This document shows, one piece after another, positions 1 through 42,261 of a DNA stretch of 42,261 nt; the stretch's first letter is position 1; the number at the start of each line of letters is the position of its first letter. This stretch comes from Gammaproteobacteria bacterium (GTDB taxonomy: Bacteria > Pseudomonadota > Gammaproteobacteria > JAADGQ01). The stretch is taken from contig WFXF01000028.1 of assembly GCA_015490755.1 (NCBI GenBank), forward strand, positions 1 to 42,261, given 5' to 3'. The translations under genes were made by a program, and so were the position numbers. The notes beneath the pieces are model-generated. The model worked only from the letters and a program-made list of their open reading frames with translations, did no database searches and was not told where the DNA came from.

Positions 1-149
1 GAATGAAAAGTCTACTGCGGAAAATCCATTTCGGCCATATTTGGTGTAAATTTTCGTTAAATAGAACAACTATTCGCCTCAAATTTACACCAAATCTGCC
101 TCAAAATGGCTTTCCCTCGCTACGACTTCCATTCTCGGACAGCCTCCTA
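1..149. mobile_element. Possible end of an IS or MITE-like element (remnant)
   Basis: This stretch has no convincing gene. Its inner edge, at 132-149, is an 18-base sequence whose reverse complement reads TAGGAGGCTGTCCGAGAA. The same 18-mer occurs again at 11081-11098 inside the mlaB tail. The reverse-transcriptase fragment stops exactly where this sequence begins, as expected if an element inserted there. GAGGCTGTC-type ends resemble terminal repeats of some transposable elements, but no transposase is visible and the outer end lies beyond the window, so the element cannot be named. Confidence 0.35.
39..95. repeat. 15-bp perfect inverted repeat in the IS-like end
   Basis: ATTTGGTGTAAATTT at 39-53 is matched by its exact reverse complement at 81-95, with 27 bases between. 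The symmetry continues imperfectly outward: CCATTTCGGCC on the left resembles the complement of the right flank, which reads GCCTCAAAATGG. Such subterminal symmetry is common in small non-autonomous elements. A regulatory role cannot be excluded. Confidence 0.55.
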
Positions 150-303
150 GCGGCGACCATCGGCTTTGGGTATCTCAACCCGCTTGACGGCTTGTGCTCG
201 ATAGTGACCGTTCAGCAGCTGCCTTTTGATCTCGAGCCAGTGTTGTCTCAGGTAGTCCGGGAGTTCTGCTACCGTCATCTCGTCTACACCGGGGACACCC
301 TTG
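147..303 (-). pseudogene. Group II intron reverse transcriptase/maturase, internal fragment
   Basis: The minus-strand frame reads NKGVPGVDEMTV, then ELPDYLRQHW, then VKRVEIPKADG. This is the conserved N-terminal block of LtrA-type reverse transcriptases encoded by group II introns. Only about 50 residues remain. Upstream, the match begins directly after the stop codon of the relE gene, so the intron protein's own N terminus is missing. Downstream, the frame ends at a TAG within the 18-base IS-like end, before any YADD catalytic motif. The fragment cannot be active and marks a former retroelement. No intron RNA domain V or VI is visible. Confidence 0.75.
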
Positions 304-573
304 TTATGTGATATTTCTATATACGTCTTTTCTATGACCCACTCGAACAATTTCAATAACCAGACGATTGCTCTCTATTGAATATACAATTCTATAATCA
401 CCAATTCTCTGTCGATAGATATGCTCTGTGCCAATTAACTTCTTGCTGCCAGCAGGATGAAGATTATGTGGTAACTTCTCAATGGCGCTAATTATGTTAT
501 TTATTACCTTCTTTGGTAATCGTCTAAGCTCCTTCTTTGCGGAGCTTTTCCATTCGATACTATAGGTGGCCAC
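304..573 (-). CDS. RelE/ParE-family toxin
   Basis: This 89-residue basic protein has the RelE fold signature: an N-terminal KKELRRLPKKV helix, YRQRIGDYRIVYSI in the middle, and the C-terminal IEIVRVGHRKDVYR. RelE-type proteins usually cut mRNA on the ribosome, whereas ParE relatives act on gyrase. The sequence fits RelE better but does not decide. The start is GTG, and the gene overlaps the upstream antitoxin gene by 14 bases, so the two are probably translationally coupled. The stop codon lies exactly where the reverse-transcriptase fragment begins, so the last residues may come from the junction. Confidence 0.85.
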   Translation of the reverse strand: MATYSIEWKSSAKKELRRLPKKVINNIISAIEKLPHNLHPAGSKKLIGTEHIYRQRIGDYRIVYSIESNRLVIEIVRVGHRKDVYRNIT

Positions 574-760
574 TGTCTCTCAACTCTTTAATGAAGTCAG
601 CGTGACTAGTTGTTGGTTCTTCTCTCCTTTCTGCAACAACTACCAAATCCTCCAAGTCATGTATAAGCTCTTGAAAGTCTGTTATTGGCAATACCACAGA
701 TTTTCTCTGTCCTTTTTCATCCGTGATGAACTGAGGATGAAGTTGTTCAATGTTTATCAT
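560..760 (-). CDS. Antitoxin of the RelE-type pair
   Basis: This 66-residue acidic protein lies directly upstream of, and overlaps, the RelE-type toxin gene. It begins MINIEQLHPQF. The central segment VVLPITDFQELIHDLEDL resembles Phd/YefM-like antitoxins, where a small N-terminal DNA-binding part precedes a toxin-binding tail. The ATG at 760 is preferred over one six codons upstream because AAGGAAA sits at the right distance before it. The protein probably neutralises the toxin and represses its own operon. Family assignment rests on position and size more than on sequence. Confidence 0.75.
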   Translation of the reverse strand: MINIEQLHPQFITDEKGQRKSVVLPITDFQELIHDLEDLVVVAERREEPTTSHADFIKELRDSGHL

Positions 761-1053
761 TATATATTTCCTTTGCATTTTTCACATAACACCGCCCATC
801 AGTAGCTACAACAAGTAGCGCAGCTTTTCTGTTGTTGTCATGCTTTGACCCCACATAATAGCTCAGAAAACGTGATAATATAACTTTATAAGGCGGTTAC
901 CAAGATCTTATGGAAGGTTATTTGACTGTTATTTCTGAGTTGCATATCTGTATTCACACATAACACCACTTTGAGCTGTCCACTGGAGCCAATCGGGCTG
1001 TTCGAAGAGTCTGAATCATTTATTGAACAACACAGATAACCGTCAATTCAACC
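761..1053. other. Intergenic region between trhP and the relE-type pair
   Basis: No supportable gene is seen here. It should hold the antitoxin promoter, reading to the left, but no convincing -35/-10 pair was found. The 11-mer CACATAACACC occurs twice in direct orientation, at 783-793 and 957-967; its meaning is unknown. Confidence 0.4.
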
Positions 1054-2370
1054 TTAAAACCCTTTCACTGTAGAGTGCCCCAGGTTTTTTGCCAACAAAC
1101 CCAACTTCACATTTTTTGTGGGTACAGGAATACGTATTTTATAACCACCACCGGGGGCTTCCTGCATCGGTTTTCCATAAAAGTCTTCCATGCTCTCAAG
1201 TGTGATGGTGTGATTTCCACTGGGTAAAATAACTTCCAGTGAATCACCCACACATACTTTATTTTTCACCAACACTTCTGCCAGATCTTTGTCTTCATCA
1301 AAACCGATAAATTCACCTACAAATTTTTGGCTGTAATATTCTGAGTTTCCCTGAATATAGTTTTGGTATTCATGTGTATCATGGCGTTTATAAAAACCAT
1401 CGGTATAACCGCGATTCGCCAGTGACTCCAATGCGCCCAACATGCTCGGGTCAAACGGTTTTCCAGCCACAGCGTCATCAATCGCTTTGCGATAGATCTG
1501 TGCGGTGCGCGTCACGTAATAGTGAGATTTTGTTCGTCCTTCTATTTTTAGAGAATCAATGCCTATCTTCGCTAACCGCACCACATGTTCAACCGCTCGA
1601 AGATCTTTCGAGTTCATAATATATGTGCCCAACTCGTCTTCAAAAATGGGCATAAGTTGATCTGGGCGACCCGCCTCTTCGATCAGGTAAGTTTTATCGG
1701 CTTTAGGATGGCGTTCTGATTTTTTATACAAATCCCCCGTTTCATCTTCAATGGCTTCAAAGGTCTTATATTTCCAGCGACACGCATTGGTGCAAGCGCC
1801 CTGATTGGGATCACGATGATTGAAATAACCGGATAACAGACAGCGCCCCGAATAGGCAATGCATAATGCACCATGAACAAATACTTCCAGTTCGATCTCT
1901 GGACAACGCTGGCGAATTTCTTCAATTTCATCCAGAGAGAGTTCTCGCGACAGGATAATTCGCTGAACCCCCATTGACTGCCAAAACTTCACTGCTGCGT
2001 AATTTACCGTATTGGCCTGCACAGAGAGGTGAACGGGCAAATCAGGCCAACGTTCTCGAACCCACATAATCAGCCCAGGATCTGCCATTATGAATGCATC
2101 GGGTTTCAGTGCCACCACTTCTTCCATATCTTTCATAAAAGTGGTAAGTTTTGAGTTATGTGGAATCACATTAGCGGCCACAAAAAGCTGTTTGCCTTGT
2201 TGATGCGCTTCACTAATACCAATCCGCAAATGCTCAAGATTGAAATCATTGTTACGGACACGCAAGCTATAACGCGGCATTCCGGCATATACTGCATCAG
2301 CCCCGTAGGCAAACGCGTAACGCATATTTTTTAAAGTGCCAGCAGGCGAGAGAAGTTCAGGTGCTTTCAT
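1054..2370 (-). CDS. trhP: TrhP (YegQ), prephenate-dependent tRNA uridine hydroxylation protein, peptidase U32 family
   Basis: The 438-residue protein follows E. coli YegQ closely from its first residues (PELLSPAGTLKNMRYAFAYG). It carries the U32 signature EVFVHGALCIAYSGRC near residue 165, followed by the CTNACRW cysteine cluster thought to hold an Fe-S cluster. TrhP takes part in 5-hydroxylation of U34 in several tRNAs, the first step toward cmo5U-type modifications. The ATG at 2370 is chosen over the adjacent TTG. The protein is slightly shorter than the E. coli one (about 453). The gene follows rdgB by 15 bases on the same strand, so co-transcription with rph-rdgB is likely. Confidence 0.93.
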   Translation of the reverse strand: MKAPELLSPAGTLKNMRYAFAYGADAVYAGMPRYSLRVRNNDFNLEHLRIGISEAHQQGKQLFVAANVIPHNSKLTTFMKDMEEVVALKPDAFIMADPGLIMWVRERWPDLPVHLSVQANTVNYAAVKFWQSMGVQRIILSRELSLDEIEEIRQRCPEIELEVFVHGALCIAYSGRCLLSGYFNHRDPNQGACTNACRWKYKTFEAIEDETGDLYKKSERHPKADKTYLIEEAGRPDQLMPIFEDELGTYIMNSKDLRAVEHVVRLAKIGIDSLKIEGRTKSHYYVTRTAQIYRKAIDDAVAGKPFDPSMLGALESLANRGYTDGFYKRHDTHEYQNYIQGNSEYYSQKFVGEFIGFDEDKDLAEVLVKNKVCVGDSLEVILPSGNHTITLESMEDFYGKPMQEAPGGGYKIRIPVPTKNVKLGLLAKNLGHSTVKGF

Positions 2371-2385
2371 CAATTTAACGCTAAT

Positions 2386-3000
2386 TTATACTTTTAAAGA
2401 GGCCAGCAATTTTTGCAACGCCTGGCCACGATGACTGATCCGGTTTTTCTCATCCTTGGGCAACTCGGCCGATGTGCAGCAATGCGTGGGTACATAAAAG
2501 ACAGGATCATAACCAAACCCACCTACCCCCAAAGATTCAAATAAAATCCGCCCTTCCCAGGCACTTTGGCATACAAGTGGCGTGGGATCATTTTCATGCT
2601 GCATATAAACAATCACACATTGAAACCGCGCAGTACGTTCACTCTCATCAATACCCTGAAGGTCAGCCAGTAGCTTTTCACGATTTTTCTCATCCGTGGC
2701 TGAGGCTCCGGCATAACGTGAAGAGTAAATTCCTGGCGCTCCTTGAAGCGCATCAACCTCAATACCCGAGTCATCCGCAATTGCAGGCAGCCCTGTATAG
2801 TGCGCCGCATTGCGTGCTTTAATAATGGCGTTTTCAATGAATGTCAAACCCGTTTCGTCGGCTGGTGGCACATCAAACTCGGATTGTGGAACGATATCCA
2901 GAACCAAACCGGATAACAGTTGACTCATTTCCCGAACTTTGCCCTGATTCCCCGTTGCTAAAACGATACGTGACACAGTTTTTTTGTCAGGCTCTGGCAT
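2386..3000 (-). CDS. rdgB: RdgB, dITP/XTP pyrophosphatase (Ham1 family)
   Basis: This 204-residue house-cleaning enzyme hydrolyses non-canonical purine nucleoside triphosphates (dITP, dXTP, ITP) to monophosphates so they are not incorporated into DNA or RNA. Visible motifs are [12 protein letters not shown] at the N terminus, [11 protein letters not shown] with the catalytic acidic residues, [18 protein letters not shown], and SHRGQAL at the C terminus. The start at 3000 lies one base after the rph stop codon and has GGGGA before it, so it is preferred over an upstream in-frame start inside rph. The rph-rdgB arrangement is common in gammaproteobacteria. Confidence 0.96.
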
Positions 3001-3001
3001 A

Positions 3002-3706
3002 TTAAATCCCCAAAGTCTCACGCTGAATTTCAATTAATTCAGTAACACCTTTATGAGCCAGATCCAGCATGCCATTCAACTCTTCACGGTGAAAAGCATG
3101 ACCTTCTGCGGTGCCTTGCAACTCAATAAATGCACCCGCATCATTCATAATCACATTCATATCTGTTTCTGCATTAGAATCTTCTGCATAATCAAGATCC
3201 AACACGGGTTTGCCTTTATAAATACCAACAGAAACAGCCGCTACCGCACCATACACGGGAACTTTTTTACCCAATTTTTTCTGCATCGCATCAACCATCG
3301 CCACATAAGCGCCTGTAATCGATGCGGTGCGAGTGCCACCATCGGCTTGAATCACATCACAATCCAGTACGATGGTATTTTCCCCCAAGCCCTTCAAATC
3401 CACTGCAGCTCGCAATGAACGCCCGATCAGGCGCTGAATTTCTACTGTACGCCCACCCTGTTTACCTCTGGCAGCCTCACGCCCCATTCGTGAACCGGTC
3501 GAACGCGGTAACATCCCATACTCTGCCGTGATCCATCCTTGGCCTTTGCCCTTCAAAAAACGGGGAACCTGATTGTCCAGACTGGCAGTACAAATCACTT
3601 TGGTATCCCCAAACTCGACCAAGACTGAACCTTCAGCATGTTTGGTGAAATTACGTGTTAATTTAATTGTTCTTAATTCATCAAGAGCTCGACCACTCGG
3701 ACGCAT
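3002..3706 (-). CDS. rph: Ribonuclease PH
   Basis: The 234-residue phosphorolytic 3'-5' exoribonuclease trims the 3' ends of tRNA precursors. It opens [12 protein letters not shown] and contains [56 protein letters not shown] and [19 protein letters not shown], all typical of the family, with full length (E. coli 238). An in-frame extension upstream is rejected because AAGGAAG precedes the ATG at 3706. The gene is divergent from yicC across 115 bases, the same pairing as in E. coli. Confidence 0.97.
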
Positions 3707-3821
3707 AACAGGCTTCCTTTTTATAGATTTAGATAATTTAGGTAAATAGATTAGAATGTGGCGCAGTATAGCACCAAGCCAATCCAAAAATTTCATGAAT
3801 TAAGGATTAAAAAGAGACAAT

Positions 3822-4691
3822 ATGATACGAAGCATGACTGCTTTTGCCCACAAACAGGCTCAAACTGAATGGGGTACACTGACGTGGGAAATTCGCTCAG
3901 TGAATCATCGCTATCTGGAAGCGGCCATTCGTCTGCCTGATTGCTTGCGTCCACTAGAAACATCGGTTCGTGAAGCACTCAAAAAACAGCTCAGCCGAGG
4001 CAAGATCGATTGCAATCTCCGATTTCAACGTGATGAATCCAGTAATGCGCTCATTGAAGTCAATCAAGCACTTGCGGAGCAGCTCATCACCGCCAGTCAG
4101 CAAATAAATACCTTATTAAAAACCAACGCCACCCCCATTAAAGCAATGGAAATTTTAAACTGGCCAGGCATTGTGCAAGGTGTTGAACTTGATGCCAAAC
4201 CGCTGCAAACAGCCGCAATAAAGCTGCTTGAAGCAACGCTGCCTGAACTACGTGATTCGCGTGAACGCGAAGGTAAAAAACTACAAACACTCATACGTCA
4301 ACGCTGCGATGCAATGGAAAGTTGCATTGCTCAAATTAAAACATGCCTGCCACAAGTACTAGAAACAATACGTCAAACACTCAGCAATCGACTCGCCGAG
4401 TTAAAGTCGGAGATTGATCTGTCACGGCTCGAACAGGAGTTAGTACTGCTTGCGCAAAAACTGGATGTTGATGAAGAGCTGGATCGACTCGCTACGCACC
4501 TCATCGAGGTTCGGCGTACTTTAACACTTGATGAAGCTGTTGGAAGGCGGCTCGATTTTCTCATGCAAGAGCTGAATCGTGAAGTCAATACCATCGCATC
4601 AAAATCAGCCAGTGCAGAAATCACTCGCATCAGCGTCGAACTGAAAGTACTCATTGAACAGATGCGTGAACAAGTCCAGAATATTGAATAG
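3822..4691 (+). CDS. yicC: YicC-family endoribonuclease
   Basis: The 289-residue protein opens MIRSMTAFA and has EIRSVNHRYLE, the YicC N-terminal signature. It ends with EVRRTLTLDEAVGRRLDFLMQELNREVNTIASKS, the conserved DUF1732 C-terminal block. E. coli YicC is an endoribonuclease implicated in turnover of small RNAs such as RyhB. Its length equals the E. coli protein to within two residues. It is divergent from rph, a conserved pairing, and is followed 28 bases later by minC on the same strand, which is less usual. Confidence 0.93.
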   Translation: MIRSMTAFAHKQAQTEWGTLTWEIRSVNHRYLEAAIRLPDCLRPLETSVREALKKQLSRGKIDCNLRFQRDESSNALIEVNQALAEQLITASQQINTLLKTNATPIKAMEILNWPGIVQGVELDAKPLQTAAIKLLEATLPELRDSREREGKKLQTLIRQRCDAMESCIAQIKTCLPQVLETIRQTLSNRLAELKSEIDLSRLEQELVLLAQKLDVDEELDRLATHLIEVRRTLTLDEAVGRRLDFLMQELNREVNTIASKSASAEITRISVELKVLIEQMREQVQNIE

Positions 4692-4719
4692 AATAAGTGC
4701 AAGCTAACTCGGAAAGTTT

Positions 4720-5469
4720 ATGAAACCGAACAATCAAAAACAGGATAGTTTTCGCCTCAGGGGAAGCTTTTTTACTCTTTCAGCAATGGAACTATACTCT
4801 GCGGACATTGATAGTATTGATGAGCAACTGACAAAAAACATAGCACTCGCCCCCAAGTTCTTTGAAAAAGCACCACTTGTCATTGATCTGGAAAAAATTA
4901 ATGGGAAAATCCCCAATCTGTCCACTCTCAAGCAACTGTTAGAGAAACACAACCTGATTCCTGTCGCAGTCTGCTCCTCTAAAAAAGCACACCAGACAGC
5001 AGCGCATAAAGCTGGGCTTGGTATACTGACAGCGAATGCCCCCGCACCACAAGCTGAAACCATCCCAAATCAAACAAAAGAGACTGAAACAGACGACCAC
5101 CAAAAAGAGGTAGAAGCAGCACCTCATTATGAGGTCAAAAATCACGGACTTGTGATTCGCCATGCGGTGCGTTCAGGCCAGCAAATTTATGCGCGTGGGG
5201 GAGATTTAACCGTACTGGCATCCGTTAGCACAGGCGCAGAAATACTGGCCGATGGCAATATCCATATTTACGGTACACTGCGAGGCCGGGCTTTTGCGGG
5301 TGCCAGCGGTGATACTGATGCGATGATTTTCTGCCACAGTCTGCAAGCTGAACTGGTTTCGATCGCTGGGCACTACCAGCTCAATGAAAAAATTGACTCA
5401 AATTATCTAAATAAACGAACGGTGACTCACTTGCAAGACGAGCGACTACTTATTGATTTGCTGGATTAA
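4720..5469 (+). CDS. minC: MinC, septum-site inhibitor
   Basis: The 249-residue inhibitor of FtsZ assembly acts at the cell poles once recruited by MinD. Residues 1 to about 110 form the N-terminal FtsZ-inhibiting domain (SFRLRGSFFTLSAMEL, PLVIDLEKINGKIPNL). An acidic linker of about 30 residues follows. The C-terminal beta-helix domain has VRSGQQIYARGGDLTVLASVSTG and GNIHIYGTLRGRAFAGASGD, the MinD-binding and dimerisation part. It is the first gene of the minCDE cluster; 125 AT-rich bases separate it from minD. Confidence 0.95.
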   Translation: MKPNNQKQDSFRLRGSFFTLSAMELYSADIDSIDEQLTKNIALAPKFFEKAPLVIDLEKINGKIPNLSTLKQLLEKHNLIPVAVCSSKKAHQTAAHKAGLGILTANAPAPQAETIPNQTKETETDDHQKEVEAAPHYEVKNHGLVIRHAVRSGQQIYARGGDLTVLASVSTGAEILADGNIHIYGTLRGRAFAGASGDTDAMIFCHSLQAELVSIAGHYQLNEKIDSNYLNKRTVTHLQDERLLIDLLD

Positions 5470-5594
5470 CAATGATAAACAAGACAAGCGCTTAACTAAA
5501 CAAATATAAGGATGTGGTTTTGGAAGATCAAAAATACATATATAAATTATTTTTTCTAAAAAAATTAAACAATAACTTAGGGAATATACTGTAA

Positions 5595-6416
5595 ATGTCT
5601 CAGATCATTGTCGTCACGTCCGGTAAAGGGGGCGTAGGAAAAACCACCACAAGCGCTTCATTTGGCTCAGGATTGGCCTTGAAAGGCCACAAAACAGTCA
5701 TTATCGATTTTGATATTGGCTTGCGTAATCTTGATCTGATCATGGGCTGTGAACGCCGTGTTGTCTATGACTTTGTCAACGTTGTTAATGATGAAGCCAA
5801 CTTGAATCAAGCGCTGATTAAAGATAAACGTGTCGATAATCTGTTTTTGCTACCTGCATCCCAAACACGCAATAAAGATGCTCTGACTCGAGAAGGTGTT
5901 GAACGCATTTTCGACCAGCTGACCAATGAGCACAACTTTGACTATATCGTATGTGACTCTCCAGCCGGAATCGAACACGGTGCTTTAATGGCACTCTACT
6001 TTGCCGATGAAGCCATTATCGTCACCAACCCCGAAGTCTCCTCTGTGCGTGACTCAGACCGGATATTAGGTATTTTAGCCAGCCAGTCCCGCCGTGCAGA
6101 ACGCGGTGAAGACCCTGTTAAAGAACGAATGTTACTGACTCGCTACTGCCCCACACGTGTTGCAAGTGGTGACATGCTTTGTATTGAAGATATTGAAGAA
6201 ATCCTAGCCATCCCTTTAATCGGCGTAATTCCCGAGTCAGGCGATGTATTAAAAGCATCAAATTCAGGGTCACCTGTCATACTGGATAGCGAAAGCAATG
6301 CTGCGCAAGCCTACAGCGACGCTGTTGACCGTTTCCTTGGCGAAGAAGTTCCTTTACGGTTTATCACGGAAGAGAAACCAGGGTTATTTAAAAGATTATT
6401 CGGAGGCAAAGGATGA
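5595..6416 (+). CDS. minD: MinD, membrane-associated cell-division ATPase
   Basis: This 273-residue ParA/MinD-family ATPase carries the deviant Walker A motif [12 protein letters not shown] at residues 10-21, with the signature lysine. It also has [24 protein letters not shown] and the Walker B region [15 protein letters not shown]. The C-terminal [15 protein letters not shown] is the amphipathic membrane-targeting helix. MinD recruits MinC to the membrane and oscillates with MinE to place the division site at midcell. Its stop overlaps the minE start by four bases (ATGA), indicating coupled translation. Confidence 0.98.
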
Positions 6417-6679
6417 GCCTGCTAGACTATTTTCGCACACCTAAAAAAAATACGGCTTCTCTCGCTAAAGAACGTTTGCAAATTATTGTTGCACACGAAC
6501 GATCTAAACGTGGAACACCGAGTTATCTACCACAAATGCAAAAGGAAATTTTAGCTGTGATTAGCAAGTATGTAGACATTGATAAAGAGCAAGTCAAAGT
6601 CAATCTTGACAAAAATGATCAGGTTTCTGTTCTCGAACTCAATGTCACCCTGCCTGATAATGAGTCTCAAATACGATAA
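6413..6679 (+). CDS. minE: MinE, topological specificity factor
   Basis: This 88-residue protein begins [30 protein letters not shown], with an N-terminal membrane-binding segment and the MinD-contact helix. The C-terminal beta domain includes [29 protein letters not shown]. It stimulates the MinD ATPase and confines MinCD to the poles. Length matches E. coli (88). It overlaps minD by four bases and precedes uppP by 16 bases. Confidence 0.97.
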
Positions 6680-6695
6680 ATCAAAAAGTTAATTT

Positions 6696-7493
6696 ATGGA
6701 TTTTATACAGATCGCGGTTTTAGCCATTGTTCAAGGGCTGACCGAATTTCTACCTGTCTCCAGCTCAGCCCATCTGATTTTAGTCCCGACCTTGACAGGC
6801 TGGGAAGATCAAGGGCTGGCTTTTGATGTTGCGGTTCATGTCGGAACATTGGCCGCTGTCGTCGCCTATTTCCGCCGTGAGCTGACCAAAATGTTTACCG
6901 ACTGGTCTGCTTCCCTGGCAGGTAAAGGCCAAACCAGGGAGAGCAAGCTGGCGTGGGCCGTACTATTGGGTACGATTCCTGCCGGGCTTGCCGGTCTGTT
7001 ATTCAAGGATTTCATTGAAGAGAATTTACGTGGCCCGATTGTGATCGCTATTACAACTATTGTATTTGGTATTGCATTATGGATTGCAGATCGCAGGGGA
7101 AAGTTGAGCCGAAACGAATACAGCATCGTCTGGTTTGATGTTATAGTCATTGGCTGTGCTCAGGCATTAGCGCTTATTCCGGGCACATCACGCTCAGGAA
7201 TCACGATCACCGCCGCGCTTCTACTTGGCATGACGCGTGAAGCCGGAGCACGATTTTCATTCCTGCTCTCCATTCCGATTATTGTTTTAGCGGGTGGATT
7301 AGAGACCGTTGACTACCTTGAACATGCAAAAGGGGATGACTGGCTGCCACTGGTTCTAGGTGCTGTACTTTCGGCAGTAAGTGCCTATCTTTGCATTCAC
7401 TTCTTCCTGAAGCTGCTTGACCGCATCGGTATGACACCTTTTGTGATCTACCGTTTGTTATTGGGCATTGTACTCTTGGCGGTATTTTTATAA
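6696..7493 (+). CDS. uppP: UppP (BacA), undecaprenyl-diphosphatase
   Basis: The 265-residue polytopic membrane enzyme dephosphorylates undecaprenyl diphosphate, recycling the lipid carrier for peptidoglycan and other wall polymers. The two catalytic blocks are clear: QGLTEFLPVSSSAHLIL near residues 14-30 and IPGTSRSGITITAALLLGM near residues 160-180. Hydrophobic helices fill the rest. It stands 16 bases after minE and is probably read from the min transcript. It converges on hisD with a hairpin between. Confidence 0.97.
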   Translation: MDFIQIAVLAIVQGLTEFLPVSSSAHLILVPTLTGWEDQGLAFDVAVHVGTLAAVVAYFRRELTKMFTDWSASLAGKGQTRESKLAWAVLLGTIPAGLAGLLFKDFIEENLRGPIVIAITTIVFGIALWIADRRGKLSRNEYSIVWFDVIVIGCAQALALIPGTSRSGITITAALLLGMTREAGARFSFLLSIPIIVLAGGLETVDYLEHAKGDDWLPLVLGAVLSAVSAYLCIHFFLKLLDRIGMTPFVIYRLLLGIVLLAVFL

Positions 7494-7500
7494 CGAGAGG

Positions 7501-7525
7501 AAGGGGGATAGGAATGCTCCCCCTT
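7501..7525. terminator. Hairpin between convergent uppP and hisD
   Basis: AAGGGGGA at 7501-7508 pairs with TCCCCCTT at 7518-7525 around a nine-base loop, eight base pairs in all. It lies just downstream of uppP and just beyond hisD on the other strand, where a terminator is expected. No T-run follows on either strand, so intrinsic termination is not certain. Confidence 0.45.
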
Positions 7526-7542
7526 AGAAACAATCACGCAGC

Positions 7543-8841
7543 TTATTTTTGAACTCTGTACTCCGCAGAACGAGCATGAGCCGTCAGACCTTCACCACGT
7601 GCAAGTATTGATGCAGGCCGACCTAACCTTGAAGCACCCTCTTTAGAGCAAAAAATCAGGCTGGAACGCTTCTGAAAATCATAAACACCCAGCGGCGATG
7701 AAAAACGTGCAGTACGTGAAGTCGGCAACACATGATTAGGCCCCGCACAATAATCACCCACGGCTTCAGCAGTATACCGGCCCATAAAAACTGCACCGGC
7801 ACTACTGATACTTTTGACAAGTAGCTCAGGATCTTCCACTGACAGTTCAAGGTGTTCTGGAGCTACATGATTTGAAACTTTGGCTGCTTCAACCAAGTCA
7901 GTCACTTGAATCAATACTGCTCTGGACATTAATGATTTTTGAATAATTTCAGCTCTTTCCATCGTCGGTAACAAGCGCTCAATACTCTCTTCAACTTTAC
8001 CGATAAATTCAGCATCAGGGCAGACCAATAAAGATTGCGCATCTTCATCATGCTCTGCTTGAGAAAAGAGATCCATTGCAATCCAGTCGGGATCGGTTTG
8101 ACCATCACAGATCACCAGTATTTCCGATGGCCCGGCAATCATATCGATACCCACCACACCAAATACCATTTTCTTGGCCGTGGCGACATAGATATTACCT
8201 GGCCCGACAATCTTATCGACTTGCGGTACAGTTTCAGTTCCATAAGCCAATGCAGCGACAGCCTGAGCACCGCCGATCGCAAATACTTTATCGACATTTG
8301 ATATGCAGGCCGCAGCCAAGACTAAATCATTGACCTCACCATCCGGTGTAGGCACAACCATAATGAGTTCTTCAACACCTGCAACTTTTGCAGGAATTGC
8401 ATTCATCAACACAGACGATGGATAGGCCGCTTTTCCACCTGGAACATATAAACCTACTCGATCAAGCGGCGTGACTTTTTGCCCCAACATCGTGCCATCA
8501 GCCTCTGTATAAGACCAAGACTCAATTTTTTGATGCTCGTGATAACTTTTTATCCGCTCAGCAGAAAACTCCAGTGTTTTGCGTTGCTCAGCAGTAATCG
8601 ACTGCAGTGCTTTTTGTTGACGATCACGACTGATATCCAATGCCGCCATATCAGCAACACTCATTCGATCAAAGCGATTGGTGTATTCAACAACCGCACT
8701 GTCACCACGCTTTCGAATGTCACTCAGTATGCCGTTGACCGTTTTGAATACAGCATCATCACTGGCTTCATCCCATGCCAGTAACTGATTCAGTTGTGAC
8801 CAAAAAGTACTCTCTTTACTGTTAAGGCGTTTTATTTTCAT
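7543..8841 (-). CDS. hisD: HisD, histidinol dehydrogenase
   Basis: The 432-residue zinc enzyme carries out the last two steps of histidine synthesis, oxidising L-histidinol to L-histidine with NAD. Recognisable blocks are [86 protein letters not shown] with zinc-ligand His, and VAPEHLEL near the catalytic site. The ATG at 8841 is used, adjacent to an alternative GTG. It follows hisG by 15 bases and is the last gene of the mla-murA-his operon. No hisC follows. Confidence 0.97.
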
Positions 8842-8856
8842 CACTTCAGTGCCTGT

Positions 8857-9498
8857 TTATTTTTTACGCTGCGCAACAGCTTCTTCAATTTTATCAACAA
8901 AGCCTTTTACCACAGCATGTTTCATTTTCATTGAGGCCTTATTCACAATCAGGCGCGAACTGATATCAGCAATATGCTCATACGGCTTCAGGTCATTCGC
9001 CACAAGCGTATTTCCCGTGTCTACCACATCAACAATCGCATCAGCCAATCCAACTAAAGGTGCAAGCTCCATTGATCCATAGAGTTTGATCATTTCAACC
9101 TGCTCACTTTTCGCTGCAAAATAACGCTTGGCCGTTTTGACATATTTTGTTGCAATACGCAGGCGGCCTTGTGCGTGTATGCCATCCACCGGACCCGCCA
9201 ACATCAGGCGGCACTTTGCAATTTCAAGGTCCAGTGGTTCGTAGATCCCTTCCCCACCATACTCCATCAATACATCTTTACCCGACACACCGACATCAGC
9301 CGCACCATAATCTACATAAACAGGCACATCTGATGCACGGATAATAAGCAGCTTCACATCGTCACGATTGGTATCAAAAATCAGCTTGCGGCTGGTGGCC
9401 AAATCATCCCGAAGCTCAATTCCGGCATAAGCCAGCAAAGGTAAAGTCTCTTTCAGAATACGCCCTTTAGATAAGGCAATTGTCAATTTTTTATCCAT
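8857..9498 (-). CDS. hisG: HisG, ATP phosphoribosyltransferase, short form
   Basis: The 213-residue enzyme condenses ATP with PRPP, the first step of histidine synthesis. Visible features are [18 protein letters not shown] at the N terminus, the [17 protein letters not shown] block, and [12 protein letters not shown] near the PRPP site. It is the short HisG type without the C-terminal ACT-like regulatory domain. In other bacteria this form works with HisZ, which is not in this window. The ATG at 9498 lies six bases after the murA stop. The murA-hisG-hisD order is frequent in gamma- and betaproteobacteria. Confidence 0.96.
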
Positions 9499-9504
9499 CA
9501 ATTA

Positions 9505-10782
<1,278 letters not shown>

Positions 10783-10796
10783 TCAACTCAAAAAAA

Positions 10797-11042
10797 CTAC
10801 GCAGCATTTTGGGCATCGGCCCACTGCGCGACAGTATAAGTACGAATAGAAAGCGCGTGAATCGCGGTTTCCATTTGATCACCCAACGCTGCATAAACCA
10901 TGCGGTGTTGTTGCAACATTCCTTTATCCGCAAAATCATCGCAGATAACAACGGCCTGAAAATGGCGGCCATCACCACACACTTCAGCCTGGCTCCCGGG
11001 CAAGTTACTTTCTATCATTTCTTGAATTGTTTCAGGTTGCAT
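10797..11042 (-). CDS. ibaG: IbaG (YrbA), BolA-family protein
   Basis: This 81-residue BolA-like protein has VCGDGRHFQAVVICDDFADKGMLQQHRMVYAALG and a C-terminal IHALSIRTYTVAQW. The His in the final block is the residue BolA proteins use with monothiol glutaredoxins to bind an Fe-S cluster. The ATG at 11042 is chosen over a longer form starting in the mlaB-ibaG gap. Its place between mlaB and murA is the same as in E. coli. Confidence 0.93.
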   Translation of the reverse strand: MQPETIQEMIESNLPGSQAEVCGDGRHFQAVVICDDFADKGMLQQHRMVYAALGDQMETAIHALSIRTYTVAQWADAQNAA

Positions 11043-11075
11043 TTTCAACTGGCTCCACAAGATTAAATTATTTAG

Positions 11076-11390
11076 TTATTTAGGAGGCTGTCCGAGAAGC
11101 ATTGAAAGCCCGCTTAATTCAGCGATTGCTTTCATTTGCTTAGGAATATGGTGGCATAACAATATTTTATTTTTTTGTCTTGCCAGGCGCTGCCATTCAA
11201 CCACCAAGGCAAACCCTGCACTATCAACTTGGGTGGTTTTTTGGAAATCCAGCACCAACTCACCTTCATCAGAATCAAACAGGAACAAACTTTTATTATA
11301 CAATGCAGGAACGCTAGTATAGGTTAATGTTCCAATAATTTGATACCGATCATCAGCCGTTTTATTTAATTGTGCAGATCTATTATTCAT
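11076..11390 (-). CDS. mlaB: MlaB, STAS-domain subunit of the MlaFEDB lipid transporter
   Basis: The 104-residue STAS protein sits on the MlaF ATPase dimer in the cytoplasm and is needed for its activity. The core ELVLDFQKTTQVDSAGFALVVEW includes the VDSAG loop. The start overlaps the mlaC stop by four bases. The last six codons lie in an 18-base stretch (11081-11098) identical to the IS-like end at 132-149. The C terminus GQPPK may therefore have been altered by a past insertion, but the STAS core is intact. Confidence 0.9.
   Translation of the reverse strand: MNNRSAQLNKTADDRYQIIGTLTYTSVPALYNKSLFLFDSDEGELVLDFQKTTQVDSAGFALVVEWQRLARQKNKILLCHHIPKQMKAIAELSGLSMLLGQPPK
11081..11098. repeat. 18-bp sequence shared with the IS-like end at 132-149
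   Basis: TAGGAGGCTGTCCGAGAA on the plus strand here equals the reverse complement of 132-149. Within about 42 kb an 18-base match is unlikely by chance (roughly a few percent over all pairs). It encodes the end of mlaB. A partial version, AGGAGGCTGTC, is found near 34014-34024. Confidence 0.5.
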
Positions 11391-12001
11391 GAAGAAGCAG
11401 ATTCAGATTTCTGGTTTCCTTTGGCCAACTTTTCAATCAAGCGATCCAGACCCTTTTTACGGATCTCTTTTGAGAAACTGGTGCGATAGTTCGCCACAAG
11501 ACTAATTCCATCGACCTCTACATCATACAATTTCCAGCTACCCGCTTTCAGGTGAAGCTTATAATTGATTGGAATTGGAAAACCACCCGGCTCATCCACC
11601 TCCATACGCACAGTCGCATTAGCCGCACCCTCTTTGCCACGAAAAGGGAGGTAGTTGAATTTTTTATCCACAAACTCATTTAATGATTTGGCATAAGTAC
11701 GCACAAGAAGATGTTTGAACTCAACAACAAAACGCTGCTTTTGTTCATCCGTTGCACGTAACCAGTATTTACCTAGCACCCACCTGGAAGTACGTTCAAA
11801 ATCAAAATGAGGCAGCACTAAATCTTCAACCAGTGAATAGATTTTTTCAGGGTGCTCTTTAATGGTCGCCTGCTCTTCTTTCAGCTTGGCAATCACCTTT
11901 TCAGACGTCTCCACCACTAATTTTTGCGGCGTAGAATCTTCTGCCCATAAGGGGTTTAAAAAAGAGATTAATAGTACAGCAACTACAATGTGTATTTTCA
12001 C
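11387..12001 (-). CDS. mlaC: MlaC, periplasmic phospholipid carrier
   Basis: This 204-residue protein has a signal peptide (MKIHIVVAVLLISFLNPLWA, cleavage near residue 20) and the MlaC/Ttg2 domain: LVLPHFDFERTSRWVLGKYWLRATDEQKQRFVVEFKHLLVRTYA and SWKLYDVEVDGISLVANYRTSF. MlaC shuttles phospholipids through the periplasm between the inner-membrane MlaFEDB complex and an outer-membrane partner, MlaA in E. coli. ATGA overlaps join it to the TolC-like gene upstream and to mlaB downstream. No mlaA is present in the window. Confidence 0.95.
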   Translation of the reverse strand: MKIHIVVAVLLISFLNPLWAEDSTPQKLVVETSEKVIAKLKEEQATIKEHPEKIYSLVEDLVLPHFDFERTSRWVLGKYWLRATDEQKQRFVVEFKHLLVRTYAKSLNEFVDKKFNYLPFRGKEGAANATVRMEVDEPGGFPIPINYKLHLKAGSWKLYDVEVDGISLVANYRTSFSKEIRKKGLDRLIEKLAKGNQKSESASS

Positions 12002-13350
12002 CGTTTTTCTCCTGTTACATTCATCAATTGAGCAACATACATATTGTAATCAAAAGTTGTTTTAAGGTAGTCCGTATGAGCCAGCACATAACTTTGAAGT
12101 GCCAATATTATTTGCTCGGGCTTTTCCAGCCCTGCTTCAAAATCTGCAAAACTTGCCACCATCCAGCGTCGTGCGGCTCGACTTCCTTCTGCTAATTTGT
12201 CTACTGCTTCATGGTAGGCATGCACTTGATAATATTGCTCTGCCACCTGAAAGGGAATTCCCATTTTCGCCAACCGGGCTTTTTCCATCACCGCATTTAA
12301 TTCAGCTTCTGCCTGCCTGATTTTTGCTGTTTGCACGCCATCGGCCCACTTCCAGCTTAAACCCAGTAACGGCATTGCCCCATAATCATTAAAAGGATCT
12401 GCAATGTATGGGTTATCCAGACGCTCCCTGTTTGTCGAGTTTGCTGCCATTCCAATAAAACCGGCAAATATATTAGGCCGTTTTTCTGCTTTTTTAGCTT
12501 CGAGTAAAGCACGCTTTGCAGCTAAACCCGCATTGACCTGAGCAATTTCAGGGCGTTGAGTCATCGCATTTTCGCGCAACTCCTCTTCAGTCAATGCAGG
12601 AAGTTCGACGGGCCTGATTGCTTTATCAAGCAATTCAACCTCAACATCGGACTCAATACCTGAAAGCATTTTCAGCCCGGCCAGCGCCACATTTTCAAGC
12701 CCCGTAGCCTGCGCCATATAACGCCCCAGCACAGCACGCCCTGCTTGCAAGGCATAAAGGTTCGATTGAGAAACATCACCTTCGCCCTCTTCAAGCCATT
12801 CTGAGACCAGATCAATCGCAGATGCCAGACGCTTGTCAACGGATTCCAAAGTTTTTCGGCTATCACGTGCAGAAAGATAGCCATAATAGGCACGCTTTAC
12901 ATCCAGCACGGTAGCATTGCGCTGTATCTGCACATCACCTGATTTCACTGCAATATTGCTTTTAGCTGCGGCACCATAGTTCTCAAGCTTACCAAACGTA
13001 TACAGTGGTTTGATCACATTAAACTGCAATGTTGTCAGCAGTGACAAACTGTCGAAATCATACCGATCTGAGCGAGGTGTTTGACCATCGGCTTTATAAA
13101 ACCCCCCCTCAAGCCCATTGGTTATCCCTGCAATTAATGTAATATCAGCCGAAACATCACCATAACTTTTCGCTTCTTCCTGCAACGCTTTGGCTTTCGA
13201 GACAAAGTGTTGCTTTTCACTAATGCGAGGGTCAATCTGCAAAGCACGCTCAATCGCCTGATCCAATGAAAGAGTGAGGGTCGACTCGGCCATACAGGGC
13301 GATAGCACAGCACTTGCCAGCAGCCCTATGCCACATAAAAACTGTTTCAC
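11998..13350 (-). CDS. TolC-family outer-membrane protein embedded in the mla operon
   Basis: The 450-residue protein has a signal peptide (MKQFLCGIGLLASAVLSPCMA) and two outer-membrane efflux protein (OEP) repeats. The first begins LSLDQAIERALQIDPRISEKQ with GQTPRSDRYDFDSLSLLTTLQFNVIKPLYTFGK at its beta-barrel strand. The second begins TQRPEIAQVNAGLAAKRALLEAKKAEKRPNIFAG. Long heptad-rich helices fit the periplasmic tunnel. TolC proteins form trimeric outer-membrane ducts for tripartite exporters. The gene lies between mlaD and mlaC and overlaps each by four bases (ATGA), so it is translated with the lipid transporter. No adaptor (HlyD/AcrA-like) gene accompanies it. A link to lipid traffic is inference. 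Confidence 0.88.
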   Translation of the reverse strand: MKQFLCGIGLLASAVLSPCMAESTLTLSLDQAIERALQIDPRISEKQHFVSKAKALQEEAKSYGDVSADITLIAGITNGLEGGFYKADGQTPRSDRYDFDSLSLLTTLQFNVIKPLYTFGKLENYGAAAKSNIAVKSGDVQIQRNATVLDVKRAYYGYLSARDSRKTLESVDKRLASAIDLVSEWLEEGEGDVSQSNLYALQAGRAVLGRYMAQATGLENVALAGLKMLSGIESDVEVELLDKAIRPVELPALTEEELRENAMTQRPEIAQVNAGLAAKRALLEAKKAEKRPNIFAGFIGMAANSTNRERLDNPYIADPFNDYGAMPLLGLSWKWADGVQTAKIRQAEAELNAVMEKARLAKMGIPFQVAEQYYQVHAYHEAVDKLAEGSRAARRWMVASFADFEAGLEKPEQIILALQSYVLAHTDYLKTTFDYNMYVAQLMNVTGEKR

Positions 13351-13814
13351 TCGTCATCCCCACCGGCATTAAACAAAAATTGCCCAATCAATTGCTCCAA
13401 CACCAAAGCGGACTGCGTGAGCTGTAATTCACTACCGTTTGCCAAATATGTCTCCTCACCACCGGGTTCTAATGCAATATATTGCTCACCCAACAAACCT
13501 GCAGTAAAAATACTGGCAGAAGTGTCTAACGGCAGTGCCGCATATTGTGAATTGATCGTCAAAGTGACCACTGCCTCGTACGTCTGACTATCAAGGGCAA
13601 TACTGGAAACCTGCCCAACCTTAACCCCGGCCATGGATACGGGCGAACGCTCCTTCAGGCCACCTATATTATCAAATCGGGCCGTAACATCGTAACCTGC
13701 ACCATTATCAAAGCTGGAAAAATTACTCATTTTGATCGCCATCACAAAAAGAGCGATTAATCCTGCAGCAACAAATAGCCCAACCCCGATTTCTACTGCT
13801 TTAGTTTGCCTCAT
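13347..13814 (-). CDS. mlaD: MlaD, MCE-domain protein of the Mla transporter
   Basis: The 155-residue protein has one N-terminal membrane helix (VGLFVAAGLIALFVMAIKM) and a single MCE domain (DVTARFDNIGGLKERSPVSMAGVKVGQV, then IFTAGLLGEQYIALEPGG). MlaD forms a hexameric ring on the periplasmic face of MlaE, with a hydrophobic pore through which phospholipids pass. The C-terminal LVLEQLIGQFLF helix is typical. Its stop overlaps the start of the TolC-like gene by four bases. Confidence 0.96.
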   Translation of the reverse strand: MRQTKAVEIGVGLFVAAGLIALFVMAIKMSNFSSFDNGAGYDVTARFDNIGGLKERSPVSMAGVKVGQVSSIALDSQTYEAVVTLTINSQYAALPLDTSASIFTAGLLGEQYIALEPGGEETYLANGSELQLTQSALVLEQLIGQFLFNAGGDDE

Positions 13815-13831
13815 GACACTATTTCCCAGAA

Positions 13832-14611
13832 TTATTCGTCAAACATAAGAGCTGTCAATATAAAATCCAGCCCCAAAATTGCTAGTGCAGAATGAACAAC
13901 CGTGCGTGTTGTTGCACGCCCAACCCCTTCAGATGTCGGCACTGTATCATACCCTTCAAAGAGCGCAATCCAGCTAATCACTAAACCAAAAACAATACTT
14001 TTAATCACGCCATTTAAAATATCGCCCTGAAAATCGACTTTACTCTGAAGCTGTGACCAAAAAGCACCATCATCTAAACCCAGCAACCCGACACCAACAA
14101 AGTAGCCACCCAAAACACCCACCGCACTAAACATCGCAGCAAGCAATGGCATACTGATTAAACCCGCTAAAAACCGCGGAGCTATAACTCTTGAGACTGG
14201 GTCTACAGCCATCATCTCCATCCCTGAAAGCTGCTCTGTCGATTTCATTAAACCAATCTCGGCAGTCAGCGCTGAACCTGCACGCCCTGCAAACAAAAGC
14301 CCTGCTACAACTGGCCCCAGCTCTCGCACCAGAGAGAGTGCCACCATGACGCTTAGCGACTCCTCAGCACCAAAATCCACTAAAGTGTTATATCCTTGAA
14401 GCCCTAGCACCATACCGACAAACAGGCCCGAAACAACAATAATCAACATCGACAAAACGCCAACATAATAGAGCTGCTGAACCAGTAAATTAAAACGCAA
14501 CAATGATGCTGGCACACTCATTAGCACTTTTATCAGAAAGAGAAAAGCACGCCCCACTCTCTGGAAAAAACGGATGCCGGCCTGACCCAGTTGTTGTATC
14601 CAGGTATTCAT
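13832..14611 (-). CDS. mlaE: MlaE, permease of the Mla transporter
   Basis: The 259-residue inner-membrane protein of the MlaE/YrbE family dimerises under the MlaD ring. Conserved segments are [82 protein letters not shown], and the C-terminal [34 protein letters not shown]. It starts two bases after the mlaF stop and is followed 17 bases later by mlaD. Confidence 0.97.
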
Positions 14612-14613
14612 TC

Positions 14614-15453
14614 TCAGCCACCCAATCCAAATAACTCGGTTTTAAAATCAGGTGCCGGATAATGAAAGGGAACGGGACCATCGGCCAACCCCTGCATAAA
14701 TTGTTGCACCTGAGCAGACTCAGACTCCTCTATTTCCTGTGGAGTACCAAACCCGACAACCTTTCCCTCAGAAAGAATATAAATATAATCCGCGATCGAA
14801 GTCGTTTCGTGAATGTCATGAGAGACGACAATACTGGTCATATCAAGTGTTGCATTCAATAACTTGATTAATTTCACCAGCACGCCCATTGAAATCGGAT
14901 CCTGGCCGGCAAACGGCTCATCATACATAATCATCATAGGATCCAGTGCAATGGTACGTGCTAACGCAACACGCCGCGCCATCCCTCCGGACAGTTCATT
15001 GGGCATCAGCCTATATGCACCACGCAAACCAACAGAGTTCAGTTTCATCAGAACGAGATGGTGAATAATAGTTTCAGGTAAATCCGTGTGTTCTCTTAAA
15101 GGGAACGCGACATTATCAAAGACAGAAAGGTCCGTCAGCAATGCCCCGCTTTGAAACAACATACCCATCCGTTTTCTTAATTTAAACAACGAACGGCGCG
15201 ACAATTCGCTCACATTATCACCATCCACATGGATCGTTCCAGAGTCAGGTCGCAACTGACCGCCAATAAGGCGTAACAGAGTCGTTTTACCGGTACCACT
15301 AGGCCCCATAATGGCAGTCACTTTACCAACAGGGATATCAAGATCAATTTCATCAAAAATCGTACGTGAGCCACGCCGAAACGTCATTTGACGAACTTTA
15401 ACCAGGGATCGCTCAGGTTGCTCTCTATTTTTATATTCTATCCCTGCAGTCAT
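14614..15453 (-). CDS. mlaF: MlaF, ATPase of the Mla transporter
   Basis: This 279-residue ABC ATPase powers phospholipid movement by MlaFEDB. It shows Walker [13 protein letters not shown] near residue 52, the Q-loop [24 protein letters not shown], the signature [14 protein letters not shown], Walker [16 protein letters not shown], and the switch region [10 protein letters not shown]. It is the first gene of the mla-ibaG-murA-hisGD operon. Just upstream lie a candidate promoter (15503-15530) and the petABC terminator. Confidence 0.97.
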
Positions 15454-15502
15454 CGAATTTTCTTTTAGCTTGATGGAACGACATATGAGAAAACAGCCCT
15501 CT

Positions 15503-15530
15503 ATTCTATCAGCTAGACCACTTATGTCAT
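15503..15530 (-). promoter_or_regulatory. Candidate sigma-70 promoter of the mla operon
   Basis: On the minus strand ATGACA (complement of 15525-15530) is followed, after 16 bases, by TAGAAT (complement of 15503-15508). Each box matches the consensus at five of six positions. It lies about 50 bases before mlaF and downstream of the petABC terminator, where an independent promoter is needed. Confidence 0.45.
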
Positions 15531-15561
15531 ACTGTTTTCGTCAACTGATACAAAAAGATAC

Positions 15562-15590
15562 AAAAAAACCCACCTGATGGTGGGTTTTTT
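15562..15590 (-). terminator. Rho-independent terminator of petABC
   Basis: AAAAAACCCACC at 15563-15574 pairs with GGTGGGTTTTTT at 15579-15590 around the loop TGAT. Read on the minus strand it is a GC-rich stem followed by seven T. It begins 39 bases after the petC stop. Its symmetry means it could also stop plus-strand transcription. Confidence 0.9.
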
Positions 15591-15629
15591 GCTCTCACTA
15601 ATACAGAAAAAGTATTATTACTGGCTACA

Positions 15630-16313
15630 TCAATGTTTATCAGGCCAAGGGTGAGTTCGCCCTTTGATACGAGCCCATACAGCTTTTTTCAACAGATACG
15701 CCAGAATGCTTAATAGCACCAAATAGCCGAGTACATATTTACCTAGCTCATGGCGCTCTTTCTCTTTTGGATCCTGTGTCCAGTGCAAAAAAGAGGCAAC
15801 ATCATGAATCTTCTGTTCAGCAGCTTGTCGATCAGCCCCTTTCAAAGAAGCATAGCCAAATACATCCGGCATTTTAGTGCCCGGCATAGCATGGTTATCC
15901 ACTTGATCGTTTTCATCGGTGTAATAACCCGCCATCAATGTATAGACATAAAGCGCACCACCTACACGCGCCTTAGCCATCAACGACAAATCAGGCGGCA
16001 CCATACCAAAAGCTGCCTTAGCTCCAGCAGGCGGCATCATCGCCATTAATGGAGCCTCCATATCATTAGCACCACGAACAGCATTGACCTCATCTTCGCT
16101 GTAACCGATATCCATCAAATGCTTATAACGAATATACTTAAGGCTATGGCAGCTCATACAGAGAGCCATTACTGTTTCAGCACCCCTTTTAGCGGCTTCG
16201 TAGCTTTTATCAATTTCCACATCTGCGAGTTCGACTTTAACTGCCGCTGCCCACACGGATGATACAGAAAAAATCAAGCCTAGAGCACATAAGATACGTT
16301 GAGTATTTTTCAT
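15630..16313 (-). CDS. petC: Cytochrome c1 of the bc1 complex
   Basis: This 227-residue protein begins with a signal peptide (MKNTQRILCALGLIFSVSSVWA). The heme c site is CMSCH in TVMALCMSCHSLKYIRY near residue 50. Mature-protein features include MPPAGAKAAFGMVPPDLSLMAKAR and HAMPGTKMPDVF; one of these regions supplies the axial Met. A C-terminal membrane anchor (YVLGYLVLLSILAYLLKKAVW) follows. It accepts electrons from the Rieske protein and passes them to a soluble cytochrome c. The start overlaps the petB stop by one base (TAATG). Confidence 0.95.
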   Translation of the reverse strand: MKNTQRILCALGLIFSVSSVWAAAVKVELADVEIDKSYEAAKRGAETVMALCMSCHSLKYIRYKHLMDIGYSEDEVNAVRGANDMEAPLMAMMPPAGAKAAFGMVPPDLSLMAKARVGGALYVYTLMAGYYTDENDQVDNHAMPGTKMPDVFGYASLKGADRQAAEQKIHDVASFLHWTQDPKEKERHELGKYVLGYLVLLSILAYLLKKAVWARIKGRTHPWPDKH

Positions 16314-17548
16314 TATGATTGCCCTCCGTTATTTGCCTTTTTCTCTTCTGATTCCATGTAGTCCAGAACCTCTTTAGGTAATGTTCCACGCTGTAGCAAC
16401 CACTTCTCCTCCCACCTGGAAACCCATGGCAGTGTAAGGAAAAAAGCAAAATAGAGTACAGAGAGAATTCGGCTCAAAGTCACATAGGGCTCTTCAGCCG
16501 CTTGGGCGCCTAACCATGCCAACGCAATCACAACCAAAACAAAAGCTGCAAATGACCAGCGATAAACTGGACGGAAACGACCACCACCAGGAATTCTGGA
16601 ACGGTCAAGGAACGGTAACGCTGCAAAAATAACTGTGGCAACACCCATGGCAACAACACCCGACAATGTATCAGGAATCGCACGCAAAATGGCATAAAAA
16701 GGCAAGAAATACCATTCAGGTACAATACTCGGCGGAGTCTTCATTGCATCAGCCGGAACATTATTGTCCGCCATGATGAAACTTGATGGTGAATAGAAAA
16801 CCAGTCCTAGGAAAATAATCAAAAAGATACAAACACCCAGAAAATCTTTCAACGTGTAGTATGGATGAAAAGGAATCGCATCTTTTTCTGGCTGCGGTAC
16901 ACCTTCAGGGTTACTGCTTTTTACTGTATGCAGTGCAACCAGATGAATAACAACCAGGCCAGCAATCAAGAACGGAATTAAATAGTGCAGTACAAAGAAA
17001 CGTGTCAATGTTGCATCGCCCACAACAAAATCACCACGCAACAATATAACAATCGATTCACCCACGACAGGAAGCGCACCAAACAGTTCGGTAATAACGG
17101 TAGCCCCCCAGTAAGACATTTGCCCCCAAGGCAGCAGATAACCCATAAAGGCCGCACCCATCACCAACAGTAACAAAATCTGCCCTGTCCACATCATGAG
17201 TTCACGAGGTTTTCGGTAACAGCCGTAATAGAGCGTTCGCCCCATATGGAGAAATATCACCGCAAAAAAGGCACTGGCACCCGTTGAGTGAATATAGCGT
17301 AGTAACCAGCCATAGTTCACATCACGCATCATGTGCTCAATGGAATCAAAAGCCATACCAATATCAGCCTTATAATGCATGGCTAAAAATAGACCGGTCA
17401 AAATCTGGATCACAAGCATCAAGCCTGCTAACGAACCAAAATTCCACCAGTAGTTCAAATTCCGCGGCACCGGATAATCTGTTAGTTCATGTCGAATGAT
17501 CGCCGAAAGCGGAAAGCGCTCGTCGATCCAGGCCATAACTCCTTTCAT
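16313..17548 (-). CDS. petB: Cytochrome b of the bc1 complex
   Basis: This 411-residue integral membrane protein carries two b hemes and the Qo and Qi quinone sites. The four heme-ligand His lie in helices B and D: LAMHYKADIG and AVIFLHMGRTLYYG in the first part, VLHYLIPFLIAGLVVIHLVALH in the second. PEWYFLPFYAILRAIPD contains the PEWY motif of the Qo site. About eight membrane segments fit the family. The gene is bracketed by petA (12 bases upstream) and petC (one-base overlap). Confidence 0.97.
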   Translation of the reverse strand: MKGVMAWIDERFPLSAIIRHELTDYPVPRNLNYWWNFGSLAGLMLVIQILTGLFLAMHYKADIGMAFDSIEHMMRDVNYGWLLRYIHSTGASAFFAVIFLHMGRTLYYGCYRKPRELMMWTGQILLLLVMGAAFMGYLLPWGQMSYWGATVITELFGALPVVGESIVILLRGDFVVGDATLTRFFVLHYLIPFLIAGLVVIHLVALHTVKSSNPEGVPQPEKDAIPFHPYYTLKDFLGVCIFLIIFLGLVFYSPSSFIMADNNVPADAMKTPPSIVPEWYFLPFYAILRAIPDTLSGVVAMGVATVIFAALPFLDRSRIPGGGRFRPVYRWSFAAFVLVVIALAWLGAQAAEEPYVTLSRILSVLYFAFFLTLPWVSRWEEKWLLQRGTLPKEVLDYMESEEKKANNGGQS

Positions 17549-17560
17549 AATGCTTCCCCC

Positions 17561-18103
17561 TTAAACCTGTTTGCCAATTCTGACAGTAGTATCTGTCAAA
17601 AACTCATAATCCGGCACTTCGAGATTAAACGGCGCCGGCCCTTCGAGAATTCGACCACTGTAGTCATAAACACTGCCATGACAAGGGCAAAACCAGCCAT
17701 AATCTGCTGTATTAGGAATGCAACCCAGATGAGTGCAAACCCCAACAACAATAAGCCATTCAGGTTTTTGAGTACGCTCACTATCAGCTTGCGGGTCTTT
17801 ACCCCCGTCATTATCCTGAACTCCAGCAATTTGCTCTGGTGTACGGTGCATTACAAACACCGGCTTCCCTTGCCAGATTACAGTACGCACTTCACCAACA
17901 GCAATATCACTGATATCAATTTCAGTGGTTGCTTTTGCCAATACATCTGCTGTTGGGTTCATACTATCGATAAAAGGGATACACGCAGCTCCCGCACCTA
18001 CGGCTGCCACAGCACCTGTGGCAATACCGATACCCATAACTCCCCGACGCTCCGGATCTTGAAGATCAGACTTATCAATTATATTAATTGTGTCACCAGC
18101 CAT
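17561..18103 (-). CDS. petA: Rieske iron-sulfur protein of the bc1 complex
   Basis: This 180-residue protein holds a 2Fe-2S cluster, shown by CTHLGC and CPCHGS with two Cys and two His ligands. The N terminus DPERRGVMGIGIATGAVAAVGAGAACIPFI has twin arginines before one membrane helix, fitting Tat export with an uncleaved anchor. The ATG at 18103 is preferred over an in-frame start 17 codons upstream because AGGTG precedes it. The protein moves electrons from ubiquinol at cytochrome b to cytochrome c1. Confidence 0.96.
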   Translation of the reverse strand: MAGDTINIIDKSDLQDPERRGVMGIGIATGAVAAVGAGAACIPFIDSMNPTADVLAKATTEIDISDIAVGEVRTVIWQGKPVFVMHRTPEQIAGVQDNDGGKDPQADSERTQKPEWLIVVGVCTHLGCIPNTADYGWFCPCHGSVYDYSGRILEGPAPFNLEVPDYEFLTDTTVRIGKQV

Positions 18104-18509
18104 ACATACACCTAAGACAATCTTTAAATTAAATTTAATAAATGGCCGCAGCAATGCACAAAAGCAATGCTACTCCCCCCTCATAAAAGCGTTTTAAAGA
18201 TTGAGACTTTAAAACACTCCCGTAACTCAAAAGAACAGCTCCCGCTTTAAAATGAGATCAGCAAAAAATGCTCTGCATAACTTAGTATTATTGAAAGTAA
18301 AGTTGATATTGATTTCAACTGTAAACCTGACTATTAGCCAATCAACACAGTAAACAGGTCAGGTTCTTATGTGGCATCTTAGAGAAAACTACTGAAAAAA
18401 ACAAAGTTTTTGCTAATTTAATCGTCTGTTTTATTGAGTTAAATACTAAAAAGCAGCCTATTAAATAAAAAATACCCGGACATTAAAAAGATATATTTAA
18501 TTTACCCTT
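18104..18509. other. Intergenic region metH-petA with dyad symmetries
   Basis: This 406-base AT-rich gap contains no supportable gene. It shows a perfect 9-bp inverted repeat GTTTTAAAG / CTTTAAAAC (18191-18199 and 18207-18215, seven-base loop), about 90 bases before petA. It also has an 8-bp inverted repeat AACCTGAC / GTCAGGTT (18324-18331 and 18358-18365). The first could be an operator for petABC. No clear metH terminator or -35/-10 pair was recognised. Confidence 0.4.
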
Positions 18510-21500
18510 TTATGGCTCATAACCTAAATTAGGCGCAAGCCAACGCTCCGCCTCATCCACTGACATGCCTTTACGCACCGCATAATCTTCCACTTGCTCA
18601 CGATTGATTTTTCCAACTGTGAAATATTTGGAGTCGGGGTGTGAAAAGTAGTAACCACTGACCGCTGCTGTCGGCAGCATGGCATAATGGTCGGTAATGG
18701 TCATGCCCGTATTTTTTTCAACATCCAGCAGACTCCAGAGCAAACCTTTTTCTGTATGTTCAGGGCAAGCCGGATAGCCTGGGGCCGGGCGAATGCCCTG
18801 GTATTTTTCAGCGATCAGCGCATCATTGTCCAGTGACTCATCAGCCGCATAGCCCCACAATTTTTTACGCACCTTGTCATGCATTAACTCTGCAAATGCT
18901 TCTGCGAGGCGATCGGCTAATGCTTTAAGCATAATCGCGTTATACATATCATGCTGCGCTTCAAATTCAGCCACCTTTTTATCAATTCCGACACCAGTCG
19001 TCACGGCAAAAAAGCCCATATAGTCTTTGATACCCTCCCCTCTGGGAGCCACGAAATCAGTCAGACATTGATTTGCTTTACCGGCGGGTTTTTGCTGTTG
19101 TTGGCGCAAGAAATGAAATGTCTCCAAAACCTCTGTTCGAGTCTCATCTGAATAGATTTCGATGTCATCATCCACACTATTTGCAGCAAACAGACCCACC
19201 ACGCCATTCGCAGTTAACCACTTTTCATCAATAATCTGTTTGAGCATCACCTGTGCATCGGCAAAAAGCTTTCTCGCCTCTTCACCTTTATCTGCATCAT
19301 CAAGAATTTTTGGATAACGCCCTTTAAGCTCCCACGAATAGAAAAAGGGTGTCCAGTCCAGATAGTGACTGATCTCTTCAAACGAATAGTCATTAAAGAC
19401 AAACACGCCCAGATTGTCTGGCGCTTTCGGCTGATAACCACTCCAATTGATCTCAAACTTATTGGCACGTGCTTTTTCGAGAGTCAACCACTTTGCTTGA
19501 GACTGACGCTGCGCATGGCGCGCCCGCACCTGCTCATAATCATCTCTGATTTCATCCACAAAACCGACTTTCAAATCCTGACTGATTAGCTTTTGCGCCA
19601 CCCCCACCGCCCGTGATGCATCTTTGACCCAAACGGTTGGCTCCTCATAGTTTTGATCCACCTTAACCGCAGTATGCGCTTTAGAGGTGGTCGCTCCACC
19701 CAACATCATCGGAATGGTAAACCCTTGACGCTGCATCTCTTTGGCCACATGCACCATCTCATCCAGCGAGGGCGTAATCAGACCCGAAAGCCCGATGATA
19801 TCTACATTGTGTTTTTTGGCCTCCTCAAGAATCGTTGCCGCCGACACCATCACACCCAGATCAACCACCTCAAAATTATTACACTGCAACACCACGCCCA
19901 CAATATTTTTACCAATATCATGCACATCGCCTTTGACAGTCGCCATCAAAACCTTGCCTGCCGGCTTGGCTCCCTCATCTTTTTCGGCTTCAATAAAGGG
20001 AATCAGATGTGCTACGGCCTTTTTCATGACACGCGCAGATTTCACCACTTGAGGCAAAAACATTTTTCCTGCGCCAAACAGATCCCCGACCACATTCATA
20101 CCACTCATCAATGGCCCTTCAATGACATTAATGGCTCGATCAAACTGCTGGCGTATCTCTTCGGTATCCTCAACAATATAACTATCAACGCCTTTGACCA
20201 TGGCGTGTTCAATCCGCTTTTCAACCGGCCATGAACGCCACTCCTGCGCCTCCTCCTTGACAACCGTGCCATCGCCCCGATATTTATCTGCAATTTCAAG
20301 CAAGCGGTCGGTGGCATCATCCCGTCGATTCAATACCACATCTTCAACGCGTTCACGCAGTTCATCCGGCAGATCGTCATAAACAGCCAGCTGCCCGGCG
20401 TTGACGATACCCATATCCATGCCCGCCTTGATGGCGTAATAAAGAAAGACTGCATGAATCGCTTCACGCACGGGGTTATTGCCGCGCAAAGAGAACGAGA
20501 CGTTAGAAACACCGCCGGAAATCAGGGCATAAGGGAGATTTTTTTTAATTTCGCGTGTCGCTTCAATAAAATCGACCGCATAATTATTGTGCTCATCAAT
20601 CCCCGTTGCGACAGCAAAAATATTCGGGTCAAAAATAATATCCTGAGGTGGAAAACCGACTTTATCAACCAGCACATCATAAGAACGAGCGCAAATCTCT
20701 ATTTTGCGCTCTTTCGTATCGGCCTGACCCTCCTCATCAAAAGCCATGACGATAATCGCCGCACCGTATTGGCGACATAAGCGAGCATGTTTGATAAAGT
20801 TCTCTTCACCCTCTTTCAGGCTGATCGAGTTGACAATGCCTTTACCTTGAATGCACTTCAAACCGGCTTCAATAATCGGCCATTTTGACGAATCAACCAT
20901 CACCGGCACTTTAGAGATATCCGGCTCGGAAGCGATCAGATTGAGAAAGGTCACCATCGCCTTCTCACCATCAAGCATCGCTTCATCCATATTGATGTCA
21001 ATGACTTGTGCACCATTTTCTACCTGGGCACGGCAAACATCCAATGCTTCGTCATACTGCTCTTCCAGAATCAGGCGTTTGAATTTGGCTGATCCAGTCA
21101 CATTGGCGCGTTCACCGACATTCACAAACAGCGAATCAGAACCAATATTAAAAGGCTCCAGACCACTCAGCCGACACTGAGGCTCTATTTCAGGAATCTG
21201 GCGAGGCGCATATTGACTCACTGCATTGGCAATGGCTTTGATGAAATCAGGCGTAGTACCGCAGCAACCGCCAATAATATTAAGAAACCCGCTCTGCGCC
21301 CACTCGCCAATTGCGGTTGCCATCTCTTCAGGCGTTTCATCATACTCACCAAACTCATTTGGCAAACCTGCGTTGGGGTGTGCGCTCACGTGAGTGTCTG
21401 CAATGCGTGACAGCTCTTCCACATATTGGCGCAACTCATCTGCGCCCAACGCACAGTTCAGACCAATACTGATCGGTTTGGCGTGATTAAGTGAATTCCA

Positions 21501-22190
21501 GAATGCTTCGGTGGTTTGGCCAGACAAGGTACGGCCACTGGCATCCGTAATCGTGCCAGAGATCATCACTGGCAAGCGGAGATCATGGGTTTCAAAGTAT
21601 TGTTCAACAGCAAAAATCGCAGCCTTGGCATTCAAAGTATCGAAAATGGTCTCGATTAAAATAATATCTGAACCACCCTCAACCAGGCCATGCATCGCTT
21701 CAACATAAGCCTCAACCAACTGGTCAAACGTCACATTCCGATCACCGGGATTATTGACATCCGGTGAAATTGAGCAAGTCCGGCCGGTCGGGCCCAGCAC
21801 TCCCGCCACAAAACGAGGTTTATCCGGAGTCTGAGCCATCATTAAATCACACGCTTCGCGTGCTAACCTGGCACCGGCCACATTCAACTCATAAACCAAC
21901 GGCTCCATTTCGTAATCCGCCATCGATATTGATGTCGCATTAAACGTATTGGTTTCAACAATATTAGCGCCCGCTTCCAGATAAGCCGTATGGATATCAC
22001 GAATGATATCGGGCTGCGTCAAGCTCAACAGGTCGTTATTACCTTTCAGGTCAACATGAAAATCTGCAAAGCGCTCACCACGATAATCCGCCTCCTCCAG
22101 TTTATGGCGCTGGATCATCGTACCCATCGCACCGTCAAGGATCAGAATACGTTCCGCGAGTAATTTTGTGAGTTGTTCAAATTTAGACAT
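18510..22190 (-). CDS. metH: MetH, cobalamin-dependent methionine synthase
   Basis: The 1226-residue four-module enzyme methylates homocysteine using methyltetrahydrofolate and cobalamin. Module 1 (about 1-330) binds homocysteine and Zn through the Cys in GLNCALG and the pair in GGCCGTTP. Module 2 (about 350-620) is the folate-binding barrel ([34 protein letters not shown]). Module 3 binds cobalamin: [15 protein letters not shown] has the cobalt-ligand His, and [16 protein letters not shown] follows. Module 4 is the AdoMet-dependent reactivation domain ([15 protein letters not shown]). Length matches E. coli MetH (1227). It needs supplied or self-made B12; no B12 riboswitch was seen in the 55 bases upstream. 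Confidence 0.98.
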
Positions 22191-22245
22191 TCATGTCATC
22201 CTTGGCTCGCACCAGAGCCATCAAATATAGTTATTTAATATTAAT

Positions 22246-22617
22246 TTATTTCTCTAACGGAAAAGTCTTTTCCAGATAAGCAATAATATCATTAGACTCA
22301 TACATCCATTCGACCGCACCATCGCTTTTTTCAATACGCAGGCATGGAACTTTCACTTTTCCACCCTGCTGCTGCAATTCATCACGAAACATCTGATTAT
22401 TCTTAGCGTCACGCAGTTCAATGGGCAGATTCAATCGCTGCATTGCCCGGCGTACTTTCACGCAAAACGGACAAGAGTTAAACTGATAAAGAGAGTAATT
22501 TTTTAGAAGCAATTCAATTTCCACCTGTTTTTCTTCTGAGCGCTTTCCAGCACGGGGCCATGTTAACCAACTGACAAATAAAACGAGACTACCTAAAATA
22601 AACCGTATAAACTTCAT
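22246..22617 (-). CDS. Membrane-anchored glutaredoxin-like protein
   Basis: This 123-residue protein has one N-terminal hydrophobic helix (FIRFILGSLVLFVSWLTW) and then a glutaredoxin / GST-N type thioredoxin fold. It carries CPFC in YQFNSCPFCVKVRRAMQRLNLP, the cis-Pro segment KVPCLRIE, and ESNDIIAYLEKTF at the end. A dithiol CPFC site suggests thiol-disulfide exchange near the membrane; the side it faces is not certain. AAGG eight bases before the ATG at 22617 favours that start over one seven codons upstream. It is divergent from coq7 and 55 bases upstream of metH on the same strand. Confidence 0.85.
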   Translation of the reverse strand: MKFIRFILGSLVLFVSWLTWPRAGKRSEEKQVEIELLLKNYSLYQFNSCPFCVKVRRAMQRLNLPIELRDAKNNQMFRDELQQQGGKVKVPCLRIEKSDGAVEWMYESNDIIAYLEKTFPLEK

Positions 22618-22734
22618 AATAACAACCTTAACAAGCACTCTAAATTAAACGAATGCAATAATAACGATAATTTTTTCATCTTGCCTGCTAATTTATTAAA
22701 AACTTGAACAGATAGCGTCTAAAGGAGTATCTTC

Positions 22735-23388
22735 ATGAATATGAGCAGACGAAACTATACTCCTATTGATCATCTTGTCATGAATGCCGACCACGCCATT
22801 CGTACTCTATTTGGCAAGCCCGATATTACTGAACGCCCCAACCCTGCAAAAGATTGTACCAATGAAACCGATCTTACAGAAAAGGAACGCAAGCTCTCTG
22901 CTGCATTAATGCGAATTAACCATGCAGGTGAAGTCTCTGCACAAGGGTTATACCGAGGTCAGGCTCTCACCGCCAAACTGCCAGAAGTTCGTTCAAAAAT
23001 GGAGCGCGCCGCTCAAGAAGAGAATGACCACTTGGACTGGTGCGAAAAACGGCTTGTAGAACTAGACAGCTACACCAGTCGGCTCAATCCTGTCTGGTAC
23101 TTTGGCTCACTCGCCATGGGCGCAACAGCCGGCTGGATTGGCGACAAATGGAGCCTGGGTTTCGTCGTGGAAACAGAATACCAGGTCATTCGTCACCTGG
23201 ATGAACATCTTGGCAAGCTTCCAAAGGCTGACCAAAAAAGTCACATTATTCTTCAGCAGATGAAAGAGGATGAAGCGCATCATGCAACAATCGCCCTGCA
23301 TGCTGGTGCAGCCCCTCTGCCCTGGCCGGTTAAAAAGATGATGTCCGTCACCTCAAAGATCATGACGCGTTCAGCATATTGGTTATAA
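22735..23388 (+). CDS. coq7: Coq7, 3-demethoxyubiquinol 3-hydroxylase
   Basis: The 217-residue diiron enzyme hydroxylates demethoxyubiquinol in the next-to-last steps of ubiquinone synthesis. Metal-ligand motifs are RINHAGEVSAQGLYRGQ, QEENDHLDWC, VVETEYQVIRHLDEHL and MKEDEAHHATIALHAGA, supplying the Glu and ExxH residues. It is the diiron Coq7 type rather than the flavin-dependent UbiF. AAAGGAG precedes the start. It heads a plus-strand group coq7-hslR-nudix-dcyD with gaps of a few bases. Confidence 0.95.
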   Translation: MNMSRRNYTPIDHLVMNADHAIRTLFGKPDITERPNPAKDCTNETDLTEKERKLSAALMRINHAGEVSAQGLYRGQALTAKLPEVRSKMERAAQEENDHLDWCEKRLVELDSYTSRLNPVWYFGSLAMGATAGWIGDKWSLGFVVETEYQVIRHLDEHLGKLPKADQKSHIILQQMKEDEAHHATIALHAGAAPLPWPVKKMMSVTSKIMTRSAYWL

Positions 23389-23394
23389 GCCCAT

Positions 23395-23811
23395 ATGGCC
23401 AGGCGCAACCCCATTCAAGAAACGGCTGAAGACACCCTGCGTCTGGACAAATGGCTCTGGGCCGCACGTTTTTTTAAAACTCGCGCCCTTGCCTCGGAAG
23501 CCATCAACGGCGGCAAAGTTCACATTAATGGAACTCGTTGCAAACCATCCAAGACCGTACAAGTGGGCGACAAACTCACTATTCAACGCACACCCTACGA
23601 ATATGCCATTACCATATGCAAAATTAACAGATTTCGCCGGCCTGCCAAAGAAGCGGTATTACTTTACGAAGAGAGTGAAGAGAGTCAAAAGGCACGCGAA
23701 ACACTGGCAATTCAGCTTAAATTACAAGCGGCTTCAATGCCTCAACCCAGCCACCGCCCCACAAAAAAAGAGCGTCGCAAAATCATCCGCTTTACCAACA
23801 AAAACTCATAA
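23395..23811 (+). CDS. hslR: HslR (Hsp15), S4-domain ribosome-rescue protein
   Basis: The 138-residue basic protein has an S4 RNA-binding domain: LRLDKWLWAARFFKTRALASEAINGGKVHINGTRCKPSKTVQVGDKLTI (residues about 16-65). A Lys/Arg-rich tail follows. In E. coli Hsp15 binds 50S subunits that still carry nascent peptidyl-tRNA and helps recycle them. Length is close to the E. coli protein (133). The ATG is six bases after the coq7 stop. Confidence 0.93.
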   Translation: MARRNPIQETAEDTLRLDKWLWAARFFKTRALASEAINGGKVHINGTRCKPSKTVQVGDKLTIQRTPYEYAITICKINRFRRPAKEAVLLYEESEESQKARETLAIQLKLQAASMPQPSHRPTKKERRKIIRFTNKNS

Positions 23812-23821
23812 ACCATAACTC

Positions 23822-24364
23822 ATGCACAGAAAATTTCTGCAAAACAAGCTCGATCAATACTCACCCATTGATGCAGACGAAGCACTCACACTTCTCGACA
23901 TGGTAGCGTTTGTGAATCAACACCCTGACTGCTTTGATCGTGAATTGAGCGTCGGCCACATCACAGGCTCCGCATGGGTTGTCGATTTAGATCGTAGCCA
24001 CATTTTATTGACTCACCACCGCAAGCTGGATCGCTGGTTACAACTGGGTGGCCACTCGGATGGTGACCCCAACACTCTCGAAGTCGCTCTGCGTGAAGGG
24101 CGTGAAGAGTCAGGAATCGAAGAGATTCGCCCCGTCACAGAAGAGATTTTTGATCTTGATATCCATCTGATTCCTGCCCGAAAAAATGAAGCCGAGCATT
24201 ATCACTATGATGTCCGTTTTTTGATTGAAGCGGATCGCAACACGCCATTTGTCATCAGTGAAGAGTCTCATGACCTTGCCTGGGTTCCACTTGATAAAGT
24301 CGAAAAACTAATTGATGAAGCCTCCATTCTTCGTATGCTGAAAAAAACGTATGAAATAAAGTGA
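23822..24364 (+). CDS. NUDIX hydrolase
   Basis: This 180-residue protein has a NUDIX domain with the box GHSDGDPNTLEVALREGREESGI near residues 79-101. The REx2EE catalytic core is complete, but the first Glu of the classical consensus is Pro. RKLDRWLQLGGHSDGD before the box and EEIFDLDIHLIPARKNEAEHYHYDVRFL after it form a family recognised by the GGHxDGD pattern, whose substrate is not established. The stop codon overlaps the dcyD start. Confidence 0.9.
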   Translation: MHRKFLQNKLDQYSPIDADEALTLLDMVAFVNQHPDCFDRELSVGHITGSAWVVDLDRSHILLTHHRKLDRWLQLGGHSDGDPNTLEVALREGREESGIEEIRPVTEEIFDLDIHLIPARKNEAEHYHYDVRFLIEADRNTPFVISEESHDLAWVPLDKVEKLIDEASILRMLKKTYEIK

Positions 24365-25278
24365 GTATCATTAGAGCTGCCTGCAGACCTTTACAGAAAA
24401 TTGAAGATAAAATTCTGGACAAGGCAGGTGTAAGGCTTTTAATCAAACGGGAAGATCAAGTCCACCCAGTCATCTCTGGTAACAAATGGCATAAACTGAA
24501 ATACAACCTTGAAGTGGCGCAAGCACAAGGGCATGACAAGCTACTCAGTTTCGGGGGCGCTTACTCCAATCATATTTACGCATTGGCAGGAGCAGGTAAA
24601 GCTTACAATTTCAACACCATCGGCATGATTCGTGGTGAAGCGTATACCCCCTTAAATCCCACACTGCAATTTGCAGTGGATCAAGGGATGCAGCTCCATT
24701 ACCTTAGTCGCAGCGATTATCGCCACAAGTATGAGCCTGAAATTCTTGATAAATTAAAAGAACAGTTTGGTGAATTTTACTTGATTCCCGAAGGTGGCAG
24801 TAATGCTCTTGCAGTCAAAGGGTGTCGAGAGATTATTGCCGACATCAACGTACCTTTTGATGTAATTACCTCCCCCTGCGGCACGGGTGGCACTTTAGCA
24901 GGATTAATTGCAGGCCTTGAAGGCAAGAAAAAAGCAGTTGGCTTTGCTGTGCTAAAAGGCGCTCACTTTCTGCAAGATGATATCGCTCAACTTTTGCGTG
25001 ATGCAAATGAACCCGGCTTTGAAAACTGGGAGATCAATCTTGATTACCATTTTGGTGGTTATGCCAAAGCAAAACCTGAACTCTTAAGTTTCATTGATGA
25101 ATTTGAAGCACAACATAACATCCCACTGGAGCCAATCTACACCGGAAAAATGATGTATGGATTGTTTGACTTAATCAGGCAAGGGAAATTTCCCCGTGGC
25201 ACAGTCATAGTGGCGATACATACTGGGGGGTTACAGGGTAGAAAATCAAGATTTAAGTGTTTTAATAATGCTCTGTAA
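24361..25278 (+). CDS. D-cysteine desulfhydrase / ACC deaminase family PLP enzyme, C terminus replaced
   Basis: The 305-residue fold-type II PLP enzyme resembles DcyD and ACC deaminase-like proteins. SGNKWHKLKYNL supplies the PLP lysine, GGAYSNHIYALAGAG is a substrate-loop motif, IPEGGSNALAVKG and SPCGTGGTLAGLIAG form the phosphate-binding region, and YTGKMMYGLFDLI and IHTGGLQG lie near the end. D-cysteine desulfhydrase activity is likely but substrates vary. The GTG start overlaps the NUDIX stop (GTGA). After HTGGLQG, the last residues (RKSRFKCFNNAL) are encoded by the antisense strand of a hepT relic, so the native tail was lost in a rearrangement. The core is intact, so it may still work. 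Confidence 0.82.
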   Translation: MSIIRAACRPLQKIEDKILDKAGVRLLIKREDQVHPVISGNKWHKLKYNLEVAQAQGHDKLLSFGGAYSNHIYALAGAGKAYNFNTIGMIRGEAYTPLNPTLQFAVDQGMQLHYLSRSDYRHKYEPEILDKLKEQFGEFYLIPEGGSNALAVKGCREIIADINVPFDVITSPCGTGGTLAGLIAGLEGKKKAVGFAVLKGAHFLQDDIAQLLRDANEPGFENWEINLDYHFGGYAKAKPELLSFIDEFEAQHNIPLEPIYTGKMMYGLFDLIRQGKFPRGTVIVAIHTGGLQGRKSRFKCFNNAL

Positions 25279-25365
25279 CTCAGTTAAAAGTGTTGGGATA
25301 TCATCCTGAGCAAAACCAACCATATCATCTATATAGAAGTGCCATGCTTTTTCTGCTAATCGCAA
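25246..25365 (-). pseudogene. hepT relic with internal deletion (HEPN toxin)
   Basis: A 39-codon minus-strand frame from a possible TTG reads RLAEKAWHFYIDDMVGFAQ, then DDIPTLLTELQSII, and ends KTLKS. The first part is the N terminus of HepT (compare SERAWHFYIDDMVGFAQ at 31691). The second part is the typical HepT C terminus (QDDIPxLLxEL). The middle 80 or so residues, including the RX4HXY RNase motif, are missing, with the join at a CAG codon common to both ends. No mntA precedes it; the LuxR stop codon lies three bases upstream. Its 3' end supplies the new tail of dcyD on the opposite strand. Confidence 0.8.
25306..25348. repeat. Direct repeat copy 1 (hepT 5' end)
   Basis: This 43-base stretch matches 31638-31680 at 41 positions in the same orientation. 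Both encode the HepT segment RAWHFYIDDMVGFAQ on the minus strand. Together they bound the accessory island of about 6.3 kb. Confidence 0.85.
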
Positions 25366-25368
25366 GCT

Positions 25369-26150
25369 TCATAGCAATTCAACAGCACGATAGATCCCAA
25401 GAAAATACCTAAGCGCGTGTACATTTTTAACACCAAGCTTTTCACAAATTTTAGGAAGCAGGTTTTTTGCATACCCTGATGAAATATCATAATAGCTATC
25501 AAGAGCTTTCATCGGGAGTCCTGTAGCAATAAACTTTAGCAACTGTCTCTCTTTTTTATTGAAGCCATCAAACAGAGGGACAATAAAAACTTTTTTGCAA
25601 TCCATATCAGCATGGACTCTATTGTGAAAAAGCTTGATCAAAACTTCAACACACTGAGCATTATCTTTAACCAGCTGAGAATGTACCCGGTCACTATCAC
25701 AACAGATAACACTCGCCCCAGAAATTTCATGAGGAGCACAGAGCGTTGGAATCGATAAACCATTCCGTATATTATAATCCTCTCGCGCCACCTCAAAAAC
25801 ATTCCGCTGGCTTTTAGTGAGCACCCCTTCACGCTCTTTTTCCCACCAATCAATAAGCACCCTATCTCCTTTAGCAATACGATTGACTGTGTAATCACTT
25901 TCGAAAAAGTTTTCTTCCGCATAGTGCTCTAAAAACGAAAGCGGATATGTATCTGAGGCTTGAAAAAAAGGGAGAGGATCTTTCTCCGCCTTTTTTACGA
26001 TACCTAATGGGACTGACATATAAAGCACACCATCAAACCCTAATTGCCGGATTGCATTTTCCAGCAGATCAAAGCACTGGGAAAAACCGTTTCTTTCTGA
26101 TAACTCAATTGCAAAATTAGCAACAATATTGCGGGGGGGGGGTTAGGCAT
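25369..26150 (-). pseudogene. LuxR-family autoinducer-binding regulator, out of frame at a poly-C run
   Basis: From 26028 down, an open frame of 219 residues shows a LuxR autoinducer-binding domain (HYAEENFFESDYTVNRIAKGDRVLIDWW, YNIRNGLSIPTLCAPHEISGASVI). A C-terminal HTH follows (FNKKERQLLKFIATGLPMKALDSYYDISSGYAKNLLPKICEKLGVKN). The same frame continues upstream without stops as RNIVANFAIELSERNG and CFDLLENAIRQLGFDG to a run of ten C. Before the run the frame is shifted (MPNPPP). With 11 or 8 C the protein would be about 260 residues from the ATG at 26150. It is either phase-variable, broken, or a homopolymer sequencing error. No luxI was found in the window. Confidence 0.82.
26133..26142. 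repeat. Homopolymeric G(10)/C(10) tract inside the LuxR-type gene
   Basis: Ten G on the plus strand are ten C in the luxR coding sense, at codons 3 to 6 from the ATG at 26150. Tracts of this kind near a start codon are classic slipped-strand phase-variation sites. With the present length the downstream frame is off. Confidence 0.85.
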
Positions 26151-26221
26151 AACAACATTATGCTCCATTTCAAAGACAGGGTTAAGGGTTATCCTAAAAC
26201 AGCGTCTATAACCGTAATCAA

Positions 26222-26506
26222 TCAAAGCTTTTTAAGCAACAAAAAATTGATGCCACCAAGATAATGTTTCTGGTTACACTCAATCACCTTAAATCCTACG
26301 CCTTGCACCTGCTGAATCAGCTCATTATTGCGAAGGTCAGAAGAAATGCTAAACAGAAAAGGTTTAGTTTTGTTTAGGAGCGAGCACGAAGTAAGTTTGT
26401 ATTGCTTGTACTTTGTCACCAGCTTGACGAATACCACGCCTCTTGCTTTAATGTGTATTGATTTAAAAATTAATACACATCCTGGGACACGTAAAGATGA
26501 GAACAA
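26222..26506 (-). CDS. Unrecognised short ORF upstream of the LuxR-type gene, possibly a fragment
   Basis: A 94-codon frame ends ELIQQVQGVGFKVIECNQKHYLGGINFLLLKKL, which looks like real protein (a Gly-Phe turn and alternating hydrophobics), but no family is recognised. Its 5' part runs through the vapB promoter palindrome and over the vapB start. The true start is therefore probably further in, or the gene has lost its 5' end. The stop codon sits at the 5' edge of the LuxR frame. A remnant of a longer enzyme gene is possible. Confidence 0.3.
   Translation of the reverse strand: MFSSLRVPGCVLIFKSIHIKARGVVFVKLVTKYKQYKLTSCSLLNKTKPFLFSISSDLRNNELIQQVQGVGFKVIECNQKHYLGGINFLLLKKL
26451..26480. promoter_or_regulatory. 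30-bp palindrome before vapBC, probable autoregulatory operator
   Basis: The arms ATGTGTATT (26451-26459) and AATACACAT (26472-26480) are perfect complements. The inside continues as ATTT / AAAT with one G-T mismatch, so nearly the whole 30 bases are symmetrical. It ends 16 bases before the vapB ATG. VapBC complexes repress their own operon by binding such inverted repeats through the VapB ribbon-helix-helix dimers. Confidence 0.65.
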
Positions 26507-26691
26507 ATATCGTTATAGATGATGATCTTATGAATGATGCCATACGGTTGACTGGAGTAAAAACCAAGCGTGAAGCTGTTGAGATAGCACTTAAATCACT
26601 GATTAAAATAAAAAAACAGGAAAGCATCAGAGATTTTCGAGGCAAACTAAAATGGGAAGGTGACCTGGACGACATGAGAACCAACAAGTGA
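26497..26691 (+). CDS. vapB: VapB antitoxin
   Basis: The 64-residue antitoxin begins MRTNIVIDDDLMNDAIRLTGVKTKREAVEIALKSLI, the ribbon-helix-helix form of VapB that binds DNA. The tail ESIRDFRGKLKWEGDLDDMR is the toxin-binding part, with the Trp common in such tails. Its stop overlaps the GTG start of vapC by four bases. It lies just after the palindromic operator and should control its own operon. Confidence 0.92.
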   Translation: MRTNIVIDDDLMNDAIRLTGVKTKREAVEIALKSLIKIKKQESIRDFRGKLKWEGDLDDMRTNK

Positions 26692-27086
26692 TTTTTATTG
26701 ATTCCAGTGTATGGATTGACTACTTCAATGGAAACCAGACACCCGAAACGGAAAAACTGGACTCCATTCTTGGCAGCTCCCCTATCTGTATTGGAGATAT
26801 TGTGCTTACAGAAGTTCTACAAGGATTTAGGAACGATAAAGACTTTAATGCCGCCAAAAAACTGTTGAATGCTCTTGATGTGGTGAATGTTCTTAATACC
26901 TCTATTGCTATAAAAAGTGCGAGCAACTTTCGCGCTCTCCGCAAAAAAGGAATTACAGCAAGAAAAACCATTGATGTCATCATTGCAACTTATTGCATAG
27001 AAAATTCAATCCCATTACTCCACTCAGATAAAGACTTTCTCCCATTTCAAAAACACCTTAATTTATTAACGCCCCTCACCCACTGA
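26688..27086 (+). CDS. vapC: VapC toxin, PIN-domain ribonuclease
   Basis: The 132-residue PIN protein begins MIFIDSSVWIDYFNG with the first catalytic Asp. ICIGDIVLTEVLQGFRNDKDF supplies the conserved Glu. RKTIDVIIATYCIENSIPLLHSDKDFLPF carries the two further Asp that complete the metal site. All four acidic residues are present, so the toxin should be active. VapC toxins cut tRNA or rRNA. Translation starts at GTG overlapping the vapB stop. Confidence 0.95.
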   Translation: MIFIDSSVWIDYFNGNQTPETEKLDSILGSSPICIGDIVLTEVLQGFRNDKDFNAAKKLLNALDVVNVLNTSIAIKSASNFRALRKKGITARKTIDVIIATYCIENSIPLLHSDKDFLPFQKHLNLLTPLTH

Positions 27087-27194
27087 AACACACTCGCAGC
27101 AGGAATACCTATATCCAGCCCTTATACACACCATCAACTACCAGAATTTCCAGAACCAAACCTGGCGATTTATCACATTATCAAAACAAATAAA

Positions 27195-27212
27195 AGGTGA
27201 AAAATTTCACCT
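27195..27212. promoter_or_regulatory. 18-bp palindrome upstream of the lipoprotein gene (operator copy 1)
   Basis: AGGTGAAAAATTTCACCT has 8-bp perfect arms around AA. It is 16/18 identical to the palindrome at 29013-29030 before the HTH regulator gene. Two copies in the same accessory group suggest a shared operator, probably for that regulator. Confidence 0.6.
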
Positions 27213-27332
27213 ACCTAAAAAATGAACTTTCCCTTAAAGTTCAGCGTGAATTCAATTCTTTAACAATACTTTTAAGCTCCAGCGTCGGCCTAATTGTATT
27301 TTCTTAAATATTAGGCGCATAAGGAAGTAGTG

Positions 27333-27923
27333 ATGAAAAATTATGTGATTATACCTGTTTTGATGTTAGTGGTACTTCTTTCCGGTTGTAAGGATGACAA
27401 GACAGGCACAACGGAATTAGAAGGAACTTGGAGTATTGGTTGTACTTCTGACGGCTTTGATAATTATAGCAAGGAGACGTTAACTTACTCAGGCAATTCA
27501 ATATCAATGAAGATTGAAAATTTTGATGATGCGAGTTGTTCTGAGAAGGGGAAGCAGACAGAGTTTAGTGTCACTGGCAATTTTTCTCTAGGTGATGAAC
27601 TAACATTATCCTCAGGCCGCGCAGCACGTAACATAGATTTAAGTAACCTAAAGTGGTTCATCACGATCTATAATGGCACTGTAATACCTGCATTTAATTC
27701 AAAACAACTATGCGGAAAAGCAAATTGGCAAAAAGGTCAAAAAACTGAAATTACCAATTGTGATGCGTTTGGTGGGGCGTTGGGACAATCTGAGTCATAT
27801 GACATATATCGAATTTCTGGGACAAGCCTGTTTCAAGGAGATACTGAGTATGGAGATACTCGCAGTAAAAATAACCGCCCTACTCAATTATTAGAAGGCA
27901 GCTTTTACACAAAAGCTAATTAG
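27333..27923 (+). CDS. Putative lipoprotein, unknown function
   Basis: The 196-residue protein has a lipoprotein signal: MKNYVIIPVLMLVVLLSGC, with the lipobox LSGC. The next residues (KDDKTG) include Asp at position +3 after the lipidated Cys. The mature part begins LEGTWSIGCTSDG and continues with ETLTYSGNSISMKIENFDD. That pattern is common to lipocalin-like or META-like secreted proteins that open with a GTW motif, but no family is certain. Four mature Cys besides the lipid anchor may form disulfides. AAGGAAG precedes the ATG at 27333. The palindromic operator lies about 120 bases upstream. Confidence 0.72.
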   Translation: MKNYVIIPVLMLVVLLSGCKDDKTGTTELEGTWSIGCTSDGFDNYSKETLTYSGNSISMKIENFDDASCSEKGKQTEFSVTGNFSLGDELTLSSGRAARNIDLSNLKWFITIYNGTVIPAFNSKQLCGKANWQKGQKTEITNCDAFGGALGQSESYDIYRISGTSLFQGDTEYGDTRSKNNRPTQLLEGSFYTKAN

Positions 27924-27954
27924 TAGTTTATGTAAATAATAACCTAATCGGGAA

Positions 27955-27978
27955 GCTGAGGGTATAGATATCCTCAGC
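27955..27978. terminator. Hairpin after the lipoprotein gene
   Basis: GCTGAGG (27955-27961) pairs with CCTCAGC (27972-27978), and the stem continues inward through G-T and TAT/ATA. It starts 31 bases after the stop codon. No T-run follows, so termination is possible but unproven. Confidence 0.35.
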
Positions 27979-28164
27979 ACCCACAACACCCTGCCTACGC
28001 TTCCGCAGAGGGCACTTCCTAACAGAAGAGAGAGCTTTCAGAGTCTGAGCGTGTATCGATAAAGCATGTTCTTAAACTCCTTAATGCTGGGTTACGTACG
28101 AAACAATAACCCTGAGTGGCACTACTAACGCTTAAAATTGCCTGCATTCGTCAAAGGAAGAAGT

Positions 28165-28680
28165 ATGTTTAATTTCAAGGCAATAATTGCCACTGTACTT
28201 ATGAGCCTTGTTAGCATGAGCACTCATGCAGATTATTTCTGGCTAGAGGCTAGAGCCGGAGGTTCAAACATAGGCCTTAATTTAGGAATCCAACTCAACT
28301 ACGCCGTTAAAGAGCATGTTTACTCCATTGGATTTGCAAACCCAGATACTGATTTACTGTTTGATAATGAAGGCAATGTTGCGTATGAGGAATACTATAT
28401 AGTTTATGGTATACACAATTATAAAAAGTGGTATAGCACTACAATGCAAGCTGGTATTAGCGCGATGAAAAAGCAAGTGTCTTCATCTTGTGAGAATATC
28501 GGACTTCTTCGTACTGAGTGTGAAAATGAAAGCAACTCTATAACGGTAGGCATCCCTTTAGATTTCACGGTAACCCTTGGTAAATATGCTGGATTAGGTC
28601 TAAACCTCCACTTAAATATCAATTCACTTCAGCCGTTGGCTGCACTCAGTATCAATTATTCGATAGGGAAATTTAATTAA
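28165..28680 (+). CDS. Secreted, outer-membrane-barrel-like protein of unknown function
   Basis: The 171-residue protein has a signal peptide (MFNFKAIIATVLMSLVSMSTHA) followed by DYFWLEARAGGSNIGLNLGIQLNYAV. Alternating hydrophobic strands run to the end (LDFTVTLGKYAGLGLNLHLNINSLQPLAALSINYSIGKFN). Strand alternation and a C-terminal aromatic residue near the end fit a small beta-barrel in the outer membrane. Two Cys (SSSCENIGLLRTECEN) may form a loop disulfide. AAAGGAAG precedes the ATG at 28165; the frame upstream is ignored. No family was recognised. Confidence 0.68.
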   Translation: MFNFKAIIATVLMSLVSMSTHADYFWLEARAGGSNIGLNLGIQLNYAVKEHVYSIGFANPDTDLLFDNEGNVAYEEYYIVYGIHNYKKWYSTTMQAGISAMKKQVSSSCENIGLLRTECENESNSITVGIPLDFTVTLGKYAGLGLNLHLNINSLQPLAALSINYSIGKFN

Positions 28681-28727
28681 CGGATTAAGCGTGGTGTATG
28701 AAGGAAAAACATCAATTTAAATGAACA

Positions 28728-28760
28728 AAATCACTACTGAGTGATTTGCATATTTATAAT
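28728..28760 (+). promoter_or_regulatory. Palindrome and -10 box before the small membrane protein gene
   Basis: AAATCACT (28728-28735) and AGTGATTT (28740-28747) are perfect 8-bp arms around ACTG. A consensus TATAAT follows at 28755-28760, 24 bases before the GTG start. There is no good -35 box; the palindrome covers that place, as an activator site or operator would. Confidence 0.4.
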
Positions 28761-28783
28761 CTATATTAATTTGGAGAAAAAAA

Positions 28784-28984
28784 GTGTTAACCCGTATTTT
28801 TTCAGACGCTTTTAATGGAGCCATTTTTGGAGCAATAGGTATCATCATAATGATTGAAGTATCAAGTAGCATGGTTCAATTTACTTATGCTCTATTTGCT
28901 GGTAGCTACTCAATCACGGCTTTACTTGGTGGTTTAATCGGGGCCGTAATTAATAGCCTTATTTCAATTTCTGGAAAAGGTTAG
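28784..28984 (+). CDS. Small membrane protein, unknown
   Basis: This 66-residue protein starts with GTG after GGAGAAAAAA. Two hydrophobic segments are seen: FGAIGIIIMIEVSSSMVQFTYALFAG and ITALLGGLIGAVINSLISI. Both hold Gly residues spaced as in helix-packing motifs. No family was recognised; the good ribosome binding site and clean membrane pattern support a real gene. It lies between the barrel-like protein and the HTH regulator on the same strand. Confidence 0.55.
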   Translation: MLTRIFSDAFNGAIFGAIGIIIMIEVSSSMVQFTYALFAGSYSITALLGGLIGAVINSLISISGKG

Positions 28985-29010
28985 CCTCTTCATATAGCAC
29001 CTACTTTACC

Positions 29011-29032
29011 AAAGGTGAAAATATTCACCTTT
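29011..29032. promoter_or_regulatory. 22-bp palindrome upstream of the HTH regulator gene (operator copy 2)
   Basis: AAAGGTGAA (29011-29019) and TTCACCTTT (29024-29032) are perfect 9-bp arms around AATA. The core AGGTGAAAATATTCACCT differs at two positions from the palindrome at 27195-27212. It lies about 110 bases before the regulator ATG, which fits autoregulation. Confidence 0.6.
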
Positions 29033-29142
29033 ACTAAGAGGTAGATTTTGTTCTAGAGTCGGGCATTATGAATATGTTGTCAAAAACATCAATAAATACA
29101 GACAAGTAATCATATTTCATTACGTTACAAAGAGGGAATAGC

Positions 29143-29973
29143 ATGAAAAAAGCTTCTGAACCTTTACCACACCTGAAAGAAAAACTTGGAATTTTATTAA
29201 AACAGTTGGGGCGAAAACAGAGCTGGTTAGCTGCTGAGCTAGGCCTTAATCGTAGTCGTATCTCACGAATCAAAAAAGATGGAAAAGTACCAGACGCAAA
29301 AATCATGGCGTTCTGCCACGCACTTAGAGTTACTCCGCAAGAGTTAGAACTAGAAAGCATTGATGAATTTAAAAACAAACGTGAAAATAATTCAGACAAC
29401 AAAGAAGAAGGCGTTGAGTGGCGTGATTTTGTAAAAAAACACAACGAATTTAATCTAAAAGTTCAGCCCAAAAAGAAGCACTCTATGCCCCTAAAAGTAA
29501 TTTCTCCACTTGATGCACAAAGAGGCCTTTCTTATGAACAAAAACCTGCCAGCATAACCCTGCTTAAGCAAAAGCTCGTATCTTTAAGACAGCAAATTGA
29601 ATTTGAAATCCTCTACAATGAAACTGGTTTAAGTGATGATATTGAAGTTATTACATACGTATTGCTGTTAGAAGACGAAAGTGGTCTGAATATTATTGCA
29701 CCACTGAAACAACCATCAAAACCTCAAGCAAGTTCAAATGCATATTTATTCAGCAATGATAATAATGGTGGGTTTTATGCAAGTGAGCCTGTTGGCCAAC
29801 ATACAGCACATTTACTCTTGCTCTCCCAAGCATTAACAGAAGAAATTCAGCAGGATTTTAATAGTCAAAATATTAGAAGAGCCGCTGATAAATTAGCAAT
29901 CTGGCTACAAAATAAAGAAAACAAAATTAACTTTTCTTTAAATAGCACTAACTTTTTTGTTTCAACTCAGTAG
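29143..29973 (+). CDS. XRE-type HTH regulator with an unrecognised C-terminal domain
   Basis: In this 276-residue protein, residues about 9-66 form an XRE/Cro-like helix-turn-helix (LKEKLGILLKQLGRKQSWLAAELGLNRSRISRIKKDGKVPDAKIMAFCHALRVTPQELE). A charged linker follows. The C-terminal half (from about 140) has no recognised domain; it contains EFEILYNETGLSDDIEVITYVLLLEDESGLNIIAPL and ends with an AADKLAIWL helix, perhaps a sensor or oligomerisation part. AGAGGGAA precedes the start. The gene is preceded by one of the two matching palindromes, so it may control itself and the lipoprotein gene. Confidence 0.72.
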   Translation: MKKASEPLPHLKEKLGILLKQLGRKQSWLAAELGLNRSRISRIKKDGKVPDAKIMAFCHALRVTPQELELESIDEFKNKRENNSDNKEEGVEWRDFVKKHNEFNLKVQPKKKHSMPLKVISPLDAQRGLSYEQKPASITLLKQKLVSLRQQIEFEILYNETGLSDDIEVITYVLLLEDESGLNIIAPLKQPSKPQASSNAYLFSNDNNGGFYASEPVGQHTAHLLLLSQALTEEIQQDFNSQNIRRAADKLAIWLQNKENKINFSLNSTNFFVSTQ

Positions 29974-29981
29974 GTGACCCA

Positions 29982-30038
29982 ATGAGCAATATAAATAAAC
30001 TTATACTAAATCAAACTCCTGAAAGGAGTCATAAATGA
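29982..30038 (+). CDS. 18-codon leader ORF coupled to the downstream membrane protein gene
   Basis: An ATG with AGGTGA four bases before it starts an 18-codon frame (MSNINKLILNQTPERSHK) directly after the regulator stop. Its TGA overlaps the ATG of the next gene (ATGA). The frame runs through the hairpin at 30015-30029, which holds the next gene's ribosome binding site. Ribosomes on the leader would therefore open that site. This is inferred from layout only. Confidence 0.4.
   Translation: MSNINKLILNQTPERSHK
30015..30029 (+). promoter_or_regulatory. Hairpin covering the Shine-Dalgarno of the 30035 gene
   Basis: ACTCCT (30015-30020) pairs with AGGAGT (30024-30029) around GAA, six base pairs with a three-base loop. 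AGGAG is the only ribosome binding site for the ATG at 30035, so in the folded RNA it is hidden. Confidence 0.5.
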
Positions 30039-30304
30039 GTTGGTGGCCCAAGTTTTTTATCGCTCTATTTATTGATTTTCTAGACATGACCGTAGGGCGA
30101 CTTTTATTTGTCATACCATTTAGTGGCGAAATAATCGGTGTTGCTGTCGGCTATGCGATGTTTGGTAAAAAGGCCTTTTTCTATGCCCTGGAAGCCATTG
30201 ACCCCACCGAACAAATCGATGGCTTTATCCCAACCGCAACACTGATCGCACTTGCAGCAAAAGCTGACCATGATCAAAAACTCCAGTTGGCTAAAGCTCG
30301 TTAA
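30035..30304 (+). CDS. Small membrane protein, unknown
   Basis: The 89-residue protein starts MSWWPKFFIALFIDFLDMTVGRLLFVIPFSGEIIGVAVGYAMFGKKAFFYAL, with one or two membrane helices. A soluble tail rich in Ala, Lys and Asp follows (GFIPTATLIALAAKADHDQKLQLAKAR). A strong AGGAG lies before the start, but in a hairpin. No family was recognised. It stands last in the plus-strand group of accessory genes after the HTH regulator. Confidence 0.6.
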   Translation: MSWWPKFFIALFIDFLDMTVGRLLFVIPFSGEIIGVAVGYAMFGKKAFFYALEAIDPTEQIDGFIPTATLIALAAKADHDQKLQLAKAR

Positions 30305-30448
30305 GGAGTGCAACAAAACCAAAGAATTTTCTCACAAAAACTACTGGGGTTGGCATAGCAATTATAGGAAGAATATTAATGATGGGAGATGACGTTTGCT
30401 TTAAATTGTATTAGTTGGCCTATCCGCTGGAGCACCTTAATACCGCGA

Positions 30449-30736
30449 TTACACTACACGAGATGCTAATTTTTTATAAATTGTACTTTTGTCCCGTTTA
30501 CCTACAGCTAATACATAAATTACGATTTCATCATCCAATACCTCGTATGCTAATCTATAGCCCGCTACACGTAATTTGATCTTATAAACATAATCATAAC
30601 CTTTTAACTTAGCCGATGGCACATGAGGGTTTACAAGTCTCTCTGCAAGTTTTTTCTTAAATTGTTTCTTGAGTGGTTCAGCTAGTTTATCCCACTCTTT
30701 TTTAGCTAGGGGAAGAAACTTTAATTTATAAGTCAT
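30449..30736 (-). CDS. relE: RelE-family toxin (RelE/StbE type)
   Basis: The 95-residue basic protein has the RelE pattern MTYKLKFLPLAKKEWDKLAEPLKKQFKKKLAERLVNPHVPSAKLKGYDYVYKIKLRVAGYRLAYEV. It ends VIYVLAVGKRDKSTIYKKL, with the C-terminal catalytic-type Lys/Arg/Tyr residues. RelE toxins cut mRNA in the ribosomal A site. The start overlaps the antitoxin gene by 11 bases. It differs clearly from the RelE-type toxin at 304-573. Confidence 0.93.
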   Translation of the reverse strand: MTYKLKFLPLAKKEWDKLAEPLKKQFKKKLAERLVNPHVPSAKLKGYDYVYKIKLRVAGYRLAYEVLDDEIVIYVLAVGKRDKSTIYKKLASRVV

Positions 30737-30977
30737 TTAAATCAACTTCAATAGCGCTTGATAAATCTGCACGTCGATTTTCAACTACTTGGCTCAACTC
30801 ATAATCATCTAGCACATCCATTAACCATTCATATGTTTCCGCAGGAACTAAATAGGCTGTAGGTTTATTATGATTTAATATAGCAATGGCTGAGCCATCA
30901 GCTTCATTCAATAATGATGTAGGATTTTTTTTAAGCTCAGAAATACTTGCTGAGAAATCAGCTAATACTTGCCTCAT
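30726..30977 (-). CDS. relB: RelB/StbD-type antitoxin
   Basis: The 83-residue antitoxin matches the StbD/RelB (Phd-like) group: VLADFSASISELKKNPTSLLNEADGSAIAILNHNKPTAYLVPAETYEWLMD, then an acidic tail (LDDYELSQVVENRRADL) that binds the toxin. The ATG at 30977 is preferred over upstream TTG and GTG codons because GGTGAA lies before it. AATTAAG-type repeats just upstream are likely its operators. Confidence 0.9.
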   Translation of the reverse strand: MRQVLADFSASISELKKNPTSLLNEADGSAIAILNHNKPTAYLVPAETYEWLMDVLDDYELSQVVENRRADLSSAIEVDLNDL

Positions 30978-30998
30978 AACATTCACCAATTAAGTATC

Positions 30999-31051
30999 AA
31001 ATTAAGCCCTTATTTTAGAACTTAATTTAATTAATAGCTAGAGCTTAATTT
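30999..31051. promoter_or_regulatory. Repeated TTAATT operator-like sites before relBE
   Basis: AAATTAAGC (30999-31007) and its exact reverse complement GCTTAATTT (31043-31051) flank a third CTTAATTT at 31021-31028. Three copies just upstream of the antitoxin start fit cooperative binding by the RelB-RelE complex. The region also separates relBE from brnA upstream on the same strand. Confidence 0.45.
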
Positions 31052-31093
31052 ATCGGTATAACGCCATTACTATTTTTAGGCCTTTGCATTTTT

Positions 31094-31345
31094 TTATTCT
31101 TCACGAATAACTTTTCTTAATAGCGTTTCATCCACTATTGATGAAGAGCTATAGGCCTTTAATGTTTGATTAATCAGCGTTTGATAACCTAAACCTTTCT
31201 GTTTTGCTTTTAATCGAAAACTCTTTATGACTTCGTTATCCAGCATTATAGTGATTCGTGTTTTACCTTCTTCTGTTTGTAACTGCGCTAAATGAGGAAC
31301 ATCTTTAGCTCGCTTGGCTTTTGAAAAATCATATTCTTCACGCAT
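31094..31345 (-). CDS. brnA: BrnA antitoxin
   Basis: The 83-residue protein begins REEYDFSKAKRAKDVPHLAQLQ, the conserved BrnA start. It continues with the ribbon-helix-helix part GKTRITIMLDNEVIKSFRLKAKQKGLGYQTLINQTLKAY. In Brucella BrnA binds and neutralises the RelE-fold toxin BrnT and represses the operon. Its ATG overlaps the end of the HepT-BrnT chimera by eight bases, the coupling expected of a brnT-brnA pair. The BrnT half retained in the chimera is its natural partner. Confidence 0.92.
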   Translation of the reverse strand: MREEYDFSKAKRAKDVPHLAQLQTEEGKTRITIMLDNEVIKSFRLKAKQKGLGYQTLINQTLKAYSSSSIVDETLLRKVIREE

Positions 31346-31691
31346 AACATCCTGCCTCTTTTTTCGTGGCCTTTCTTGCCGAAATTAAACGAATTATTTT
31401 GTCATTTCTTAGCGTATAAACTATTGTGAGTAGGCGAGCCGCCTTATTACTCAAACCAACTAATACCCAGCGGTTCTCATCTATTGAGCCAACATCCTCT
31501 TGTACAAGTGCCATTTCATCATAAAGTACTGTTGCTGCTTCACCAATTAACTCAAGATTGCGAACTGTAGCATCATAATTCAAACCTGTGACCTCAAATG
31601 TTGCCTGATCCAGACCATCACAATAAGAGATAACATTCTGAGCAAAACCAACCATATCATCTATATAAAAATGCCATGCTCTTTCAGACAT
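31338..31691 (-). CDS. Chimeric toxin: HepT N-terminal half fused to BrnT C-terminal half
   Basis: In this 117-residue open frame, residues 1-54 are the HepT (HEPN, DUF86) N terminus: SERAWHFYIDDMVGFAQN, GLNYDATVRNLELIGEAAT. Residues about 51-117 are the BrnT C terminus: EAATVLYDE, RWVLVGLSNKAARLLTIVYTLR, IIRLISARKATKKEAGCY. Both parents carry EAAT at the join, so the fusion probably arose by deletion between short homologies (31529-31543). The HepT RX4HXY RNase motif and AMPylated Tyr are gone, as are the BrnT N-terminal KHGV region and first strands. The gene overlaps mntA and brnA by eight bases each. It may be inactive, or act as a new bipartite antitoxin-binding protein. Confidence 0.88.
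   Translation of the reverse strand: MSERAWHFYIDDMVGFAQNVISYCDGLDQATFEVTGLNYDATVRNLELIGEAATVLYDEMALVQEDVGSIDENRWVLVGLSNKAARLLTIVYTLRNDKIIRLISARKATKKEAGCYA
31638..31680. repeat. Direct repeat copy 2 (hepT 5' end)
   Basis: This 43-base stretch matches 25306-25348 at 41 positions, in the same orientation. It encodes the N terminus of the chimeric toxin. Recombination between the two copies would remove the island between them. Confidence 0.85.
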
Positions 31692-31974
31692 TAACAGCCT
31701 CTCGCTCTATAAAAGGCCGCAATTCAGATCGCATCGCTTTTTCAGTTACCAAATCAACCGGATGACCCAATTCATCTTCCAGATAAAATTGCACGCCAAA
31801 ATACTTTTCAGAGGTTGCAGGCCCATCAAATGAGACGACAATATCAATATCACTATCAGGTCGCGCTTCATCACGCACCGTAGAACCAAACAAAGCCAAA
31901 CGTGTTACCCCAAAATTCTTCACTAAATCAGGTTTGAGTTTGGCAAGAGTGTCTAATGCCTGTATACGATTCAT
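31684..31974 (-). CDS. mntA: MntA antitoxin, minimal nucleotidyltransferase
   Basis: The 96-residue MNT protein has the motif GVTRLALFGSTVRDEARPDSDIDIVVSFDG near residues 22-51. It includes the GSxxR nucleotide-binding loop and the DxD metal site. MntA proteins neutralise HepT by adding AMP groups to a Tyr near its RNase motif. Here the neighbouring HepT has lost that Tyr, so the classical mechanism cannot operate on it. The stop overlaps the chimera start by eight bases. The remaining HepT N-terminal half may still be bound. Confidence 0.93.
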   Translation of the reverse strand: MNRIQALDTLAKLKPDLVKNFGVTRLALFGSTVRDEARPDSDIDIVVSFDGPATSEKYFGVQFYLEDELGHPVDLVTEKAMRSELRPFIEREAVNV

Positions 31975-32049
31975 AAATATTTTTCCAGTTTATCCAGATT
32001 CATTTCGTAATACCCGTACAATTATGCAATTTCATCGCTTATATTGCTC

Positions 32050-32736
32050 TCATTCATCCTTACAACGCACGATATCAAGATAATCGCGCAAGCTTCTTCC
32101 CGACAAGACTTCAAACTTCTCTTCTAATAATTTAATATTTTTCATTCGATCCAGACGAAAATGACGAAATTCGTCACGCAGCTCACACCAGGCCACTAGC
32201 GTCCAGACACGCCCCCAATAAAATAGCCCCAGGGGATGTACAGTCCGTGATGAATGTTGACCATCTTCTCGTGTGTAGTCATAAGCCGTTTTGCATTGTT
32301 GTTTGATTGCACAGCGTAACAGAGCCAAATGCTCTTGAGTGATCGGGCTGACATTGAAATCAGGCACCAGCAACTCTTCACGATCCAGTTCCGGCCTGAG
32401 CCGCTCTGGAAGTGCATTTTCTATTTTACGAATGGCCTGATGCGCTGCACTCGCCAGACTTTTATCTGTCCATGCCTGCACCATACGGGCACCTAAAATT
32501 AATGCCGCCAGCTCTTCTTCGTCAAACATCAACGATGGAAGGTGAAAACCTTTCATCAGACGATAGCCCACACCGGCCTCACCTTCGATCGGCACACCAG
32601 AAAGCGATAGGTCCTGAATATCCCGATAAATGGTACGTTCGGAAACCTCCAGTTCTTCAGCAAGGTTGCGAGCAGTTGTGACCTTGTTATGATCTAACAA
32701 CCCGACAATTTGAAACAGACGATCGGCTCTGCGCAT
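32050..32736 (-). CDS. YafY-like transcription regulator with HTH and WYL domains
   Basis: In this 228-residue protein, residues 1-60 are an HTH_11 winged helix (MRRADRLFQIVGLLDHNKVTTARNLAEELEVSERTIYRDIQDLSLSGVPIEGEAGVGYRL). Residues about 135-220 are a WYL domain (ALLRCAIKQQCKTAYDYTREDGQHSSRTVHPLGLFYWGRVWTLVAWCELRDEFRHFRLDRM). Such regulators sense ligands, often nucleic-acid or nucleotide-like, through WYL. The ATG follows the DUF2461 stop directly, so it is the last gene of a three-gene operon and probably regulates it through the inverted repeat at 33882-33905. Confidence 0.92.
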   Translation of the reverse strand: MRRADRLFQIVGLLDHNKVTTARNLAEELEVSERTIYRDIQDLSLSGVPIEGEAGVGYRLMKGFHLPSLMFDEEELAALILGARMVQAWTDKSLASAAHQAIRKIENALPERLRPELDREELLVPDFNVSPITQEHLALLRCAIKQQCKTAYDYTREDGQHSSRTVHPLGLFYWGRVWTLVAWCELRDEFRHFRLDRMKNIKLLEEKFEVLSGRSLRDYLDIVRCKDE

Positions 32737-33423
32737 TTAAAAACGCAACTCCAAAGCATTACATAAGTAGCTCATTAATGGCGTGGCCTGACTAAAACGC
32801 TCAGACACCAGAGGAAACAGTTTCTTTGACACCACCTCTTTTTCGCTGAGGTTAGCAATTGCGATAAAATCTTTACGCTTCAGATCGTCAATCAACGAAT
32901 GATCCTTTGCATAGCCGCGTGGTGGATTTTTTAGTGCATCACCTTCAAGGGTAAAGTGTTTGTTGAAGTTTTTGTCATCTCGGGCTGTCACCCAGCCATC
33001 ACCTTTTTCAACAATAGCGTCACGAATTTTGCCTAATGTTTTAGAGTCGGGTCGCCAAATACCGACACCGATAAAACATGCGCCATTTTCGATATGCAGA
33101 TAAAATCCCGGTGCATGTACATCCTTGCCGACCTCGTGACGAAACTGAATACCAATATTGGTTTTGTAGGGACGCTTATCCTTGCCAAAACGCATATCAC
33201 GATGAACACGCATTAAAGAGCCACCCACTTTTTTAGGCAGTGCCGTAAAGTGAGGCGATATAATCGCCAGCTCATTGGCAAAATCAGTAATAAAATTCAG
33301 GGCGGGTATGCGAACCGTCTCTTCATAAACCTGCCTGTTTTCCTGAAACCAGTCACGATTGTTATTCGCCGCCAGTTTCGATAAAAAAGTAAAGGTTTCC
33401 TGAGTGAAGAAACGATCCGACAT
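32737..33423 (-). CDS. DUF2461 family protein (TIGR02453)
   Basis: The 228-residue protein shows the DUF2461 pattern: FLSKLAANNNRDWFQENRQVYEETVRIPALNFI near residues 14-46, the invariant RVHRDMRFGKDKRPYKTNIGIQFRH near the middle, and GFYLHIENGACFIGVGIWRP. Biochemical function is not established for the family. It sits between a VOC protein gene (six bases upstream) and the WYL regulator gene (no gap). Confidence 0.9.
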   Translation of the reverse strand: MSDRFFTQETFTFLSKLAANNNRDWFQENRQVYEETVRIPALNFITDFANELAIISPHFTALPKKVGGSLMRVHRDMRFGKDKRPYKTNIGIQFRHEVGKDVHAPGFYLHIENGACFIGVGIWRPDSKTLGKIRDAIVEKGDGWVTARDDKNFNKHFTLEGDALKNPPRGYAKDHSLIDDLKRKDFIAIANLSEKEVVSKKLFPLVSERFSQATPLMSYLCNALELRF

Positions 33424-33429
33424 TTTTAA

Positions 33430-33825
33430 TTAATCCTTTTTGAAGTATGTGATTAACATAAGCGTCGCTCCTTGTGGATCCTGAATCACCACAAAGCGCC
33501 CTACTTCAGGGATATCCTGCGGTGGAACCAAAACCTTGCCACCCAGACTTTCAACACGAGCCGGCATCGCATCAACATCATCGACGGTAACATAAGCCCC
33601 CCAGCTGGGTGGCATTCCTGCGGCTTCTTTGGGCGTTGCCATAATACCCGCCACTTCTGTATCCCCTGCCTTGGCCATGGTATATGCGCCACAGCTGGAC
33701 TCCATATCTGTCAGGCTCCAGCCCAATAGATCACTATAAAAAGCCTTGGCTCCGGCAACATCGTTGGTCATCAACTCGTTCCAGCTGAACGCACCGTGTA
33801 ATTTCATTGCTTCTGTTGTACTCAT
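33430..33825 (-). CDS. VOC-family (glyoxalase/bleomycin-resistance fold) protein
   Basis: This 131-residue protein has two beta-alpha-beta-beta-beta modules: GAFSWNELMTNDVAGAKAFYSDLLGWSLTDME in the first and WGAYVTVDDVDAMPARVESLGGKVLVPPQDIPEVGRFVVIQDPQGATLMLI in the second. This fits the group of short VOC proteins annotated as glyoxalase-like. Metal ligands cannot be confirmed from sequence alone; the substrate is unknown. It is the first gene of the VOC-DUF2461-WYL operon. Confidence 0.88.
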   Translation of the reverse strand: MSTTEAMKLHGAFSWNELMTNDVAGAKAFYSDLLGWSLTDMESSCGAYTMAKAGDTEVAGIMATPKEAAGMPPSWGAYVTVDDVDAMPARVESLGGKVLVPPQDIPEVGRFVVIQDPQGATLMLITYFKKD

Positions 33826-33881
33826 TTTTATCCCCTTGTTTATATTAATTTTGTATCAGGAAATTTAAGTATATAGGGCGA

Positions 33882-33905
33882 CTCCTGACAGCATTGTGTC
33901 AGGAG
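33882..33905. promoter_or_regulatory. 9-bp inverted repeat in the VOC operon promoter region
   Basis: CTCCTGACA (33882-33890) and TGTCAGGAG (33897-33905) are perfect arms around a six-base spacer. On the minus strand one arm includes CTGTCA, followed 17 bases later by TTAAAT, a possible -35/-10 pair. This is a good place for binding by the WYL regulator encoded at the end of the operon. Confidence 0.45.
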
Positions 33906-34016
33906 AAATGAGAGAAAACTAAATTTTTGTTAATCGCACCCATTATAGATTTTATCTGACTGAGTAAATGACAGGGGTTTTCATAAAAAGCCTCGAGTCT
34001 GATCGTGGGTACGAGG

Positions 34017-34035
34017 AGGCTGTCGGAAACAGCCT
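34017..34035. other. Hairpin with IS-end-like sequence
   Basis: AGGCTGT (34017-34023) pairs with ACAGCCT (34029-34035) around CGGAA. The left arm can instead pair with AGCCTCG at 33989-33995. The core GGAGGCTGTC is shared with the 18-mer at 132-149 and 11081-11098. It could be a solo element end or an unrelated hairpin. Confidence 0.3.
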
Positions 34036-34145
34036 GAAAACATAATACAAATACGGTTATATTCTGTAAACCAATCTACAGATGGAACTTAATATGCCGA
34101 TAAAGCTCATACTCCAGAGCGGGTAAAAATCAATCACTTAATGGT

Positions 34146-34189
34146 TTGTTATTTAAAATTTGACAATATGATAATGATTCACCTAAATT
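34146..34189 (+). promoter_or_regulatory. Candidate promoter of the efflux locus with Fur-like motif
   Basis: TTGTTA (34146-34151) and GATAAT (34170-34175) are 18 bases apart. A perfect TTGACA (34160-34165) also precedes TAAATT (34184-34189) at 18 bases. GATAATGATT at 34170-34179 matches half of a Fur box. Metal-dependent control is plausible, but the exact promoter is not decided. Confidence 0.35.
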
Positions 34190-34200
34190 AGCGCCCATAT

Positions 34201-34506
34201 ATGAAGAAAATATTGATCTGCTTACTGCTGCTGGCCCATCTTTGTACTGGGTTGGCTTTTGCTTTGGATACCCATCCAGAGGCGGTGCTGGGTCATGATT
34301 CAGCCAAGATTGATTTGCATTACAACCATTCCAATAGTGACTTACAGTACGATGACCACCATTGCCATGGTGCAGCTCACTTAGTGGGTCTCATTTTTAG
34401 CGAGACCACACTGTTCATGACAAACAGTCGCCATAACTTTTTTGTAAAACCCCCAACTCCAATCCACCTTTATATCGCTCCACTTTTAAGACCTCCCATC
34501 GTTTAA
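34201..34506 (+). CDS. Small secreted His-containing protein of the efflux locus (CzcI-like)
   Basis: The 101-residue protein has a signal peptide (MKKILICLLLLAHLCTGLAFA). A short mature part follows with His clusters (LDLHYNHSN-like region, DDHHCHGAAHLV) and a Pro-rich end with LRPP. Similar short secreted proteins, such as CzcI, often precede czcCBA genes and may bind or sense metal in the periplasm. No Shine-Dalgarno is seen before the ATG, and the candidate start site lies close to it, so translation may be inefficient or leaderless. The family assignment is by context. Confidence 0.6.
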   Translation: MKKILICLLLLAHLCTGLAFALDTHPEAVLGHDSAKIDLHYNHSNSDLQYDDHHCHGAAHLVGLIFSETTLFMTNSRHNFFVKPPTPIHLYIAPLLRPPIV

Positions 34507-34581
34507 TCTTTCTTGATTTTCAGTGTGTCGCTGACTCTATAGTAGCGATATGTGCTTTATTGTTTTTAAAGGATTTACACC

Positions 34582-35874
34582 ATGTTTTTAAAACGTGTTT
34601 TTTGTGCGGGCGTATGCGTCTCTTTAACGCTACCTGTGTGGGCGGACATAACGCCTGAATATAAAAAGACTCCACTATCGATCAGCACTCATACAGTGCA
34701 AAAAGTCGACACGTCATTGCAGGATTTTATCCGTCAGGTATGGGCAGAAAGCCCTGCCATGCAAGGTGCGCAAGCGGCTGTTAACGCGGCTCAGGCACGC
34801 GCTGATGGTGCGGATCGCCCTCTCTATAATCCCGGTTTGGGGCTGGATGTTGAACGTACCGATATCGACACAACCTCAATCGGCCTCAGCCAGACTCTGG
34901 ACTGGAGTGACAAACGGGAAGCTCAGACCCGCATCGCCGATCAAGAGATGCAAGCTGCAACAGCTGAGCTGCTAGAGACCCGCCAACATATCGCTGTGGA
35001 AACATTGGACGCATTAACCCAATACTTCACGGCACGGGAAATGTGGCAATTATCGTTACGTCGCAGCGAGCTGATGAAAGGTTTTATCGATACGGTAAAA
35101 CAGCGTCAGGATGCGGGGGACATGGGCGCGCTGGAAGGTACACTGGCTCAGGTCACCTACAGCGAAGCCTTGATGCAGCAAGCGGCCAGCGAAAGTGAGC
35201 TGGCAGAAGCCGAAGCGGCATTGCAGGCCGTAACCGGGCTTGAACTGGATCATTGGCCTCAGCTGCCCAGTGAGTTAATCGCCCCCACAGATCATGTTGA
35301 CCCTACTCTGCTTCAATCGCTGCCTGCACTGAGCGTGCTGCGCAGCCGTATGGAGGCTGCAAAAGCTCGCGTTCGCCTTGCAAAGCGTGAGGGGCGCGCT
35401 GATCCCACCATCGGTATTCGTGCCGGTCGTGAAGATTCAGAGAGCTTGTTGGGGCTGAGTTTCGAAATCCCACTGTTTGTGCGCAATAACTTCAAGGCTG
35501 AAGTGCAAGCGGCTTCCCATGAAGCGGCTGGAGAAGAGCAAGCCTATCGTGATGCGCTTCGTCGAGCCAAGGCACGCCTTGATGGCAGTCTGGGGCGCTT
35601 TCAGAGCACCACTCGTGCATGGAGTGCCTGGGTTGCTGCCGGGCAACAGGCGCATCGACAGCAGATGAATTTACTGGAGCAGATGTGGCAAGCGGGTGAA
35701 CTGACCGCGACTGACTATCTGATTCAAGCCAAACAAAATATTGATACCCAGGCGACAGCAACCACGCTGATGGGTGAAGTGTGGCAGGCCGCCATCACCT
35801 GGCTGGATGCTTCAGGCCAGGTCGAGCACTGGTTAGGTTTAGCCCCTGCACAAACAAAGAGCTCTGGAGAGTAA
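34582..35874 (+). CDS. czcC: CzcC-type outer-membrane efflux protein (TolC family)
   Basis: The 430-residue protein has a signal peptide (MFLKRVFCAGVCVSLTLPVWA). Two OEP repeats follow, with long helices (TLDALTQYFTAREMWQLSLRRSELMKGFIDTVKQRQDAGDMGALEGTLAQVTYSEA). Barrel strands lie around YNPGLGLDVERTDIDTTSIGLSQTLDW and LLGLSFEIPLFVRNNFKAEV. It forms the outer-membrane duct of a CzcCBA-type heavy-metal exporter. AAAGGA precedes the start; the czcB ATG follows after four bases. Confidence 0.9.
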   Translation: MFLKRVFCAGVCVSLTLPVWADITPEYKKTPLSISTHTVQKVDTSLQDFIRQVWAESPAMQGAQAAVNAAQARADGADRPLYNPGLGLDVERTDIDTTSIGLSQTLDWSDKREAQTRIADQEMQAATAELLETRQHIAVETLDALTQYFTAREMWQLSLRRSELMKGFIDTVKQRQDAGDMGALEGTLAQVTYSEALMQQAASESELAEAEAALQAVTGLELDHWPQLPSELIAPTDHVDPTLLQSLPALSVLRSRMEAAKARVRLAKREGRADPTIGIRAGREDSESLLGLSFEIPLFVRNNFKAEVQAASHEAAGEEQAYRDALRRAKARLDGSLGRFQSTTRAWSAWVAAGQQAHRQQMNLLEQMWQAGELTATDYLIQAKQNIDTQATATTLMGEVWQAAITWLDASGQVEHWLGLAPAQTKSSGE

Positions 35875-35878
35875 ACGA

Positions 35879-37150
35879 ATGAAAAACCGATTAGTTTTAT
35901 TAATATTATTAAGCCTTGCAAGTTCCGGTATCGCTTTTGCTGGAAAAGGGCATGACCATAAAGAAGATGATGGCATGGATGATTTTTCCGGCATCGAAAT
36001 AGAAGAGAGCCATGATGACCATGGTGATGAAGGCCATCAACATAAAGAAGAGGGACATGGCCATAAAGACGATGGCCACGAAGAGAAAGGGCATGATCAT
36101 GGCGACGGTCATGGTCATGGTCACGGTGAAGCCGCATCCGATGCTGAGCTGAGCGCTGATCAGCGCCGTATGGCCGGGATTGAAACGATGAAAGTCAAGA
36201 GTCAATCATTAGGTGATGCCATCACCGCTCCCGGCGAAGTAATACTCAATGCTTATCGCACCACCAAAGTGACTCCACGCACTCCAGCACAGGTCATCAA
36301 ACGTCATGCACGTTTGGGGGATCATGTTAAAAAAGGGCAACCACTGGTGACACTCTCCAGCGTCGAGATGGCGGAGTCTCAAGGTGCGTTAATGAAAGCT
36401 CATACTGAACTGCGCCGCGTAGAAAAGCTGGGGCGCAAAGTGGTTTCCGAAAAGCGCTTTGTCACCGCTCAAATCGCTTATCAACAAGCATTTGCCAAAG
36501 TAAAAGCTTATGGTATGACCGAAAAACAGATCAAATCTTTGATTAAGACGGGGGATGCCACTCACGCCACGGGTGAATTTCGCTTACTTTCGTTTCAAAA
36601 CGGTACGGTCATCAGCGATGATTTTGTTGTCGGTGAACTGATTGAACCTGGCTATGAATTGATGACAATCAGTGATGAGTCTGTGCTCTGGATCGAAGCA
36701 CGTTTAACCCCTGAAGATACTGCACGAATCGCTGTGGGATCACCTGCCCAGGTACAAATTGGTAAACGCTGGCTCAGCGGCAAAGTGACGAGAGAGCGCC
36801 ATACACTGGATGAAACAACCCGAACGCTGGCTGTACATATCGAAGTGGCTAATAAAAATGATGAAATTCATCCCGGTCAGTTCGTTCATGTTGTCATCGA
36901 AGGCAATAATAAACGGCAAGGCATCGTGGTTCCTGTTGAGGCTGTTTTACGCAGCCCCGATGGTGATTGGCAAGTATTTGTAGAAACCGCTCAAGATCGC
37001 TTTGAACCCAGGGAAGTTAAGATTCTAAAAACGGTGGGTAACCAAATATTGATTGAAGGCATTGCGGAAGGCACGACCATCGTAGGTAAAGGTGCTTTCT
37101 TTGTACAATCCCAAATGGCCAAAGGCGGTTTTGATCCGCACAACCATTAA
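35879..37150 (+). CDS. czcB: CzcB-type periplasmic adaptor with His/Asp-rich N terminus
   Basis: In this 423-residue membrane-fusion protein a signal peptide (MKNRLVLLILLSLASSGIAFA) precedes about 65 residues rich in His, Asp and Glu (KGHDHKEDDG, GHGHGHG). That region probably binds divalent metal such as Zn, Co or Ni. The adaptor core follows: APGEVILNAYRTTKVTPRTPAQVIKRHARLGDHVKKGQPLVTL (barrel-sandwich hybrid), a helical hairpin, then the beta-barrel and membrane-proximal domains (TLDETTRTLAVHIEVANKNDEIHPGQFVHVVIEG). It links CzcA to CzcC. Confidence 0.93.
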   Translation: MKNRLVLLILLSLASSGIAFAGKGHDHKEDDGMDDFSGIEIEESHDDHGDEGHQHKEEGHGHKDDGHEEKGHDHGDGHGHGHGEAASDAELSADQRRMAGIETMKVKSQSLGDAITAPGEVILNAYRTTKVTPRTPAQVIKRHARLGDHVKKGQPLVTLSSVEMAESQGALMKAHTELRRVEKLGRKVVSEKRFVTAQIAYQQAFAKVKAYGMTEKQIKSLIKTGDATHATGEFRLLSFQNGTVISDDFVVGELIEPGYELMTISDESVLWIEARLTPEDTARIAVGSPAQVQIGKRWLSGKVTRERHTLDETTRTLAVHIEVANKNDEIHPGQFVHVVIEGNNKRQGIVVPVEAVLRSPDGDWQVFVETAQDRFEPREVKILKTVGNQILIEGIAEGTTIVGKGAFFVQSQMAKGGFDPHNH

Positions 37151-37171
37151 ATCTGTACAGGAGGATCAAAC

Positions 37172-40100
37172 ATGATGTTAAATCGTTTAATCGACTGGTC
37201 AGTGACGAATCGGTTGCTGGTGGTCATTGGCTTGCTGGCGTTAATCGCCTCAGCCACCCTGGTTATTCCCAAGCTTAATCTGGATGCATTTCCAGATGTC
37301 ACCAATGTGCAGGTCTCAATTAATACCGAAGCACCGGGTCTGGCCTCAGAAGAGGTTGAGCAACTAATTACTTTCCCGATTGAGGCGGTGATGTATGCCT
37401 TGCCCGATGTCGAGCAGGTGCGCTCCATCTCCAAAACCGGCCTGTCGGGTATTACCGTGGTGTTCAAAGAGGGTATGGATATTTACTTCGCCCGCCAACT
37501 GGTTTTTGAGCGTCTGCAATCAGCAAAAGAGTTGATCCCCGAAGGTGTGGGTATGCCTGAGATTGGCCCGAACACTTCCGGTTTAGGTCAGATATATCAA
37601 TACCTTCTGGTCGCCGATGAAGATGCGGGGTTTGATCCCATGGCACTGCGCAGCCTCAATGACTGGGTCGTCAAACTATTATTGATGCCAGTAGATGGCG
37701 TGACCGACGTTTTAGCATTTGGCGGCGATGTTCGGCAATACCAGGTGAACTTGAATCCATCACGTCTGCTCGCCTATGGCTTGAACCAGCAAGACGTTGT
37801 TGATGCATTGGAAAATAATAACTCCAATGCCGGTGGCTGGTATATGGATCGGGGTCAGGAGCAGTTAGTGATTCGTGGTGTCGGCTGGCTAAGTCATGAT
37901 GAGCAAGGCTTGGCAGAGTTGCGTCAGATTCCCTTGAAAACTGTCGATGGCACGGTGGTCACTGTGGCGCAGGTAGCAACGGTGGAACTGGGCAGTGAAA
38001 TACGCCAGGGTGCGGTCACCATGACGCGCCGTGATGCGCAGGGACAAGCGGATACCCTCGGCGAAGTGGTCGCCGGAATTGTATTAAAACGCATGGGCTC
38101 AAATACAAAAAGCACCATTGATGGCATCAATAGCCGGGTGGCACTGATTCAACAGGCCTTGCCTGAAGGGGTGCGTTTTGAAGCCTATTACGATCAGAGT
38201 GACTTAATTACTCAGGCGGTGACGACGGTGGTCAATGCGCTGCTGTTGGCATTTGTATTCATCGTGGTGATTCTGGCGCTGTTTTTAATGAACCTGAGCG
38301 CAACCTTTTTGGTATTAATCTCCATCCCCATCTCCATCGGTATTGCACTAATGATCATGGCCTGGCTCGGATTGTCCGCCAACCTGATGTCACTGGGCGG
38401 TATTGCCGTGGCGATTGGTATGTTGGTGGATGGCTCGGTGGTAATGGTCGACAACATGTTCAAACATCTGTCGCACCCCGATGCGGAGCATGACAAACAA
38501 GCACACGCACGGGTGAGTGATCAGGATGCTGACCCTCATGATGTGGTGCATGATAAAAATGGTATTGCACTGCGACTACAGATTGCAGGCAAGGAGGTAG
38601 TGCACCCAATTTTTTTCGCGACCGCCATTATTCTTGTGGTGTTTCTGCCACTGTTCAGCTTTGAAGGAGTTGAAGCCAAACTGTTTCAGCCGATGGCCGT
38701 GAGTATCATGCTGGCGATTGTGGCAGCACTATTTGTGGCACTTATCATTGTGCCTGCATTAGCCACCTACCTGTTTCGACATGGAGTGCGAGAAAAAGAG
38801 AGCTTTGTTCTAAAGCCTCTGGATAATCTCTATCGCTGTGGTTTGCGCTGGGCTTTGCGTAAAACCAAAGTGGTGGTGGGGTTTGCCGCAGCGTTGCTGG
38901 TGGGGGCGCTTGTTTTAGTTCCTCAGCTGGGTACGGAATTTGTTCCTGAACTTGAAGAAGGTACGATTAATCTGCGTGTCACCCTGGCTCCTTCATCCAG
39001 CCTCGAAACGGCTTTGAGTGTTGCGCCCAAGTTAGAAGCCCTGTTGCTGGAGTTTCCCGAAGTTAACTATGCTCTGAGTCGAGTCGGTCGCCCTGAAATT
39101 GGTGGTGATCCGGAGCCGGTTAATAATATCGAGATCTATATTGGCCTGAAACCGGTCAGTGAATGGAGCAGTGCAAATAACCGGCAAGCCTTGCAAAACT
39201 TGATGGAACAAAAACTGGAGCTGCATCCTGGTCTGTTACTGAACTTTTCTCAACCCATTGCAACCCGGGTGGATGAGCTATTGTCCGGAGTTAAAGCGCA
39301 ACTGGCCATTAAACTGTTCGGCCCGGATTTGGCTGTATTGGCCGAAAAAGGCCAAGCTATTGAAAAAGCAATACAAAGCGTTGATGGCGCACGGGATATC
39401 GCCATGGAACAAATTGCAGGAGAGGCACAACTGGTCGTACGCCCGGATAGAAACCAACTATCTCGCTATGGATTGGCAGTGGGCGATGTAATGGCCGTTG
39501 TACGCGATGGTCTAGGAGGGCATGAAGCCGGGCAAATCATTAATGGTAACGAGCGTTATGACATTTATGTGCGCCTCGCCAAACCCTTTCGAGCAGATCC
39601 TGATGCTATCGCCGATTTGCGTATACAGTCCCCGACCGGGCCATGGGTGCGTTTAGGTGATGTGGCTCAAATCAACATTGAGTCAGGCCCACCTCAAGTG
39701 CGCCGAGACGACGTTCAGCGTCGTGTTGTAATTCAGGCCAATGTGCAAGGGCGTGATATGGGCAGCGTTGTTAACGATATCAGGCAAACCATTGCAGAGC
39801 AGGTACAATTACCTGCCGGATATTCAGTGGATATTGGAGGCCAGTTCGAAAGTCAGCAACGAGCACAGAAGCGACTTAGCATGGTCGTTCCCTTATCGCT
39901 TGCATTGATTGCACTGCTGCTCTATTTCGCGTTCAATTCGGTTGGACAAGCGATGCTCATTCTGGTGAATGTACCGTTGGCCGTTATTGGGGGAGTATTT
40001 TCACTCTATATTTCCGGGCAATATTTATCAGTGCCGAGCTCTATTGGCTTTATTACCCTGTTTGGTGTGGCGGTGCTCAATGGTGTGGTGATGGTGGAGA

Positions 40101-40372
40101 GCATCAATCAGCGCATTACTGACGGGTTGTCTGTAGAAGATGCTGTTTTCAATGGTGCAACTTCACGCTTGCGCCCAGTATTAATGACGGCAATCACATC
40201 TGCACTGGGATTAATTCCCATGTTGATGTCAACCGGCGTTGGTGCTGAAATTCAAAAACCGTTAGCCACGGTCATTGTGGGCGGCTTGCTCACAGCAACC
40301 TTTTTAACCTTGTTTGTATTGCCGACACTTTTTACCTGGTTTTCCAAAGGCAAGCTGGAGGATATGAAGTAA
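37172..40372 (+). CDS. czcA: CzcA-type heavy-metal RND exporter (HME family)
   Basis: The 1066-residue proton-driven exporter has 12 expected membrane helices and two large periplasmic loops. It begins LNRLIDWSVTNRLLVVIGLLALIASATLVIPKLNLDAFPDVTNVQVSINTEAPGL, typical of CzcA/CusA. The fourth helix carries AVAIGMLVDGSVVMVDNMFKHL, with Asp needed for proton coupling. The first part reads AIG rather than the DFG of classical CzcA, so substrate class (Zn/Co/Cd or Cu/Ag) is not settled. A His/Asp-rich loop follows (HLSHPDAEHD, DADPHDVVHD). AGGAGG precedes the start. Confidence 0.95.
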   Translation: MMLNRLIDWSVTNRLLVVIGLLALIASATLVIPKLNLDAFPDVTNVQVSINTEAPGLASEEVEQLITFPIEAVMYALPDVEQVRSISKTGLSGITVVFKEGMDIYFARQLVFERLQSAKELIPEGVGMPEIGPNTSGLGQIYQYLLVADEDAGFDPMALRSLNDWVVKLLLMPVDGVTDVLAFGGDVRQYQVNLNPSRLLAYGLNQQDVVDALENNNSNAGGWYMDRGQEQLVIRGVGWLSHDEQGLAELRQIPLKTVDGTVVTVAQVATVELGSEIRQGAVTMTRRDAQGQADTLGEVVAGIVLKRMGSNTKSTIDGINSRVALIQQALPEGVRFEAYYDQSDLITQAVTTVVNALLLAFVFIVVILALFLMNLSATFLVLISIPISIGIALMIMAWLGLSANLMSLGGIAVAIGMLVDGSVVMVDNMFKHLSHPDAEHDKQAHARVSDQDADPHDVVHDKNGIALRLQIAGKEVVHPIFFATAIILVVFLPLFSFEGVEAKLFQPMAVSIMLAIVAALFVALIIVPALATYLFRHGVREKESFVLKPLDNLYRCGLRWALRKTKVVVGFAAALLVGALVLVPQLGTEFVPELEEGTINLRVTLAPSSSLETALSVAPKLEALLLEFPEVNYALSRVGRPEIGGDPEPVNNIEIYIGLKPVSEWSSANNRQALQNLMEQKLELHPGLLLNFSQPIATRVDELLSGVKAQLAIKLFGPDLAVLAEKGQAIEKAIQSVDGARDIAMEQIAGEAQLVVRPDRNQLSRYGLAVGDVMAVVRDGLGGHEAGQIINGNERYDIYVRLAKPFRADPDAIADLRIQSPTGPWVRLGDVAQINIESGPPQVRRDDVQRRVVIQANVQGRDMGSVVNDIRQTIAEQVQLPAGYSVDIGGQFESQQRAQKRLSMVVPLSLALIALLLYFAFNSVGQAMLILVNVPLAVIGGVFSLYISGQYLSVPSSIGFITLFGVAVLNGVVMVESINQRITDGLSVEDAVFNGATSRLRPVLMTAITSALGLIPMLMSTGVGAEIQKPLATVIVGGLLTATFLTLFVLPTLFTWFSKGKLEDMK

Positions 40373-40376
40373 GCTA

Positions 40377-40422
40377 AAATTGATGGTGCATGTCGGCCAT
40401 GCACCATCAATTTGTATTTTTT
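40377..40422 (+). terminator. Strong terminator between czcA and czcD
   Basis: A 16-bp perfect stem joins AAATTGATGGTGCATG (40377-40392) and CATGCACCATCAATTT (40398-40413) around TCGGC. GTATTTTTT follows. It starts just after the czcA stop and should end or weaken czcCBA transcription before czcD. Confidence 0.85.
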
Positions 40423-40451
40423 ATAAAGCATTTCAATAGAGGTAAGTCCAT

Positions 40452-41348
40452 ATGGGTCATGAGCATCACCACGATGTAGATACAATGGGTGACCGCCGCC
40501 TGGGCTGGGCAATTGCGATCAATATGCTTTTGACCTTAGCTCAGGTCATTGGCGGTATTATCTCCGGCAGCCTGGCATTGATTGCGGATGCTCTGCACAA
40601 CTTCAGCGATGCAGCTTCACTGCTGATTGCATGGGTGGCACGCAGGATCGGCCGCCAACCCGCGGATCACTTCAAAACCTTTGGCTACAAACGCGCCGAG
40701 GTGATTGCGGCACTGATTAATCTTGTCACACTGGTCATTGTCGGGGTTTATCTGATCTATGAGGCACTGTGGCGTGTGTTTGAACCGCAAATTATCGAAG
40801 GCTGGATGGTGGTCATTGTTGCCAGTATCGCATTGGCGATCGACGTAGTGACCGCAATGCTGACCTACAGCATGTCAAAAAACAGCATGAATATTCGCGC
40901 CGCTTTTCTGCACAATGTTTCCGATGCGCTGGCCTCGCTTGGAGTGATCATCGCGGGCACTCTGATTATTCTCTATGACTGGTACTGGACAGATACAGCG
41001 CTGACTCTACTGATCGCTGCGTATGTGCTCTATCAAGCAGCGACCATGCTACCCAAAACCATTCATATTCTTATGCAGGGTGCGCCTGAAGGTATTGTTG
41101 TCGATGATGTCATCAAAACCATGGAAAATATCGAAGGCGTTGTCAATGTTCACCACCTTCACTTATGGCAACTTGATGAGCATAAAAATGCGTTAGAAGC
41201 TCATGTAGTCATCAATAGTTTTGATGAGACCGAAACCATCAAAGCGGCATTAAAAGCGAGCCTGAAGCAACATTTCACCATCACCCACTCAACACTGGAG
41301 TTTGAAACTAAACATTGCAATGGAGAGTGTCAAACCTGGGCCGTATGA
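40452..41348 (+). CDS. czcD: CzcD-type cation diffusion facilitator
   Basis: The 298-residue CDF transporter has an N-terminal His cluster (GHEHHHDVD) and six membrane helices. Metal-site HxxxD pairs are ADALHNFSDAASLL in helix 2 and FLHNVSDALASLG in helix 5, the Zn-type pattern. A C-terminal cytoplasmic domain (VVNVHHLHLWQLDEHKNALEAHVVI) closes it. It exports Zn and related divalent ions from cytoplasm to periplasm, where CzcCBA can take over. GAGGTAAG precedes the ATG. The strong terminator upstream suggests separate or reduced expression. Its end overlaps the 2H phosphoesterase gene by 19 bases, tail to tail. Confidence 0.94.
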   Translation: MGHEHHHDVDTMGDRRLGWAIAINMLLTLAQVIGGIISGSLALIADALHNFSDAASLLIAWVARRIGRQPADHFKTFGYKRAEVIAALINLVTLVIVGVYLIYEALWRVFEPQIIEGWMVVIVASIALAIDVVTAMLTYSMSKNSMNIRAAFLHNVSDALASLGVIIAGTLIILYDWYWTDTALTLLIAAYVLYQAATMLPKTIHILMQGAPEGIVVDDVIKTMENIEGVVNVHHLHLWQLDEHKNALEAHVVINSFDETETIKAALKASLKQHFTITHSTLEFETKHCNGECQTWAV

Positions 41349-41857
41349 TCTCCCAAGTCAATCGACATAATCACGCGCCACTCTTCAGGTAACCCAAAGC
41401 CGTAGATGAGTTGCAAGGTATTAAGCTCCATGTGAAATGCTTTGTGAGGCAGAAAATTATCAATGGCTTTCTCTTTATCCTGCTTTGATTGCTCGCCATA
41501 TAATAGGCTCAAATGCGGTTTCCACTGAAAGTCATCATCCAGTTCGAACATCTTTTCGGCCATCCGGTTTGCCTGATTCAGAGCTTTTGAATGGTCAATC
41601 TCCAGAAACAAGCTCTTATAAAAGGTATCTTCACAATCCACTCTGCTTGAGCTTACTTTAATTGGCGTGAGTTGCTTGGCCAGTGCCAGCGTGTTCTTTT
41701 CAAGATCACTATCACTATTATTAATACTCCTGATTTTTCCAAGCAAGGTCACATGTGGCTCAAAAACAGGGCTGGAAAATTTATTGCTCAACGTTTTTAT
41801 CAATGCCGAGAGTGTTTCATTGCTTGCTTTATCAGGCGTTAGCCAAAGTGCATACAT
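41330..41857 (-). CDS. 2H phosphoesterase / cyclic phosphodiesterase-like protein
   Basis: The 175-residue protein has two HxT/S motifs, PHVTLLGKI near residue 35 and PHLSLLYGE near residue 118, the hallmark of the 2H superfamily. It resembles plant and bacterial CPDase-like proteins (MYALWLTPD at the N terminus). Such enzymes open 2',3'-cyclic nucleotides or ADP-ribose cyclic phosphate; the bacterial role is unclear. AAGGTGAA precedes the ATG. The last 19 bases overlap the end of czcD on the opposite strand. Confidence 0.85.
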   Translation of the reverse strand: MYALWLTPDKASNETLSALIKTLSNKFSSPVFEPHVTLLGKIRSINNSDSDLEKNTLALAKQLTPIKVSSSRVDCEDTFYKSLFLEIDHSKALNQANRMAEKMFELDDDFQWKPHLSLLYGEQSKQDKEKAIDNFLPHKAFHMELNTLQLIYGFGLPEEWRVIMSIDLGDHTAQV

Positions 41858-42111
41858 AATTCACCTTGAATCATCTGTGGATGATATTACAACAGAAATC
41901 ATTGTTTTCTCAGTTACCATGTACTTACTATACTCAAGAATATGACTCCTGCAACCCTTGCACCAGACTCTCCTGCGGTCGGTGAACACCAATCACCGAA
42001 TCGGCATAAGGCTATTCATCAGAATAGATGCTCTTCCACTGAAAGAAATATAGTCCGCACCGGGCTCTATGTGATTTATAGTGGGTAGGTGTCATAATCT
42101 GCAGTCGTAGT
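41858..42111. other. Intergenic region before the REP-like pair
   Basis: No supportable gene or clear regulatory site was seen in these 254 bases. It should contain the promoter of the 2H phosphoesterase gene, reading to the left. Confidence 0.4.
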
Positions 42112-42142
42112 GTAGGTCGGGTTAGCGCAGCGTAACCCGACA
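42112..42142 (+). repeat. REP-like palindromic repeat, copy 1
   Basis: This 31-base unit contains the stem GTCGGGTTA / TAACCCGAC around GCGCAGCG. It is the exact reverse complement of 42231-42261. Sequences of the form GTAGGTCGGGTTAGC...GTAACCCGAC are frequent extragenic repeats in many bacteria. Confidence 0.85.
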
Positions 42143-42230
42143 TGATGGAAAGGAAGGTGTTAGCGGCGGATGTGGATAGTGAATGAGTTGTGGCTTGCTG
42201 GATTGGTGTCATGTTTCTCGTCAATTACTT

Positions 42231-42261
42231 TGTCGGGTTACGCTGCGCTAACCCGACCTAC
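42231..42261 (-). repeat. REP-like palindromic repeat, copy 2 (inverted)
   Basis: This 31-base unit, identical to copy 1 on the other strand, ends at the window edge. The two copies, 88 bases apart in opposite orientation, form a REPIN/BIME-like doublet that could fold into a long hairpin. Confidence 0.85.

Follow-up and report, generated by a model that had tools for sequence, protein, structure and literature searches.

A LuxR-type gene out of frame at a C10 tract: probably the receptor left over from an acquired FeeM-methyltransferase-LuxR cassette

Introduction

In Bordetella pertussis, a change in the length of a poly-C tract in the regulator gene bvgS switches the organism (PMC1891110), and homopolymers at the 5' ends of genes, chiefly poly-A and poly-T, have been described as a general way in which prokaryotic genes are inactivated (PMC2831843). 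The LuxR-type gene described here resembles bvgS in that a C tract lies within the coding frame of a regulator and one tract length leads to a truncated protein. The two cases differ in that length variants of bvgS have been observed and change the phenotype, whereas the LuxR gene is represented by one length in one assembly; moreover, its tract is found at the extreme 5' end. A search of the literature returned no LuxR gene in connection with phase variation and poly-C or other homopolymeric tracts. The preliminary description of this locus regarded switching in a regulator as unusual, a statement that the poly-C switching of bvgS (PMC1891110) makes weaker than it was put.

The gene can also be compared with LuxR solos, quorum-sensing receptors of the LuxR type that have no linked LuxI. 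It encodes a complete Autoind_bind domain and is likewise unaccompanied by a linked synthase. Unlike the solos, it is broken at a run of ten cytosines (C10), its helix-turn-helix (HTH) region is too divergent for a Pfam match, and its relatives adjoin a FeeM-like synthase and a methyltransferase rather than LuxI. The third point of comparison is FeeM, an N-acyl amino acid synthase (PF21926). A FeeM-like gene lies two genes ahead of LuxR in relatives of our gene, but the genome studied here has no FeeM match. The combination of FeeM, methyltransferase and LuxR was not found in the literature searched.

Results and Discussion

The window, by which we mean the whole 42,261-nt stretch of DNA that was analyzed, contains a single C/G run of 8 or more. 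By direct count, it is exactly ten C on the minus strand (ten G on the plus strand) at 26133-26142, a length taken from one assembly of the single genome of the species. The LuxR-type frame (25369..26142, minus strand; 257 codons plus stop), with its complete Autoind_bind domain and divergent HTH region, runs without a stop from 26142 to 25372 and is closed by one at 25369-25371. On the other side, a TAA at 26143-26145 sits directly 5' of C10 in the LuxR frame, and the upstream ATGs, whose first bases are 26168 and 26158, each fall in one of the two other frames. Reading from ATG 26168 proceeds through C10 and terminates at the stop at 26040-26042. The tract, about 25 nt from this likely start, sets the frame, and with ten C the LuxR frame is lost. 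The preliminary description had reported ten consecutive C near the start with the LuxR frame shifted across them, and both points hold. So, for ATG 26168, does its arithmetic, by which eleven or eight C would give a full-length protein of about 260 residues.

An internal start 3' of C10 was considered and rejected: no ATG, GTG or TTG occurs in frame between C10 and 26028, and the earliest one, GTG 26028, is within the Autoind_bind domain. No second break is visible over the 257 codons. Homologues align nearly back to the tract (for example, 'NIVANFAIEL' in the window against 'SIKIGNFAIEL' in L063), and thus C10 genuinely breaks the frame in this assembly. When the frame was read from C10, the Pfam match to Autoind_bind had an E value of 1.2e-16 and covered profile positions 4-149 of 149, which bears out the proposed LuxR-type identity. 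Reading from GTG 26028 reduced the match to 2.5e-11 and positions 36-149. Since the match improves when read from the tract, the coding part reaches back nearly to C10.

The C-terminal HTH region of the protein is divergent. GerE, the C-terminal HTH domain, had no Pfam match at E 0.01 in the frame read from C10. The protein showed a weak sequence match to the structures of RhlR and TraR; the phmmer alignment to RhlR extends into the HTH, and matches confined to the HTH (NarL and DesR) were weak. We take the ligand-pocket residues to be W57, Y61, D70, P71, W85 and G113 in TraR numbering. As read from the weak TraR alignment with this numbering, Y61, D70, W85 and G113 are kept, W57 is replaced by F and P71 by Y. 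The protein retains 33 of 44 conserved columns, which is within the range of its relatives, at the low end. Because these columns are kept and the frame is undamaged apart from C10, the gene appears to have been under constraint until recently, or to be so still; for the former reason, the frameshift is probably recent. A search for LuxI-type synthases (PF00765) gave no match in G000, G001 or G002, and control genomes likewise gave no signal.

Immediately 5' of the receptor lies what remains of a class I methyltransferase gene (26222..26326, minus strand), namely its last ~33 codons and stop. It ends in 'LIQQVQGVGFKVIECNQKHYLGGINFLLLKKL' and is 58-61% identical (tblastn) to the C-termini of the methyltransferase that precedes LuxR in L039, L078, L052, L061 and other relatives. 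Its stop is about 53 nt 5' of ATG 26168. The same gap separates methyltransferase stop and LuxR start in L039, which supports the ATG at 26166..26168 (minus strand) as the native start, in a frame that differs from that of LuxR at ten C. The upper end of the span initially given for the gene, 25369-26225, is approximately where the methyltransferase remnant stops, and ATG 26168 is the likelier start.

In relatives from another gammaproteobacterial family, a FeeM-like synthase (PF21926, 2e-17), a methyltransferase and LuxR often follow each other on one strand. The methyltransferase adjoins LuxR in 16 of the ~53 relatives, 12 of which also show the FeeM-like synthase within the short stretches compared. 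The intact order was found in at least nine relatives, in each case with no LuxI in the cassette: L039 (2-2118), L046 (1471-3593), L050, L052, L053, L054, L061, L077 and L078. LuxR comes first in the gene order of L044 and L047. The window holds an incomplete version, with only the C-terminus of the methyltransferase left beside LuxR out of the two enzymes. FeeM (PF21926) had no match in the window's genome, which is 99.67% complete, and the same search succeeded in G002, G076 and G416. The recurrent cassette without LuxI is a candidate signaling system, and the two enzyme families point to an N-acyl amino acid methyl ester as its possible signal. A similar arrangement is found in Pseudoalteromonas piscicida (L226 3395-5399; NZ_CP074588.1), where a longer open reading frame, of 416 codons, has the methyltransferase at its end and shares a few bases with the LuxR frame; the N-terminal part of this longer frame looks like an acyltransferase.

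The receptor is part of an island, 25254..32056, that the same-genus genome G001 lacks, as seen by blastn of the window against L043. There, the sequences flanking the island (window 22690-25253 and 32057-33905) adjoin each other (L043 5139 and 5145). The island is 6.8 kb long and mostly lower in G+C than its flanks. It contains the LuxR gene, VapBC-like genes, small genes judged by eye to be toxin-antitoxin-like and a duplicated HepT-like fragment. A VapB antitoxin and a PIN-domain (VapC-like) toxin at 26497..27086 on the plus strand (Pfam VapB_antitoxin, 8.3e-18; PIN, 2.2e-13) adjoin the methyltransferase remnant. Fifteen nucleotides past the LuxR stop is the HepT-like fragment, 25297..25353 on the minus strand, which is 91% identical to 31629-31685. 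This 57-nt direct repeat lies near both ends of the island and may mark recombination that shaped it. The island has been acquired and rearranged. An integron-like nature was rejected, because no family of attC-like repeats was seen; the only repeats were that of HepT and some short matches attributable to chance. No tRNA or Rfam match was found within the window.

The gene itself has no counterpart in G001 or in the same-family genome G002; G001 encodes a different, weak Autoind_bind protein. No close orthologue was detected by a pattern scan of the genome contigs or in the genomes of 55 relatives. Among 369 members of the class, only distant matches were found, and the matches on plasmids were just 22-28% identical. 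One other gammaproteobacterial family is rich in distant relatives (~25-40% identity), which occur in 37 of its 63 genomes and in all 8 genera.

The explanation that we consider probable from these observations is that the gene is the receptor left stranded when an acquired cassette of FeeM, methyltransferase and LuxR lost its other genes, and that simple slippage in a slippery tract inactivated it. A cassette of a FeeM-like N-acyl amino acid synthase, an S-adenosylmethionine methyltransferase and a LuxR-type receptor would have been acquired. It would then have lost its synthase and almost the whole methyltransferase, leaving a toxin-antitoxin pair abutting the break and the receptor alone in the rearranged island. 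Finally, a change in the length of C10, just inside the start codon, would have shifted the receptor out of frame. We infer the order of these events, the use of ATG 26168 as the native start, the recency of the change and its nature as plain slippage, not a switch that evolved. The proposal accords with the methyltransferase C-terminus beside the gene, the intact cassettes elsewhere, the lack of a FeeM match, the absence of the island from G001 and of LuxR from both G001 and G002, and the HepT duplicate. It fits less well with a frame that is undamaged except at C10 and with the position of both coding tracts of 10 or more at gene starts, as expected of switching genes. The loss of the synthase also does not prove that LuxR lost its function, because a receptor of this type can function unlinked to any synthase. 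Runs of about ten C are known to slip, and single cells could for that reason revert to an intact frame; a use of such reversion is conceivable.

The preliminary description proposed phase variation, in which C10 slips in replication and toggles the receptor between cells, the assembly having captured the OFF state. This is possible but unproven, and we consider an evolved switch of this kind unlikely. The tract is close to the likely start with an intact frame downstream, as such a switch would have it, and bvgS provides a precedent in a regulator (PMC1891110). On the other hand, the tract length is known from a single assembly, and no frame-breaking C/G run like C10 was found among the ~53 distinct, distant relatives of the gene. 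Only two of these have a C/G run of 8 or more near the 5' end, L050 and L055, and neither run breaks the frame; tract-based switching thus does not appear to be a trait of this LuxR family. A 5' poly-G run as a family trait was rejected on the same count, the two runs being of 8-9 bases with the frames intact in their assemblies. In L055, the run is a G8 inside the open frame; in L050, a G9 (2261-2269, C on the plus strand) lies just 5' of the likely ATG, in the ribosome-binding region. Three other relatives (L073, L074 and L095) are split between frames at sites without long runs, so ordinary mutational loss does occur in the family. Finally, the gene looks like the remnant of an acquired cassette, and for this reason we rate an evolved switch below ordinary decay or a tract that slipped or was miscounted.

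We evaluated how common long tracts are in the genome. In the window, C/G runs extend with a probability of ~0.22 per base, from which runs of 10 or more are expected roughly 0.02 times per window and ~1.1 times per 2.63-Mb genome. Four were observed, an excess just mildly above chance (Poisson P = 0.026): one in an intergenic terminator-like repeat, one elsewhere between genes, the C10 of LuxR and a C11 in a lipoprotein-like gene. Of the coding C/G tracts in the genome, each of the 26 that are 8-9 long is in frame, as opposed to neither of the two of 10 or more (Fisher P = 0.0026), and both of the latter sit at the 5' ends of their genes. This contrast, and a second long tract that is likewise 5' and out of frame, would suit phase variation. 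The 5' position and the broken frame fit switching genes, but they fit simple slippage and miscounting as well.

The C11 (contig C77:14430-14440; L026 1501-1511) is ~16 nt past the likely GTG start of the lipoprotein-like gene, 'TASLALSLVACGS', an 803-codon open frame that is out of frame in the assembly. It is a second candidate for a slipping tract. No counterpart of this lipoprotein-like gene was found in G001 or G002.

G001 has four coding tracts of 10-11, two of which lie close to the 5' ends of surface-related genes, which would also suit phase variation; both are in frame. One, a G11 (L214 1475-1485), falls where a DUF1302 protein has its signal peptide; the other, a G10 (L210 8639-8648), is close to where an O-antigen ligase-like gene begins. 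The window's genome has an orthologue of the DUF1302 gene, 88% identical, that lacks this G11, so nothing points to a repertoire that is maintained. Conservation of long tracts within the genus was rejected because of this G11 and because the lipoprotein-like gene was not found in G001 or G002.

It is also doubtful that the frameshift is an error of assembly or consensus, in which case the true tract would leave LuxR in frame and the gene would simply be intact. The genome is a draft of 94 contigs, the named relatives found are mostly metagenome assemblies, and the only coding tracts out of frame are the longest two, the kind most prone to a miscount. Against this, the 26 coding tracts of 8-9 that are all in frame indicate no general homopolymer problem in the assembly. 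We give very little credence to the proposal that the receptor of a non-acyl-homoserine-lactone cassette survives as a solo that is randomly switched by C10, such that only some cells respond to the signals of their neighbors.

As a frameshifted remnant of a regulator, the LuxR gene would be ordinary. If C10 truly switches, chance would decide which cells respond to a cell-cell signal. A tract of the same length is found in the same-family genome G002 (contig C176; L224 1467-1476), where a C10 lies directly 5' of the Shine-Dalgarno-like sequence of another gene, and a change in its length could alter the expression of that gene.

Follow-up and report, generated by a model that had tools for sequence, protein, structure and literature searches.

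The window, i.e. the whole stretch of 42,261 nucleotides analysed here, carries on its minus strand a tight row of three genes in the order mntA (31974-31684), a hepT::brnT chimera (31691-31338) and brnA (31345-31094), the chimera overlapping each of its neighbours by eight bases. The mntA-like gene (31684..31974) encodes an antitoxin of 96 amino acids, a minimal nucleotidyltransferase with an intact GSX10DXD motif (Pfam NTP_transf_2, PF01909, E 4.5e-18); the NCBIfam model MntA_antitoxin also matches it (E 4.7e-12), but the score of 45.7 bits lies below the cut-off of 60. At the other end of the row, the intact brnA-like gene (31094..31345) encodes an antitoxin of 83 amino acids (Pfam BrnA_antitoxin, PF14384, E 5.1e-11). 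The frame between them (31338..31691) starts with ATG and encodes 117 amino acids with no internal stop codons; NCBIfam gives no match for the chimera or for brnA. These data agree with the first-pass annotation, made from the sequence alone, both in the two eight-base overlaps and in the retention of both antitoxins.

The same annotation had likened residues 1-54 of the middle frame to HepT and the stretch from about 51 to 117 to BrnT, and both Pfam and identities to intact relatives bear this out. BrnT_toxin (PF04365) matches residues 51-112 with E 1.8e-15 and 57.4 bits against a cut-off of 34.5, covering only positions 19-77 of the 77-position profile. HepT-like (PF01934) matches residues 18-60 with E 3.1e-5 and 24.1 bits, barely above the cut-off of 23.5, and covers only positions 6-48 of 120. 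Over residues 1-54, the identity to the beginning of the intact HepT L004, the best match of the protein search in the genome contig collection, is 81%, while residues 51-117 are 61% identical to the intact BrnT proteins L098 and L102. Given these E-values and identities, chance is excluded as the source of either likeness. The HepT-derived part thus comprises codons 1-54 (31530..31691, minus strand) and the BrnT-derived part, codons 51-117 (31341..31541, minus strand); they share the junction GAAGCAGCAACA (EAAT, codons 51-54; 31530..31541, minus strand), which, judging by the relatives' letters, is not assignable to one parent.

The eight-base overlaps at both ends of the chimera are usual for the two parent families. 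An mntA-type frame lies upstream with an overlap of eight bases in 82 of the 102 hepT-type frames analysed with the same script, and among the four closest brnT/brnA pairs the overlap equals eight in L098, L102 and L103 and 17 in L100, the length being variable across the larger collection of brnT loci. The retained sequence itself is well conserved: the HepT half keeps all 24 positions at which at least 90% of its relatives (n = 97) agree, and the BrnT half keeps 13 of the 15 at which at least 85% of its relatives (n = 34) agree; at the other two it has Leu in place of Phe and Ile in place of Val. The BrnT half also contains a one-residue insertion near residues 84-86, where 33 of the 34 brnT rows have a gap.

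The active sites have fared differently. The HepT motif RX4HXY, described in the part of PMC7641770 that we used as the RNase and AMPylation site on which the modification of HepT by MntA depends, is absent from all 117 residues of the chimera; by the same pattern, it is present in 94 of 101 hepT rows and missing from the open frame in the other seven, a count that includes duplicate records and possibly some assembly breaks. As for BrnT, a review excerpt (PMC5086665) lists Asp6, Glu7, Lys9, Arg41 and Glu78 as important for RNase activity. In our alignments, the first three of these listed residues fall in the segment lost from the chimera and replaced by HepT sequence; the equivalents of Arg41 and Glu78, R74 and E112, are kept. 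An excerpt on the BrnT-like toxin Aave_1720 (PMC10714953) names Lys17, His18, Phe29 and Glu86 as residues that matter; we equate the Lys17-His18 of this excerpt with the Lys-His pair shared by all 11 intact BrnT proteins aligned, which is absent from the chimera. Both the HepT motif and the BrnT N terminus are hence missing, as had been noted earlier. Most of the active-site residues named in these sources are lost. Given the residues it lacks, the chimera probably has no ribonuclease activity. The word "toxin" applied to it in the first-pass annotation is probably wrong. The further claim that the chimera keeps parts recognised by both antitoxins divides in two: retention of the parts recognised by BrnA is plausible, whereas recognition by MntA is doubtful, because the tyrosine modified by MntA went with RX4HXY. 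We also considered the HepT segment LNYDATVRNLELIGEAAT as a mimic of the BrnT start and rejected this, since the conserved BrnT Lys, Asn and Lys-His are not clearly reproduced. BLAST matches to BrnT relatives reach weakly into the HepT segment, L110 from residue 22 and L114 from residue 16.

An AlphaFold2 model of the chimera, built with eight hepT and 34 brnT fragments, is of moderate confidence, with a mean pLDDT of 79.7 and a pTM of 0.64, against 94.6 and 0.85 for an intact BrnT control. The lowest block is formed by the first ten residues (52), and from residue 51 on, in the BrnT half, the ten-residue block means are 80-89. The model comprises helices at 3-25, 29-33 and 39-57, four strands within 62-107 and a final helix. 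For this model, Foldseek ranks the BrnT-type toxin 7vd7 first among solved structures (E 4.0e-3); none of the matches reaches an E-value of 0.001 or less. In VIA-align, which warns that Z under 8 may reflect a common arrangement, the chimera gives Z 8.0 with 7vd7 (rmsd 2.9, 79 aligned residues, span 5-117) and Z 5.2 with 3u97, the latter tied near Z 5 with mostly unrelated rows, the intact control giving 15.6 and 11.0, respectively. No HepT structure was recognised among the VIA-align matches listed for the chimera, although that fold may still be present. According to the model, the chimera probably folds around the four-stranded BrnT sheet and, with lower certainty, the HepT helices may occupy the place of the first strand and helix of BrnT.

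The DNA at the join reads GAAGCAGCAACAGT, the same as in the intact brnT relative L098, and the hepT relatives (n = 7) have GARGCNGCNWCN at the equivalent position. In codons, the chimera has GGT GAA GCA GCA ACA GTA CTT TAT GAT, L098 has GAA GAA GCA GCA ACA GTG CTT TAT GAC, and the seven hepT relatives have GARGCNGCN followed by ACN (TCA in one); the exact twelve letters of the join occur in none of these seven. The two families read this stretch in an identical frame, as EAAT or a variant of it. At the level of letters, then, the join coincides with brnT L098 and fits the hepT consensus, and short-homology recombination is a well-supported candidate for its origin. We infer the following order of events. 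Recombination over a short shared segment, which the relatives suggest to be about 12 bases long and which codes for EAAT in both genes, would have joined hepT (within codons 51-54) to brnT (within codons 23-26); this single event would remove the catalytic half of HepT together with the N terminus of BrnT, and mntA, the chimera and brnA would become one tight gene row in which both ancestral overlaps are retained. As the reading frame of the shared segment does not differ between the parents, the fusion would be in frame automatically, and we therefore reject the in-frame fusion as proof of selection. A deletion between two neighbouring systems at the EAAT segment had been proposed before; the in-frame fusion of unrelated toxins at this point stands, and the DNA fits short homology, but in this lineage the parents were not seen as neighbours; the other genome of the genus (G001) lacks the island that carries the locus.

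This island (25254..32056, 6.8 kb) is bordered by the genes of a PLP-dependent enzyme and a WYL regulator. In the blastn comparison with contig C6 of G001, the sole other genome of the genus, the alignment stops at 25253 and resumes at 32057, the flanking DNA being 84-85% identical; the search for the two intact ancestral systems in a related genome ended with the absence of the whole island. Besides the three genes described above, the island contains genes of a LuxR-type regulator, a PIN protein, a Cro/C1-type regulator and a Phd / ParE-RelE-type pair. It is rich in toxin-antitoxin genes. At its end opposite to the chimera lies a second hepT remnant (25246..25365, minus strand; 39 amino acids and a stop codon), in which the HepT start is joined directly to the C-terminal tail; the remnant and the 5' end of the chimera form a 57-nt direct repeat (91%). 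The three-base CAG is possibly the joint of an internal deletion in the remnant, and, judging by sequence, both hepT copies of the island look inactivated. The genome has no further PF01934 match above the cut-off and two below it (E 0.017 and 0.06). A separate BrnT-like gene with a BrnA-like neighbour (L002) is situated on another contig and is 45% identical. No Rfam matches were obtained at 24500-33000; promoter-like sites at 30900-32200 occur at the chance level (four found, 4.4 expected), and there are two terminator-like sites with 1.0 expected.

Searching for the whole chimera and for proteins that span its junction, as suggested with the first-pass annotation, gave no fusion among the matches, and a second full-length chimera was not found in the collections and genomes searched; fusions that have diverged below the limits used could be missed. 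In the genome contig collection (84,980 species), six short peptide patterns yielded 529 stretches and 416 relatives, with no fusion of both halves among the best 80 of the 416 (80 loci re-checked). Five plasmid records and one phage record match the BrnT half only, and this search gave no relative in the viral contigs. Within the order, three genomes including its own contain no second chimera; no fusion was seen among the matching genomes drawn from the class (62 of 369) and, at the stricter limit of 1e-10, from the phylum (20 of 398), both counts including its own genome and some genomes belonging to both draws. Several matches appeared to span the join. Those inspected, e.g. L040, L044, L066 and L078, are intact HepT aligned weakly along the length; those in L110, L114, G039, G170 and G345 are BrnT upon inspection; and a short HepT match in G357 is an ordinary HepT with RX4HXY.

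The two systems do meet elsewhere. In L068, mntA-hepT and brnT-brnA lie on one strand with another gene between them, which we take to be of the ABC-F type; in L083, a BrnT frame precedes a HepT frame at less than 1 kb; and in L100, from an unrelated genome, brnT-brnA is followed by mntA and then by a shortened hepT frame (1327-1521) without RX4HXY. All three loci are unrelated, and none is the direct ancestor of the chimera.

With the MntA-HepT systems (HEPN/MNT, type VII), the locus shares the intact GSX10DXD mntA, the eight-base overlap and the first 54 residues of HepT, but the chimera has neither the C-terminal half of HepT nor RX4HXY. With BrnT-BrnA (type II, RelE-like BECR fold), it shares the intact brnA, the eight-base overlap and, as predicted by the model, the BrnT sheet and the C-terminal helix, but is without the first strand and helix, three of the five RNase residues listed in the review excerpt, and the Lys-His pair. 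Fused toxin-antitoxin genes are known: the part of PMC11980606 that we used tabulates 28 prokaryotic and four eukaryotic BrnT-BrnA fusions. The tabulated fusions resemble our chimera in that a BrnT domain is fused to another toxin-antitoxin-related protein; however, they combine a toxin with its own antitoxin, whereas here pieces of unrelated toxins are fused and both antitoxins are separate. Among the papers listed in the literature searches, none appeared, by its title or the opening lines of its abstract, to describe unrelated toxins of two such systems fused with each other.

Considered together, the data are best read as decay, to which we assign a probability of roughly two-thirds: a single recombination would have disabled both toxin genes in a toxin-antitoxin island undergoing decay, and what is left would be an inactive core that BrnA may bind. 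The chimera would then most likely be an inactive toxin core between two intact antitoxin genes, on which MntA would have lost its usual target site, while BrnA may still bind. Decay is the simpler reading because the island carries a second decayed hepT and seven of the 101 hepT rows are without the motif in the open frame. Several observations point the other way. A neutral remnant of some age should by now be broken, whereas here the frame, the antitoxins and the conserved positions are intact, which would fit a recent event or selection indistinguishably. The fair confidence with which the BrnT half is modelled could possibly indicate function. Finally, the parents were not encountered as neighbours in this lineage, and the exact letters of the join are absent from all seven hepT relatives compared.

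Alternatively, the chimera could be a retained regulator that does not kill, bound by BrnA via the BrnT sheet and serving as a co-repressor or stabiliser of BrnA, with mntA now part of the row. The intact brnA, the BrnT sheet in the model with 7vd7 as its best solved match, and the retention of all HepT-conserved and most BrnT-conserved positions are consistent with this role. The promoter and operator of brnTA are expected upstream of the brnT start, and this region is gone; moreover, promoter-like sites are at chance around the locus, and with the locus absent from G001 its conservation cannot be shown. We thus regard such a regulator as unlikely, and its extension to a selected non-toxic hub, which would hold BrnA via the BrnT sheet and MntA via the HepT helices in one regulatory complex, as very unlikely. 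That the chimera instead kept or gained ribonuclease or other toxicity, controlled by one or both antitoxins, is highly improbable: R74 and E112, equivalents of two of the five reported RNase residues as excerpted, are kept, and Tyr-Asp (39-40) of the HepT segment could stand near the place of the BrnT Trp/Phe-Asp, but with spacing six residues shorter, while no clear counterpart exists for Glu7, Lys9 or the Lys-His pair, and the RX4HXY centre of HepT is gone. The chimera comes from a single genome, a draft of 94 contigs, with no second observation, and two real loci might have been joined at the shared segment in assembly. We consider this very improbable, as the shared segment of about 12-14 bases, judged from relatives, is far below usual assembly overlaps, the junction is internal to a 42-kb contig, and no near-identical parent of either half was found elsewhere in the assembly, the only other matches being the 45% identical BrnT and the remnant at 25246-25365, the only other close HepT match.

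Under the decay reading, the locus is apparently a natural snapshot of two addictive systems disarmed at once without loss of either antitoxin gene, the recombination having occurred at a short stretch which the two toxins happen to read in one common frame. Should the chimera bind both antitoxins, it would represent a novel type of regulator; otherwise, it would still show a route for recombining toxin folds. It is rare, instructive and useful as a test object, yet it is a singleton and is probably inert.

Three minor observations concern single genes. The LuxR-type regulator of the island (25369-26028, minus strand) carries an autoinducer-binding domain. Among the brnT relatives, one from a viral contig (L144) has an in-frame stop codon. 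In L118, a BrnT frame (1420-1704) is without the N-terminal Lys-His, the remainder and the start of brnA looking ordinary; either the N terminus may have been lost here in parallel, or the frame may be broken.
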